Below are positions 1-64,000 of a DNA stretch of 64,000 nt, piece by piece. The stretch is from Desulfobacteraceae bacterium Eth-SRB1 (GTDB lineage: Bacteria; Desulfobacterota; Desulfobacteria; Desulfobacterales; ETH-SRB1). Under the pieces are notes generated by a model. It saw nothing but the letters and a program-made list of their open reading frames with translations, was not told where the DNA came from and searched no databases. The stretch spans positions 563,127-627,126 of the forward strand of contig RPGP01000040.1 in the NCBI GenBank assembly GCA_004193555.1, read 5' to 3'. Numbering within the stretch: the first letter of the stretch is position 1; each line of letters starts with the position of its first letter. Both the position numbers and the translations under genes were made by a program.

Positions 1-226
1 TAGCCATCCTGTCGTGGTCATTGATAACAATGACCTCAAATCCCCTGTCCTTTGCCATTTGAGCAAGGGTTTCTATATCATAAGCGCCATCACTGAACGT
101 ACTGCGAAGATCAATAAGGCCGGCAACCTGCTGATATGAAGCCCCGTGGGAGGCAACAGGCAAAAGCAACAATGCAACGATCGAAAAAATGAGGAGGTAT
201 TTTTTTGTTTTGAAAGGTTTTTCCAT
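1..226 (-). CDS. Secreted PHP-domain protein, N-terminal part (continues beyond window start)
   Basis: Manual minus-strand reading from the CAT at 224-226: MEKPFKTKKYLLIFSIVALLLLPVASHGASYQQVAGLIDLRSTFSDGAYDIETLAQMAKDRGFEVIVINDHDRMA; signal peptide followed by PHP-like SDG...NDHD motifs. Not in the ORF track because it is truncated. Confidence 0.75.
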   Translation of the reverse strand, partial: MEKPFKTKKYLLIFSIVALLLLPVASHGASYQQVAGLIDLRSTFSDGAYDIETLAQMAKDRGFEVIVINDHDRMA

Positions 227-227
227 A

Positions 228-1424
228 TCAGATCGCTATATCCTTTTCCTGCAACAACTCATGGTATAACTGATCAATTTTTTGTACCATCACATCCGCA
301 CCGTAATCGATGGCTATCTTTCCCCCGTATTCCCCCATTTCTTCTCTTTTCCCGGGATCATCAAGAAGTTCTTTTATTCTCGCGGCCAGGGCATCTACAT
401 CACCAACAGGAACCAGATACCCGTTTTCGCCATCAACAACAAGATCGGGGATCCCGCCTATATTACTCGCCACAATCGGCTTCCCTAATGCCATGGCTTC
501 GACAAGCACCCGCCCCATTCCCTCATTAAGCGATGGGAGCACAAATATGTCAAATATTGACATTACTTCAGCCACATCCGGCCGCCAGCCCAAAAACTTT
601 ACATTCTCCTCTATGCCCAACCTGGAAGTCATATTTTTGAGCTCATCTGAAAGTTCACCATCGCCCAAAAATACAAAGGTTGTATCCGGCCTGGAACTAA
701 CAATTTTCCCTGCCGCCTCAATCAGGTATCTGTGCCCCTTTACATGTGTGAGCCTGCCGGCTGTATCAACAACAAGATTGCCTTCGGGAATCCCCAGCCT
801 TCTTTTCATTGCCGCAGAATCAACAGAAGTATTGGAGAACCTATCCAGATCAACGCCACTATGAACCACTGAAAACTTATCCTCAGAGGCAATACGGAAA
901 TGAAGATGATCCTTTTTTTCCTGCTCTGTAAGCGCGATAATCTTATCCGTAATACAGGCCGTCAATCTTTCAAGAACAATATAGAATGAAGTCCTACACC
1001 TGCCGGAGTAGCCCCAGAATACATGGCCGTGCGGGGTATGAATAATTACAGGAACTCGGGCAAAAAATGCCGCCCATCTACCTAATATTCCAGCTTTGGA
1101 AGTATGGGTATGAACGATATCGGGGCGCTCATGTCGCAGTATTTTAATCAGGGCGAAAAATGTCTTTAAATCATAAAAAGGGTGAATTCTCCTTATAAGG
1201 CTTGGAATTGTTATGATGCTGATCCCTTCCCTTTTTGCCTCTCTTACGATTTCCTCTACAGCCCTGGCTTCATCTTCCGCCATATTTGACTCAACGGAAA
1301 GCCCTCTAACCAGAATGATATCATACATCTCCCTGCCAAGACCCCTCACAGTCAAAAGGGTATTCTCGGCAGAACCGCCTTTATCCAGACGGGTAATGAT
1401 ATGTGCAACCTTTATCTTTTCCAA
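228..1424 (-). CDS. Glycosyltransferase family 4 protein
   Basis: HTHTSKAGILGRWAA, GWRPDVAEVM...FVLPSLNEGMGRVLVEAMALGKPIVAS motifs typical of GT4. Confidence 0.93.
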   Translation of the reverse strand: MEKIKVAHIITRLDKGGSAENTLLTVRGLGREMYDIILVRGLSVESNMAEDEARAVEEIVREAKREGISIITIPSLIRRIHPFYDLKTFFALIKILRHERPDIVHTHTSKAGILGRWAAFFARVPVIIHTPHGHVFWGYSGRCRTSFYIVLERLTACITDKIIALTEQEKKDHLHFRIASEDKFSVVHSGVDLDRFSNTSVDSAAMKRRLGIPEGNLVVDTAGRLTHVKGHRYLIEAAGKIVSSRPDTTFVFLGDGELSDELKNMTSRLGIEENVKFLGWRPDVAEVMSIFDIFVLPSLNEGMGRVLVEAMALGKPIVASNIGGIPDLVVDGENGYLVPVGDVDALAARIKELLDDPGKREEMGEYGGKIAIDYGADVMVQKIDQLYHELLQEKDIAI

Positions 1425-1429
1425 TAATA

Positions 1430-3406
1430 TTACCCTTCCATATAATTGGAATACCAGACCTGGAAGACTATCAGGTTCCAGACCTGCCAGGATGTATCAG
1501 AATGATTTGAAATAAGATTGCTGATCATATTTTCAATAACATTATAATCAAAAATTCCTTGCTTAACAATCAAATCTCTCGACAGATATTCGTCAATCAA
1601 GTATTTCAAGTCAGACTTCAGCCACTTGCTGATCGGCATTTCAAATCCCCATTTAGGTCTGTTATGCAAAGATTTCGGCAAAATATCCTTAAAGGTTTCC
1701 AGTAGAATATATTTCCCCTTACCATTTTTGATCTTCCAGCGTCCGCCAATGGAAAAGGCCAGCTCACATACCCGATGATCCAGAAAAGGAACCCTGACCT
1801 CAAGGGAATTAAGCATGCTCATGGCGTCCACTTTTTTCAACATATCTCCGGGAAGCGATTCCTTTACATCCGCATAGAGCATCCGGTTAATGTCATCGGC
1901 ATCTATCTCGTTTAACCTTTCCGACAGTATCTTCTTTCCGAGGTCGTGGTTAACTTCCGCTGTTCCAACAAAAATGCTTTTTCTCAAATCCCGGGAAAAT
2001 ATCTCGTTCCAAGCAAAAAAACGCTCTTCAAAACTTCCTTTTTCTGCGCCCCTTAAAAATTTTTTTAGCCTTCTGATATGTTCCGGCAGCTTCTGATCCC
2101 GCGATTCGGGAAGAGAGAAAAGAACAGGCTCCATAATCTTTTTACGTACGAATGAAGGGATCTTTTGATACCTTGAACGCCATGCCTCTCCTGTGTACAT
2201 CCGGTAACCGGCAAAAAGCTCATCCCCACCGTCACCGGAGAGAGCGACCTTGACATTCCTGCCTGTTTCCCTGGATACAACAAAGGCGGGAATCGCGGAA
2301 GAGTCTGCGAAGGGTTCGTCAAATGATTCCAGCACCTCCGGAATTGCCCCTATAACATCCTCTGCGCCAAGCCTGAATTCATGGTGATCTGTTTTATGAA
2401 AGGCAGCCACTTCCCTTGCATAAGCGGTCTCATCAAACATGGGCATATCTTTATAGCCTATCGAATAGGTTTTTACCGGTAGACTGGAATTTCTTGCCAT
2501 AAGTCCGACAATAATGCTTGAATCAATACCACCGCTCAAAAATGCACCCACTGGAACATCTGCAATCATCCGCATTTTGACAGCATCTTCCATGACTTCA
2601 AATAATGTGTTCTTCAAGGTGGTAAAATCTTCTTCACCGCCTGTTCCCACCCGAATATCCCTGTCTATATTCCAGTATTCTTTCTCCTCTATTTTGCCCG
2701 GACTAAACGTCAGAATATGCCCCGGTCTGAGCTTTTTCACGCCTTTAAATATGGTATAGGGAGCCGTGATGGAATTGAAGGTAAGATAAAGTCCAAGGGC
2801 ATCCCAGTCGATCTCTCTTGGCACATTCGGGTCCTGTAGTATCCCCTTTATCTCCGAAGCAAAAACCAAGGAGTCTCCGGCACGGCAGTAAACAAGGGGT
2901 TTTATGCCCAGGCGATCTCTGCACAGGAAAAGCGTCTGAACCCTTTCGTCCCATATAGCAAAGGCAAACATGCCGGCAAGCCTATTTACCCCTTCGATCC
3001 CCTCCTCTTCATACAGGTGGATAACAACCTCACAATCGGTCTGCGAGCTGAAATGGTGGCCTTTATTTATAAGCTCGGCCTTCAGCGACTGAAAATTATA
3101 GATTTCCCCATTGAAGACCATCCAGACGGTCTTGTCCTCATTAGACATCGGCTGCCGGCCAGCCTCGGACAAATCAATAATACTAAGCCTTCTGTGCCCA
3201 AGGCCTACCTCCACCTTTGAGCTTTGCCTGCCCCGTAAGTCCGGAAGATCGTACTGGGGAGCTTCTCGCTTTGAGCTTAAATAGACCCCATCGTCATCCG
3301 GCCCGCGATGTGAAAGGACTGATGCCATCTTTTGGATCAGCTCTTCCTCAATCCTTTTGCCATTTGTTGTTAGTTTTCCGCAGATTCCGCACATAGTTCT
3401 ACTCAT
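1430..3406 (-). CDS. asnB: Asparagine synthetase (glutamine-hydrolysing)-like amidotransferase
   Basis: MCGICGK N-terminal Cys nucleophile, LSHRGPDDDG, AFLSGGIDSSIIVGLM, ALSGDGGDELFAGY motifs. Confidence 0.93.
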   Translation of the reverse strand: MSRTMCGICGKLTTNGKRIEEELIQKMASVLSHRGPDDDGVYLSSKREAPQYDLPDLRGRQSSKVEVGLGHRRLSIIDLSEAGRQPMSNEDKTVWMVFNGEIYNFQSLKAELINKGHHFSSQTDCEVVIHLYEEEGIEGVNRLAGMFAFAIWDERVQTLFLCRDRLGIKPLVYCRAGDSLVFASEIKGILQDPNVPREIDWDALGLYLTFNSITAPYTIFKGVKKLRPGHILTFSPGKIEEKEYWNIDRDIRVGTGGEEDFTTLKNTLFEVMEDAVKMRMIADVPVGAFLSGGIDSSIIVGLMARNSSLPVKTYSIGYKDMPMFDETAYAREVAAFHKTDHHEFRLGAEDVIGAIPEVLESFDEPFADSSAIPAFVVSRETGRNVKVALSGDGGDELFAGYRMYTGEAWRSRYQKIPSFVRKKIMEPVLFSLPESRDQKLPEHIRRLKKFLRGAEKGSFEERFFAWNEIFSRDLRKSIFVGTAEVNHDLGKKILSERLNEIDADDINRMLYADVKESLPGDMLKKVDAMSMLNSLEVRVPFLDHRVCELAFSIGGRWKIKNGKGKYILLETFKDILPKSLHNRPKWGFEMPISKWLKSDLKYLIDEYLSRDLIVKQGIFDYNVIENMISNLISNHSDTSWQVWNLIVFQVWYSNYMEG

Positions 3407-4100
3407 TCTTTCTCAAGAGATAACAGGTATATCCGGTCAAACCAACAAAAAACCTGGAAAGAAATTTTGCCAAAGCGAAGGGAAGAGGATACATGAGTGT
3501 CCCTGTAGAATCGATGAGTTTAACACCATTTAAGGAATTGAGAAGCTTGATAAAGGCTTTATGTGTAAAACCATGTATATGTGGACCGTCAAGAACGATA
3601 CACATCGGTTGTTGACCGAAAAGTAATAAAAACCTGTTAATAAGATGGGCCAGGTTCGGTATGTCAATTAAAATATACCCTCCTTTTCTAGTAACTCTCA
3701 CAGCTTCATCAATGACCTTCCTATAATTTTTCAGGTGTTCGAGAACCTGATCGCATATTACAAGATCAAAAATATCTTCTTTGAAGGGCAATTCACCTCT
3801 CTCAAGATCCAGTTTTATAACATTAAATATTTGTCGAGCGGTGATCAGCTTCACTTCATCAAAGTCGACGCCATATACATTATTAATGTCAATATCCAAA
3901 GAATTTGAGACACGAACAGCATTTTCACCGTTTCCACATCCTATATCAAGCAAGGAAATAATCTCATGTCTGCTGATGTTTTTTTGTAAAGTGTATACTG
4001 CATTTTCACCCCAGCTCGTCCATTCATATTGGGTCATAACAATTCTACGCTTAACATAACCTTTAAATTTATTGTAAATACCATCACATATTCGGTTCAC
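3399..4100 (-). CDS. Class I SAM-dependent methyltransferase
   Basis: LLDIGCGNGENAVRVS, DLVICDQVLEHLKN. Confidence 0.88.
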   Translation of the reverse strand: MNRICDGIYNKFKGYVKRRIVMTQYEWTSWGENAVYTLQKNISRHEIISLLDIGCGNGENAVRVSNSLDIDINNVYGVDFDEVKLITARQIFNVIKLDLERGELPFKEDIFDLVICDQVLEHLKNYRKVIDEAVRVTRKGGYILIDIPNLAHLINRFLLLFGQQPMCIVLDGPHIHGFTHKAFIKLLNSLNGVKLIDSTGTLMYPLPFALAKFLSRFFVGLTGYTCYLLRKNE

Positions 4101-4103
4101 TGT

Positions 4104-4892
4104 TTAATTCCCCCTAATCGCATTCAATGTCTCTGATATCCGATGGGCCACTCTGTCAACTTTATACTTGCGAATATATTTCCAGGAACGTTTATCCTTG
4201 AAGAAGAGATATATATTAGAAATCTTGGTGAGAAAGATATTATGATCATCATCATCGATCTGAATTCGGCCAATGCCAGCCAGACTGGGTCGCCTGTTTG
4301 TGGGACACTGCGTGAAAACCGCTTTAACTCCCTGAATCCATAGGAACTCCCATAAAGATTTTTTTGGCACCCCATTCCTGAACGCACAAAACTCAATATC
4401 ACCACTGAATTCCTTTTTAATTATCTTCAGGTAACTAAAAACTCTTTCTTTTATGGATTGTTCATCATATTGATCCTTGATCCCCCTACCTTCATAGGCC
4501 AAAAGACCTATACCCATTCCACTTTCTGCGATTTCATGGACTTCGTCCCAGTTTAAACATGGTACCGATATGCCACCGATTGTTCTCTCGCCACCAATAT
4601 ACTCAGGAATAATAAAAAATGTGGCATGAAAATTATGACTTTTTAAAACGGGAAGCACATTAGCGTAGGCATCTCGATAGCCGCCATCAACAGTAATCGC
4701 AATGGATTTGGTGGGCAATTTGATACGCCCGGCAAGGTAATCCGGTGCCCTGCGTAACGGCACAACATTATAACCATTCTCTGAAAGAAAGTTCATCTGC
4801 CGTTTGAACGGTTCAGATTGAAGACCATCCACCATTGCATCCGCAGGATAATGGCCAATATTATGATAGAGTAAAATAGGTATTTCTTTCAC
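4104..4892 (-). CDS. Polysaccharide deacetylase family protein
   Basis: ILLYHNIGHYPADAMVDGL, IAITVDGGYRDAYANVLPVLKSHNFHATFFI (NodB fold; DDG changed to VDGG). Confidence 0.85.
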   Translation of the reverse strand: MKEIPILLYHNIGHYPADAMVDGLQSEPFKRQMNFLSENGYNVVPLRRAPDYLAGRIKLPTKSIAITVDGGYRDAYANVLPVLKSHNFHATFFIIPEYIGGERTIGGISVPCLNWDEVHEIAESGMGIGLLAYEGRGIKDQYDEQSIKERVFSYLKIIKKEFSGDIEFCAFRNGVPKKSLWEFLWIQGVKAVFTQCPTNRRPSLAGIGRIQIDDDDHNIFLTKISNIYLFFKDKRSWKYIRKYKVDRVAHRISETLNAIRGN

Positions 4893-4905
4893 GACGTTCC
4901 TTACG

Positions 4906-6045
4906 TCACTTATTTAAAATTAGCCTTTTCATAGCTTCATGTAACCGATGAGCCACATGTTCCCAAGTCATTTGTGTTTCAATCCAGTGTCGTCCCTCAT
5001 TTCCCAACCTTTTTGCGAGATCAGTATCGATGAGCAACCGCTGTATTGCATAGGCAATAACCCTCGGATCATCAGGATTAACCAAAAGCCCAGTTTCACC
5101 ATCCCTTACAGCATCAGGAACGCCACCAGAACAACCTGCTATTACTGGAAGGCCACTAGCGCTGGCTTCAAGGAAAGAGATGCCGAATCCTTCAATAAGA
5201 TCCAAGCGTCCTGGTATTTCCCTGCTGGTCATAATGAAGATATCACAAGCAGCGTACATTGCTGGCAGTTGACTTCCAGGAATAAAGCCGGCAAATATCA
5301 CCTGACGTTCTAAACCAAAACTTTGAACCATTGTGCGTAAACGCTTTTCTTCTTCACCTTGGCCCACTATAACGTAATTTGGTTTCAGACCTTGCTTTTT
5401 TAATATAGCCAAAGCTTCTAAAACACGATCGTGACCTTTGTGCAGATCCAGACGCGCCACAGTAAGTAACCGTTTTTGTTTATCCCCAATTTGATGCGCG
5501 GCTGCTGGTTTAAATCGTTGTGAATCGACACCGTTTGTGATCACATGAATCCGGCTTTTTTCCATTCCAAGATCCGTCAATAAACTAGCACTGTAACGGC
5601 TAACAGGGAAAATCCCCTTAGCCCTGATAAGAGCTACACGACGCCATCGTTTCAGGTAACTCTTGAAACGCCGTCGCCACGTCAATGTATCGTCGAGGAT
5701 TTCAGATGCATGTACACTAATGAAATATGGCACTGGTATTAGGCAGTACCATATGTGGCTGATAAGAGCTGTAGGCCATACGGTATGAAGTACCGCGTCA
5801 ATTTTGTAACTTCGAAGTAACCACGGCAAATATATAAAAAGGGCTAAGGTTCGCAGTATAGGAATTTGAGGCGTACGAACTATTCGAACTTGGTATGCTT
5901 TATCAAAAGATTCTGAATTAAACACACCTCTAGTCAAAATAGTTACCTGGCACATATTATTAAGTGCTCTTGCCAATTCTGCAGTGTAAGTGCTAATTCC
6001 CCCAATGCTAGGAGGAAAGTCAGTACCAACCACTAAGAGGTTCAC
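4906..6045 (-). CDS. Glycosyltransferase family 4 protein
   Basis: TDFPPSIGGISTYTAELARAL, GFGISFLEASASGLPVIAG. Confidence 0.92.
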   Translation of the reverse strand: MNLLVVGTDFPPSIGGISTYTAELARALNNMCQVTILTRGVFNSESFDKAYQVRIVRTPQIPILRTLALFIYLPWLLRSYKIDAVLHTVWPTALISHIWYCLIPVPYFISVHASEILDDTLTWRRRFKSYLKRWRRVALIRAKGIFPVSRYSASLLTDLGMEKSRIHVITNGVDSQRFKPAAAHQIGDKQKRLLTVARLDLHKGHDRVLEALAILKKQGLKPNYVIVGQGEEEKRLRTMVQSFGLERQVIFAGFIPGSQLPAMYAACDIFIMTSREIPGRLDLIEGFGISFLEASASGLPVIAGCSGGVPDAVRDGETGLLVNPDDPRVIAYAIQRLLIDTDLAKRLGNEGRHWIETQMTWEHVAHRLHEAMKRLILNK

Positions 6046-6047
6046 AA

Positions 6048-7109
6048 TTATGCCTTCCTTTCACCATAAAGCCACCACCACGAATCTTCCTCAAGAAGTA
6101 TCCTGGTGTTACATAATTCACTTCCTTTCAACCACTTTCGCATCTCATGCTTTTTGTAATAGTTAGTAATGGGCGCCGCCAAACGGTCAAACCAATCCGT
6201 ATACCCGATCTGGAACCCATATGCTGCATACTCTTTAACCCGCAACGGCGTAAAGCGCTCTGCCACATTTCTCACAAATGGCAAACTCTGTGTTAATCGA
6301 TACAGGTTCATGAAAATGCCATAATCTATTAAATTACACAAATAGGCCATCCGACGGATGTTCTCGTTGGAAAGTCGCAGTGAAATGAACCGTAAAATTT
6401 CCAGCGCAACCTTCCGCGGAGCATAGGCATATACCCATATAAACAGTCCCCCACCCTTGTTTAAAAATTTTATTAAGGCCTGATAGCCTTTCTCAGGTTC
6501 AGGAAGATGGTGTAATACGCCTAAACTAAATATGAAATCAAAAATGCCAGGGCTGAATGGCAAGTTATATATATCAGCCTGCACGATATGAACCTGTTCA
6601 TTATCAATATTAAGTCGATGCGCAGCATCAACGGCATGCGACAAGTCAATACCTACAATCTCAGCTCCTTTTTCGCTCGCTTGCCGGGCATGTCGACCTG
6701 CACCACATCCAACGTCGAGTCCCAACTTCCCTTTGAAAAAATAGGCTGGTAGTGGCGCAATGAAGGGTTCAAAGTTATCACACTTATAGTCAGAAAATTG
6801 CTCCCATTCGTATCCAAATCGATTCATCGTTGCCTTCTTTTTTTCACTCAGGTCACTTTCTTTGGCAATTGCCTTACGGTCTAAAATGCCTGAATGTCGA
6901 TTGAAAAAATCCGGATAGAGTTCCGGCCATCTATTTCTTAACGAACCACAAAGTAATCTTGGCACCCCACCGATGACTGGAAATATCTGACCACAGGGGC
7001 AGCTTAAAATTCCTTCAACAATCTCATTTCTTTCTCGATGACTTACCTTTAATGCTAATTTATTGCCGCAATCAGGACATGCCAACCACCTTAAAAGTCT
7101 CTTTTTCAT
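6048..7109 (-). CDS. SAM methyltransferase with N-terminal Trm112-like zinc ribbon
   Basis: LACPDCGNKL...GILSCPCGQIFPVIGGVPRLL followed by LGLDVGCGAGRHARQASEKGAEIVGIDLS. Confidence 0.85.
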   Translation of the reverse strand: MKKRLLRWLACPDCGNKLALKVSHRERNEIVEGILSCPCGQIFPVIGGVPRLLCGSLRNRWPELYPDFFNRHSGILDRKAIAKESDLSEKKKATMNRFGYEWEQFSDYKCDNFEPFIAPLPAYFFKGKLGLDVGCGAGRHARQASEKGAEIVGIDLSHAVDAAHRLNIDNEQVHIVQADIYNLPFSPGIFDFIFSLGVLHHLPEPEKGYQALIKFLNKGGGLFIWVYAYAPRKVALEILRFISLRLSNENIRRMAYLCNLIDYGIFMNLYRLTQSLPFVRNVAERFTPLRVKEYAAYGFQIGYTDWFDRLAAPITNYYKKHEMRKWLKGSELCNTRILLEEDSWWWLYGERKA

Positions 7110-7351
7110 TCATTAGCCTCGAATATTTTAAGCAAAGAACAGAAAAGGGGATTGCGCCGAACAACATCATGCCTCCATTCAGTAACACCCTGAATAATCT
7201 GATGATCTGATTTATGCCACGGCAATTTACGGGTCAGTATATGAACATCATACCCTCTCTTCTGCAAAATGGTGCTCTGTTCAAACAAAACCCTTTCTGC
7301 TCCACCAATTACCTCAACAATCGAAACATCGGAAACGAATAAGATATTCAA
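7106..7351 (-). pseudogene. Truncated glycosyltransferase (GT4 N-terminus only)
   Basis: MNILFVSDVSIVEVIGGAERVLFEQSTILQKRGYDVHILTRK is a GT4 N-terminal start; the 81-aa ORF stops abruptly and lacks the nucleotide-sugar-binding domain. Confidence 0.7.
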
Positions 7352-7406
7352 AACTAATCCTCTTTAACTTGACGATCACTTAAAAGACAAACTCAAATGG
7401 AATTTT

Positions 7407-7863
7407 TTACTTTTTTCTTGCCATCACTTCCAGTGAAGGACCCCAAAGAACTCTTCCACCAAGAAATAAATCAGTTAATTTACCCATTACTTCAATTATT
7501 CTCGCAACAAAACTGAAAAAGGAACTCCCCAGCGGCAAGGCCCGGGGTAATCCGTGCAATCTGCGAGATCTGTGGATTAAACTCACCCCGGAAAAGCTCG
7601 CATTATGAACCTCAATATCTGTAAACCCATGATCAGACAACAGTCTTCTTATAAATCCTGGTGTGAAACAATATTCGTGAAAAACAAGCAATTTTGCTAT
7701 GCTTCGTTCAATATTGAGCTTTTGGGACACTTTAAAAAGATATGAATGGAAAAGACCATTGGGAAATCTCAGAAAGAGAACACCGTTGGACTTTAGTAAA
7801 AGCTTTGCTTTGCTGACCTCCTTCCAGGGCTCCACCGGGATTTGATCTATTGGAAGACTATTA
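7407..7863 (-). pseudogene. 5'-truncated methyltransferase (C-terminal half), broken by the IS4-like element
   Basis: EPWKEV...FLRFPNGLFHSYLF...LLVFHEYCFTPGFIRRLLSDHGFTDIEV...GGRVLWGPSLEVMARKK parallels the C-terminal half of the intact ORF 15364-16203; the frame can be followed to the IS boundary. Confidence 0.8.
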
Positions 7864-8007
7864 ACTCAAGTTTCGCACCCCTAAATGGGGGTTAACCGCT
7901 TATATTTTACTCATATCACTTCATTTTTAGTGTTGAAAAGGGCAACCTTTTATGGTATATAAGTAATTGATAAGATTACAAACCACCATAAAAGGAGCCC
8001 TTTAATT

Positions 8008-8155
8008 ATGACTACCACAAATTGCGAAAAGTTTAAAGGAGAAATTCAAAATTATCTGGTAAATGGTCAAAATAATTTTGATTCAAAAATTGACAGCCTT
8101 TTTTCTTCTCTTAAATTTAAAACCTGGTTATGCCGAACCAATATTATAAAGAAAG
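8008..8155 (+). pseudogene. N-terminal fragment of IS4-like transposase
   Basis: MTTTNCEKFKGEIQNYLVNGQNNFDSKIDSLFSSLKFKTWLCRTNIIKK, then interrupted by the IS66 end at 8156. Confidence 0.65.
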
Positions 8156-8176
8156 GTAAGCGCTCAATAAACCGCA

Positions 8177-9754
8177 CTAACTATTTAGCTTCAGTTGTTC
8201 CGGGCTCAGATACTGAGGAAGCAGGAATTTATAATCTTCGGTCGTCTCAGCCACCGGCAGTCTCTCAAACAGATAGCGCAGATAATGATAGGGTTCCAGT
8301 TCATTAGCCTTGGCTGTTTCAATCAAACTGAAAAGAGCAGCGCTTGCCTTGGCGCCTTCCGGGTTTCCGGAAAACAGCCAGTTTTTGCGACCCACGACAA
8401 ATGGCCGAATGGCATTCTCGGCATCATTGTTGTCAGGCTTGGTAAATCCCTGTTCCGTGTATCGAACCAGCCTGTCCCACTGATTTATGGCGTAAGATAT
8501 GGCTTTGCCAAGCAAACCTTTGGGAGGCGTCTGTATTGATTTTTGATTGAGCCACACCCTGAACGATTCAAGAATCGGCAACGCTTTTTCCTGCCGCTCG
8601 GCGTAAAGTTCTTCCGGGGTCAGTTCGAGCGCTCGCGCGTTCTTTTCAATTCTATACAACTTCTTTATAACTGTCAGCGCCTTATCTGCATGGCCTCTTT
8701 TCTTTTTAGAAGAAGCTTTGGTGACATCCACAAATTTACGACGCACGTGTGCCCAGCACGCAATATGATGGATGCCATCCCAACGGTCAAGAAAATCATA
8801 ACCTGAGTATCCGTCGGTCTGAACGTACCCTTTGTATCCGCGTAAATATGATGCGGCAACATCTCCGGCCCGGCTGGCGTTATATTTATAGATTAGTGAC
8901 GGCCTGCCGCGCGCACCTCCGCGGAATATCCACATATACGATTTTGATCGGCGCTCAGGCTCATTCAAAACCTTAAGAGTTGTCTCATCAATGTTGATCA
9001 AAGGACCGGCTAAAATTTCATCGTGCAAAATATTCAGCAGCGGCTTGCATTTTTCGGCCACTTTCATTACCCAGTTGCACATCGTGGCCCTGGACAGGTC
9101 AACTCCAAGACGCATGAACTGTTTTTCCTGTCGATAAAATGGCAGGGCATCTACAAATTTGGCTGTCAGTACATGCGCTAAAAGACCTGGGGTTGCGATG
9201 CTTTTGGGTATCAGTTGTGCAGGAACCGGCGCAATCGATACTGCGGGTTCATCGTTTTCGACGCCTTCACAGTTTTTGCAGACATATTTTAACCGGATGT
9301 TTCGTATCACCTGCATGCGGGCAGGTATAATATCAAGCTGTTCAGATACTTCTTCGCCAATACAGCTTTTCCGGCACCCGCAGAAGCAGATCTTTTCTTT
9401 GTCACTTAAATCGTGAATAACTTCGATGCGAGGCAGGTCAGCAGGTAAGGGCCTTCGACCCCTTTTCTTACGTTTATAGCTGGGAACCTCGACCGTATCT
9501 TCGATATCAGAACCCAGGATAGTATCTTCGGCGGTTTCATCAAAAAGCAGAAGCTGACGCTCGTCTGAGTCGCTCTTGATTTTTTCTGATTTTCGACCGA
9601 AAAGTTTGTCCTGAAGAAGGCGAATCTGTTCCTTTAATATCTTTATTTCCGATTCATAAAATCGCTCTTTTTTAGCAAATCCATCTACAAGGGAGGCGTT
9701 GATCTGCTGCAGTTCTAAAATGTCTTTTGATGGCTCACAACCACTTGATATCAT
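8177..9754 (-). CDS. tnpC: IS66 family transposase
   Basis: QTDGYSGYD, CWAHVRRKFVD, PDNNDAENAIRPFVVGRKNWLFSGNPEGAKASAALFSLIETAKAN. Confidence 0.97.
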   Translation of the reverse strand: MISSGCEPSKDILELQQINASLVDGFAKKERFYESEIKILKEQIRLLQDKLFGRKSEKIKSDSDERQLLLFDETAEDTILGSDIEDTVEVPSYKRKKRGRRPLPADLPRIEVIHDLSDKEKICFCGCRKSCIGEEVSEQLDIIPARMQVIRNIRLKYVCKNCEGVENDEPAVSIAPVPAQLIPKSIATPGLLAHVLTAKFVDALPFYRQEKQFMRLGVDLSRATMCNWVMKVAEKCKPLLNILHDEILAGPLINIDETTLKVLNEPERRSKSYMWIFRGGARGRPSLIYKYNASRAGDVAASYLRGYKGYVQTDGYSGYDFLDRWDGIHHIACWAHVRRKFVDVTKASSKKKRGHADKALTVIKKLYRIEKNARALELTPEELYAERQEKALPILESFRVWLNQKSIQTPPKGLLGKAISYAINQWDRLVRYTEQGFTKPDNNDAENAIRPFVVGRKNWLFSGNPEGAKASAALFSLIETAKANELEPYHYLRYLFERLPVAETTEDYKFLLPQYLSPEQLKLNS

Positions 9755-9822
9755 GTAAATTACATAGCATAATTATATGGTTTTTAAAAGCTTTTTTTAC
9801 AAAATAATCACTTTTTTTTGGT

Positions 9823-10179
9823 CTAAAAAAGCAGAGAATAGGAAAGTCTTTTATGGGCTTTTTGCTGGTTGATTTCTAAGCCGTCTACCAGCCACATCAA
9901 CTCCCTTTGATCAATTTTCATGACATCTTCACTTGATTCAGGCCATCTGAAAAAATGCTTTTCAAGCCGCTTGCTCCACAGGCAAAAACCGTTTCTATCC
10001 CAGTATAGAATTTTCAGTATATTTCGCTTTCGATTACAAAAAACAAACAGATGGCCGGAAAAGGGATCAAGTTCCATGCTTTCCTGAACCAGGATCGACA
10101 GACCATTGATAGCCTTTCTCATATCCGTATTGCCGAGGGCAAGGTAGACTCTCATTTGGGATGACGTCAATAACATCAC
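9823..10179 (-). CDS. tnpB: IS66 family insertion sequence element accessory protein TnpB
   Basis: GNTDMRKAINGLSILVQ...FSGHLFVFCNRKRNILKILYWDRNGFCLWSKRLEKHFFRWP. Confidence 0.97.
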   Translation of the reverse strand: MMLLTSSQMRVYLALGNTDMRKAINGLSILVQESMELDPFSGHLFVFCNRKRNILKILYWDRNGFCLWSKRLEKHFFRWPESSEDVMKIDQRELMWLVDGLEINQQKAHKRLSYSLLF

Positions 10180-10553
10180 TTCTGCTCCAAAGCGTGAACC
10201 AGCCTTTGAAGCGTCAAAGGATAAAAATCATCGCTGACTTCAATCCGGTATCGATCATCGAGCACGATACAAAGGGGCGCTCTCCCAACTTTACTGCCGA
10301 CATCCATTGGCGGCGCTAATGGAACAGGAACAAAGGATACTGAATTAACCTTCGCACTGTCTTGCCTTTTCTTCCAGTATCCAAAGGATCTTGAACTCAA
10401 CCCGTTTAAGCGGCAATATTCTGCCTGGCTTATATCTGTCTTCTCCCAAGATGTTATATGCGCTTGCCAGAATTTCCTCTTTTGCTTAAGGGTGTGCTTT
10501 GATTTTGCCATAATAAACCTCCACTTTTTATAAGTTTCGGTCCAATATGACAT
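10176..10553 (-). CDS. tnpA: IS66 family TnpA-like protein
   Basis: KRKFWQAHITSWEKTDISQAEYCRLNGLSSRSFGYWKK. Confidence 0.9.
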   Translation of the reverse strand: MSYWTETYKKWRFIMAKSKHTLKQKRKFWQAHITSWEKTDISQAEYCRLNGLSSRSFGYWKKRQDSAKVNSVSFVPVPLAPPMDVGSKVGRAPLCIVLDDRYRIEVSDDFYPLTLQRLVHALEQK

Positions 10554-10596
10554 GGATGCCTGGTTATGTGAAGATGCGGTTTATTAAGCGCTTACG

Positions 10597-10923
10597 TTGC
10601 TTAATCTCGGCAAAGATCAAAGCAATAACTTTAATGCTCAAGTCTTTGCAACCACAGCCAGTTTTCTGAGGCATAACATTTTGAGTTTCTTAAACGAGAC
10701 GGAAAACTACAGCACTCTGGGTAGTCTATTTGAACATTTAACTGACGATTCTGCCGTTATTACTTATGCACATAGGCTTTGGGATTTCTTTCAAGGTCTT
10801 TTCCGAGTCAGTTTTTCAAAGATCTTTCAACTTTTCAAAATTGAGGACGATTTTCAGTCCTATGTTGACGCACTTAGTGAGGCATTAACTGGTTTTATAC
10901 CGTTTCAGGGGTGCGAAACTTGA
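10597..10923 (+). pseudogene. C-terminal fragment of IS4-like transposase
   Basis: FATTASFLRHNILSFLNETENYSTLGSLFEHLTDDSAVITYAHRLWDFFQGLF; ends at the right terminal IR. Confidence 0.65.
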
Positions 10924-10989
10924 GTATTAAGCTATAAAGCAACATAATGTCCCTTATACGCAACTGCTACGTTATAAAAAAGTGGGTTT

Positions 10990-11310
10990 TTATAAAACTA
11001 TCGTTGTTCCAGTTTCCAGAATTTCGCGAACAAGAGGATCATCGGCTGTAAAATCCTCCGGTCTAAACGGAATAGGCGACAAATCACTACTGATAGAAAG
11101 AGTAATGCGTCTGATTTTATTACGATCACGCATGCGCACGCCATCAAATGCATCTGATACTAATGCAATATCAATGTCACTCCACTCATGGGACAGCCCT
11201 TTGGAATAGCTACCGAACATTACAGCACGCTGTATATGTATTTTGTTTTTTCCCAATTCTTTTATATATTGATTTATGATTCTTCGGATTTCAGCAGGGA
11301 TTTGATCCAT
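10990..11310 (-). CDS. Minimal nucleotidyltransferase (MNT) of a HEPN/MNT toxin-antitoxin pair
   Basis: IQRAVMFGSYSKGLSHEWSDIDIALVSDAF: GSxxxG...SDID signature. Confidence 0.9.
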   Translation of the reverse strand: MDQIPAEIRRIINQYIKELGKNKIHIQRAVMFGSYSKGLSHEWSDIDIALVSDAFDGVRMRDRNKIRRITLSISSDLSPIPFRPEDFTADDPLVREILETGTTIVL

Positions 11311-11678
11311 TTGTACTGTTCCTTAATCTTGTTAAAATATTTTTCAGCATATTCTTTTGTGCAAAGTTTGTAGAATTCCTGCTTATATTCAGGATATCTT
11401 GTTTCTATATTAAAATCATTAACTTCATCAAAAAATATTTTCTGTTCGATATTCAATGGAATAGTTGTTTTTTCTGCCAATTTAACCAAATTATGTATCT
11501 TTGGTGGCAAGCGATTGTCATTATCCTTCACATAATGCGCTTTTAATGCTTTTTCCAAAACTATATGTCCTAAAAATAAACACCAGTCGAACTTTCCGGC
11601 AACGAATAGACTTTCAGCCGCATCTAAATCATGATCGGCGCTGTTAAGCCAATATTTTATATGTTCATCTATTTTCAT
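11274..11678 (-). CDS. HEPN domain protein, partner of MNT
   Basis: MKIDEHIKYWLNSADHDLDAAESLFVAGKFDWCLFLGHIVLEKALKAHYV...ETRYPEYK; overlaps the MNT gene. The ORF track start is 11699; ATG at 11678 preferred. Confidence 0.88.
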   Translation of the reverse strand: MKIDEHIKYWLNSADHDLDAAESLFVAGKFDWCLFLGHIVLEKALKAHYVKDNDNRLPPKIHNLVKLAEKTTIPLNIEQKIFFDEVNDFNIETRYPEYKQEFYKLCTKEYAEKYFNKIKEQYKWIKSLLKSEES

Positions 11679-11807
11679 AATGCATATGCATATCACCATT
11701 GGTTTTCAAGGACAAGGAAAACTTCAGGAGAGGGAAAGTGTCAATGGACAATAATTTTGACCCACTACCGGACAATAAAACTGACCCACCCCCTGCACTT
11801 AGTTTAA

Positions 11808-12526
11808 ATTGATTTTTTGTTTGAGCCGATAGCTTTCTCCACCCATCATAAAAATATGTGAATGATGGATAATGCGGTCTACAATCGGAACAGCCACATT
11901 GTCATCAAAGAAAAAGTCACCCCAGTTCGTAAAGTCCTTGTTTGTGGGTGATAATAATAGAGCGATATTCATACAAAGCATTTATCAGCTGGAAATTAAA
12001 CATGCTGTTTGTTCATCAAAAGAGCGAATATCCCCAGCTCATCGAATTACAAAGGTATCGAGCTTTGATATTGTATTGATTTTCTTTTTCAATTTCTCCT
12101 TTTGTCTCAGCAAGATCAAACATCTCAATAGAAGTTCAAGGGCTGTAGTAAGCAGACCTTATCCGGCATGAACCGATTTATAATGATACCGATAGCCCGA
12201 TGAGTTTTGCCAAACACCTGGAATTGATAAAACGATATTTCACGGTTGTCGATATAAAATCAAACAGCCGATTGATCTGATTTTGTAATGGTAGTCTGAG
12301 ATACAAAATCAATTCTTCAATCTGTTTTTAACAGGAAGCAGCGTTTCATGGTAGGATTAAATCTGTTTTATCCCTTTATAGCTCATGAAACTGGCATATC
12401 GAAAGCAAACTGCAGATACGAGGTTTTCGTTATCTTCAGCCTGGCTAACCAGCATTTCAAGAACTCTGCGATGGAGTTAAAACGCAAAGAGTTATATTTG
12501 TTTAGCGACTGTTTCAAATGTATTCA
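11808..12526 (-). pseudogene. istB: IstB ATPase remnant with in-frame stops and frameshifts
   Basis: Start region reads MNTFETVAKQI*LFAF*LHRRVLEMLVSQAEDNE; C-terminal part TNKDFTNWGDFFFDDNVAVPIVDRIIHHSHIFMMGGESYRLKQK is IstB-like. Confidence 0.8.
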
Positions 12527-12599
12527 TGCTGTAACCTCCTTGTTGTGATGTCCTGATAATATCGATACTATACTATATCTGCTTAAAGCATCGGGCGAA

Positions 12600-14019
12600 G
12601 GTTCTTGATTGTCCGGCCGGAAGGGCATATATTCCTTGTAAAAGCCTCAAGATAGTCTCTTGAACGTAGCATAGGGCAGTCCTCTCAAGCCAACTTAAAG
12701 GATTATTGATATCCTGTTGTCAGAATGCTGTTTTTACCATGATTTTTTGATTAATCCTGCGACCTGATCTCTGCCAGATTTTTGGGGAGATGATGCGCTA
12801 AAATAGTACAAAGCAGCTCATTTCCAGCAGCACCAATACACCGGCTATATCATAACTTCAAAATCCTTATGCGTTTTATTGATCACGATAATGGTTTGTG
12901 TTTTTATGATATACCTTCACCCTCCACCAAATATCATTAGCAGCAAATTATATCGGTTCAGGCTTGTAAATTATCAGTTTACTGCCGTCCTGGCATATAT
13001 CATAACAGTTGATGGCTTGTTATATCGCATGGGAACCGGTATTTGTTTGACACGTATGATAATAGAAGTGTTTATCCATTCCGCTTCTCGCCAGCCAACA
13101 TCCAGCATCAATGTCTCAACATAGGTAAAGGCTTCATTTTTGACTGTTCAACAAGAGAATAAAAAGTTCTTTTGGCTTCAACTGTTGTGCGTAGTACCTT
13201 GTTTTAACCATCCGCGGCAAAGTCTGTGTTGAGCTGATCAGAATCAAATATTATTACGCCATGAAAAATCGTTCTTCATGGCCACGGATCGGCACTTGCT
13301 TGCTTTCAGGTCATACTTCACATACCCGTATATCTGGCGGGCCGCAGAAGCATATTGACCAAACCACTTTCATTGAACCAGACCTCCCCGGAGCTTTCTT
13401 AGCGAGGTTGCAACAGCTTGTCTGGTCATAGACGCATTCTTCACAAACACCGTCAAAGTATCTAAAGGCCTCATCATGCGTCCACTGATACGACATTTCT
13501 GTATTGGCCGATTAGAGGCCCACCCAACATACATTTGTCGTGAAGAGGAACAAAATACCAAAGTAGACGGTGACAGAATTTATCGCCAGCAGGAACATTC
13601 TGATTTCTCAGGACATCACCTGGCGCTGAACTCCTGGAACCATCTATAACAGGTTCATAATGGCGTCACGTTCTGCTACGGCTATAGTTTGCCTGATTCT
13701 GTTTACGTAGCGCCTTACAGACCTGTTAGGGTGGATTAAAACTTATCCCCTTGGCTGGTTTCTCTTGATTTTAACGGCAACCCGAATGAATTTTTCATAT
13801 TTTCAAGCAAGAGATAATGTAATTCTTTATGATATTTATCGAGTTCTTTTCGTCCGCTCCTGTTTTAAGATATCTGCAGATCTCTGCTTCCTCATTGTTT
13901 GCAGGTATCTTCCGGATTATTTCCCTCGATACCTGAAGTTCATTGCTTAATGGCGGATAGAATACCCGCGCCATCATCATAAACAATTTAATCTTATGAA
14001 TCACATTCCACCTCTTCAT
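12600..14019 (-). pseudogene. istA: IstA transposase remnant (boundaries approximate)
   Basis: N-terminal ORF MKRWNVIHKIKLFMMMARVFYPPLSNELQVSREIIRKIPANNEEAEICRYLK looks like a decayed IstA HTH; no intact ORF follows. Confidence 0.6.
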
Positions 14020-14332
14020 CTGTTCCTCCTTATTGAAAATAATGAGGAACTTTAAGCAACATATTAATTATAATACAAATACTTATTATGCTGCCTGTAA
14101 AAGTTAATTGTTTGAGGTGGGTCAGTTTTATTGTCCGCTACTGGGTCATTATAAATGACCGCTAACAGAAAGAAAGGGTTCAATGTTTAATGGAATCGGT
14201 TACACCCAGTTTAAACCTCTCCCTGTAACAGGGTTTTGCAAAAAGTAAGGCTTGCCCTACATTTCCGGCACTTAGTTTAATGTCCATATCAAATCGGTCA
14301 AAAATCATGATGCCACAACTTTTAAACGTTAC

Positions 14333-14451
14333 TTACCTTTTTACTGCAATCACCTCCAGTGAAGGACCCCAGAGAAGCTTTCCGCCAGAAATGAAATCTG
14401 TTAATTTTTCCACTACTTCAATTGATCTCAGAGCAAAACGCATAAAGTCAT
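14333..14451 (-). pseudogene. C-terminal methyltransferase fragment (third copy of the same tail)
   Basis: Minus-strand reading FALRSIEVVEKLTDFISGGKLLWGPSLEVIAVKR*; matches the tails of 7407 and 15364. Confidence 0.8.
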
Positions 14452-14643
14452 AACGTCCCGCTTTTACGTTCATTGTTTCAGATTTGTGCACGCCCTGCAC
14501 GAACGTCCCCCTCTCCCTTTAAAAGCAAAATTATAGTTGCGTTCCATACACCTATGTAAACGTATTAATCGTTTTAATTTTCATGTTGACTACCTGACTA
14601 TTTTGCATTAAATTAAATATATAATTATACGGAGGTAATACAC

Positions 14644-14937
14644 ATGACAACATATGAACGTTCGGAAATTATTGCCTCAGGCAAAGCGGTAAAGAAATTT
14701 GGCGGAATCCTGACCGATATAAAATCCGGTCGCTTAAAAAAAGCTCTTATTTCTCGAAATAACGTCCTTGAAGCCGTAATTCTGCCTGTAGAAGAATATG
14801 AACGGTTGGAGGAATCCGCCAACGTTTTGGAGCATATAAGTATTGCAAAGATTATCGCCCGAAGAGAAAAAGAGAAGCCCGATATATCATTGGAAGAAAT
14901 GCTCAAAGAGGAAGGTCTAAATCTGAATGAATTGTAA
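14644..14937 (+). CDS. Phd/YefM-type antitoxin
   Basis: SGKAVKKFGGILTDIKSGRLKKALISRNNVLEAVILPVEEYERLEE; overlaps the RelE-like ORF. Confidence 0.8.
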   Translation: MTTYERSEIIASGKAVKKFGGILTDIKSGRLKKALISRNNVLEAVILPVEEYERLEESANVLEHISIAKIIARREKEKPDISLEEMLKEEGLNLNEL

Positions 14938-15230
14938 TGTGCGACTTATTCCTTCAGCCCATAAAGACTTCAATAAACTGGATGGTAGAGAAAAGCTTGT
15001 AGTTGCAAAAAAATTGAAAAAACTTTCTTCCAATCCTTTTTTAGGAGAAAAATTGGGCAAACGTGCCGGGATAGACCTTATAGGATATTTCAAGCTTTAT
15101 GCCGACAAAAAACGTCTTAGAATCGTATAGATGCATTGGAGACCCCATGGATCTTGAAATTATTGCTATCGGTCCCAGGGAAGGGCTTGCGGTTTATCGA
15201 AAAGCTGAAAAAAGAAGGGGTGAGAAATAA
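14927..15230 (+). pseudogene. RelE/ParE-like toxin split by a 1-nt frameshift
   Basis: ORF 14927-15130 ends ...GYFKLYADKKRLRIV*; the -1 frame continues YRCIGDPMDLEIIAIGPREGLAVYRKAEKRRGEK* (15126-15230), the expected RelE C-terminal strand. Confidence 0.8.
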
Positions 15231-15363
15231 CATTTCAGGTAGCGGACTATTTTTCCTGATTTTTATGATATCTCTTCCAGCCAAAAGCCAGGTTTATGCG
15301 AAAACAACTTGATTTTTGGCTGCTTTCCCTCAGCCATTTCTTAGGGGTGCTTCCATGATTTTT

Positions 15364-16203
15364 CTACTTTTTTCTTGCAATCACCTCCAGTGAAGGACCC
15401 CAGAGAAGCCTTCCACCGGAAACTAAATCTGTTAATTTTTCCACCACTTCAATTACTCTTGTAACAAAACCAAAAACAGGAAAGGAGCTGATCAAACTTT
15501 CCCCGGAAAGGCTCGCATTACAGACCTTAATATCCGCAAAACCATGATCGGACAAGAGTTTTCTTGCAAATGCCGGTGTAAAGGAAAATTCGTGAAAGAC
15601 CAGAAACCTGCGGGACAGATCGGCCAGTCCGAATTTTAAAGCCAGGCGATAAATCCGGGTATGCAACAACCCGTTCGGAAAACGGAAATAAACAATACCT
15701 CCTGGTTTAAGTAAATTAACAGCTCTCTTAACTTCTTCCCAGGGCTCAGCCGAATGATCAAGAACATTAATAAGAGTAATTACATCAAATTTATCATCTT
15801 CATCGTATTCTTGAAAAGCACCATTATAAATATCAAGTCCATATTGAGCTCGAGCCACTTCAACCGATTGTATTGAAGGTTCAATTCCCTTTACCTTCCA
15901 TCCTCTTTTTCGGGCAGCTACCAGAAAAAACCCACAGCCGGTGCCAACATCTAATAACCTGCCTGTATCCCCCCTTTTTCCTATCAAATCTAAAATCTTG
16001 CCAAACAATCTATCTCTTTTCCCACCCATCTGATCAGCAGAATATCTCTCAAAGTAATCATTACTATAATGGGCCACGACCTTATCATAGGAATCAGGGT
16101 TTTTCTTATAGATGAGATCACACCCCGAACACCGGTTATAAGTTCTTGAAGAAATCTTAAAATAGAAATTTCCGGGGGCTTTGCAGTATGGACAATTTTT
16201 CAT
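15364..16203 (-). CDS. Class I SAM methyltransferase with N-terminal zinc-finger-like motif
   Basis: MKNCPYCKAPGNFYFKISSRTYNRCSGCDLIYK; LLDVGTGCGFFLVAARKRGWKVKGIEPS. Confidence 0.9.
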   Translation of the reverse strand: MKNCPYCKAPGNFYFKISSRTYNRCSGCDLIYKKNPDSYDKVVAHYSNDYFERYSADQMGGKRDRLFGKILDLIGKRGDTGRLLDVGTGCGFFLVAARKRGWKVKGIEPSIQSVEVARAQYGLDIYNGAFQEYDEDDKFDVITLINVLDHSAEPWEEVKRAVNLLKPGGIVYFRFPNGLLHTRIYRLALKFGLADLSRRFLVFHEFSFTPAFARKLLSDHGFADIKVCNASLSGESLISSFPVFGFVTRVIEVVEKLTDLVSGGRLLWGPSLEVIARKK

Positions 16204-16242
16204 CTTAATTGGCTTTCAGGAAAGACAAATAGACCTTTTCAC

Positions 16243-17337
16243 CTAATTTCTTCTTAAAATAATCTTGATTAATTGCATCAAGCTGAGATTGTCCGCGCAA
16301 TGACAACAATTGACACACACAGGGAATAAATGCCTGGAGAGTTTTCTCCTGAGAGTTTCGTACCTTTCCCCACGCCATATATTCGATAACCTCTCATTTC
16401 TTATGTTACCGACAATGTAACTGTCGAGGTTAGTGCATGGAAAAATATTGCCGTAAGGATCTATCATCATAAAGTTTCTAGTGATGTAACACTTCTTAAT
16501 GGGCATCCGACCATATTTAAAATCTTCATCATTAAAAGAGGATAATAATTTTGTATAAAAAGTTACTGGTAACAGGACAAGTTCTTCTCTAATCTGATGG
16601 ATATCTTTTTCGGAAAACCTGAGCGTTTTATTATGGGGCAAATACCGTCTTGAGCCAATCGCTTCACCGTCCAAAGAAGTCTGTTCGACAGCTTGCTCAT
16701 AGCTCTCTGAATAGGGCTGAAAGGAAAAGTTCACCCCCAATTTTTGGCACAAAGTGCTCAGCCGGGAGATATCACCAATATTCTCCTTTAGAATGGTCAT
16801 GTGTATGTCAATCTCTGGTTTCTTTGCTCCCAAGCTCCTGCGCTTTTCTACGATATCGGATAGGGCTCTGATTGCTTTGTCAAAACTCGCCGGCACACCT
16901 CTTATTGAATCATGGACAGGACCGATACCATCTATTGAGACAATGATCTTATCAATCCGATTGCTAAAAATTTTTTCTATATCAGCATCTCTGATCAGAG
17001 TGCCGTTGGTAAAAACATTACAGATCAAGCCCTGACTCTTAGCAGCTTTTACTATCTCAAAGAAATCCTTTCTTATAAAGGGTTCTCCCCCCGCCAGGGT
17101 CACCAAACTGACTCCCACATCCTTCATCTGACCGAATAGGTCGAGATATTCTTCAGAGGTCAATTCCTTCAACTTAGGATCTACCCCTTTGACCCAGACA
17201 CCACACATTTTACATCTTAGATTACAACGATGGGTCAACTCCAGGTTAACCTCCCTTGGCTGCAAAGAATAGTAACTGATTTCTTTTTGAAAAACTGTTT
17301 TGAACCGCCTCAGATTCTTTTTTATCGTATTGATCAT
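16243..17337 (-). CDS. Radical SAM/SPASM domain protein in the polysaccharide locus
   Basis: LELTHRCNLRCKMCGVW (CxxxCxxC), LAGGEPFIRKD, SPASM-like Cys at KKCYITRNFMMIDPYGNIFPCTN...CVNCCHC. Confidence 0.9.
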   Translation of the reverse strand: MINTIKKNLRRFKTVFQKEISYYSLQPREVNLELTHRCNLRCKMCGVWVKGVDPKLKELTSEEYLDLFGQMKDVGVSLVTLAGGEPFIRKDFFEIVKAAKSQGLICNVFTNGTLIRDADIEKIFSNRIDKIIVSIDGIGPVHDSIRGVPASFDKAIRALSDIVEKRRSLGAKKPEIDIHMTILKENIGDISRLSTLCQKLGVNFSFQPYSESYEQAVEQTSLDGEAIGSRRYLPHNKTLRFSEKDIHQIREELVLLPVTFYTKLLSSFNDEDFKYGRMPIKKCYITRNFMMIDPYGNIFPCTNLDSYIVGNIRNERLSNIWRGERYETLRRKLSRHLFPVCVNCCHCADNLSLMQLIKIILRRN

Positions 17338-18197
17338 ATGCCACTCCTCCGGTCGCTATCAAACCATGGGTCACCAGATTTTCCACTGAGAATCCCATAA
17401 GCAAAACCCATCGCATAGCTGACTCTGGCTAAGAAATAGAAAAAATTACCGCAAACAATGGACTTTAATAGATATGTAAAGGAAGTTATGAGACGAAATT
17501 GAAGTGAGGTTCTGGCTCTAAAAGGGGTAGTATGATCTACAGAATCATGAAACGTCAGTTCTGGATAATGTTTCTGTACCCAAGAGGAACCCATACCATT
17601 CCGAAAAAACATCTCAAGCAACTTCCCCATTGTTTTTGGCATGGGATGATATCCCCAGGAATTAGGAGCTATTGCTATTTTATAACCTGCTTGTCGAATT
17701 CGATACCTCAGATCAGGATCTGTCCCCCTTATAAGACTCTCATTTTCCATACCCACTCTGAAATATAAATCTTTCCGTATAGCGATGCACATATGATCAA
17801 CTAAATCGCCCTCAGTTAGTTCATCATAGATAGGTGAAGTGGAACGGGGTATCTCTTTGGCGCACTTCCTTTGAAACCTGTTTGAATCCTCAGGGATCAA
17901 CTTAGATATTCCTAACAATCCAATAGTATCATCAGACTCTAAATATCTGACTAAATTTTCTATCACCTTTTCATGTCCGAGTGTCACATCATCGTCTATA
18001 GATATAAGAATTTCACCAATAGCCTTTTTTGCACCAGCATTTCTGGCCTTCCCGTTAGGCCTAACCTCTTTAATAACGATGATTTCTAAATCTTTGAATG
18101 TTTGATTCTTCAACTGACTTATCAACCGGGGAACATTACCATCTCTGTATCCATCAAGAGAAGGTATTATAACTGAAACTTTAGGTGCCATCATCAT
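17334..18197 (-). CDS. Glycosyltransferase family 2 protein
   Basis: KVSVIIPSLDGYRDGNVPRLISQLKNQTFKDLEIIVI...GEILISIDDDVTLG. Confidence 0.9.
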   Translation of the reverse strand: MMMAPKVSVIIPSLDGYRDGNVPRLISQLKNQTFKDLEIIVIKEVRPNGKARNAGAKKAIGEILISIDDDVTLGHEKVIENLVRYLESDDTIGLLGISKLIPEDSNRFQRKCAKEIPRSTSPIYDELTEGDLVDHMCIAIRKDLYFRVGMENESLIRGTDPDLRYRIRQAGYKIAIAPNSWGYHPMPKTMGKLLEMFFRNGMGSSWVQKHYPELTFHDSVDHTTPFRARTSLQFRLITSFTYLLKSIVCGNFFYFLARVSYAMGFAYGILSGKSGDPWFDSDRRSGI

Positions 18198-18259
18198 TCC
18201 TAAATCCTATCGATAGTAGCCCAAAATTTAATCTGCCCTTCATGATCGGTACCCGTCAG

Positions 18260-18976
18260 TTACGCATAGTTTTTGTTGAAAAGCGGTCGAAGATCGATGC
18301 GTCTCGTCGTGACTATTAATTCCGTACTAAACTGTTTCCTTTGATTCTCTTGGCTAGCACGGAAAAGGCGATGCATAAATCTATGAAACTCAATGTCTTC
18401 AAAATTACATAAACTAAGGAGTGACTCAAGATTTGAGATAGTGAAGCCATATTCGTGGCCTAAAGTTACATACATACTTGACATTGCACATGGCCCTTCC
18501 ATATTAGGGCATCTAATTAATAAGGTTCCTTTTCTTTTGAGCGCAAAATATAGGGCATCCACAATATAAAATAATGAGTGCTTTGGAATATGTTCTATCA
18601 CATGAGACATGCGGATAAAATCGTATTTTTCTGGCTGGTTAGCTAAGAAATTACCAATATTTGTTTTGATATCATGGAGGGCAACTATAGATGGCGACCA
18701 TTCTTTTATATGATTTTTTGAGTCTACCTGGAACTCTGCTCCGGAAATATTAGTATAGCCCAAAATTACACAAGTCGCCATAAACCAACCATTGCCAAAA
18801 CCGATGTCAAGAATTGCGGCATCTTTATCCGTGGGCAATAAAGTCTTATAGCATTGAACTGCATTAATCACTGAAGGATCATCTTTAATTTCTGACCAAT
18901 TAGGCCTTGCTTGCTTCGTTCCATGCCTCAAAGCCATTCGTCGATAAACTTCTGCAATAAAACGATTTGCTTCCAA
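18260..18976 (-). CDS. Class I SAM methyltransferase
   Basis: AILDIGFGNGWFMATCVILGY...YDFIRMSHVIEHIPKH. Confidence 0.85.
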   Translation of the reverse strand: MEANRFIAEVYRRMALRHGTKQARPNWSEIKDDPSVINAVQCYKTLLPTDKDAAILDIGFGNGWFMATCVILGYTNISGAEFQVDSKNHIKEWSPSIVALHDIKTNIGNFLANQPEKYDFIRMSHVIEHIPKHSLFYIVDALYFALKRKGTLLIRCPNMEGPCAMSSMYVTLGHEYGFTISNLESLLSLCNFEDIEFHRFMHRLFRASQENQRKQFSTELIVTTRRIDLRPLFNKNYA

Positions 18977-19083
18977 GTTCTTTCACCTCTACTGTCTTTC
19001 ATCCTATGTATTTAATATTAGCAAACACATGAAGCCCAATGTCCTCAGAATTACATGGGCTATCATGCTTGCCTTAAAAGAGT

Positions 19084-20502
19084 CTATTTCTTATATGCAT
19101 AGAACGTCACAACATTTCCATAGAAAGGTGGTGAAATCTTGTCTGTATCAAAAAGGCGGAGAAGATTCTCTTCTGTAAAATGTTCTGTCTCAAAATAAGG
19201 GCAACTCAGCCTCTCAACCTCAAAGAGTAGATCGGTTAATAGGTTGTAGAGGCCCAATGTGCTAAATAAGCTGATGTGTGTCTTATCGTGGTATAAGCGA
19301 AAGTTCTTACCAAACCTTTTAGCCAGGCCACATTCGAAATCCGGAGTCCCAACTATCAACTTACCGTAAGGTTTAAGGATACGCCTGGCCTCTGCCAGTT
19401 CCCCTACAGGATCTTTAATATGCTCAATTACATGGTAAAGCACTACTACATCAAAAAAATCCGGCTCATAATTCGCCTCTTTTAGTGTGCCGCAGAATAT
19501 CTCTCCATATTCCCTTGCCCTCTCAGCAGCAAAAGAACTAACGTCAACGCCATACTTTTCCCAATTATTATCTATAGCGGAGAGTAGAAATCCTAGGCCG
19601 CAGCCCACATCAAGGGCTCTTCCTGGCTTTAAGCTATTGATATAGTCTATCTCTTCCCTGCACTCCCTTATGCGTTTCTGCCGCTCCTTTATCTTGTCTC
19701 TTATTGCGCCATCAGGATCGACAACCCCACACCAATATTCTTCCTCATAATCGCCTCTTGCGCTACCTGTAAATCTTGCCTTGAAGTATCCTGTCTTATC
19801 GCTAAGTTGTCTGGATCTTAATAAAGACTCTATGATACGCCAATCATCTTCGGTATCTAAATGATAACTATCACGGACAGGTATCTTAACAAAACCTACC
19901 TCGCCTCCTAATCTGTTTTTCTCCTTAAGTAGCAACTCAATCTTAGTCGCCCAGCAGTTTCCCGTCTCTCTCATCCTTGGTTTCATCTTTTGCCGCATGG
20001 GACGATCTATCAACTGTTTCAGATTTTCAGGCCCATCTAAGAAGAAACCATAATCCTCGGTAGCGCAGCAGGCACTATCATATCCTTGCCCGGTTACCAT
20101 CTTTATGCAATTGTCAACATACTCAGGACGATTCAAAGGATTTGTCGGCTCAAGGGTAACTACAAGATTGAAGTCGTTACCATGCTCACTCAGCTGGTTA
20201 ATAACATAGATAAGGGTTTCTTCTGTCTTAGACAGATCGTGGCTTATCTCAGGGGGTCGTATCACTATTTCGATCTTATTTCCAAAAATACTCTTCGCCA
20301 GATCTGCGATATGCTCTTCATCTGTAGCTAAGACAAGACAATCTATAAGCTTGGACTTAAGACCGTTCATTATCTGATAATATATAAGGGGCTTGCCACA
20401 GACATCTCTTATATTCTTATTCTTCACCCCTTTTGATCCGCCTCTGGCAGGAACTACTGCCAATATCTTTGAATCCTCTCTACCAGATTTGTTTGTACTC
20501 AT
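19084..20502 (-). CDS. Fusion: CMP-nonulosonate (NeuA-like) cytidylyltransferase + SAM methyltransferase
   Basis: N-term ILAVVPARGGSKGVKNKNIRDVCGKPLIYYQI (NeuA motif); C-term RALDVGCGLGFLLSAIDNNWEKYGVDVSSFAAERA...VVLYHVIEHIKDP. Confidence 0.9.
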   Translation of the reverse strand: MSTNKSGREDSKILAVVPARGGSKGVKNKNIRDVCGKPLIYYQIMNGLKSKLIDCLVLATDEEHIADLAKSIFGNKIEIVIRPPEISHDLSKTEETLIYVINQLSEHGNDFNLVVTLEPTNPLNRPEYVDNCIKMVTGQGYDSACCATEDYGFFLDGPENLKQLIDRPMRQKMKPRMRETGNCWATKIELLLKEKNRLGGEVGFVKIPVRDSYHLDTEDDWRIIESLLRSRQLSDKTGYFKARFTGSARGDYEEEYWCGVVDPDGAIRDKIKERQKRIRECREEIDYINSLKPGRALDVGCGLGFLLSAIDNNWEKYGVDVSSFAAERAREYGEIFCGTLKEANYEPDFFDVVVLYHVIEHIKDPVGELAEARRILKPYGKLIVGTPDFECGLAKRFGKNFRLYHDKTHISLFSTLGLYNLLTDLLFEVERLSCPYFETEHFTEENLLRLFDTDKISPPFYGNVVTFYAYKK

Positions 20503-20762
20503 AATAAGAAATTACCTTATGCCTCAGCTATCCAAGTTCCCTTTTCTTCAACCGAGAAAAGTTATAGCAATGGCGACAGCGTTCGTTGCATGCTTCAGTG
20601 ACTTCAACATGGACAGTTATAGGGCTTGAAATATGCCAATACTCGCTCATATGGCCGTTGTCTCCTTTACCGATGTTATATACACAAGATTAGATCGTTA
20701 ATCCCTATTTCTCTCATTATTAGAACCGACATCTCTGCCTCTCCTTAAGTTTATGAATTATC

Positions 20763-21314
20763 TCACAGCAGCATATCAAGCAATTCTCTGACAACACCTT
20801 CTCCTCCCTTTGCTTTTGTAATTATCTTGGCTTTCTTTCTTACATCTGGGTATGCATCGGAAGGGGCGATTGTGTAACCGGTATATGCAATAACTTCCAA
20901 GTCATTAATATCATTACCAATATAAAGAACCCTCTTTCTATCAACTCCTATCCTGCGTATATATTTCTCCAGGGCCTTCTTCTTATTCTCGACTGACTGG
21001 ATGCATGGTATCTTCAGTTTATCAGCCCTGCTCTTGACAACAGGGTTCTCCTCTGTGGATAGAATAATCTGTTTAATCTTCATCTTTCTTATAGCTGATA
21101 CTGCCAAGCCATCAGAGCGGTTCACAACAACGCTCTCTCTGCCAGACTGATCAACTAAAACCTTGTTGTTTGTCATCACTCCATCAAAATCATAGACTAT
21201 TAGGTCGATATCTTCAATACATAGTCTCTTTTTATCCATCCCATCCTTCATCCTTCGGCTTTGCGCACTGTTTGAAAAGATCGCATACCACTTCACACTC
21301 CTTTTTAGCAACAC
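20763..21314 (-). CDS. HAD phosphatase, KdsC/NeuA C-terminal type
   Basis: IDLIVYDFDGVMTNNKVLVDQSGRESVVVNRSDGLAV...VLYIGNDINDLEVIAYTGYTIAPSDAYPDVRKKA; ATG may lie downstream of the listed start. Confidence 0.88.
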   Translation of the reverse strand: MLLKRSVKWYAIFSNSAQSRRMKDGMDKKRLCIEDIDLIVYDFDGVMTNNKVLVDQSGRESVVVNRSDGLAVSAIRKMKIKQIILSTEENPVVKSRADKLKIPCIQSVENKKKALEKYIRRIGVDRKRVLYIGNDINDLEVIAYTGYTIAPSDAYPDVRKKAKIITKAKGGEGVVRELLDMLL

Positions 21315-21371
21315 AAAATTTTCTTTCCCAAGATTCTACGGGGCCTTTTTAGGATTTTGCACGATATCTAT

Positions 21372-22103
21372 TTATCTTTTCGAGGCATGAATCAAAAGAG
21401 ATCCGGCAATTTCTTTTACTAATGGAATGTTTTCAATGACATTGCCAATATTAATAATTGATTGTATTAATTTTTGTGAAGTCAAAGGATGTAAAAAATC
21501 GAATGTTCTTATTCTCACATCTTTGAAACCATGATTTAGAAGCTCCCTTTTTAGATGCCATTTTAGAAATGCTGTTTCACCAGGAGAAGTATGAGTTAAG
21601 CTTCTAATTGCGGGAATATTTCGTTCCAGCCATATCTGAGGATTCAACATATTAGGTTCAGTAAAAACTATCCTTCCCCCTTCCCTTAAAACCCTATATA
21701 TTTCCAAGAGAGCCTGCTTTAGATTTAGATGATGTAAAATGGAACTTCCGAAAACAATATCAAAACTCTCATCGTCAAAATCCATCTTTTCAACATTTTG
21801 TATTTGGAATCTCACGGTTTTATTTTTGATACGCCCTGTCGCAATTTTCAATAAATCTGGAGAAATATCTACGCCCGTTATATCTACCCCTGTTTCTGCA
21901 ATCCTTTTTGTAAATTCGCCAGTTCCACATCCAAGCTCCAGGACTTTTCTTCCTGCCTTAATATTACCAAGTTGGATGAAATACCCAGCTCTTCGATTAG
22001 CTCTAATTTGCCCGGCAGGAGTCCCCCATCCCCAAATATTAATGGCATCTTTTGCTATTCTTTTACCATGTTCTATTTCACTTTGAATTTTATCTGCCTT
22101 CAT
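21372..22103 (-). CDS. Class I SAM methyltransferase
   Basis: VLELGCGTGEFTKRIAETGVDITGVDIS...DIVFGSSILHHLN. Confidence 0.88.
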   Translation of the reverse strand: MKADKIQSEIEHGKRIAKDAINIWGWGTPAGQIRANRRAGYFIQLGNIKAGRKVLELGCGTGEFTKRIAETGVDITGVDISPDLLKIATGRIKNKTVRFQIQNVEKMDFDDESFDIVFGSSILHHLNLKQALLEIYRVLREGGRIVFTEPNMLNPQIWLERNIPAIRSLTHTSPGETAFLKWHLKRELLNHGFKDVRIRTFDFLHPLTSQKLIQSIINIGNVIENIPLVKEIAGSLLIHASKR

Positions 22104-22112
22104 ACTTTAGCT

Positions 22113-23522
22113 CTATATAAACTTAATTTTTCGCAAGGCAAAAAATGTCATTTTTAAAAGAAGCAAGCCGTGCCGAAAGCGACTTATTTGGGTTGACCCG
22201 TAAGTCCTCTCACGATATTTAATGGGAATCTCTACGATCTTCAGATTAAGCTTCGATGCGCCGAACAGGAGGTCAAAATCTCCGAAAGGATCAAAATCTC
22301 CGAAATATTTTCTGCCTTCAGCTATTTTGAGATAATCCTTCTTCCAGAGAACTTTTGTGCCGCAGAGGGTGTCCCTTATGCGCTGCTCAAGGATATATGT
22401 GAAAGCACGGCTGAAGAATTTATTGCCCAGAAGGTTCAAAAACCGCATGGCCTGCCTTTCCATCTGGTAAACCAGTCGCGTCCCGTTTATAAACTCGCCC
22501 TTCCCTGAAGCAATGGCATCAAAAAACTTTGGAAGATCTTCCGGCGGAACGGTAAGGTCCGCGTCCAGAATCATCAGAACATCATTTTTGGCATGAGCGA
22601 ATCCCCTTTTCACGGCATCATATTTCCCTTTTCCGTCCTGAATCAGGACAGTAATATCTCTTTCTGGATATTTGTTCTTTACCCTCTCGCACTCTTCCAA
22701 TGTACCATCTTTGGAATGTCCTTCGACAAATATAATTTCCGTGCTTTTACCTATATCGGGCGTTCGCAACACCGCCTGTTCTATATTGCCCTTTTCATTG
22801 CGGCAGGGGATTATAACCGAACAGGTCGCTTCTTCCGGCGATTTCCTTCCACCCCTGGGGCGGGCAATTAAGATTTCATTTAGAGAAAGCTTCCAGAAAA
22901 AGGGCATGTTCGCCAGGAACCTGTTAAGAAACGTTGAAACAAGAGGGATGTACACAGGTAATAAAAATCGGTATCCTTTTTTTATTACCTCAAAATCATT
23001 TAAATAAAGCAAGTTTGAAATATCTTCAAGTGGAAGCCAGTGTTGTAATGGCTGCTTCATTCTAAGACCAACAGCCTCTGCACATTTTAGAACGGGTTCC
23101 CACAGATAATTGTAATATATGATAATCAGCCGCGTCGCAGGCGCGCAAACTTTGTGCAACTCTTTGAATGCTAATTGAATATCATCGACATGACCTATGG
23201 TCTCAACAAGGACCACATAATCAAATTTCTCTTCTACTTGAAGATTTTCAAGATCACCGATTTCGAATTGCAGTTGAGGAAATTTTTCTCTTGCCACCTC
23301 AATCATTTTAGGACTTATATCAACACCAAGCCCTCTACTTGGATTTAACGCTGCCAGCAACTCCCCTGTTCCACAACCGATCTCAAGAACCGATGAATTG
23401 GAGGGAATTAGAAATTGCAAATATTTCTCAAGTTCTTTATGGTAATAGGCTCCCTTTTTTCTCCATTTCCCCCTCTCTATGGCTACAGAGTCGAAATATT
23501 CTATTTTTTCAGCTTTTGTCAA
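22113..23522 (-). CDS. Fusion: SAM methyltransferase (N) + DPM1-like GT2 (C)
   Basis: VLEIGCGTGELLAALNPSRGLGVDIS; CSVIIPCRNEKGNIEQAV...VLMILDADLTVPPEDLPKF. Confidence 0.9.
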   Translation of the reverse strand: MTKAEKIEYFDSVAIERGKWRKKGAYYHKELEKYLQFLIPSNSSVLEIGCGTGELLAALNPSRGLGVDISPKMIEVAREKFPQLQFEIGDLENLQVEEKFDYVVLVETIGHVDDIQLAFKELHKVCAPATRLIIIYYNYLWEPVLKCAEAVGLRMKQPLQHWLPLEDISNLLYLNDFEVIKKGYRFLLPVYIPLVSTFLNRFLANMPFFWKLSLNEILIARPRGGRKSPEEATCSVIIPCRNEKGNIEQAVLRTPDIGKSTEIIFVEGHSKDGTLEECERVKNKYPERDITVLIQDGKGKYDAVKRGFAHAKNDVLMILDADLTVPPEDLPKFFDAIASGKGEFINGTRLVYQMERQAMRFLNLLGNKFFSRAFTYILEQRIRDTLCGTKVLWKKDYLKIAEGRKYFGDFDPFGDFDLLFGASKLNLKIVEIPIKYRERTYGSTQISRFRHGLLLLKMTFFALRKIKFI

Positions 23523-23575
23523 TTATTCAGACTCCTTAAATAAATGTTAGTTTAATTTTCCTGAGACATCGCAAA

Positions 23576-25090
23576 TTAAAGGGTGTCCTTTTTACAAACA
23601 CCTGCCAGGCTGGCTCTCACCACTTTCATGAAAAAATCAAAATCCTCACCTTGTAACTCTTTTTGAAGCCATTGAAGGAACATAAACATAAACAATGATA
23701 TAATAAACAACAGCCAAATATTATGAATACCTATAGCATGACTCAGAATGTTAACCAGGATAATTAACCCCAAGGAAATAGAAGACTTTCGGATTAATCC
23801 CACGGGGAGCAATTTTTTTATACTTTCAATACGGGAGGCCATGTAAACCCAAGCACACGAATAAGATATAATACTAGAAGATACCGCCCCCCAATAGCTA
23901 AATAGTGGAATTAAGAAAAGATTCAGTATAACATTTACGATCACCACCAGCACGCTGATCCTTGCGACCTCTTTTGTCTCTTCAAAAACATTCACGAGAA
24001 ACATGTGGATTGGATTGCTCGTGCTTCGGAGGATAAATACTACTAAAAGCACCTTGAATATTAAAGCAGACGAAGAAAAATTGTCACCATAGGCTGCGAT
24101 TATTAAAGGATCGGCAATGAAAAACATTGCAATGGCAAATAGTATGGAAATATGGAAAAACCACTTAAAAAGGAATTTGAATTTTTCATCAATTTCCTGG
24201 GCATTGGAAGGGTCGATCTCAGCCACATAAGGCGACAGGACAGTAAACAACACCTTAAACATCATCATAGCTCCGCTCAGGATCATGGTGGCAATATAAT
24301 AACTGATCAATTCTTCATTACTGCTACTAGCCCCTAATATTAGACGGTCAAACCATATCATCAAGTAAAAGGTAAATGAAGAAAAAATGAGAGGTAAGCT
24401 AAAGACTAATGTATCTTTTATAGTACTAAAAGCTGTCTCGAAAGATAGTTCCGGTATCTTGAGATGTCTTCCTTTATATAAAACTATAAGAGCCAAAAGT
24501 ATAGATACTGCTATGGCGAAAATATGTGCATATAAAACTCCATCGATTAATTTCATGCCGATTATAGTCACCAACAGAATCCCGAAAAAATAAATTAGAG
24601 GAGTGACAATAGATAACGGGGCTTCGATTTGCCATTTTTGCAGGCCCTGAAAGATATTAGACATGAAATACAGCAGAGAATAGCAGAAAAGATAAATTGA
24701 ACCTATTTGAATGATATATATTATGTCCGGCCGATGGAAAATGACCGTTGCAATAAAACTTGCAGAAAAAAATAAAATGGCCGAGAAAAAAGATGAGAAA
24801 AACAAGACAAGGATTCCAGCACAAAAAGAGAAAATATTGAGCTGCCGGTTATCTCCGGCAGCGATATACTTCGGAAGGAACCTGATAATTGCCCCTCCGA
24901 TACCAAAATTTGTAAATATGGCGAAAAATGAGACTACAGTATAAACAATAATCAGTTTTCCATATTCATCTTTTCCAAAATAACGGGCCAGAACGATCGA
25001 GGTTGCAAGCCCCAGGAGGGTAACCATCCCTGTAGCGAGCCCCTTATAGATTATTCCCCTTGTTATGCTTCTAATTCCATCCATACTCAA
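23576..25090 (-). CDS. Polysaccharide biosynthesis flippase (Wzx/MATE-like)
   Basis: Multi-TM; GLATSIVLARYFGKDEYGKLIIVYTVVSFFAIFTNFGIGGAIIRFLPKY. Confidence 0.9.
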   Translation of the reverse strand: MSMDGIRSITRGIIYKGLATGMVTLLGLATSIVLARYFGKDEYGKLIIVYTVVSFFAIFTNFGIGGAIIRFLPKYIAAGDNRQLNIFSFCAGILVLFFSSFFSAILFFSASFIATVIFHRPDIIYIIQIGSIYLFCYSLLYFMSNIFQGLQKWQIEAPLSIVTPLIYFFGILLVTIIGMKLIDGVLYAHIFAIAVSILLALIVLYKGRHLKIPELSFETAFSTIKDTLVFSLPLIFSSFTFYLMIWFDRLILGASSSNEELISYYIATMILSGAMMMFKVLFTVLSPYVAEIDPSNAQEIDEKFKFLFKWFFHISILFAIAMFFIADPLIIAAYGDNFSSSALIFKVLLVVFILRSTSNPIHMFLVNVFEETKEVARISVLVVIVNVILNLFLIPLFSYWGAVSSSIISYSCAWVYMASRIESIKKLLPVGLIRKSSISLGLIILVNILSHAIGIHNIWLLFIISLFMFMFLQWLQKELQGEDFDFFMKVVRASLAGVCKKDTL

Positions 25091-25114
25091 CCGTTTCTTA
25101 TACCCATCTACTGC

Positions 25115-26236
25115 TCATGCTGTGTTTAATATCAATTCCTCATATAGGGCTTCTATTTTTCTGACAATAAATTCAGAAGAAAATAACTCCTCTGCACGCT
25201 TTCGTCCCATTACGCCAAGCTGCTGCGATCTTTCCTTGTCTTGCGACAAATTTATAATAGCTGTTGATAACTGGTCAGGATTTTGAGGATCCACCAATAC
25301 AGCCGTTTCATTCTCTAAAACTACCTCCGGGATACCTCCGACCCTCGTAGTAACTACCGGTTTTTTCATAGCCATAGCCTCCAGAATAACCATTCCAAAG
25401 GCCTCATAGATCGGACAGCTAACAAAGATGTCTATAGCCGATAGAATTTCTGAGATATCGTGCCGAAACCCCAAGAAGATGATATGCTTGCCCAGGCCCA
25501 GTTTATCTACAAGTCTTTCCATGTCATTTTTTAGCGGTCCATCTCCAACCATAAGCAATTTTACGTTCGGAAAGACTTTCACAATCTGAGACATAGCATG
25601 TACGAGAAATTGTTGTTTATTTTTTTGTCTCATGGGTTGAATATTGCCCAAGACCGGATAGTTATTATCGATATTTAATTCCTTTTTTATATTTTGGCAA
25701 TTAATAACACCAGGAAACTCGTTTAAATCTATAGGGTTATATATAGTAATAAACTTATCTTTATCTGGCTTTTCTTCTCTAATAAACCACTTCTTCATGT
25801 CCTCTGAAACGGTAATTATTTTGGTAGTTATAGGATAGATGGCTCTTTCGATGATAAGATTAAGGCTCTTTCGATGATAAAAATAATTATGTAATGTAGA
25901 GATAATAATTTTTGTGCCAGCCAGCCTGGCCGCCAGCCGACCCCAGAAATTAGCTATCAAAAGATGGGTGTGTACCAACATGATTTTTTTCTCTCTTATA
26001 GCTTTGATAAGCTTTAAGACCCGTATTAAATCAAACTTATGTGCCATATGAAGAAAGATTACCTCAGCTCCCGCACTCTCCATCTCATTAGCCAGTCCAT
26101 TGCTTCCGAACAAGGCTACCACAAAGATTTTAAACTTCCTTTTATTCAAGGCATTAATAGTAGTTAACAACACGTTCTGGGCACCGCCGACGAGCAAATC
26201 ATCTATGACATACATGATAGTCATTTTATTGTGCAT
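25115..26236 (-). CDS. Glycosyltransferase family 4 protein
   Basis: VIDDLLVGGAQNVLLTTINAL; SCPIYEAFGMVILEAMAMKKPVVTTRVGGIPEVV. Confidence 0.93.
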   Translation of the reverse strand: MHNKMTIMYVIDDLLVGGAQNVLLTTINALNKRKFKIFVVALFGSNGLANEMESAGAEVIFLHMAHKFDLIRVLKLIKAIREKKIMLVHTHLLIANFWGRLAARLAGTKIIISTLHNYFYHRKSLNLIIERAIYPITTKIITVSEDMKKWFIREEKPDKDKFITIYNPIDLNEFPGVINCQNIKKELNIDNNYPVLGNIQPMRQKNKQQFLVHAMSQIVKVFPNVKLLMVGDGPLKNDMERLVDKLGLGKHIIFLGFRHDISEILSAIDIFVSCPIYEAFGMVILEAMAMKKPVVTTRVGGIPEVVLENETAVLVDPQNPDQLSTAIINLSQDKERSQQLGVMGRKRAEELFSSEFIVRKIEALYEELILNTA

Positions 26237-26282
26237 TTTTCGTCTCTAATTTTAGAAAATATGAAGGTTAATAAAACGAGCA

Positions 26283-27134
26283 CTATTTCTTTTTAGCCAT
26301 GACAACCAGCGATGCCCTTTGCCCATGAAAGATATCGGCGCACCTTAGAAATCCTGCAATCATTTTCCACAAGCACTTTTTCCACCAAATATCATGTGCA
26401 ATAAGAGCAGAGTCAGACGCTGTTTTTATTTTGAAAACTCGAAAATGAGCCTTTTTGAGGGCCAATGAGATTGTTTTTGCTGTAAAATGCGATAGGTGGG
26501 TAGTAGCATGAATATAGTCTCTCTTGCTAATATGGCTTAATTTCATATAAAACCGAACTGAGATACTGCACGTATTGGGCATTTTTAGAACTAGAAAACC
26601 GTCTTCTTTGAGAATGCTATTAATAATTGACAAAAAATCGATTGGCTTCTCCACATGTTCAATAACATCCCATGCTGTAATTAGATCAAATTCTTTATAT
26701 TCTAACGGAACTTGCCCAACAAAACCTTCGTAAACCCTTAATTTTTTGTCTCGGGCATATTGAGCTGCAAAACTGGAAACTTCAATGCCTGTTGTGTCCC
26801 ATCCCCTGTCTCTTGCGATTTCAAGAAACGTCCCAATACCACACCCCACATCAAGTATCTTGCCCACTCTCCCTGTTTCATTTTCAATAGATTCGAGGAT
26901 ATCATTAAAAAAGAGAACCTTAGAAGCTAATACTTCTAAATAATGTTCCTTAAAATAGTTTTCGGAGTAAGTTTCTTGTACCCTCCGTTCAAACAAAATC
27001 AAATCTGTATATATCATACCGCATTCAAGGCAATGGAAGAATCGAATTTCTTCTCTACTATCTCTTAATTGAAATAAAAATTTAGAATGGTCCGAATTGC
27101 AAACTCGGCAGTTTTTTAATTTTACATTATGCAT
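26283..27134 (-). CDS. Class I SAM methyltransferase with N-terminal CxxC
   Basis: KNCRVCNSDHSKF...FHCLECGMIYTD; KILDVGCGIGTFLEIARDRGWDTTGIEVSSFAAQYA. Confidence 0.9.
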   Translation of the reverse strand: MHNVKLKNCRVCNSDHSKFLFQLRDSREEIRFFHCLECGMIYTDLILFERRVQETYSENYFKEHYLEVLASKVLFFNDILESIENETGRVGKILDVGCGIGTFLEIARDRGWDTTGIEVSSFAAQYARDKKLRVYEGFVGQVPLEYKEFDLITAWDVIEHVEKPIDFLSIINSILKEDGFLVLKMPNTCSISVRFYMKLSHISKRDYIHATTHLSHFTAKTISLALKKAHFRVFKIKTASDSALIAHDIWWKKCLWKMIAGFLRCADIFHGQRASLVVMAKKK

Positions 27135-27221
27135 AAAAAATCATTATTCTATATGAGTTGCCGGTTTCAAAGGACTCAATAACTGGTTCTTAAGATCAGA
27201 GCAAACTCTATAGTTCGTTAA

Positions 27222-28541
27222 CTATCGCATGGTTAATATATTTCTAATAAAATCAATGTTTTTATTTAATGCCTGTCCATATTCAGCGATTACCTGTTTT
27301 GCTTCCCTGCTCAACCGTTTCATTTTTTCAGGATTGTTTAATAGGTAAATAATACCTTTCGCCAACTGATGGCTATCCTGAAACCGGAGTCCTTGCCAAA
27401 CAGCTTTTAGCCTATCACAAAATTCCTTTCTGGGGTCTATGTAAGGTCCAAAAAATATGGGTTTGCCGTGATACATTGGTTCCAAAATATTTTGCGCACC
27501 CCGAGGAATGAGGCTTCCACCAATAAAGACCATTGTTGCGATTCCATAAAGCTTGGGAAGAACGCCAAAGATTTTTATAATAAATACGTCATGCGATCTA
27601 TAAGCCTCGTCAAGATCAACAACAACCTCTGTTTTGAAACCCTCACCTTCGGCTATCTTTCTGATTTCAGAGGACCTTTCTATGTATCTCGGAACTATAA
27701 TTAATTTCATATCAGGTACTTCTCGCAAAACCTCTTTATAAGCTTTAAGGATCTCCTCTTCTTCGTCTCTGTGTGTAGTTGCAGCCAAGAAAATCGGGAT
27801 ACTTGTATCCATCTTAAGACTTTTGAAGATAGATTCCTTGGATTGCTGATCGAGCTCGGCATACGACAGGTCCATCTTAAGACTCCCAATCAGTGATACT
27901 TTTTCTTCATCAGCGCCCAGAGCAATAAAATTCTTTAAATCCTTTTCTGTCTGAACCCCCAGGTAATCAAAATACTTCATAAAGTTACCCATAAATGCCC
28001 TTTTATAATAAAAATGGTCGTACTCTTTCATCTCACCCGGCCTGATAAACCCGCTTATTAATACTGTCCTGATACCTTTTTTTTTCGCTGCTTTGATAAA
28101 GGATAGACAAAAGCCATGATGGACAACTATAAAACATTCAGGCTTGATTATATTTAAAGATCTTCGACAAAAAAATCCAAGATCCCAGGGAAAGTAGATT
28201 ACTCCATCAATCTCCTTCATTTTTTGAAGCATTCTAAAAGATCCATGATTGTTGGTGCTAAAAATAATTTTATGCGACGGAACTATTTTCTTTATTGACT
28301 CCAGAAAGTTTTGTAGAGAAATAACATCCCCTTCAGAAGTGGCCTGTAGCCAGATACATTCGTTTCCTTTAACCAAAGACTGTATTTCTTCTGGTAGTAT
28401 CCCCAGTCTATCCCAAAAATATCTCTTCCAGTAATAATCATTCCCAAAAACAACATGCCTAACAAAGATTTGAGGAATTAATCTTACCACCTGAAGGAAA
28501 TAACGTATTTGATAATAGTAAAAGAGCAGCCTCTTCCGCAT
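27222..28541 (-). CDS. 3-deoxy-D-manno-octulosonic-acid transferase-like glycosyltransferase
   Basis: CIWLQATSEGDVISLQNF...GATTHRDEEEEIL-like ATTHRDEEEEIL; FIGGSLIPRGAQNILEPMYHGKPIFFGPYIDPRKEF (WaaA/KdtA signature). Confidence 0.88.
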   Translation of the reverse strand: MRKRLLFYYYQIRYFLQVVRLIPQIFVRHVVFGNDYYWKRYFWDRLGILPEEIQSLVKGNECIWLQATSEGDVISLQNFLESIKKIVPSHKIIFSTNNHGSFRMLQKMKEIDGVIYFPWDLGFFCRRSLNIIKPECFIVVHHGFCLSFIKAAKKKGIRTVLISGFIRPGEMKEYDHFYYKRAFMGNFMKYFDYLGVQTEKDLKNFIALGADEEKVSLIGSLKMDLSYAELDQQSKESIFKSLKMDTSIPIFLAATTHRDEEEEILKAYKEVLREVPDMKLIIVPRYIERSSEIRKIAEGEGFKTEVVVDLDEAYRSHDVFIIKIFGVLPKLYGIATMVFIGGSLIPRGAQNILEPMYHGKPIFFGPYIDPRKEFCDRLKAVWQGLRFQDSHQLAKGIIYLLNNPEKMKRLSREAKQVIAEYGQALNKNIDFIRNILTMR

Positions 28542-28556
28542 GGCAATCCTTCTAAT

Positions 28557-29759
28557 TCAGTTGCTTGCTTGAACTTTATCTCTAATATAGGTTACAGTGA
28601 AACCGGCAAAAATGAAGAAAAACGGCATTGCAGGCCAACGATAGCGGATTGTAGCCACGAGAATTGCATGCACAAAGACATAATAAAGTATAAAGGAAAC
28701 AAGAATAATCGACTTCCTCCATGTCTTATACGATAAGAATATACCTGCAATCCCTAAGATCATAATCGGAATATAAGAAAAAATTATTACTAATTGGCTA
28801 AGACGCGAGGTCCCAGAATAATATGGCCTCCACATATTTACGATCTTTTTTAAAAATAGGTGAAAAAATCTCTTTGGGTTATTTTTGATGAAGTTTTTGG
28901 CTTTCTCCTCAAAATATAAACTTCTTTCTATCTCCGTCATTAGAGCCGCCTCTTCAGGAATAACATATTGACTTCCCACTGGCCACCAGCCTCCGCTATC
29001 CCCTGTTGCCATAGGATTGTTGCCCTGATACAAGGCATATCCAGCTCTGGTAGAAATGGGAATGAATTTATGAAAGTCCAGATAATTTCTTGTCACCCAA
29101 GGCAAAAGAGCCAGGGCAATTCCAATAAGAATCAAGGTACCTTGCTTTAATCCCTCTTTCTTAGAATGGGATGTAAGGACCAATATCAAAGGGATTAATG
29201 GATAAAATCCAAAAAACGTAGATCTGGTCAGACCAGCCAGCCCTAAAAGAATCCCGCCAAATATAAGACTCCAGGCAAAATTATCTTCTTTAGACTTTAC
29301 AAGCCACCAAAAAGAAAACAATAGAAGAAAAATGGACACTGTTTCAGTTACTAAATAGGCTGATATCTGAATGAAGGGGTAATAAAAAGCGGCAATAATA
29401 GCCGCCATGATAGCAACCCTTCTGGAAAAAATCTCCTTTCCTAAAAAATATATCATAATACAGGTTGCAGCCCCAAGAATGCTCTGGATAACTCGAACAA
29501 CAAGATAGTGTTTCCCTCCCAAAAAGAATATAAGAGAAAGAAAAATAGGATATAAGGGCACCCTCCCTGCTATAGGATTTATCCCATCTGAGCTATACCC
29601 TCTTCCGTCTAAAATGTTGTTGGCCAAGCCAATATAAATATTTGCATCATCCGCCATAACTCGATTTTGAAGGGCAAGACCATTTTGATATGTTATCAAA
29701 AATATTATCCTGAGAAAAAGAGCTATAAAAAATATAAGAAAAAGAGATTTCCTTCTCAA
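28557..29759 (-). CDS. GT39/ArnT-like membrane glycosyltransferase
   Basis: Multi-TM; ADDANIYIGLANNILDGRGYSSDGINPIAGRVPLYPIFLSLIF. Confidence 0.85.
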   Translation of the reverse strand: MRRKSLFLIFFIALFLRIIFLITYQNGLALQNRVMADDANIYIGLANNILDGRGYSSDGINPIAGRVPLYPIFLSLIFFLGGKHYLVVRVIQSILGAATCIMIYFLGKEIFSRRVAIMAAIIAAFYYPFIQISAYLVTETVSIFLLLFSFWWLVKSKEDNFAWSLIFGGILLGLAGLTRSTFFGFYPLIPLILVLTSHSKKEGLKQGTLILIGIALALLPWVTRNYLDFHKFIPISTRAGYALYQGNNPMATGDSGGWWPVGSQYVIPEEAALMTEIERSLYFEEKAKNFIKNNPKRFFHLFLKKIVNMWRPYYSGTSRLSQLVIIFSYIPIMILGIAGIFLSYKTWRKSIILVSFILYYVFVHAILVATIRYRWPAMPFFFIFAGFTVTYIRDKVQASN

Positions 29760-29811
29760 TTATAAAGTCCTTTTTTGGTAGGAAGATATGCCACAATACT
29801 TTCCCCTGAAC

Positions 29812-30684
29812 TCATCGCGTATGGGCCCAACGGAGTTTTTGCAAGACTGGAATTTCACTCGGATAGACAACTTTCTCTCCATCGCCAAGGCATGCGGGGA
29901 TGACACGTATATCACGGACGAGGAGACGTACACCGTTGGGTTCCAGACTGGCTGATTGATCACTCCCCCACATCGCCCTATCCATCGTGATGTGTCGTTC
30001 GACCATGCACGCCCCCATCGCTACCGCCAGTACCGATGGCATGACGCCAACCTCGTGTCCGCTATAACCGACTGGAACATCATATCGTTCAATCAACATA
30101 GGAATCACATTCAGGTTAAGTTCTTTGATTTTTGACGGATAGGTGGACGTACAATGGAGAATGATGAGATCATCCTTGCCCAGCAGCTCAACGGCGTGGT
30201 CGATCTCTTCCAGTGTGCTCATGCCGGTCGAAAGGATGATCGACTTCCCTTTCGCCCGTGTATAGCGCAGAAGCCGATCGTTTGTCAGGGAGGCAGAGGC
30301 GATTTTGTAACACGGTGGATTAAACTGCTCGATGAAATCGACCGAGCCCTCGTCCCAACAAGATGCAAACCAGAGTATATCCTTACTTCGGCAATATGCA
30401 TCAATTTCCTCATATTGCTCTCGGCTAAATTCCAAACCTCGTTTCAAGTCAGCATTCGTGGACCCGAACGGGCTCTCCCGAGGCCTCGCCAGTTCTTTCG
30501 GCGTGTATACTGCCTCAATTGTACGCTTTTGGAACTTGACTGCATCACACCCAAACACCGAGGCGATATCGATCAATTGTTTTGCCAGTTCGATGTCCCC
30601 ATTGTGATTGATACCAATCTCAGCCGTGATGAAACACGGCTCACCAGGTCCTACATGTTTTGTTTCAATTTGTACTTTCTGCAT
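29812..30684 (-). CDS. neuB: N-acetylneuraminate synthase family protein lacking an evident SAF domain
   Basis: FITAEIGINHNGDIELAKQLIDIASVFGCDAVKFQKR...YSGHEVGVMPSVLAVAMGACMVERHITMD; ATG of MQKVQIETK at 30684 preferred over the listed 30819 start, which overlaps neuA out of frame. Confidence 0.92.
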   Translation of the reverse strand: MQKVQIETKHVGPGEPCFITAEIGINHNGDIELAKQLIDIASVFGCDAVKFQKRTIEAVYTPKELARPRESPFGSTNADLKRGLEFSREQYEEIDAYCRSKDILWFASCWDEGSVDFIEQFNPPCYKIASASLTNDRLLRYTRAKGKSIILSTGMSTLEEIDHAVELLGKDDLIILHCTSTYPSKIKELNLNVIPMLIERYDVPVGYSGHEVGVMPSVLAVAMGACMVERHITMDRAMWGSDQSASLEPNGVRLLVRDIRVIPACLGDGEKVVYPSEIPVLQKLRWAHTR

Positions 30685-30697
30685 CTCAATTTCCTTC

Positions 30698-30907
30698 TTA
30701 AGAATTAAACTGTATAAAGCCATATTGCTCAAAGACAGCGGCAATTTCGGAGTCATCCATAGAGACAACAGCACGGTCCACGCCGCGAGTCTGGCGGGCA
30801 TTTTCGATGGTATATCCAATCAGCGGCTTGTCGGCCACCAGGCGTATGTTTTTACGTAGAATGCCTTTCGAACCGCCACGAACGGGAATCAATGCTAATG
30901 TACTCAT
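30698..30907 (-). pseudogene. neuA: Truncated NeuA-like cytidylyltransferase (69 aa, N-terminus only)
   Basis: MSTLALIPVRGGSKGILRKNIRLVADKPLIGYTIENARQTRGVDRAVVSMDDSEIAAVFEQYGFIQFNS*; normal members are about 3x longer. Confidence 0.8.
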
Positions 30908-30909
30908 AT

Positions 30910-31929
30910 CTATTGCGCTCCTTGCCCCCTTTTCACATTATCCACCAAATTATCCCCAAAGATATTTCTGATTAGTCTCGCACTTAGCCGTCGCACTTCC
31001 ATAAAATATAAGTAGACTAAAATCTTTTTGTATTGATTCAGTGTTGAAACAGATGGCGCTTCACCGTTTTTTCTAAATACGGCTTTAATATATTCGTTTC
31101 CTTTCACTAATATGAACCCGGCTTGGGCCATCAGTGAAACGAGCGTAGCTAAAGTAAAGTGGTAAAGGTGAGCGTTTTGTAGAAACAGTAAGAAATCCCC
31201 ATATGTTCTGTGAATATTATAGATGCCTGGCAATTCTACGTAGATATAGCCTCTATCTGATACCAGCTTAGCAAGTTGTTCAAGCATGTTCCGGGGATAT
31301 GGCAAGTGTTCCAACACATGACTAAGAATCACGAGATCGGCTCTACCGTGTCTTGCCAAAATATTCACATCTCCATGTTCTAAAACCAGACCACCAACTC
31401 TTCCACGCCGCAGGTAATCGTTTCCAACATCGCATCCGAATGCACGCCATCCAGCTTGTTGGAATGGCGCTAAAACACCTCCGGCGCCACACCCAACTTC
31501 AAAAACGGTCGGGTTTTGTGTTGTCTCAATACACGAAGCCACAAAGTCATAAATAACTTTACCGTGTTGAACCTGGTCCATAAAGAAATCATCAGTGGCC
31601 TGCTCATGCCCACTATAGATAGCCCGATAATCCTTCTCATAGAATTCAGCCAAGCTCTCCTCTGTCATTCGGGGGTTTTGCCACATAACACCACAAGATC
31701 TGCATAATAATGTGTTTACAGAAAGGGCATATCTGTCTCGTTGAGCAATCAACTTTCCATTATACTCACCACACAGGCATGATGCTTTCTCAAAAGAGTA
31801 AACACCATCAGTCAATTTTTCACGGAATCTATTAAGAGCTTTTCGTTGTTCCTTGGTAAGCGACACTATAGGATTGCCAAGATAGTTACAACGGAAAAAC
31901 AGCGGGTTAATGATATTCTTATAAGTCAT
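30910..31929 (-). CDS. Class I SAM methyltransferase
   Basis: SCLCGEYNGKLIAQRDRYALSVNTLLCRSCGVMWQNPRMTEESLAEFY; VFEVGCGAGGVLAPFQQAGWRAFGCDVGNDYLR. Confidence 0.9.
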   Translation of the reverse strand: MTYKNIINPLFFRCNYLGNPIVSLTKEQRKALNRFREKLTDGVYSFEKASCLCGEYNGKLIAQRDRYALSVNTLLCRSCGVMWQNPRMTEESLAEFYEKDYRAIYSGHEQATDDFFMDQVQHGKVIYDFVASCIETTQNPTVFEVGCGAGGVLAPFQQAGWRAFGCDVGNDYLRRGRVGGLVLEHGDVNILARHGRADLVILSHVLEHLPYPRNMLEQLAKLVSDRGYIYVELPGIYNIHRTYGDFLLFLQNAHLYHFTLATLVSLMAQAGFILVKGNEYIKAVFRKNGEAPSVSTLNQYKKILVYLYFMEVRRLSARLIRNIFGDNLVDNVKRGQGAQ

Positions 31930-31960
31930 ATAGATATTTCCATATGAGCCAACAACCTCG

Positions 31961-32060
31961 CAAGGATAATGCTTCTGATAAAACCGAGGCCTCTATTGAT
32001 AATCCGCAGGGCAAAGACCCATATTCCACCCCGGACAACCTTTTTTGAAAGGGATTCAGG
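31961..32060. repeat. Dispersed ~100-bp intergenic repeat, copy 1
   Basis: caaggataatgcttctgataaaaccgaggcctctattgataatccgcagggcaaagacccatattccaccccggacaaccttttttgaaagggattcagg. Confidence 0.85.
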
Positions 32061-32500
32061 TGAGGGGGGGGTCTGTTGGTTTCGTTGGTTTCGTTGGTTC
32101 CATTGGTTCTATTTGTTCTATTTGTTGCGATTAGTTCTTTTAACATCCTTGTTTAGATATGTAATGAAATTATTAACTTTTTTCCAGATCGGTTGATCAG
32201 ACAATTCGATAATTCGTGGTAACCCCAATCACCCAATCATCCAATCCTCAACCCCCGTCGACACTCCCCAAAAATCACAATAACTGCACAGAGGGACTTT
32301 ATCTCTTTTTCCCTGAATATGATGCTACTACCCATTCTTTTCTTGTTGGTCCGTTCCAGATGTCTAATAATGGGCATACTGCGGCATCTCCGATCACTCC
32401 GAGACGCTTGGGATCATTCATCTGCTTCAGGGTCATTTTCTATGACAGATACCCTGCCAACCTGCAATTCATACGCCATGCGTATAATACACTATGCGTA

Positions 32501-33607
32501 CTATCGATTTCTCCGCAGAAACTCCTCGAAGAATGGGTCTATTATCCCATATTTCCCTCTGCCTGTGCGTTTAATTATACCTTTAAACAAGAGTGACTTA
32601 ACAGATCTTCCAACATTTGTCCTTGTTTCATTTGAGTACAGACTTTCAGATGAAGTAATCCTGAACAATGTTTCAAGCTGCCCCACGGTTAATTCTTCCC
32701 ACAGTTTTTCAAGATAAGTCTTCTCGGAAATGAAGGCTTCCTCATAGCCATCTTCTATATCTCCCTGTTCGACCTTCTTTTTCTTTCCTGCAATTATGTA
32801 ATGGATAAATCCGCAGAGAAGTTGAGTATAATAAGGATGGCACCTGGTTTTTCCAATAATTCCTTTTATGGCTTCATCCGACATGCCGATTCCTTCTTGC
32901 TTGAATCTTTTTCGGATATAATCCGCAAAATCAGGGGAAGCGATTTCTTCTAAATAGATAATCCGCGCAAATTTGTAAAAAGCGCTTTTTCTCTTTGTAA
33001 AAAGCTCATTCATCAAGGACTCATGGCTGCCGGCAAATATGTAGCAAACATTGGAATGCCGCTGAAACTTTCCGCGCATCAGCTTTATCAGATCGTCTCC
33101 GTCCAATTTGGCAACATCACCAAATTCATCGTAAAAAAAGTAAATATCCCGTTTCTCCTTCTCCGCAAATTTCTGTGGAAAATCAAGCGCTGCTTCTAAA
33201 AGGTCATCGAGAGAAACATGGGGCTCGGCAAATTTTAGCACCAATTGATAATCCTCTATTACCTGTTTCATCTCTATGTTCTTAACTACCTGAGATACCC
33301 CCTTTTTTATCCGGCTAACAATGCTTTCTATCTTTTTGTTCTCCAGCGTTTTCTCGACTATAGCCTCAGCGAGTCTCTTTTTATTCAGAATAGTAAACAA
33401 ATCTACATCAGCAACGTAGGAGCCGCTTTTCTGTAACTCCTGTAAAATGGTCAAGATAAGCGATGTCTTGCCAAATCTCCTCGGTGCAATCACAACGACA
33501 CTTTGCCCGTTTTGCAAAAAATGCCTGATCGCTCTTAACTCCTGCTTTCTTCCAGCAAAATCATTGCCTGTTACAGGCACGCCAGTAACAAATAATCTTT
33601 TCATCAT
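32501..33607 (-). CDS. AAA ATPase (archaeal-type ATP-binding family)
   Basis: GNDFAGRKQELRAIRHFLQNGQSVVVIAPRRFGKTSLILTIL (Walker A), IYFFYDEFGDV (Walker B); internal ATG at 33607 preferred over TTG at 33625. Confidence 0.88.
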   Translation of the reverse strand: MMKRLFVTGVPVTGNDFAGRKQELRAIRHFLQNGQSVVVIAPRRFGKTSLILTILQELQKSGSYVADVDLFTILNKKRLAEAIVEKTLENKKIESIVSRIKKGVSQVVKNIEMKQVIEDYQLVLKFAEPHVSLDDLLEAALDFPQKFAEKEKRDIYFFYDEFGDVAKLDGDDLIKLMRGKFQRHSNVCYIFAGSHESLMNELFTKRKSAFYKFARIIYLEEIASPDFADYIRKRFKQEGIGMSDEAIKGIIGKTRCHPYYTQLLCGFIHYIIAGKKKKVEQGDIEDGYEEAFISEKTYLEKLWEELTVGQLETLFRITSSESLYSNETRTNVGRSVKSLLFKGIIKRTGRGKYGIIDPFFEEFLRRNR

Positions 33608-34429
33608 CGCTCTTTTCCGTGACAATTCGATAATTCGTGGTTACTCCCAATTCCCTCAATCTCCGAATACAACCAATTAACAAATTTACGAATCACCAAT
33701 TCCCAATCATCCTTCGGCAAAATAGTTTTTTTAGAGCTTTAGTAAAGAAGCCTGGCCCAAAGGACCAGGCTTTGGCTAACCCCAGAGGGGATTTGCTTTG
33801 TTGGCAGTTCATTGATTTATCGAAATCCCAAATATCAAATTGCAAATTACAAACAATTTCCAATGACCGAAATTCGAAAATCCAAACCACGCCATAGTGT
33901 AGTTCTGGAGGGTTTTGGTCATTGAATATTGGAATTTGAGATTTATTTGAGATTTGGCGCTTGTAATTTGTGATTTTAGACACAAAAATCCAAGGCAAAG
34001 CCATCTATCTCTGACCTGGCCCAAAGGACCAGGTTTTTCAGGACATAATAAAACCAGATATCATTCTACACAACTCATCAAGGTCAGACAATAGCCGGGT
34101 TTTTACCGGAAATCGAAATTCGCAAATCGGAAAAGGATTATGGGATTAAGGATTAAAGGATTATTTTCTTACTCCTTCTCACCCGGTTAAATTCTTTTGC
34201 CACTTTTGCAAGAACTTCACGCTTAAGGGACTAATATACATTTAATAGAATTTTGAGATATTCTATATAACAGCGTAACATTGTCACTAATCTACTATAA
34301 AGGTAGTTTAATAACTCCAACAGGTTAAAATTGATGTTTAAATTATTCTAACTGATATTTACAGATTTTTCAATCACTTTGCCAAAGGGTGCCTACTATG
34401 ACCGAAATTTTCCTGGGCCGGCAAATGTG

Positions 34430-34548
34430 CAAGGATAATGGTTCTGATAAAACCGAGACCTCGATTGATAATTTGCAACGCAAAGACCCACATTCCACCC
34501 AGGACAACCTTTTTTGAAAGGGATTCAGATTCCATTAGTTATCGGTTA
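34430..34548. repeat. Dispersed intergenic repeat, copy 2
   Basis: caaggataatggttctgataaaaccgagacctcgattgataatttgcaacgcaaagacccacattccacccaggacaaccttttttgaaagggattcag; close to copy 1. Confidence 0.85.
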
Positions 34549-34620
34549 TTGATTATTGGTGAAGGCCGGTTAATAGTTATCAGTTCTATGCATTTCAAAG
34601 AGCTGTTGAACAATGTGTCA

Positions 34621-34977
34621 CTAAATCAACTCTTTTTGGATTAATATCCCTTTCACCTCTTGAACAAATTCAAAAATAGTAATTGATCTCGATGCCTCTT
34701 CAGAATCGTCATGGATTTCAGGGTTGTCAATTGGATGTTCGTGCCAGAAACCTTCTCGCATGTCTTTACCATAGAATCGATTGTTTCCAACAATCAGGGT
34801 ATAACTGGCTTTTGGCTTTCTCGCATTCTCATAAATTTGGATATAGATGTCGGTATCGATTACTAACCTCGCCTTTAATATCGATATTGTCATATCCAGA
34901 ATATCCATTTTTTGAAATAGTGGATCTCTGGCTATCTGTATCAATTCGTTCAGAATGTTTTCAATACTTCTTTTCAA
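34621..34977 (-). CDS. Putative toxin of TumE/DUF6516-like type
   Basis: ASYTLIVGNNRFYGKDMREGFWHEHPIDNPEIHD resembles the TumE-like core; overlaps the partner gene. Confidence 0.5.
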   Translation of the reverse strand: MKRSIENILNELIQIARDPLFQKMDILDMTISILKARLVIDTDIYIQIYENARKPKASYTLIVGNNRFYGKDMREGFWHEHPIDNPEIHDDSEEASRSITIFEFVQEVKGILIQKELI

Positions 34978-35278
34978 AATGAATCCTTACCTTTCGAAGC
35001 TCTTGCTCCATATCTTCCAGGGCAGTGACAGCCATATCCCAGTCATAATAATCCTGTTCTTCTGCGAAAGCAGGCTTGGATTCTTTGATTCTCCTTTCAA
35101 ATTCATCAAAAGTTGTGCAATATTTTTTTTCGAACCCATGAATAATAAACCTGTATTTTATAATTTTCCTGACTACTTCTTTCTCTAGGAGCCTGAGTAT
35201 ACTTCTATCAAAAGAATGTTCAGGTTCTATTTTTCCAATTGTGTTTAACAGTTCTGTATCAATTTGAACCTGTGCCAT
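34961..35278 (-). CDS. Small partner protein (putative antitoxin) of 34621-34977
   Basis: MAQVQIDTELLNTIGKIEPEHSFDRSILRLLEKEVVRKIIKYRFIIHGFEKKY; overlapping gene order typical of TA pairs. Confidence 0.5.
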   Translation of the reverse strand: MAQVQIDTELLNTIGKIEPEHSFDRSILRLLEKEVVRKIIKYRFIIHGFEKKYCTTFDEFERRIKESKPAFAEEQDYYDWDMAVTALEDMEQELRKVRIHFEKKY

Positions 35279-35296
35279 ATTATCCCCTCCTTAACT

Positions 35297-35677
35297 TCAG
35301 GGTTTAAATGTTTTTAGTTTTATATCTTTTATGGCCCTGAAATGTTTTGCGTTGCTGGAAACGAGTGGCATATTGTTTTCAACTGCTGTAGCAGCAATTA
35401 GAGCATCTCCGGAGCGCATGCCTGACGAAAGAGCATATTCCTCGATGTAAATTGATGCCCTATGCCCTATGTTTTCTGATAAGGGTAGGACGATAAACCC
35501 AAATGATGTGATAAAATCTTTTACGTATTTGTGTTGGGCTTTATTTTTGGCACCTTGAAGCAATTCCATATATGTTTGAATGGAAAGATACCTATCTGAT
35601 GTGGATTTTTCCATTAACCTTGCAGCCTTTTCGTTTCCTCGTTGTACCCAAATAAAAATATCAGTGTCAAATATCAT
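35297..35677 (-). CDS. vapC: PIN-domain VapC-type toxin
   Basis: MIFDTDIFIWVQRGNEKAARLM...LSSGMRSGDALIAATAVENNMPLVSSNAKHFRAI. Confidence 0.93.
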   Translation of the reverse strand: MIFDTDIFIWVQRGNEKAARLMEKSTSDRYLSIQTYMELLQGAKNKAQHKYVKDFITSFGFIVLPLSENIGHRASIYIEEYALSSGMRSGDALIAATAVENNMPLVSSNAKHFRAIKDIKLKTFKP

Positions 35678-35909
35678 TATATCTGGCCTTTCTTAGCTCA
35701 CTTAGTTCATCTAGTACGGATTTTTTGGTGTCTTGAGATGACATGCCGAAAAAAGGATGGTCTGAAATTTTCTTAGATGTTTCACGCTCTGCTGGTACCA
35801 AAACTCCTTTTACTTTGCCATGATAAAGAACTGTTACATTTTCGTTTCTATCGAGAGCTTTGAGCACATCGCTCATTTTGTACCTTAGGTCAACTACTGT
35901 AGCTTTCAT
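35667..35909 (-). CDS. Phd/YefM-type antitoxin
   Basis: MKATVVDLRYKMSDVLKALDRNENVTVLYHGKVKGVLVPAE; overlaps VapC. Confidence 0.85.
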   Translation of the reverse strand: MKATVVDLRYKMSDVLKALDRNENVTVLYHGKVKGVLVPAERETSKKISDHPFFGMSSQDTKKSVLDELSELRKARYNDI

Positions 35910-35972
35910 TACACACCTCCATGATATGTATATGTTATGATATGCATAATTAAAAAAATATCAAGGGTTATT

Positions 35973-36055
35973 TCTACACATAAGCCCAAATACCCATATT
36001 CCACCACGGACGACTCTTTTTGAAAGGGATTCGGATTCCATTAGTTATCTGTTAT
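35973..36055. repeat. Dispersed intergenic repeat, copy 3 (partial)
   Basis: cccatattccaccacggacgactctttttgaaagggattcggattccattagttatctgttatt; shares the gattccattagttatc extension with copy 2. Confidence 0.75.
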
Positions 36056-36325
36056 TCGCTCTCCACTCTACGCTCCCTGTCTCCACTACATCTTGGGCAA
36101 AAACCTTTTTAAAAAAGTTTACTGTCTGTTTTCTATAGTTATGCCTTGGCATTGAAATCTGCCGCAAGAGATGTGGGCGTTCTTTTACTATTTGATCATA
36201 CAATTTTTTGTCCACAGAATAAGTCCTTGCCGCATGGCTGAAGCCCTGCTCTACACTTCCTTACAAGCTTAGCATACAAATTATCTGATAATATGTATTA
36301 TGCGCCCTGCATTTATCAAAATATT

Positions 36326-37756
36326 TTATCTGATCTTTTGAATCTGCTCAACCGCTATATTGTCAACTTTCGTTTTTAACCCCTCTGCCTCTATCGTAGG
36401 AATCATAATGATTATAGCGGTCAAGAACCAGAACGGTTCCATGATGCGCACGATAACAAAGATATTGGTCCCGATTGAATGGACTAACATGGCTATAAAC
36501 CCTGCCAAATATCCAAGAGAAATACCCCTGAAAAAAGGATCTGAAGCGCTTCGATACGCCCTCAACGCATTTTTGTATATAAAAAAAAGCAGTGATAAAA
36601 ATGCGATAAACCCCAGGATTCCAGTCTCAATCAAAATCTTTGGATACTGGGCATCCAGAAAAGCATAGCCTGTAACTCCATAGCCAAAAACCGGATGCTT
36701 TACGAAATCCTTTGTCAGAACATTCTTCCATGAACTTATCCTTGCCGAAGCAGAAGTATCAAGCCTTATGCCGCCTATTTCCACCTGTCCCATATGTTTT
36801 CTCTGGGTAACTGTAAACATTGCCCTGTCTTTCACGGCTTTAGGCATAACAAGCGGGGCAATTAACACAATAATGACGAGAGGAACAACGATCATCAACC
36901 TTTTCTTGCTGAAATAAATCAGAGTAAGCAGCATAGGCCCCATTGCCACCCAGGAACTCCTGGACAGGGTTGCCAGAAGCGGAATTATAATCATGACAAC
37001 CAGGATGCCCAAAAGTGTTTTTTGCTTCGTTGAATCCGATGTTACCAGAAGCCCGAAAGTAATCGAAAGCATTAAAACAAGATATCCGCCAAGCGTATTC
37101 GGCTCTCCGGTTTCTCCTTCAAACGGCGCCGTCACCCTGCCGCCGGCAGGTATCTGCAGCATCGCAATAACACAGATAACCATACAGACCATTAGCATGG
37201 CCACAACAAAACGTTTAATCTGTTCCTTGTCTCTTAGATGATTTACCGCCATAAAATATACGATAAAAAATTCAAAGTACTTTACGACATAAAACAGCCC
37301 GGTCTTCAAATTAAGCCTGTCCATTGCAAACCCAATCAGGGTTGATACAACACAGACAGCAATATAAAATCCAATCGGTCCGTTCAATGGTGTTTTCAGG
37401 AAAAGGCCCAGCTCTTTTCTTATAGCGGTTTTTGCAAACCAGCCGATACCTATAACTACCAGAATAATATCATCAAATCGAATGGTAACACCCCTGCCAC
37501 CTGTCCCCTTGCCCAACAGCTCCCCCATTATAAATTCCGGGCTGAGAAGCATGGCCGCAATAAGAAGATACAATGCTGCTTCAGCGCTCAAAAAACTGAC
37601 AACAACGAGTATAAAAACCGTTATTATGATCAGGGATAGGGATAGGGATAGGGATGCTTTGACGAAAAGAAAGCTGCCAAGGCCTGTTAAGATGATGAAG
37701 GCAAGCAAAAGAAATGTTGAGCTTGCTGTAGTTTGTCCGGTTTCTGTTTTTATCAT
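36326..37756 (-). CDS. O-antigen ligase/polymerase (Wzy/WaaL-like) membrane protein
   Basis: Multi-TM; FGYGVTGYAFLDAQYPKILIETGILGFIAFLSLLFFIYKNAL. Confidence 0.85.
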   Translation of the reverse strand: MIKTETGQTTASSTFLLLAFIILTGLGSFLFVKASLSLSLSLIIITVFILVVVSFLSAEAALYLLIAAMLLSPEFIMGELLGKGTGGRGVTIRFDDIILVVIGIGWFAKTAIRKELGLFLKTPLNGPIGFYIAVCVVSTLIGFAMDRLNLKTGLFYVVKYFEFFIVYFMAVNHLRDKEQIKRFVVAMLMVCMVICVIAMLQIPAGGRVTAPFEGETGEPNTLGGYLVLMLSITFGLLVTSDSTKQKTLLGILVVMIIIPLLATLSRSSWVAMGPMLLTLIYFSKKRLMIVVPLVIIVLIAPLVMPKAVKDRAMFTVTQRKHMGQVEIGGIRLDTSASARISSWKNVLTKDFVKHPVFGYGVTGYAFLDAQYPKILIETGILGFIAFLSLLFFIYKNALRAYRSASDPFFRGISLGYLAGFIAMLVHSIGTNIFVIVRIMEPFWFLTAIIIMIPTIEAEGLKTKVDNIAVEQIQKIR

Positions 37757-37881
37757 TTTGCAGGAATAATCGTTCAGGTTGTTTAGGCTGTAAACTGAAG
37801 GCTGTCAGTTTCTGATCAGGTTGTTTAGCCTACAGCCTAAATGCCTACAGTCTATACTACCTGAGCAGTTTGCCTGCCATG

Positions 37882-38172
37882 TTAATGTAAGCCCTGTGCC
37901 TTGTCTTTGTACTTTCTGACAATATCTTCCATGTTTTCCTTCTTGACCTTTTCCATTATTTCACTTTCAATATCTTCCATCTTCTCGCCGGCTATCCGAT
38001 CCGCCTGTTTTTGAATGGTTCTATCCAGAAAAGACGGGAACTTGCCGGTAATTAATGCCAGACCAAAAGCCAGTATAAGACAAATAAAGCTGATTATAAC
38101 CAGATATCGCAATTCATTCCTGAAAGTAGATCTTTTTATCTTAACTTTCTTATATTTACGTTTTTCGCCCAT
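37882..38172 (-). CDS. Small single-TM protein, unknown function
   Basis: 96-aa ORF upstream of wzy and downstream of wzc; one hydrophobic segment YLVIISFICLILAFGLALITG. Confidence 0.6.
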   Translation of the reverse strand: MGEKRKYKKVKIKRSTFRNELRYLVIISFICLILAFGLALITGKFPSFLDRTIQKQADRIAGEKMEDIESEIMEKVKKENMEDIVRKYKDKAQGLH

Positions 38173-38201
38173 TTTTCAAAAGTCTCCCGGGTTGTTGATG
38201 C

Positions 38202-40454
38202 CTATTTCTTTTTCCTGTCCCCTCCAAACATACGGCCGGGAATCGATATCAGTTTGTCCAAAAATGATTTTGCCGGTTTTTTCTTGTCTTTTTTTCCACT
38301 GTAATAGTAATAATACTTGTAATAATCCTGGGCGGCAAAATCAGGGCTTATTTCCGCTTTCAGGCCGTTAAGAACAATACCGACAACTTTTGCCTTGACA
38401 TTATCTAACTGAGCTTTCGCTCTTTTCAGGACAGCCCTGCCAATTACCCCTACACGATATACCAAAAGCACGCCATCTACGAAGGAACCATAAAGCGCCG
38501 CATCAGTTGCGGAAAGAAGTGGAGGAGCATCTATCAAAACTATATCATACTCGGATCTCGCCTGTTTAATCAGATCTGCAATCTTGCGGGAACCGGCCAT
38601 TTCAGCGGGATTAGGCGGGATTGTTCCGCTGGTTACGATATAGATATTATCCATTCCAGGGGTCTTCATAATATCATCCATGCTTATTTTCCCGGTCATT
38701 ATATCCGTAACACTCCTTACCACATCTTCGAGTGAATAGTTCCCTAATATCACATCCGACAGGCCGGGCGCCTGATTAATGCCAAACACATTGGCAACCA
38801 TGGGTTTTCTCATATCTCCATCAACGAGAAGCACTTTCTTGCCGGCCTGAGCCATTGTAACAGCGAGGTTGACTACTATTGTGCTTTTACCTTCCCTCGG
38901 AGAAGAACTGGTAACGACAATACTCTTCATATCGCCTTCCACGCCGACAAAGCTCAAATTAGTCCTGAGCGCCCGGTAACTTTCTGCCAGCGTCGATTTG
39001 GGCGCAAAATGGGCTACGATCCTCGAATACCTCTCCGCAGTTTTATCATCTATCTCACCGCGACTTTCATCAAGAAGTGTTGCCTTGATATCCTGGATGC
39101 TGACATGGGGAATAATTCCCAGAACATTAACACCTGTAAGCTCTTCAACATCTTCGATAGCGCCTATAGAGGTATCAAAAGTCTCCACCACAAATCCGAA
39201 CACAATGCCAAGAATTAATCCGACAAGTGTTCCAACAACGCCGGTTGCCATTGTATTTGGCGGATTTATCGGTTTAACAGGTTCCAGGGCAGGTTTTACT
39301 ATCTGTACTTCCTCTATCTTTTCGGCCTCTTTTATAAGTGATTCCTGATACTTCTTTTCCAGGAGCGTATAAACCTCCCCGTTGAGTCTTACCTTTTGTT
39401 CCAGTCTCGCTAATTCCAGCCCCTTTTCCGGCAGCGCCTTGATCTGCTCATCCATCTCATCTATTTTCTTTTTAAGGGTTTTTATGCTTTCTCCAAGGAT
39501 CTTTTTCTGGGAAAAAAGCTGGGCCGTCATATTCACCACTATTTCACGGATCTGCTCGTTGATTTCTACAACCTGAGGATATTTCTCCGTGTAAATAAGA
39601 AGCAGAGAATCCCTCTTTAACATGAGCTGAACAAGCCTGTCGTTTAGGCTTTTATAGAGACCCGATACCTCACTAATATAGTAGCTGGTCTTTGAAGTCA
39701 GTGGCTTGTCCCCTGCCCCTTCAAGCTGTTTTTCTATTGTGTTTATCTTTTTATAGTTTTCCAGTGACTTTTCATAATTTACCTGCAGCGCCGTCATCTG
39801 GCCCAGTATTCTGGAGGTCTGAGCGCTCAATGAAATCAGATTGTTCTCTTCCCTGAAGTCTCTGACCGCGTCTTCGGAATTTCTTAATTTCTCCTTGACG
39901 GCTGTCAACTGGCTCTCAATGAACTTTTTCGCTTCAAATGTTCTCTTATTAAGATCAAGAGCGTGCTGTTCCTTGTAAACCTGGGCTATGGTATTGGCCG
40001 CCCGCTGGGCAAACACAGGATCTTTCGAAGTTATAAGTATATTAATGATGTTGCTGTAACCTTCCTGCTCTGTTTCTACGCTTTTTTTCAAACCCATCAT
40101 GATATTTTGATGCTTCTTGCCGGCACGCACTTTCTCAGATGGAAGATCAGGAGGTATAAGGCCGAGCCTTTTTGCAGCCGTTTCTATAATATAATAGCTT
40201 TTTATCATGGCAGCCTGGGTCTGCATATAATCTGTCTGGGACCAGGAAACGCTTTGGATATAAAGACCTGTGAGGGAACCGCTTTGCTCAACCTTTACGC
40301 TGGCAGTTGCCTCATACAAAGGAACCGGTTGCTGAATAATCGAAAATAAAAAACTGAAAAACCCCATGGCAAGTGTGGTAAAGATGATTATAAACTTTCT
40401 CTTCCTGATGACGCGCCAGTAATCTCTGAGGTTCAAATCATATTTTGTCGCCAT
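38202..40454 (-). CDS. Wzc-like chain-length determinant/tyrosine autokinase (BY-kinase)
   Basis: Wzz N-term LRDYWRVIRKRKFIIIFTTLAMGF; VTSSSPREGKSTIVVNLAVTMAQAGKKVLLVDGDMRKP; C-terminal Tyr cluster DYYKYYYYYSG. Confidence 0.95.
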   Translation of the reverse strand: MATKYDLNLRDYWRVIRKRKFIIIFTTLAMGFFSFLFSIIQQPVPLYEATASVKVEQSGSLTGLYIQSVSWSQTDYMQTQAAMIKSYYIIETAAKRLGLIPPDLPSEKVRAGKKHQNIMMGLKKSVETEQEGYSNIINILITSKDPVFAQRAANTIAQVYKEQHALDLNKRTFEAKKFIESQLTAVKEKLRNSEDAVRDFREENNLISLSAQTSRILGQMTALQVNYEKSLENYKKINTIEKQLEGAGDKPLTSKTSYYISEVSGLYKSLNDRLVQLMLKRDSLLLIYTEKYPQVVEINEQIREIVVNMTAQLFSQKKILGESIKTLKKKIDEMDEQIKALPEKGLELARLEQKVRLNGEVYTLLEKKYQESLIKEAEKIEEVQIVKPALEPVKPINPPNTMATGVVGTLVGLILGIVFGFVVETFDTSIGAIEDVEELTGVNVLGIIPHVSIQDIKATLLDESRGEIDDKTAERYSRIVAHFAPKSTLAESYRALRTNLSFVGVEGDMKSIVVTSSSPREGKSTIVVNLAVTMAQAGKKVLLVDGDMRKPMVANVFGINQAPGLSDVILGNYSLEDVVRSVTDIMTGKISMDDIMKTPGMDNIYIVTSGTIPPNPAEMAGSRKIADLIKQARSEYDIVLIDAPPLLSATDAALYGSFVDGVLLVYRVGVIGRAVLKRAKAQLDNVKAKVVGIVLNGLKAEISPDFAAQDYYKYYYYYSGKKDKKKPAKSFLDKLISIPGRMFGGDRKKK

Positions 40455-40640
40455 ATTGGGAAAACCCCCTTGATTGTTTCACCGCCAGCTTCGCTCAAGA
40501 CGCAAAGAAGGCAGAGTTAAATATTTAAAAAAAACAATTTCTCTGCGACCTTTGCGGCTGGTGATTATAAACTATCCAATTTTAATACGTTACCATATTT
40601 AAGAATACATGTACTTAGTGGCCGAGCTGTTATCCTTTAA

Positions 40641-41795
40641 CTAATGAATCTTTTTAAAACGAAGCATGGTGTCCGGGTTAAAATATGCATCTCTGTATGT
40701 GTCAGGATAGAGCAGATAGTTCAGAAGCGGCGTGGTGTTTAGTATAAATTCATTAATATCACCTATTGCTGTTCTCGGAACATAAACAACATCACCATTC
40801 TGAAGGGAAACATTCTGGGCCATATCGCCTTTCTTTAATATTTCATCAAGGTTTGCGGCAAGTATAATCGGCTTCTCCCGATCTTCCTCGTAGCCTCTGA
40901 TGATTTTTATATCCGAATCCACGGCCACCCTTGTTGTACCGCCTGCCTTGGATACAGCAGCAAGAAGATCATAGGCATCCTTGAGCTTGTATATGCCCTG
41001 AGAGTTGACCTCTCCAAAAACATACACCCTTTCTCCGTAAGTCGGAAGCTCCGGAACTGTTACGATATCGCCATCATCTATAACAATATTCTGGCTCATG
41101 TCTCCCTTGAACATGGCCTTGTAAAGGTTAACCGTATAGCTTTTCCCCTTTCTCACCACCTCCACTTTCCTGAGATCCGCATTTGCAAATTCCTCACCGG
41201 CAATCGGCCCTCCTGCCATTACAATAAAGTCAAGTATCCTTGTCTTGCCCATCAGCGGATACTTTCCTGGACCGGTTCCAATACCGGAAATTGATGTATC
41301 AAGACGGTTGATCTGCCCGAACAGAAGGGCGCTTTTGCTTCTATACTCTTTTACCACAACATCAACTCTCGGGTTTCTGATATATTCTTTAAGCGCTTTC
41401 GTCAGTATTTCATCCACCTCGTGAGAAGTAAGGCCGGCCACTGCAATATCATCCATATAGGAATAGGATATTTTCCCATCCGGCCTGACCACGGTGCTGT
41501 ACGGCACAGATTTGGCTCTATCCCAAAAAGTAATAATCAGGACATCGCCAGGACCTATCTTGTACTCGGGAACACCCCGTCTCTCCGTAAATACATTATT
41601 TTCTACAACCCGGCTCATCCTGACAATCTCTTTTTCCATCTCTTTTTTCTGTTTTACATCTGCTGCTTCAGCCGCCATTGTAGGCTTGAATTCCTTCACC
41701 GGTATTCCTTTTGTCTCAAAGGTACAGGATGAAAGAATAAGAACAAACAGACCTGTGATAAAGGCTATGAATATATATTGTACATTACATTTCAT
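40641..41795 (-). CDS. Wza-like polysaccharide export lipoprotein
   Basis: Lipobox-like LILSSCTFETKG; YKIGPGDVLIITFWDRAKSVPYSTVVRPDGKISYSYMDDIAVAGLTSHEVDEILTKAL; ATG at 41795 preferred over 41894. Confidence 0.93.
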   Translation of the reverse strand: MKCNVQYIFIAFITGLFVLILSSCTFETKGIPVKEFKPTMAAEAADVKQKKEMEKEIVRMSRVVENNVFTERRGVPEYKIGPGDVLIITFWDRAKSVPYSTVVRPDGKISYSYMDDIAVAGLTSHEVDEILTKALKEYIRNPRVDVVVKEYRSKSALLFGQINRLDTSISGIGTGPGKYPLMGKTRILDFIVMAGGPIAGEEFANADLRKVEVVRKGKSYTVNLYKAMFKGDMSQNIVIDDGDIVTVPELPTYGERVYVFGEVNSQGIYKLKDAYDLLAAVSKAGGTTRVAVDSDIKIIRGYEEDREKPIILAANLDEILKKGDMAQNVSLQNGDVVYVPRTAIGDINEFILNTTPLLNYLLYPDTYRDAYFNPDTMLRFKKIH

Positions 41796-41880
41796 TCTAA
41801 CATCCTCGTCATTAATTGCTGGTTGCTGGTTATTTGAAAAACATCCTGGAACCATATATTGATGAACTCGTAAAAAGTCG

Positions 41881-42010
41881 AAAAATGCCGTCATTACGAG
41901 CGAAGCGAAGCAATCTCACAACATCTTGATAATCTATAAGATTGCTTCGTCGTTTTACTTCTCGCAATGACCAGAATCGACCAAAAGAAGGCATTTTGCA
42001 AAGGTCTCAT
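41881..42010. repeat. Palindromic intergenic repeat (gtcattacgagcgaagcgaagcaatct ... agattgcttcg...cgcaatgac)
   Basis: Two imperfect inverted arms, followed by cattttgcaaaggtctcat. Confidence 0.75.
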
Positions 42011-42285
42011 ATGTTGGATATTATCAAGTGATTATTTCCACTCTTTTAGGATCACATTAAACCTGAGGGCTTCATAAAAAATAAAAAATTTTTTTAACAT
42101 CATTAATAAAGCAAGATTTTTAAAAAAAAGCAAGATTTATCTTGAATTTAGATAAGTTATAATATATTTATTTGATGTTTTACAAAACAGTAACTGCTCA
42201 GGTGCATAGGCTGTAGGCTGAAGACTGTTAGGAAAATTGGACTTTTTACGACGCCATCAAGTTTACAACGGTACAAAAATTCATC

Positions 42286-43368
42286 ATGGTAAGATATTCT
42301 GATATTATAAAAAGCGGCATTAAAAAAAAGGAAGAAGACCTCACAAAAGACACGCCAGGTTCCGAAAAACCAGAAAAGGCGGATAATTCTTTACGTTTAA
42401 GCACACTAAAAGAATTCAGTACATCTTCAGGTTTAAACTCCCTGCCCGCACAAAAAGATGCTGTATACATGAAAGAGCTTCACTCAACCATCGTGGATTA
42501 TCTCAAGGATGTCCGGAAACTAATTAAAAATGATGAACACTTTGATATCAAACAGGCCATTGATATCATAAACCACATCATCAACACGCCTGATTTGATC
42601 GAAAACTTCTATCAGGCGATAGCCCTTAATAATCATAACAATGAAGAAAGCTACTTAATCCTGCATCTGATCAATGTTATGGTATATGCCCTTAAGATCG
42701 GAACAGGCATGAAATATTCCAGGGAAGAACTTCTTGAACTTGGACTGGCTGCGCTCTTCTATGATGTAGGACTACTCAAAATACCAGAGAGCATAACTGA
42801 AAAAAAAGAAAGACTGACAGAAACCGAGTTGGAACTTATCAAAAAACATACCGAAATTGGGGAAAATATCCTATCCCATTTTCAGGCTGAACACCCGATG
42901 ATGCCACAGGTCGCCTGTGAACATCATGAGAGAAGAAGCGGCGATGGCTACCCAAAAGGGTTAAAGGGAAAAGAAATATGTGAATATGCAAAGATAATAG
43001 GGCTGCTTGATACCTTTGATGCCATGATTCACAACCGACCTCACAGAAAGGCGCTTGCGCAGCATTTCTCAGTCAAAGAGCTGGTTGAATCAAAGAATGT
43101 CATGTTTTCTCCGAGGACAATCAAAGTTTTTTTAGATAAAATGGGCATTTTCCCTATTGGAAGCTATGTCAGGCTCAACAATATGGAAATAGGCAAAGTA
43201 GTTGCGATCAGCAATACTCAGCCACTTAGACCAACTGTTAAAGTAATCTTCAACGACCGCGGGGAAAGAGTATCTGACGAAACTTTAATAAACCTGGAAG
43301 GCCATCCTGTTTTATATATCACGGACGCTGTCAGCGAAGAAGACTTTCCCTCAGATCAGGTTGTTTAG
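42286..43368 (+). CDS. HD-GYP-domain-like protein with HD to YD substitution
   Basis: LLELGLAALFYDVGLLKIPESI...HTEIGENIL...CEHHERRSGDGYPKGLKGKEICEYAKIIGLLDTFDAM. Confidence 0.9.
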   Translation: MVRYSDIIKSGIKKKEEDLTKDTPGSEKPEKADNSLRLSTLKEFSTSSGLNSLPAQKDAVYMKELHSTIVDYLKDVRKLIKNDEHFDIKQAIDIINHIINTPDLIENFYQAIALNNHNNEESYLILHLINVMVYALKIGTGMKYSREELLELGLAALFYDVGLLKIPESITEKKERLTETELELIKKHTEIGENILSHFQAEHPMMPQVACEHHERRSGDGYPKGLKGKEICEYAKIIGLLDTFDAMIHNRPHRKALAQHFSVKELVESKNVMFSPRTIKVFLDKMGIFPIGSYVRLNNMEIGKVVAISNTQPLRPTVKVIFNDRGERVSDETLINLEGHPVLYITDAVSEEDFPSDQVV

Positions 43369-43378
43369 TACACCCTAT

Positions 43379-45193
43379 CTACCTGCCAGTTGTCTGCTGG
43401 CAGGCAATTAGAAAGCGATAATAATCGTTTGTTTCAAGAAGCGTCTGGTGAGTGCCGATCCCTACAAGCCTGTTTTCATTCAGAAGAAAAATCCTATCAG
43501 AATCCCTGATAGTGGAGAGCCGGTGGGCAACTACAACAAGGGTCCTGCCCTGCACAAGGTCGGGAAGCGCCTGAAAGATTGATCTTTCAGTTATGCTGTC
43601 CAGGGCTGAGGCCGGTTCATCCAGCACAAGGATATCAGGCTCTTTTATGAGCGCCCTCGCAAGAGACAGCCTCTGTTTTTCCCCTTCTGACAGATTAAGC
43701 CCTTTTTCGCCTATCAAAGTTTCATAACCGCCCGGCAGGCTTTCAATAAAACCATGTATGCCTGCTGCTTTGGCAGCCATGATAATATCCTCTTCTTTAG
43801 CCTCTGAACTGCCGTAACGGAGATTTTCCATAACAGTGCCGGACAGAAGCAGTGTACTCTGAGAAACATAGCCAATGCGGCTCCGCAGGGAACTGACTTC
43901 GCAGTCTGCCACCGGCAGATCATCAAAAAGAATTGCGCCGGAAACCGGCCTGTAAAAACAGAGCATAAGACTCAAAAGGGTTGTTTTTCCCACACCGCTT
44001 GGCCCTACAATGGCAACCTGCTCCCCCGGTTTTATTACAAATGAGACATTTTCGAGCACCGGTTCCCGCTCATCGTAAGAAAAAGAGACTTCCCTGAACT
44101 CAATCTTTCCTTTTAATTTCTCAACTTTCCTGCCGACCCCCACATTCTCCTCAATAGTAATATCAAAAAGTGCGGATACGCGTTCAAGGGCGGCAAGAGC
44201 TTTCTGGATCTGAAGATTGGCCGTGGCCAGAAACTGCGCGGGTCCGAAAACGTAGCTTAGATATGCCAGAAAGGCGAGCAGAGAACCAAGTGTCCATTGA
44301 CCATTAATAACCCAGTATGCCCCTAATGCCAGAACAATACCCTTTGCAAGCCACGGCATGGAACTGATAGTTAGATTGGCCACCGAAGCGACTGTTGATT
44401 CCTCCAGTGATATCTGAAAGGTTTTCCTCCACTCAGAAATTATATGCTTTGCTGTACGATCTTCCGTGGAAAATGCCTTGATAAGAGGAATGGAAGTAAG
44501 CAATTCCTGAAGGCGGCTTGACACATTGGCCTCTTGCTCCATGCTCTCATGACCCAGGACGCGCATTTTGCCGGAAAAGAAGCGGATAATATAAAAAAGT
44601 CCGGGAATAACGATGAGAACTCCAATGGCAAGCCTCCATTCAAGATAGAACAAAAATACCAGACCGCCGATGAATCGAAGCACATTGCTGATTATGTAAC
44701 CAATAGTGCCGGAGAAAAACCAGCGCAGCTCCTCCACATCAGAGGACAGCCGTGACATGAGATAACCTGTTTCATTCCTGTCAAAAAACATCTTTGGAAA
44801 ACGAAGAGTTCTGCCTAAAAGAACATGCTGGATATCGAGAATGATCACCTGCTCCAGCCGCTTGAAATAGAATTGCTCCCACAGACCCATAAGCTTCGAA
44901 ACTATCAAAATACCCGCAAGCAAAATGATTGCGCCTGCAAGAAGGGCCACCTGACGACTCAGTATTACATCGTCAACAATATAGCGGAAAATAAGGGGCG
45001 CCGGGAAACTAAGCAGGGAGGTAAACATAATAATAATAGCGCCCAGAAGCGCCTTTTTCCAGTGCCGCCTTATAAATGGCTGCAAATTCCTGAGGCTGCC
45101 CCTGATTACGGAACGGCCACCTTCTCCGGCCAGACGATCTTCAGACCGTTTCCGGGAAAGTCCCTGTTTTATATATGTAAAAAAGTCTTGCAT
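43379..45193 (-). CDS. ABC transporter, fused permease-ATPase (MsbA-like)
   Basis: TM domain, GPSGVGKTTLLSLML (Walker A), LSEGEKQRLSLARALIKEPDILVLDEP. Confidence 0.95.
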   Translation of the reverse strand: MQDFFTYIKQGLSRKRSEDRLAGEGGRSVIRGSLRNLQPFIRRHWKKALLGAIIIMFTSLLSFPAPLIFRYIVDDVILSRQVALLAGAIILLAGILIVSKLMGLWEQFYFKRLEQVIILDIQHVLLGRTLRFPKMFFDRNETGYLMSRLSSDVEELRWFFSGTIGYIISNVLRFIGGLVFLFYLEWRLAIGVLIVIPGLFYIIRFFSGKMRVLGHESMEQEANVSSRLQELLTSIPLIKAFSTEDRTAKHIISEWRKTFQISLEESTVASVANLTISSMPWLAKGIVLALGAYWVINGQWTLGSLLAFLAYLSYVFGPAQFLATANLQIQKALAALERVSALFDITIEENVGVGRKVEKLKGKIEFREVSFSYDEREPVLENVSFVIKPGEQVAIVGPSGVGKTTLLSLMLCFYRPVSGAILFDDLPVADCEVSSLRSRIGYVSQSTLLLSGTVMENLRYGSSEAKEEDIIMAAKAAGIHGFIESLPGGYETLIGEKGLNLSEGEKQRLSLARALIKEPDILVLDEPASALDSITERSIFQALPDLVQGRTLVVVAHRLSTIRDSDRIFLLNENRLVGIGTHQTLLETNDYYRFLIACQQTTGR

Positions 45194-45596
45194 GTTACTT
45201 AACCTAATAGTTCATCTGTTTTTTTGACAGGATAAACAGGATTGCACGGATGTTTTATGAATGTGCCCGCCGCCCGGATGGCGCCGCTCACAGTTTATCG
45301 CCTTCGGCGAGGCATTATTTACTATATACCGACAGTAAGCAGGGTTCTTTAAGTTTACATCACTTTGCATAAAGACCAATGAATAAATATCATGTCTATC
45401 CCTGGCCCAGACCGGTCTATTGGTTTGACTGAGCCGATTTCCAGGTTCTAATGAAAAAAATGGCAGACCAAGCAGGTTACTGCACAGCACCAGGGCAGGC
45501 CTGTTATCCTGTCAAATATTTTGCCTCCAATGGCTCCAATAAAATAAAGAAGTTTGACTTTTATTATTATATTTGCTAGATTTATATCACAAAATT

Positions 45597-45740
45597 GAGA
45601 CCTTTGCAAAACGTCCACTTTTTGTCATTCCGGCGAAAGCCGGAATCCATAACGACTTAAAAACGCTGGATTCCCGTTTTCATGGGAATGACCATTTAGA
45701 CTATTGATGGCAAAATTCAAAGATCTCAAAATGAAAGTTT
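45597..45740. repeat. Palindromic intergenic repeat (gtcattccggcgaaagccggaatcc ... ggattcccgttttcatgggaatgac)
   Basis: Inverted arms; starts gagacctttgcaaaac, the inverse of the 41994-42010 motif. Confidence 0.75.
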
Positions 45741-45878
45741 TGCATAACTATGTTTTGGTCATCACGATGAGCGAAGCGACCTGTCTGCGTGCGGATACGC
45801 GCAGGCAGGCGTGGCAATCTATTTGTAATTATGGACAATCGCTTTAACCTAACACCTAACACTTTACACTTAACACCT

Positions 45879-45906
45879 GATGAATTCGGCTTTTTACGAA
45901 TTCATC
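45879..45906. promoter_or_regulatory. 10-bp perfect inverted repeat upstream of the PqqD gene
   Basis: gatgaattcg-gcttttta-cgaattcatc, ending 20 bp before the ATG at 45927; function unknown and it overlaps a dispersed repeat motif. Confidence 0.45.
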
Positions 45907-45926
45907 ATATTTAGGAATAAAATCTT

Positions 45927-46226
45927 ATGAATTACCTTGATAAAGTTTACAGCAAGAGCGATTCCATCGTATTTAGAAAGATAGCCGATGAGTTTATCCT
46001 GGTTCCAATCAGGCAAAATGTTGGTGATCTGGAAAGCATCTATACCCTGAATGAAACCGGTGCCCGCATCTGGGAGCTGATTGACGGTAAAATAAAGGTA
46101 AGAGAAATAAAAGAAAAGCTAATTGAAGAATTTGAAGTAACGCCTGAAGAGGTGGAAAAGGATATCCTGGAACACCTCGTGCAGTTGGAGAAAATAAAGG
46201 CCATAACATTAGGATTAGAGGATTAG
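45927..46226 (+). CDS. PqqD-family peptide chaperone (RiPP recognition element)
   Basis: IYTLNETGARIWELIDGKIKVREIKEKLIEEFEVTPEEVEKDILEHLVQLEKIKAI. Confidence 0.93.
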   Translation: MNYLDKVYSKSDSIVFRKIADEFILVPIRQNVGDLESIYTLNETGARIWELIDGKIKVREIKEKLIEEFEVTPEEVEKDILEHLVQLEKIKAITLGLED

Positions 46227-46231
46227 GGATT

Positions 46232-47350
46232 ATGGAATGTCCTCATATACCGGAAATCAAATACGGCGAATTCAGCGAACATATCCATAAAAAAGCGGTA
46301 GCAACCAGGATTCCGCTCAATGGAGCTATAGAAGTAACCTATCGTTGCAATTTAAATTGTGTGCATTGCTACTGTAATTTACCGATCAGTGACAGTGCGG
46401 CGACCCGGCAGGAAATGACCTATGACGAAATCTGCAATATTGTGGACCAGGTGGCAGAAGAAGGGTGCCTGTGGTTGCTTATTACCGGAGGCGAGCCTTT
46501 AATTCGAAAAGACTTCATTGATATCTACACGTATATCAAAAAGAAGGGTATGATCATCTCCCTTTTTACCAACGGCACGATGATTACCCCCGGGCTTGCC
46601 GATTATCTTAAAGAATGGCGGCCATTTTCTGTGGAAATCAGCCTTTACGGTATCACGAGGGCAACCTATGAAAGAGTTACAGGAGTACCAGGATCGTTCG
46701 ACCGCTGCATGAGGGGCATCCGGTATCTTCTGGAGAGGGAGATACCTCTTAAACTAAAGACGAGTGTATTGACCCTTAATCTGCACGAACTCTGGGATAT
46801 AAAAAAATATGCTGAGAACCTTGGAGTGGAATTCAGGTTTGATCCAATTATCAACCCACGACTTGACGGAGGCAAACAACCGTGCCGGTACAGGATTACT
46901 CCAGAGGAGGTGGCGGAACTCGACCGCAAAGACAAAGATCGCTTCAGGGAATGGAAGGAATTCTGCCGGAAATTCTGGGGACCAGGCAATCCGAAAATCG
47001 TTTACAACTGCGGGGCGGGACTGGCATCATTCCATATTGACCCCTACTGCAAATTGCAAGTCTGTGAACTGGTAAAAAATCCGAACTTTGACCTCAGGCA
47101 GGGTAAGTTTAAAGAGGGCTGGTACAACTTGTTTCCGAAGATCAGGGCCCAAAAGCCCGAAGGCGACAACAACTGTGCCAAATGTGAACTCTTTTCACTG
47201 TGCGATCAGTGCCCCGGATGGGCCCAGATAGAAAATAATGATATAAATATGCCGGTCGAATACCTGTGTCAAATAGCCCATCAGCGGGCAAAGATCCTTG
47301 GTATAAAGGAGGTAGAAAAAAATGGAAGGCAAAGCAAAGCGGCTGTATAA
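46232..47350 (+). CDS. Radical SAM/SPASM peptide-modifying enzyme
   Basis: EVTYRCNLNCVHCYCNLPI (CxxxCxxC), LLITGGEPLIRKDF, C-terminal SPASM-like Cys set YNCGAGLASFHIDPYCKLQVCEL...NNCAKCELFSLCDQCPGWAQ. Confidence 0.93.
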   Translation: MECPHIPEIKYGEFSEHIHKKAVATRIPLNGAIEVTYRCNLNCVHCYCNLPISDSAATRQEMTYDEICNIVDQVAEEGCLWLLITGGEPLIRKDFIDIYTYIKKKGMIISLFTNGTMITPGLADYLKEWRPFSVEISLYGITRATYERVTGVPGSFDRCMRGIRYLLEREIPLKLKTSVLTLNLHELWDIKKYAENLGVEFRFDPIINPRLDGGKQPCRYRITPEEVAELDRKDKDRFREWKEFCRKFWGPGNPKIVYNCGAGLASFHIDPYCKLQVCELVKNPNFDLRQGKFKEGWYNLFPKIRAQKPEGDNNCAKCELFSLCDQCPGWAQIENNDINMPVEYLCQIAHQRAKILGIKEVEKNGRQSKAAV

Positions 47351-47489
47351 CAAACCCAAAATTAGTAAAGTCAGATTGCTCCCAGAGGAGGCTGTTTTGC
47401 AAAATTGTAAGGCATTGGGTAGCAATAAAGGTGCTGCTACTAACAAATGCTCGGCGGGAGCCTGTAACTCTAGGCTGGTGGGATCATAA
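47322..47489 (+). CDS. Candidate RiPP precursor peptide (55 aa), absent from the ORF track
   Basis: Manual translation MEGKAKRLYNKPKISKVRLLPEEAVLQNCKALGSNKGAATNKCSAGACNSRLVGS*; strong SD AAAGGAGGT at 47305-47313, 8 nt before ATG; overlaps the rSAM 3' end by 29 nt in another frame. Confidence 0.85.
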   Translation: MEGKAKRLYNKPKISKVRLLPEEAVLQNCKALGSNKGAATNKCSAGACNSRLVGS

Positions 47490-47620
47490 AGAATAAACGT
47501 GCAAAGATAATCCTAAGTATCGGCGGTATAGTCATATCCATTGAGTACTCCACCGATGGCGGAAAGGATGTTTGCGGTAGTTCCTCTTATACAGCCTTTA
47601 TTGTAAAGAAAAAGCCTGAT

Positions 47621-48340
47621 GTGTTTCTGAAGGTACAGAATGGTCATCCTCCCGTTTTTGATACAGACGAAGTTATCTTCCAATCGGCGGACAACGTCTG
47701 GAATCTTTTCCGTAGTCAGAACAAGTATATCCTGGAAGATGCTCTGCGGTTGGCAGTCCTGGAGCCTCATTTCAAATCCGGCAATATATACCTGAAAGAA
47801 AAAACTGATAACTTTACCCAGTTTATCCTGGAGTATCCTTTAGGCGAAATTTTTTTTATCAATCTTCTATCGAGGGGATATGGTGTGGTGCTCCATGCTT
47901 GTGGTGTTATTGATGATAACGGTCACGGTTATCTTTTTTTAGGCAATTCAACTCATGGCAAATCAACAATTGCTAAATTATGGTCTGAAAGCGGCGCAAC
48001 GGTGTTGAACGATGACAGGATTATTGTGAGGGAAAGAAATGGAAAGTTCTGGATGTATGGAACGCCATGGCATGGCGATTTCAATGAGGTATCGTCTAAA
48101 GCATTACCGATTCGCAAGATATTCTTTTTGCGCCATGGAGAAAAGAACTCGACTGTTCCCAGAAAAGGTGCTGAAGCGGTTTCAATGCTGTTAACCCGGG
48201 CTTTCCCTCCCTTGTGGGATAAGGAAGGAATGAACTATACCTTAAGTCTGCTTGACCGTATGGTGATCAAACTGCCCTGCTTTGAATTGGAGTTTGTTCC
48301 AGACAAAAGTGCCCTGGAGTTCATCAGGAGTTCCATATAA
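47621..48340 (+). CDS. HPr-kinase-like protein (true start probably further upstream)
   Basis: YLFLGNSTHGKSTIAKLWSESGATVLNDDRIIVRERNGKFWMYGTPWHGDFNEVSSKALPIRKIFFLRHG; listed GTG start, but the frame is open back to 47474. Confidence 0.85.
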   Translation: MFLKVQNGHPPVFDTDEVIFQSADNVWNLFRSQNKYILEDALRLAVLEPHFKSGNIYLKEKTDNFTQFILEYPLGEIFFINLLSRGYGVVLHACGVIDDNGHGYLFLGNSTHGKSTIAKLWSESGATVLNDDRIIVRERNGKFWMYGTPWHGDFNEVSSKALPIRKIFFLRHGEKNSTVPRKGAEAVSMLLTRAFPPLWDKEGMNYTLSLLDRMVIKLPCFELEFVPDKSALEFIRSSI

Positions 48341-49476
48341 TGGCTATCGGGCCTATCGGTCATACAGCGTTGGTCGCTGACTCTGCCCGCACTAATGCCT
48401 ACCAGAGGGCGATCTCAGAAACAGTTAAAGATGGCGATGTGGTGGTAGATTTAGGCACGGGGACAGGAATCCTTGCCTTCTTCGCCTGCCAGGCCGGGGC
48501 AAAAAGGGTTTACGCTATTGAGAAAGATAAAATAATTGAACTTGCCAGAGAGATTGCCCGGGTAAACAATTTAGAAAAAAAGATAGTCTTCATTAGGGAC
48601 ATCTCCACTGAGGTCACTTTGCCCGAGAAGGCTGATGTTTTGCTCTCAGAGTTAATAGGAAATTTTGCTTATACTGAGAACCTCCTCCATTTCGTCCTTG
48701 ACGCCCGGGACCGCTTTCTGAAGAAAGATGGAGCCTTGATTCCCTCTTCAATCGAGATGTTTCTTGTCCCCGTAGAGGCTCCCAGAATCTATGATGAAGT
48801 AGCTTTCTGGAATCAAAATCTCTACGGGATTAATTTTCTCCCCGCACACAAAGTTAATATGAATAGTCTTCACAGCTATCGAATTGAGGTCGAATCTTTC
48901 TTATCCCATCCTGTGTTAATAAACGACATTGATTTTAACAAGATTCAAAAGCCTGAGGAATTATATTTAGACGAAACTGCCTCATTTGTGGTCGATCGGC
49001 CGAGAATATTACATGGTCTGGCTGGATGGTTTGATATCCATCTTTCTAAGAACATTTTACTCTCCACCTCCCCTGCTTTACCTGTCACCCACTGGGAGAA
49101 CACCTTTTTCCCAATAGAGAAGCCAATAAAGGTGGCAAAGGGAGATACCATCAAGGCAAAGGTGACTGCTGCCCCCTGGCAGGGCGATATTGCCTATAGC
49201 TGGAATGTAAAGGTAGAAAAGGATAGGTTCAGCCATTCCACCTTGCAAACATCTTTGCTCTCCGCGGAGTACCTTCTGAGCCGTTCAGTTGATTTTGCAC
49301 CCTCCCTATCAGGAGGAGGAGAGGTTGATTTTTTTATCCTCAGCCGCTGCAACGGGAAAAACTCCATTCAAAAAATTGCCAGCGAGTTATGTGAGCAATA
49401 TCCGGAAACCTATAATGACCTGAGAAAGGCCTTAATAAAAGTAGGTAAAACAGTAAAGAAATATTTAGATAAGTGA
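48340..49476 (+). CDS. PRMT-like SAM methyltransferase with C-terminal PqqD-like segment
   Basis: VVVDLGTGTGILAFFACQAGAKRVYAIEKD; SELIGNFAYTENLL (double-E-like loop); LPVTHWENTFFPIEKPI (THW loop); tail FFILSRCNGKNSIQKIASELCEQYPETYNDLRKALIKV. Confidence 0.85.
   Translation: MAIGPIGHTALVADSARTNAYQRAISETVKDGDVVVDLGTGTGILAFFACQAGAKRVYAIEKDKIIELAREIARVNNLEKKIVFIRDISTEVTLPEKADVLLSELIGNFAYTENLLHFVLDARDRFLKKDGALIPSSIEMFLVPVEAPRIYDEVAFWNQNLYGINFLPAHKVNMNSLHSYRIEVESFLSHPVLINDIDFNKIQKPEELYLDETASFVVDRPRILHGLAGWFDIHLSKNILLSTSPALPVTHWENTFFPIEKPIKVAKGDTIKAKVTAAPWQGDIAYSWNVKVEKDRFSHSTLQTSLLSAEYLLSRSVDFAPSLSGGGEVDFFILSRCNGKNSIQKIASELCEQYPETYNDLRKALIKVGKTVKKYLDK

Positions 49477-64000: not shown

Follow-up and report, generated by a model that had tools for sequence, protein, structure and literature searches.

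Protein arginine methyltransferases (PRMTs) have, to our knowledge, been studied almost entirely as eukaryotic enzymes, and a frame for a PRMT-like protein inside a bacterial RiPP cluster raises the question of what such an enzyme could be doing there. The window, a stretch of 64,000 nucleotides from Desulfobacteraceae bacterium Eth-SRB1, carries this frame intact on the forward strand at 48340-49476, as the original prediction had read it. It codes for 378 amino acids, of which residues 1-303 form a PRMT core and residues 304-378 a helical tail. On balance, comparison of sequences favours the reading that the protein is an accessory RiPP PRMT which methylates Arg51 of the precursor peptide encoded in the same operon.

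The PRMT core and its operon

The best PDB sequence match of the protein was PRMT3 (E 8.5e-41, residues 8-277), and PRMT2, PRMT6, PRMT8, PRMT1, CARM1 and PRMT5 were matched as well. The Pfam profile PRMT_C (PF22528) matched residues 139-283 above its cut-off (E 1.4e-21, 77.5 bits against 27), which indicates the C-terminal barrel with its dimerisation arm; PRMT5_C (2.2e-13), PRMT5 (3.6e-5) and PrmA (2.4e-11) were also found. The earlier claim of a Rossmann motif was borne out by alignment of motif I (VVDLGTGTG, 35-43) with PRMTs, and with the acidic E61 after beta2 this gives the SAM-binding signature. The loop SELIGNFAYTE had been read as double-E-like; its sequence is correct, and the catalytic glutamates E104 and E113, nine residues apart, align with the PRMT3 loop SEWMGYFLLFE. 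Similarly, the THW loop THWENTFFPIEKPI had been quoted correctly, T250-H251-W252 fall on their PRMT counterparts and the His-Asp pair (with D14) is present. H8, D14 and R17 align with PRMT counterparts too. In its Rossmann motifs, double-E, THW loop and barrel with dimerisation arm the protein is like the eukaryotic type I PRMTs (PRMT3, PRMT1, PRMT6, CARM1) and PRMT5. Unlike them it is bacterial, belongs to a RiPP operon, has a truncated alphaX helix and carries an extra helical tail of 75 amino acids. Eukaryotic type I PRMTs have, and require, the YFxxY part of helix alphaX. It is missing from the window protein, where only 7 residues precede H8, and is absent in the homologues at loci L021, L044 and L045 too; the protein is therefore named a PRMT homologue or PRMT-like enzyme rather than a canonical type I PRMT. 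We take its double-E loop (SELIGNFA) to be PRMT5-like and its THW loop to be type I-like. An AlphaFold model of the whole protein, built from two sequences, had a pLDDT of 33 and was unusable.

Such proteins had been called uncommon in bacteria, which is fair, since the PRMT_C profile had matches in 0 of 14 control genomes and PRMT-like proteins occurred in 15 of 395 genomes of the order (E<=1e-25). A search of viral contigs gave a single, uninformative match at 27% and a search of plasmids gave distant PRMT-like proteins only. Bacterial PRMT-like proteins with intact double-E and THW were also seen outside RiPP clusters (L051, 9155-10297; L052, 244-1233), with a C-terminal SEC-C zinc motif that was confirmed by Pfam for L051.

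The operon has the gene order PqqD, radical SAM, precursor, HprK-like kinase, PRMT and S26-like peptidase, all on the forward strand, and the PRMT gene shares 1 nt with the kinase gene before it and 4 nt with the peptidase gene after it. A pattern scan of 85,488 species genomes yielded a sole close relative, in Ca. Desantisbacteria CG1_02_38_46 (locus L021), which has the same order and one extra radical SAM gene. The PqqD-family peptide chaperone, a discrete RRE of 99 amino acids, lies at 45927-46226 (PF05402, E 2.4e-16). It is followed by a radical SAM/SPASM-like peptide maturase of 372 amino acids (46232-47350; PF04055, E 2.1e-22), which is 58% identical over 351 residues to its L021 homologue, and by the precursor of 55 amino acids (47322-47489), 46% identical to that of L021. 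The HprK/ScmC-like kinase (47483-48340; ScmC TIGR04249, E 1.3e-10; P-loop GNSTHGKST) is 47% identical to the L021 kinase across the whole frame. Its frame is open from about 47474 and homologous over its full length, and no ATG, GTG or TTG occurs before 47621; the start is likely to be non-canonical, an ATC/ATA near 47483-47486 that would overlap the stop of the precursor, or else the sequence has a fault. The S24/S26 (SipW/archaeal signal peptidase I-like) peptidase of 160 amino acids (49473-49955) starts with a GTG that overlaps the PRMT stop and scores above the cut-off of TIGR02228 (E 3.6e-15). A nucleotidyltransferase of PF14907 (51083-52237, forward strand, E 8.1e-46) probably belongs to the cluster; such a gene also lies 3' of the peptidase in L021 and L128. 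On the reverse strand at 43379-45193 is an ABC transporter (permease-ATPase), a possible exporter, whose family also flanks related clusters. Between the peptidase and nucleotidyltransferase genes, a PemK/MazF-like toxin with a small upstream antitoxin-like ORF was noted on the reverse strand (50048-50637). A single frame at L044 (709-2259) joins an S24/S26-like peptidase and a PF14907 nucleotidyltransferase, a fusion which suggests that the two may act together.

In having a PqqD protein, a radical SAM enzyme and an HprK homologue, the cluster type combines parts whose kinds are all known. It is like the HprK-type lasso clusters (paeninodin PadeK; pseudomycoidin PsmK/PsmN; PMC8498205, PMC9266682) in its HprK-like kinase, nucleotidyltransferase, PqqD/RRE, ABC transporter and C-terminal Ser of the precursor. 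Unlike them, it has a radical SAM maturase in place of the AsnB cyclase and B2 protease, neither of which was found among the window cluster proteins, so that it does not class as a lasso cluster, and its core has three Cys. The SynChlorMet cassette (ScmC-F; NCBIfam TIGR04248-TIGR04251) likewise combines a PqqD-like protein, a radical SAM enzyme and an ScmC-like HprK homologue. However, its models include no PRMT and the window proteins score far below the curated cut-offs (ScmC 41 of 125 bits, ScmD 28 of 100, ScmF 87 of 400).

The precursor family and Arg51

The window precursor has a leader KPxIxxVxLxPxEAVL and a core C29K...C43...C48NSR51LVGS55, so the original prediction had rightly placed an Arg at position 51. 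The window and L021 precursors have 25 of 55 columns in common, including C29, C48, R51 and S55, and R51 is the only Arg common to both. The radical SAM enzyme was searched in the 395 genomes of the order, 52 of which had close homologues, and 25 complete precursors beside homologous radical SAM enzymes were collected, the window and L021 ones included. They form one family, KPxhxxhxLxxxExhL..CK...C...C..xGS, and end in Ser without exception (25/25). An HprK-like kinase adjoins the precursor in all 23 loci with a long enough contig, which is the context of a PadeK-like kinase for a C-terminal Ser. The paeninodin kinase phosphorylates a C-terminal Ser (PMC8498205), and the invariant Ser with an adjoining kinase is what a kinase of that type would require.

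Position -4 from the C-terminus is Arg in both clusters that have a PRMT (window SRLVGS, L021 NRVLDS) as against 1 of the 23 others, where Ala (L127), Lys (L128, L129) or other non-Arg residues are found. The one exception to the link is a precursor at L130 (5144-5338) ending in CRDLGS. A search of its genome (G041) for a PRMT gave 0 matches, and its contig stops 371 nt past the precursor without reaching a kinase or PRMT gene. Fisher's test gave p 0.011 with L130 counted as PRMT-negative (22 negatives) and 0.004 without L130, figures which rest on one or two events, because the window and L021 radical SAM enzymes are sisters (90/80) in a clade formed by the six closest enzymes (100/100). Only these two PRMT-bearing members of this RiPP family were found. 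The association thus lends limited independent support to Arg51 as the putative substrate.

The methyl acceptor could also lie elsewhere in the precursor (a Lys, the N-terminus or a group made by the radical SAM enzyme) or in another protein. The precursors have several Lys, and the truncation of alphaX means that the active site may differ from those of known PRMTs. Against this, the PRMT-specific double-E and THW signature is intact and Arg51 is conserved where the PRMT is present, which makes such an acceptor improbable. Thus, the idea of a RiPP arginine methyltransferase acting on Arg51 has kept its PRMT homology, its glutamates, its RiPP context and, to a limited degree, its Arg at -4; what found no support is the recruitment by an RRE of its own, discussed below with the tail.

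Transfer of the PRMT gene and its proposed function

Comparison of the window with L021 revealed that the PRMT gene has a history different from that of its neighbours. Protein identity is 74% for the PRMT, 67% for PqqD, 57-58% for the radical SAM enzyme, 47-48% for the kinase, 34-35% for the peptidase and 28% for the nucleotidyltransferase, and identity at third codon positions is 0.62 for the PRMT gene as against 0.32-0.39 for every other cluster gene. A block of about 78% DNA identity spans 48275-49463 on the forward strand and takes in the PRMT gene together with the final ~65 bp of the kinase gene. Identity drops to about 50% on either flank, and the block boundaries match the PRMT gene. 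Such a block inside clusters that are otherwise about 50% identical indicates that the PRMT moved as a discrete gene, the block being the probable unit of transfer or exchange; the passage of the gene from one such cluster to another is therefore of later date than the divergence of the clusters themselves. This block, with the relatives that have no PRMT, shows the gene to be a mobile, optional module between the kinase and peptidase genes.

The neighbourhood of the kinase varies in the relatives too. At L127 (41-1024, reverse strand), a close relative without PRMT whose precursor ends in CKSAFVGS, an S26-like peptidase is fused to a GNAT acetyltransferase. An unknown protein of ~350 amino acids lies beside the kinase in other relatives without PRMT (L142, 5700-6700; L144, 6500-7660; L150, 6600-7950); it has a motif like NYITHAAFHKLEGLPPPxALGR, and the L144 copy has no Pfam match. 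Judging from these cases, the kinase neighbourhood seems to offer a slot in which accessory enzymes can be exchanged. At L021 a second radical SAM protein with a DUF512-like C-terminus (6711-7838) lies between the PqqD and main radical SAM genes.

A gene that moves as a discrete block could be a mere passenger, recently transferred and without functional tie to the peptide, and the clusters of the closest relatives (L127-L129) do without a PRMT. This is very doubtful, as the gene sits in the same slot in two distant bacteria, overlaps both neighbours, is conserved at the protein level (102 residues are identical with different codons) and has an Arg at -4 in both recipients. The acquisition of the PRMT and the near absence of that Arg in relatives without it argue instead that the PRMT probably methylates this Arg.

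In the proposed function, the cluster is a radical-SAM RiPP cluster of the HprK type, which the PRMT would serve as an accessory tailoring enzyme. The precursor would first be acted on by the PqqD protein and the radical SAM enzyme and, as in paeninodin-type systems, the HprK-like kinase would phosphorylate the invariant Ser55 at the C-terminus. With SAM as the methyl donor, the PRMT-like enzyme could then mono- or dimethylate Arg51 (position -4) at its guanidino nitrogen(s), with catalysis by E104/E113 and the H251-D14 pair as in eukaryotic PRMTs, and the S26-like peptidase and ABC transporter could be responsible for processing and export of the product. The order of these steps, like the role of the tail, is what we infer. 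SAM-dependent methylation of an arginine guanidino group by a bacterial enzyme is known for SznE/StzE in streptozotocin biosynthesis (PMC11705231, PMC12637814), to which the window PRMT is likened by function; the substrate of SznE is free arginine, for a small molecule, whereas that of the window PRMT would be a peptide of a RiPP cluster. In the literature searched, which takes in few subscription journals and has most of them outside it, no paper was found on a PRMT with a lasso peptide, on an arginine methyltransferase with a RiPP and a radical SAM enzyme, or on a PRMT-like enzyme as an exchangeable RiPP accessory. If methylation of Arg51 is true, a compact PRMT whose target is one defined Arg in a peptide of 55 residues would offer a simple system in which to study PRMT catalysis and the evolution of the double-E site, kept here and lost in lasso-cluster relatives, as well as a tool to install methylarginine in peptides. 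Since one precursor family includes clusters with and without the PRMT, comparing them puts the substrate hypothesis within reach of a direct test.

The tail and the wider methyltransferase family

Beyond the barrel, the window PRMT has about 75 further residues (304-378, at 49249-49473 on the forward strand), which had been described as PqqD-like and as an RRE by which the enzyme is recruited. The likeness to PqqD held for the helical half and not for the beta part. PF05402 matched the whole protein with E 0.01 and the tail alone with E 0.0025, at 16.5-18.5 bits (tail alone 18.5) and thus below the Pfam cut-off of 23.4, and the match was always to the helical half of the profile (21-54 of 67). 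Eight of 18 tails matched PqqD in Pfam, the best with 5.5e-4. A tail profile matched PqqD structures with E 0.011 (3g2b) and 0.049 (5sxy), and unrelated matches were equally strong. Alignment by hhalign with a profile of the clusters' PqqD proteins scored 22.8 (P 0.0012, probability 20%), where the highest of 100 column shuffles reached 15.7. The likeness is therefore significant but weak. AlphaFold modelled the tail alone as helices only, with low confidence, the last two helices alone being above 70. By the strict definition an RRE has three strands before three helices, beta-beta-beta then alpha-alpha-alpha (PMC12710340). The strict reading was set aside, as the tail has no beta strands and its scores are sub-threshold; since the match is confined to the alpha-alpha-alpha half, the tail is called a winged-helix-like domain related to the helical half of PqqD. 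Recruitment by the enzyme's own RRE is not supported. A discrete full PqqD is encoded in the cluster. BLAST of the window PqqD against the window PRMT gave no match, so the tail is no recent copy of the neighbouring PqqD. An N-terminal PqqD-like half was suspected by eye in L056 and found no confirmation in Pfam.

A PRMT-like core with the same tail was also found in a radical SAM RiPP cluster (L049) and in 16 lasso-type clusters (L047, L048, L053-L055, L072, L075-L084), and an HprK-like kinase is present in all 19 loci with tail-bearing methyltransferases. The tail is thus a conserved accessory domain common to HprK-linked methyltransferases, possibly with a role in docking to the precursor or a partner. 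AsnB occurs in all 16 lasso-type loci except the cut contigs L072 and L084 (it was seen in L047, L048, L053-L056 and L075-L083). In the lasso-type members the double-E motif has Asp for its first Glu or is disrupted in some other way, most have lost the second Glu and none has THW, because of which it is unlikely that they methylate arginine in the PRMT manner. Most lasso-cluster cores are also without Arg, so the ancestral or general acceptor of the tail-bearing family may not be Arg. Intact double-E is found in tail-less members inside RiPP clusters (L044, L045) and outside them (L046, L050-L052). The deep branches of the methyltransferase tree have no resolution.

The constant presence of the kinase (19/19) gives rise to the main rival of methylation at Arg51, in which the acceptor would be a kinase-linked C-terminal group, either the phosphate of phospho-Ser55 or the C-terminal carboxylate, common to the whole tail-bearing HprK-associated family. 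It would fit the lasso-cluster cores that have no Arg, and methylation of the C-terminal carboxyl is known in lasso peptides (StspM, PMC9266682). The methyltransferases StspM/LasF and LihM are RiPP tailoring enzymes too, but they carry out carboxyl/aspartate O-methylation and belong to other families (PMC9266682, PMC13352647). On the other hand, E104/E113 and THW, lost in the lasso members, are all kept in the window and L021, which indicates a different chemistry. In addition, of the 23 clusters in this radical SAM family that have the kinase, 21 have precursors ending in Ser and no PRMT, and the lasso cores have no C-terminal Ser in common. A C-terminal acceptor is thus rather unlikely here and methylation of Arg51 is preferred. 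Taken over the whole family, it could tentatively be proposed that a PRMT fold with a half-PqqD tail works with HprK-like kinases across two unrelated RiPP classes, with the side chain of an Arg next to a C-terminal phosphoserine as its acceptor in the radical SAM branch and, after loss of the glutamates, a different acceptor in the lasso branch.

For 21 PRMT-like loci, double-E status was also compared with the presence of Arg in the core (Arg in 5/5 against 6/16); the comparison was dropped as a test because the tree needs only two double-E changes, giving 1-2 independent pairs. Among the lasso-type loci, the precursor at L047 (11637-11819, reverse strand) ends in eight methionines (GGKPMMMMMMMMP).
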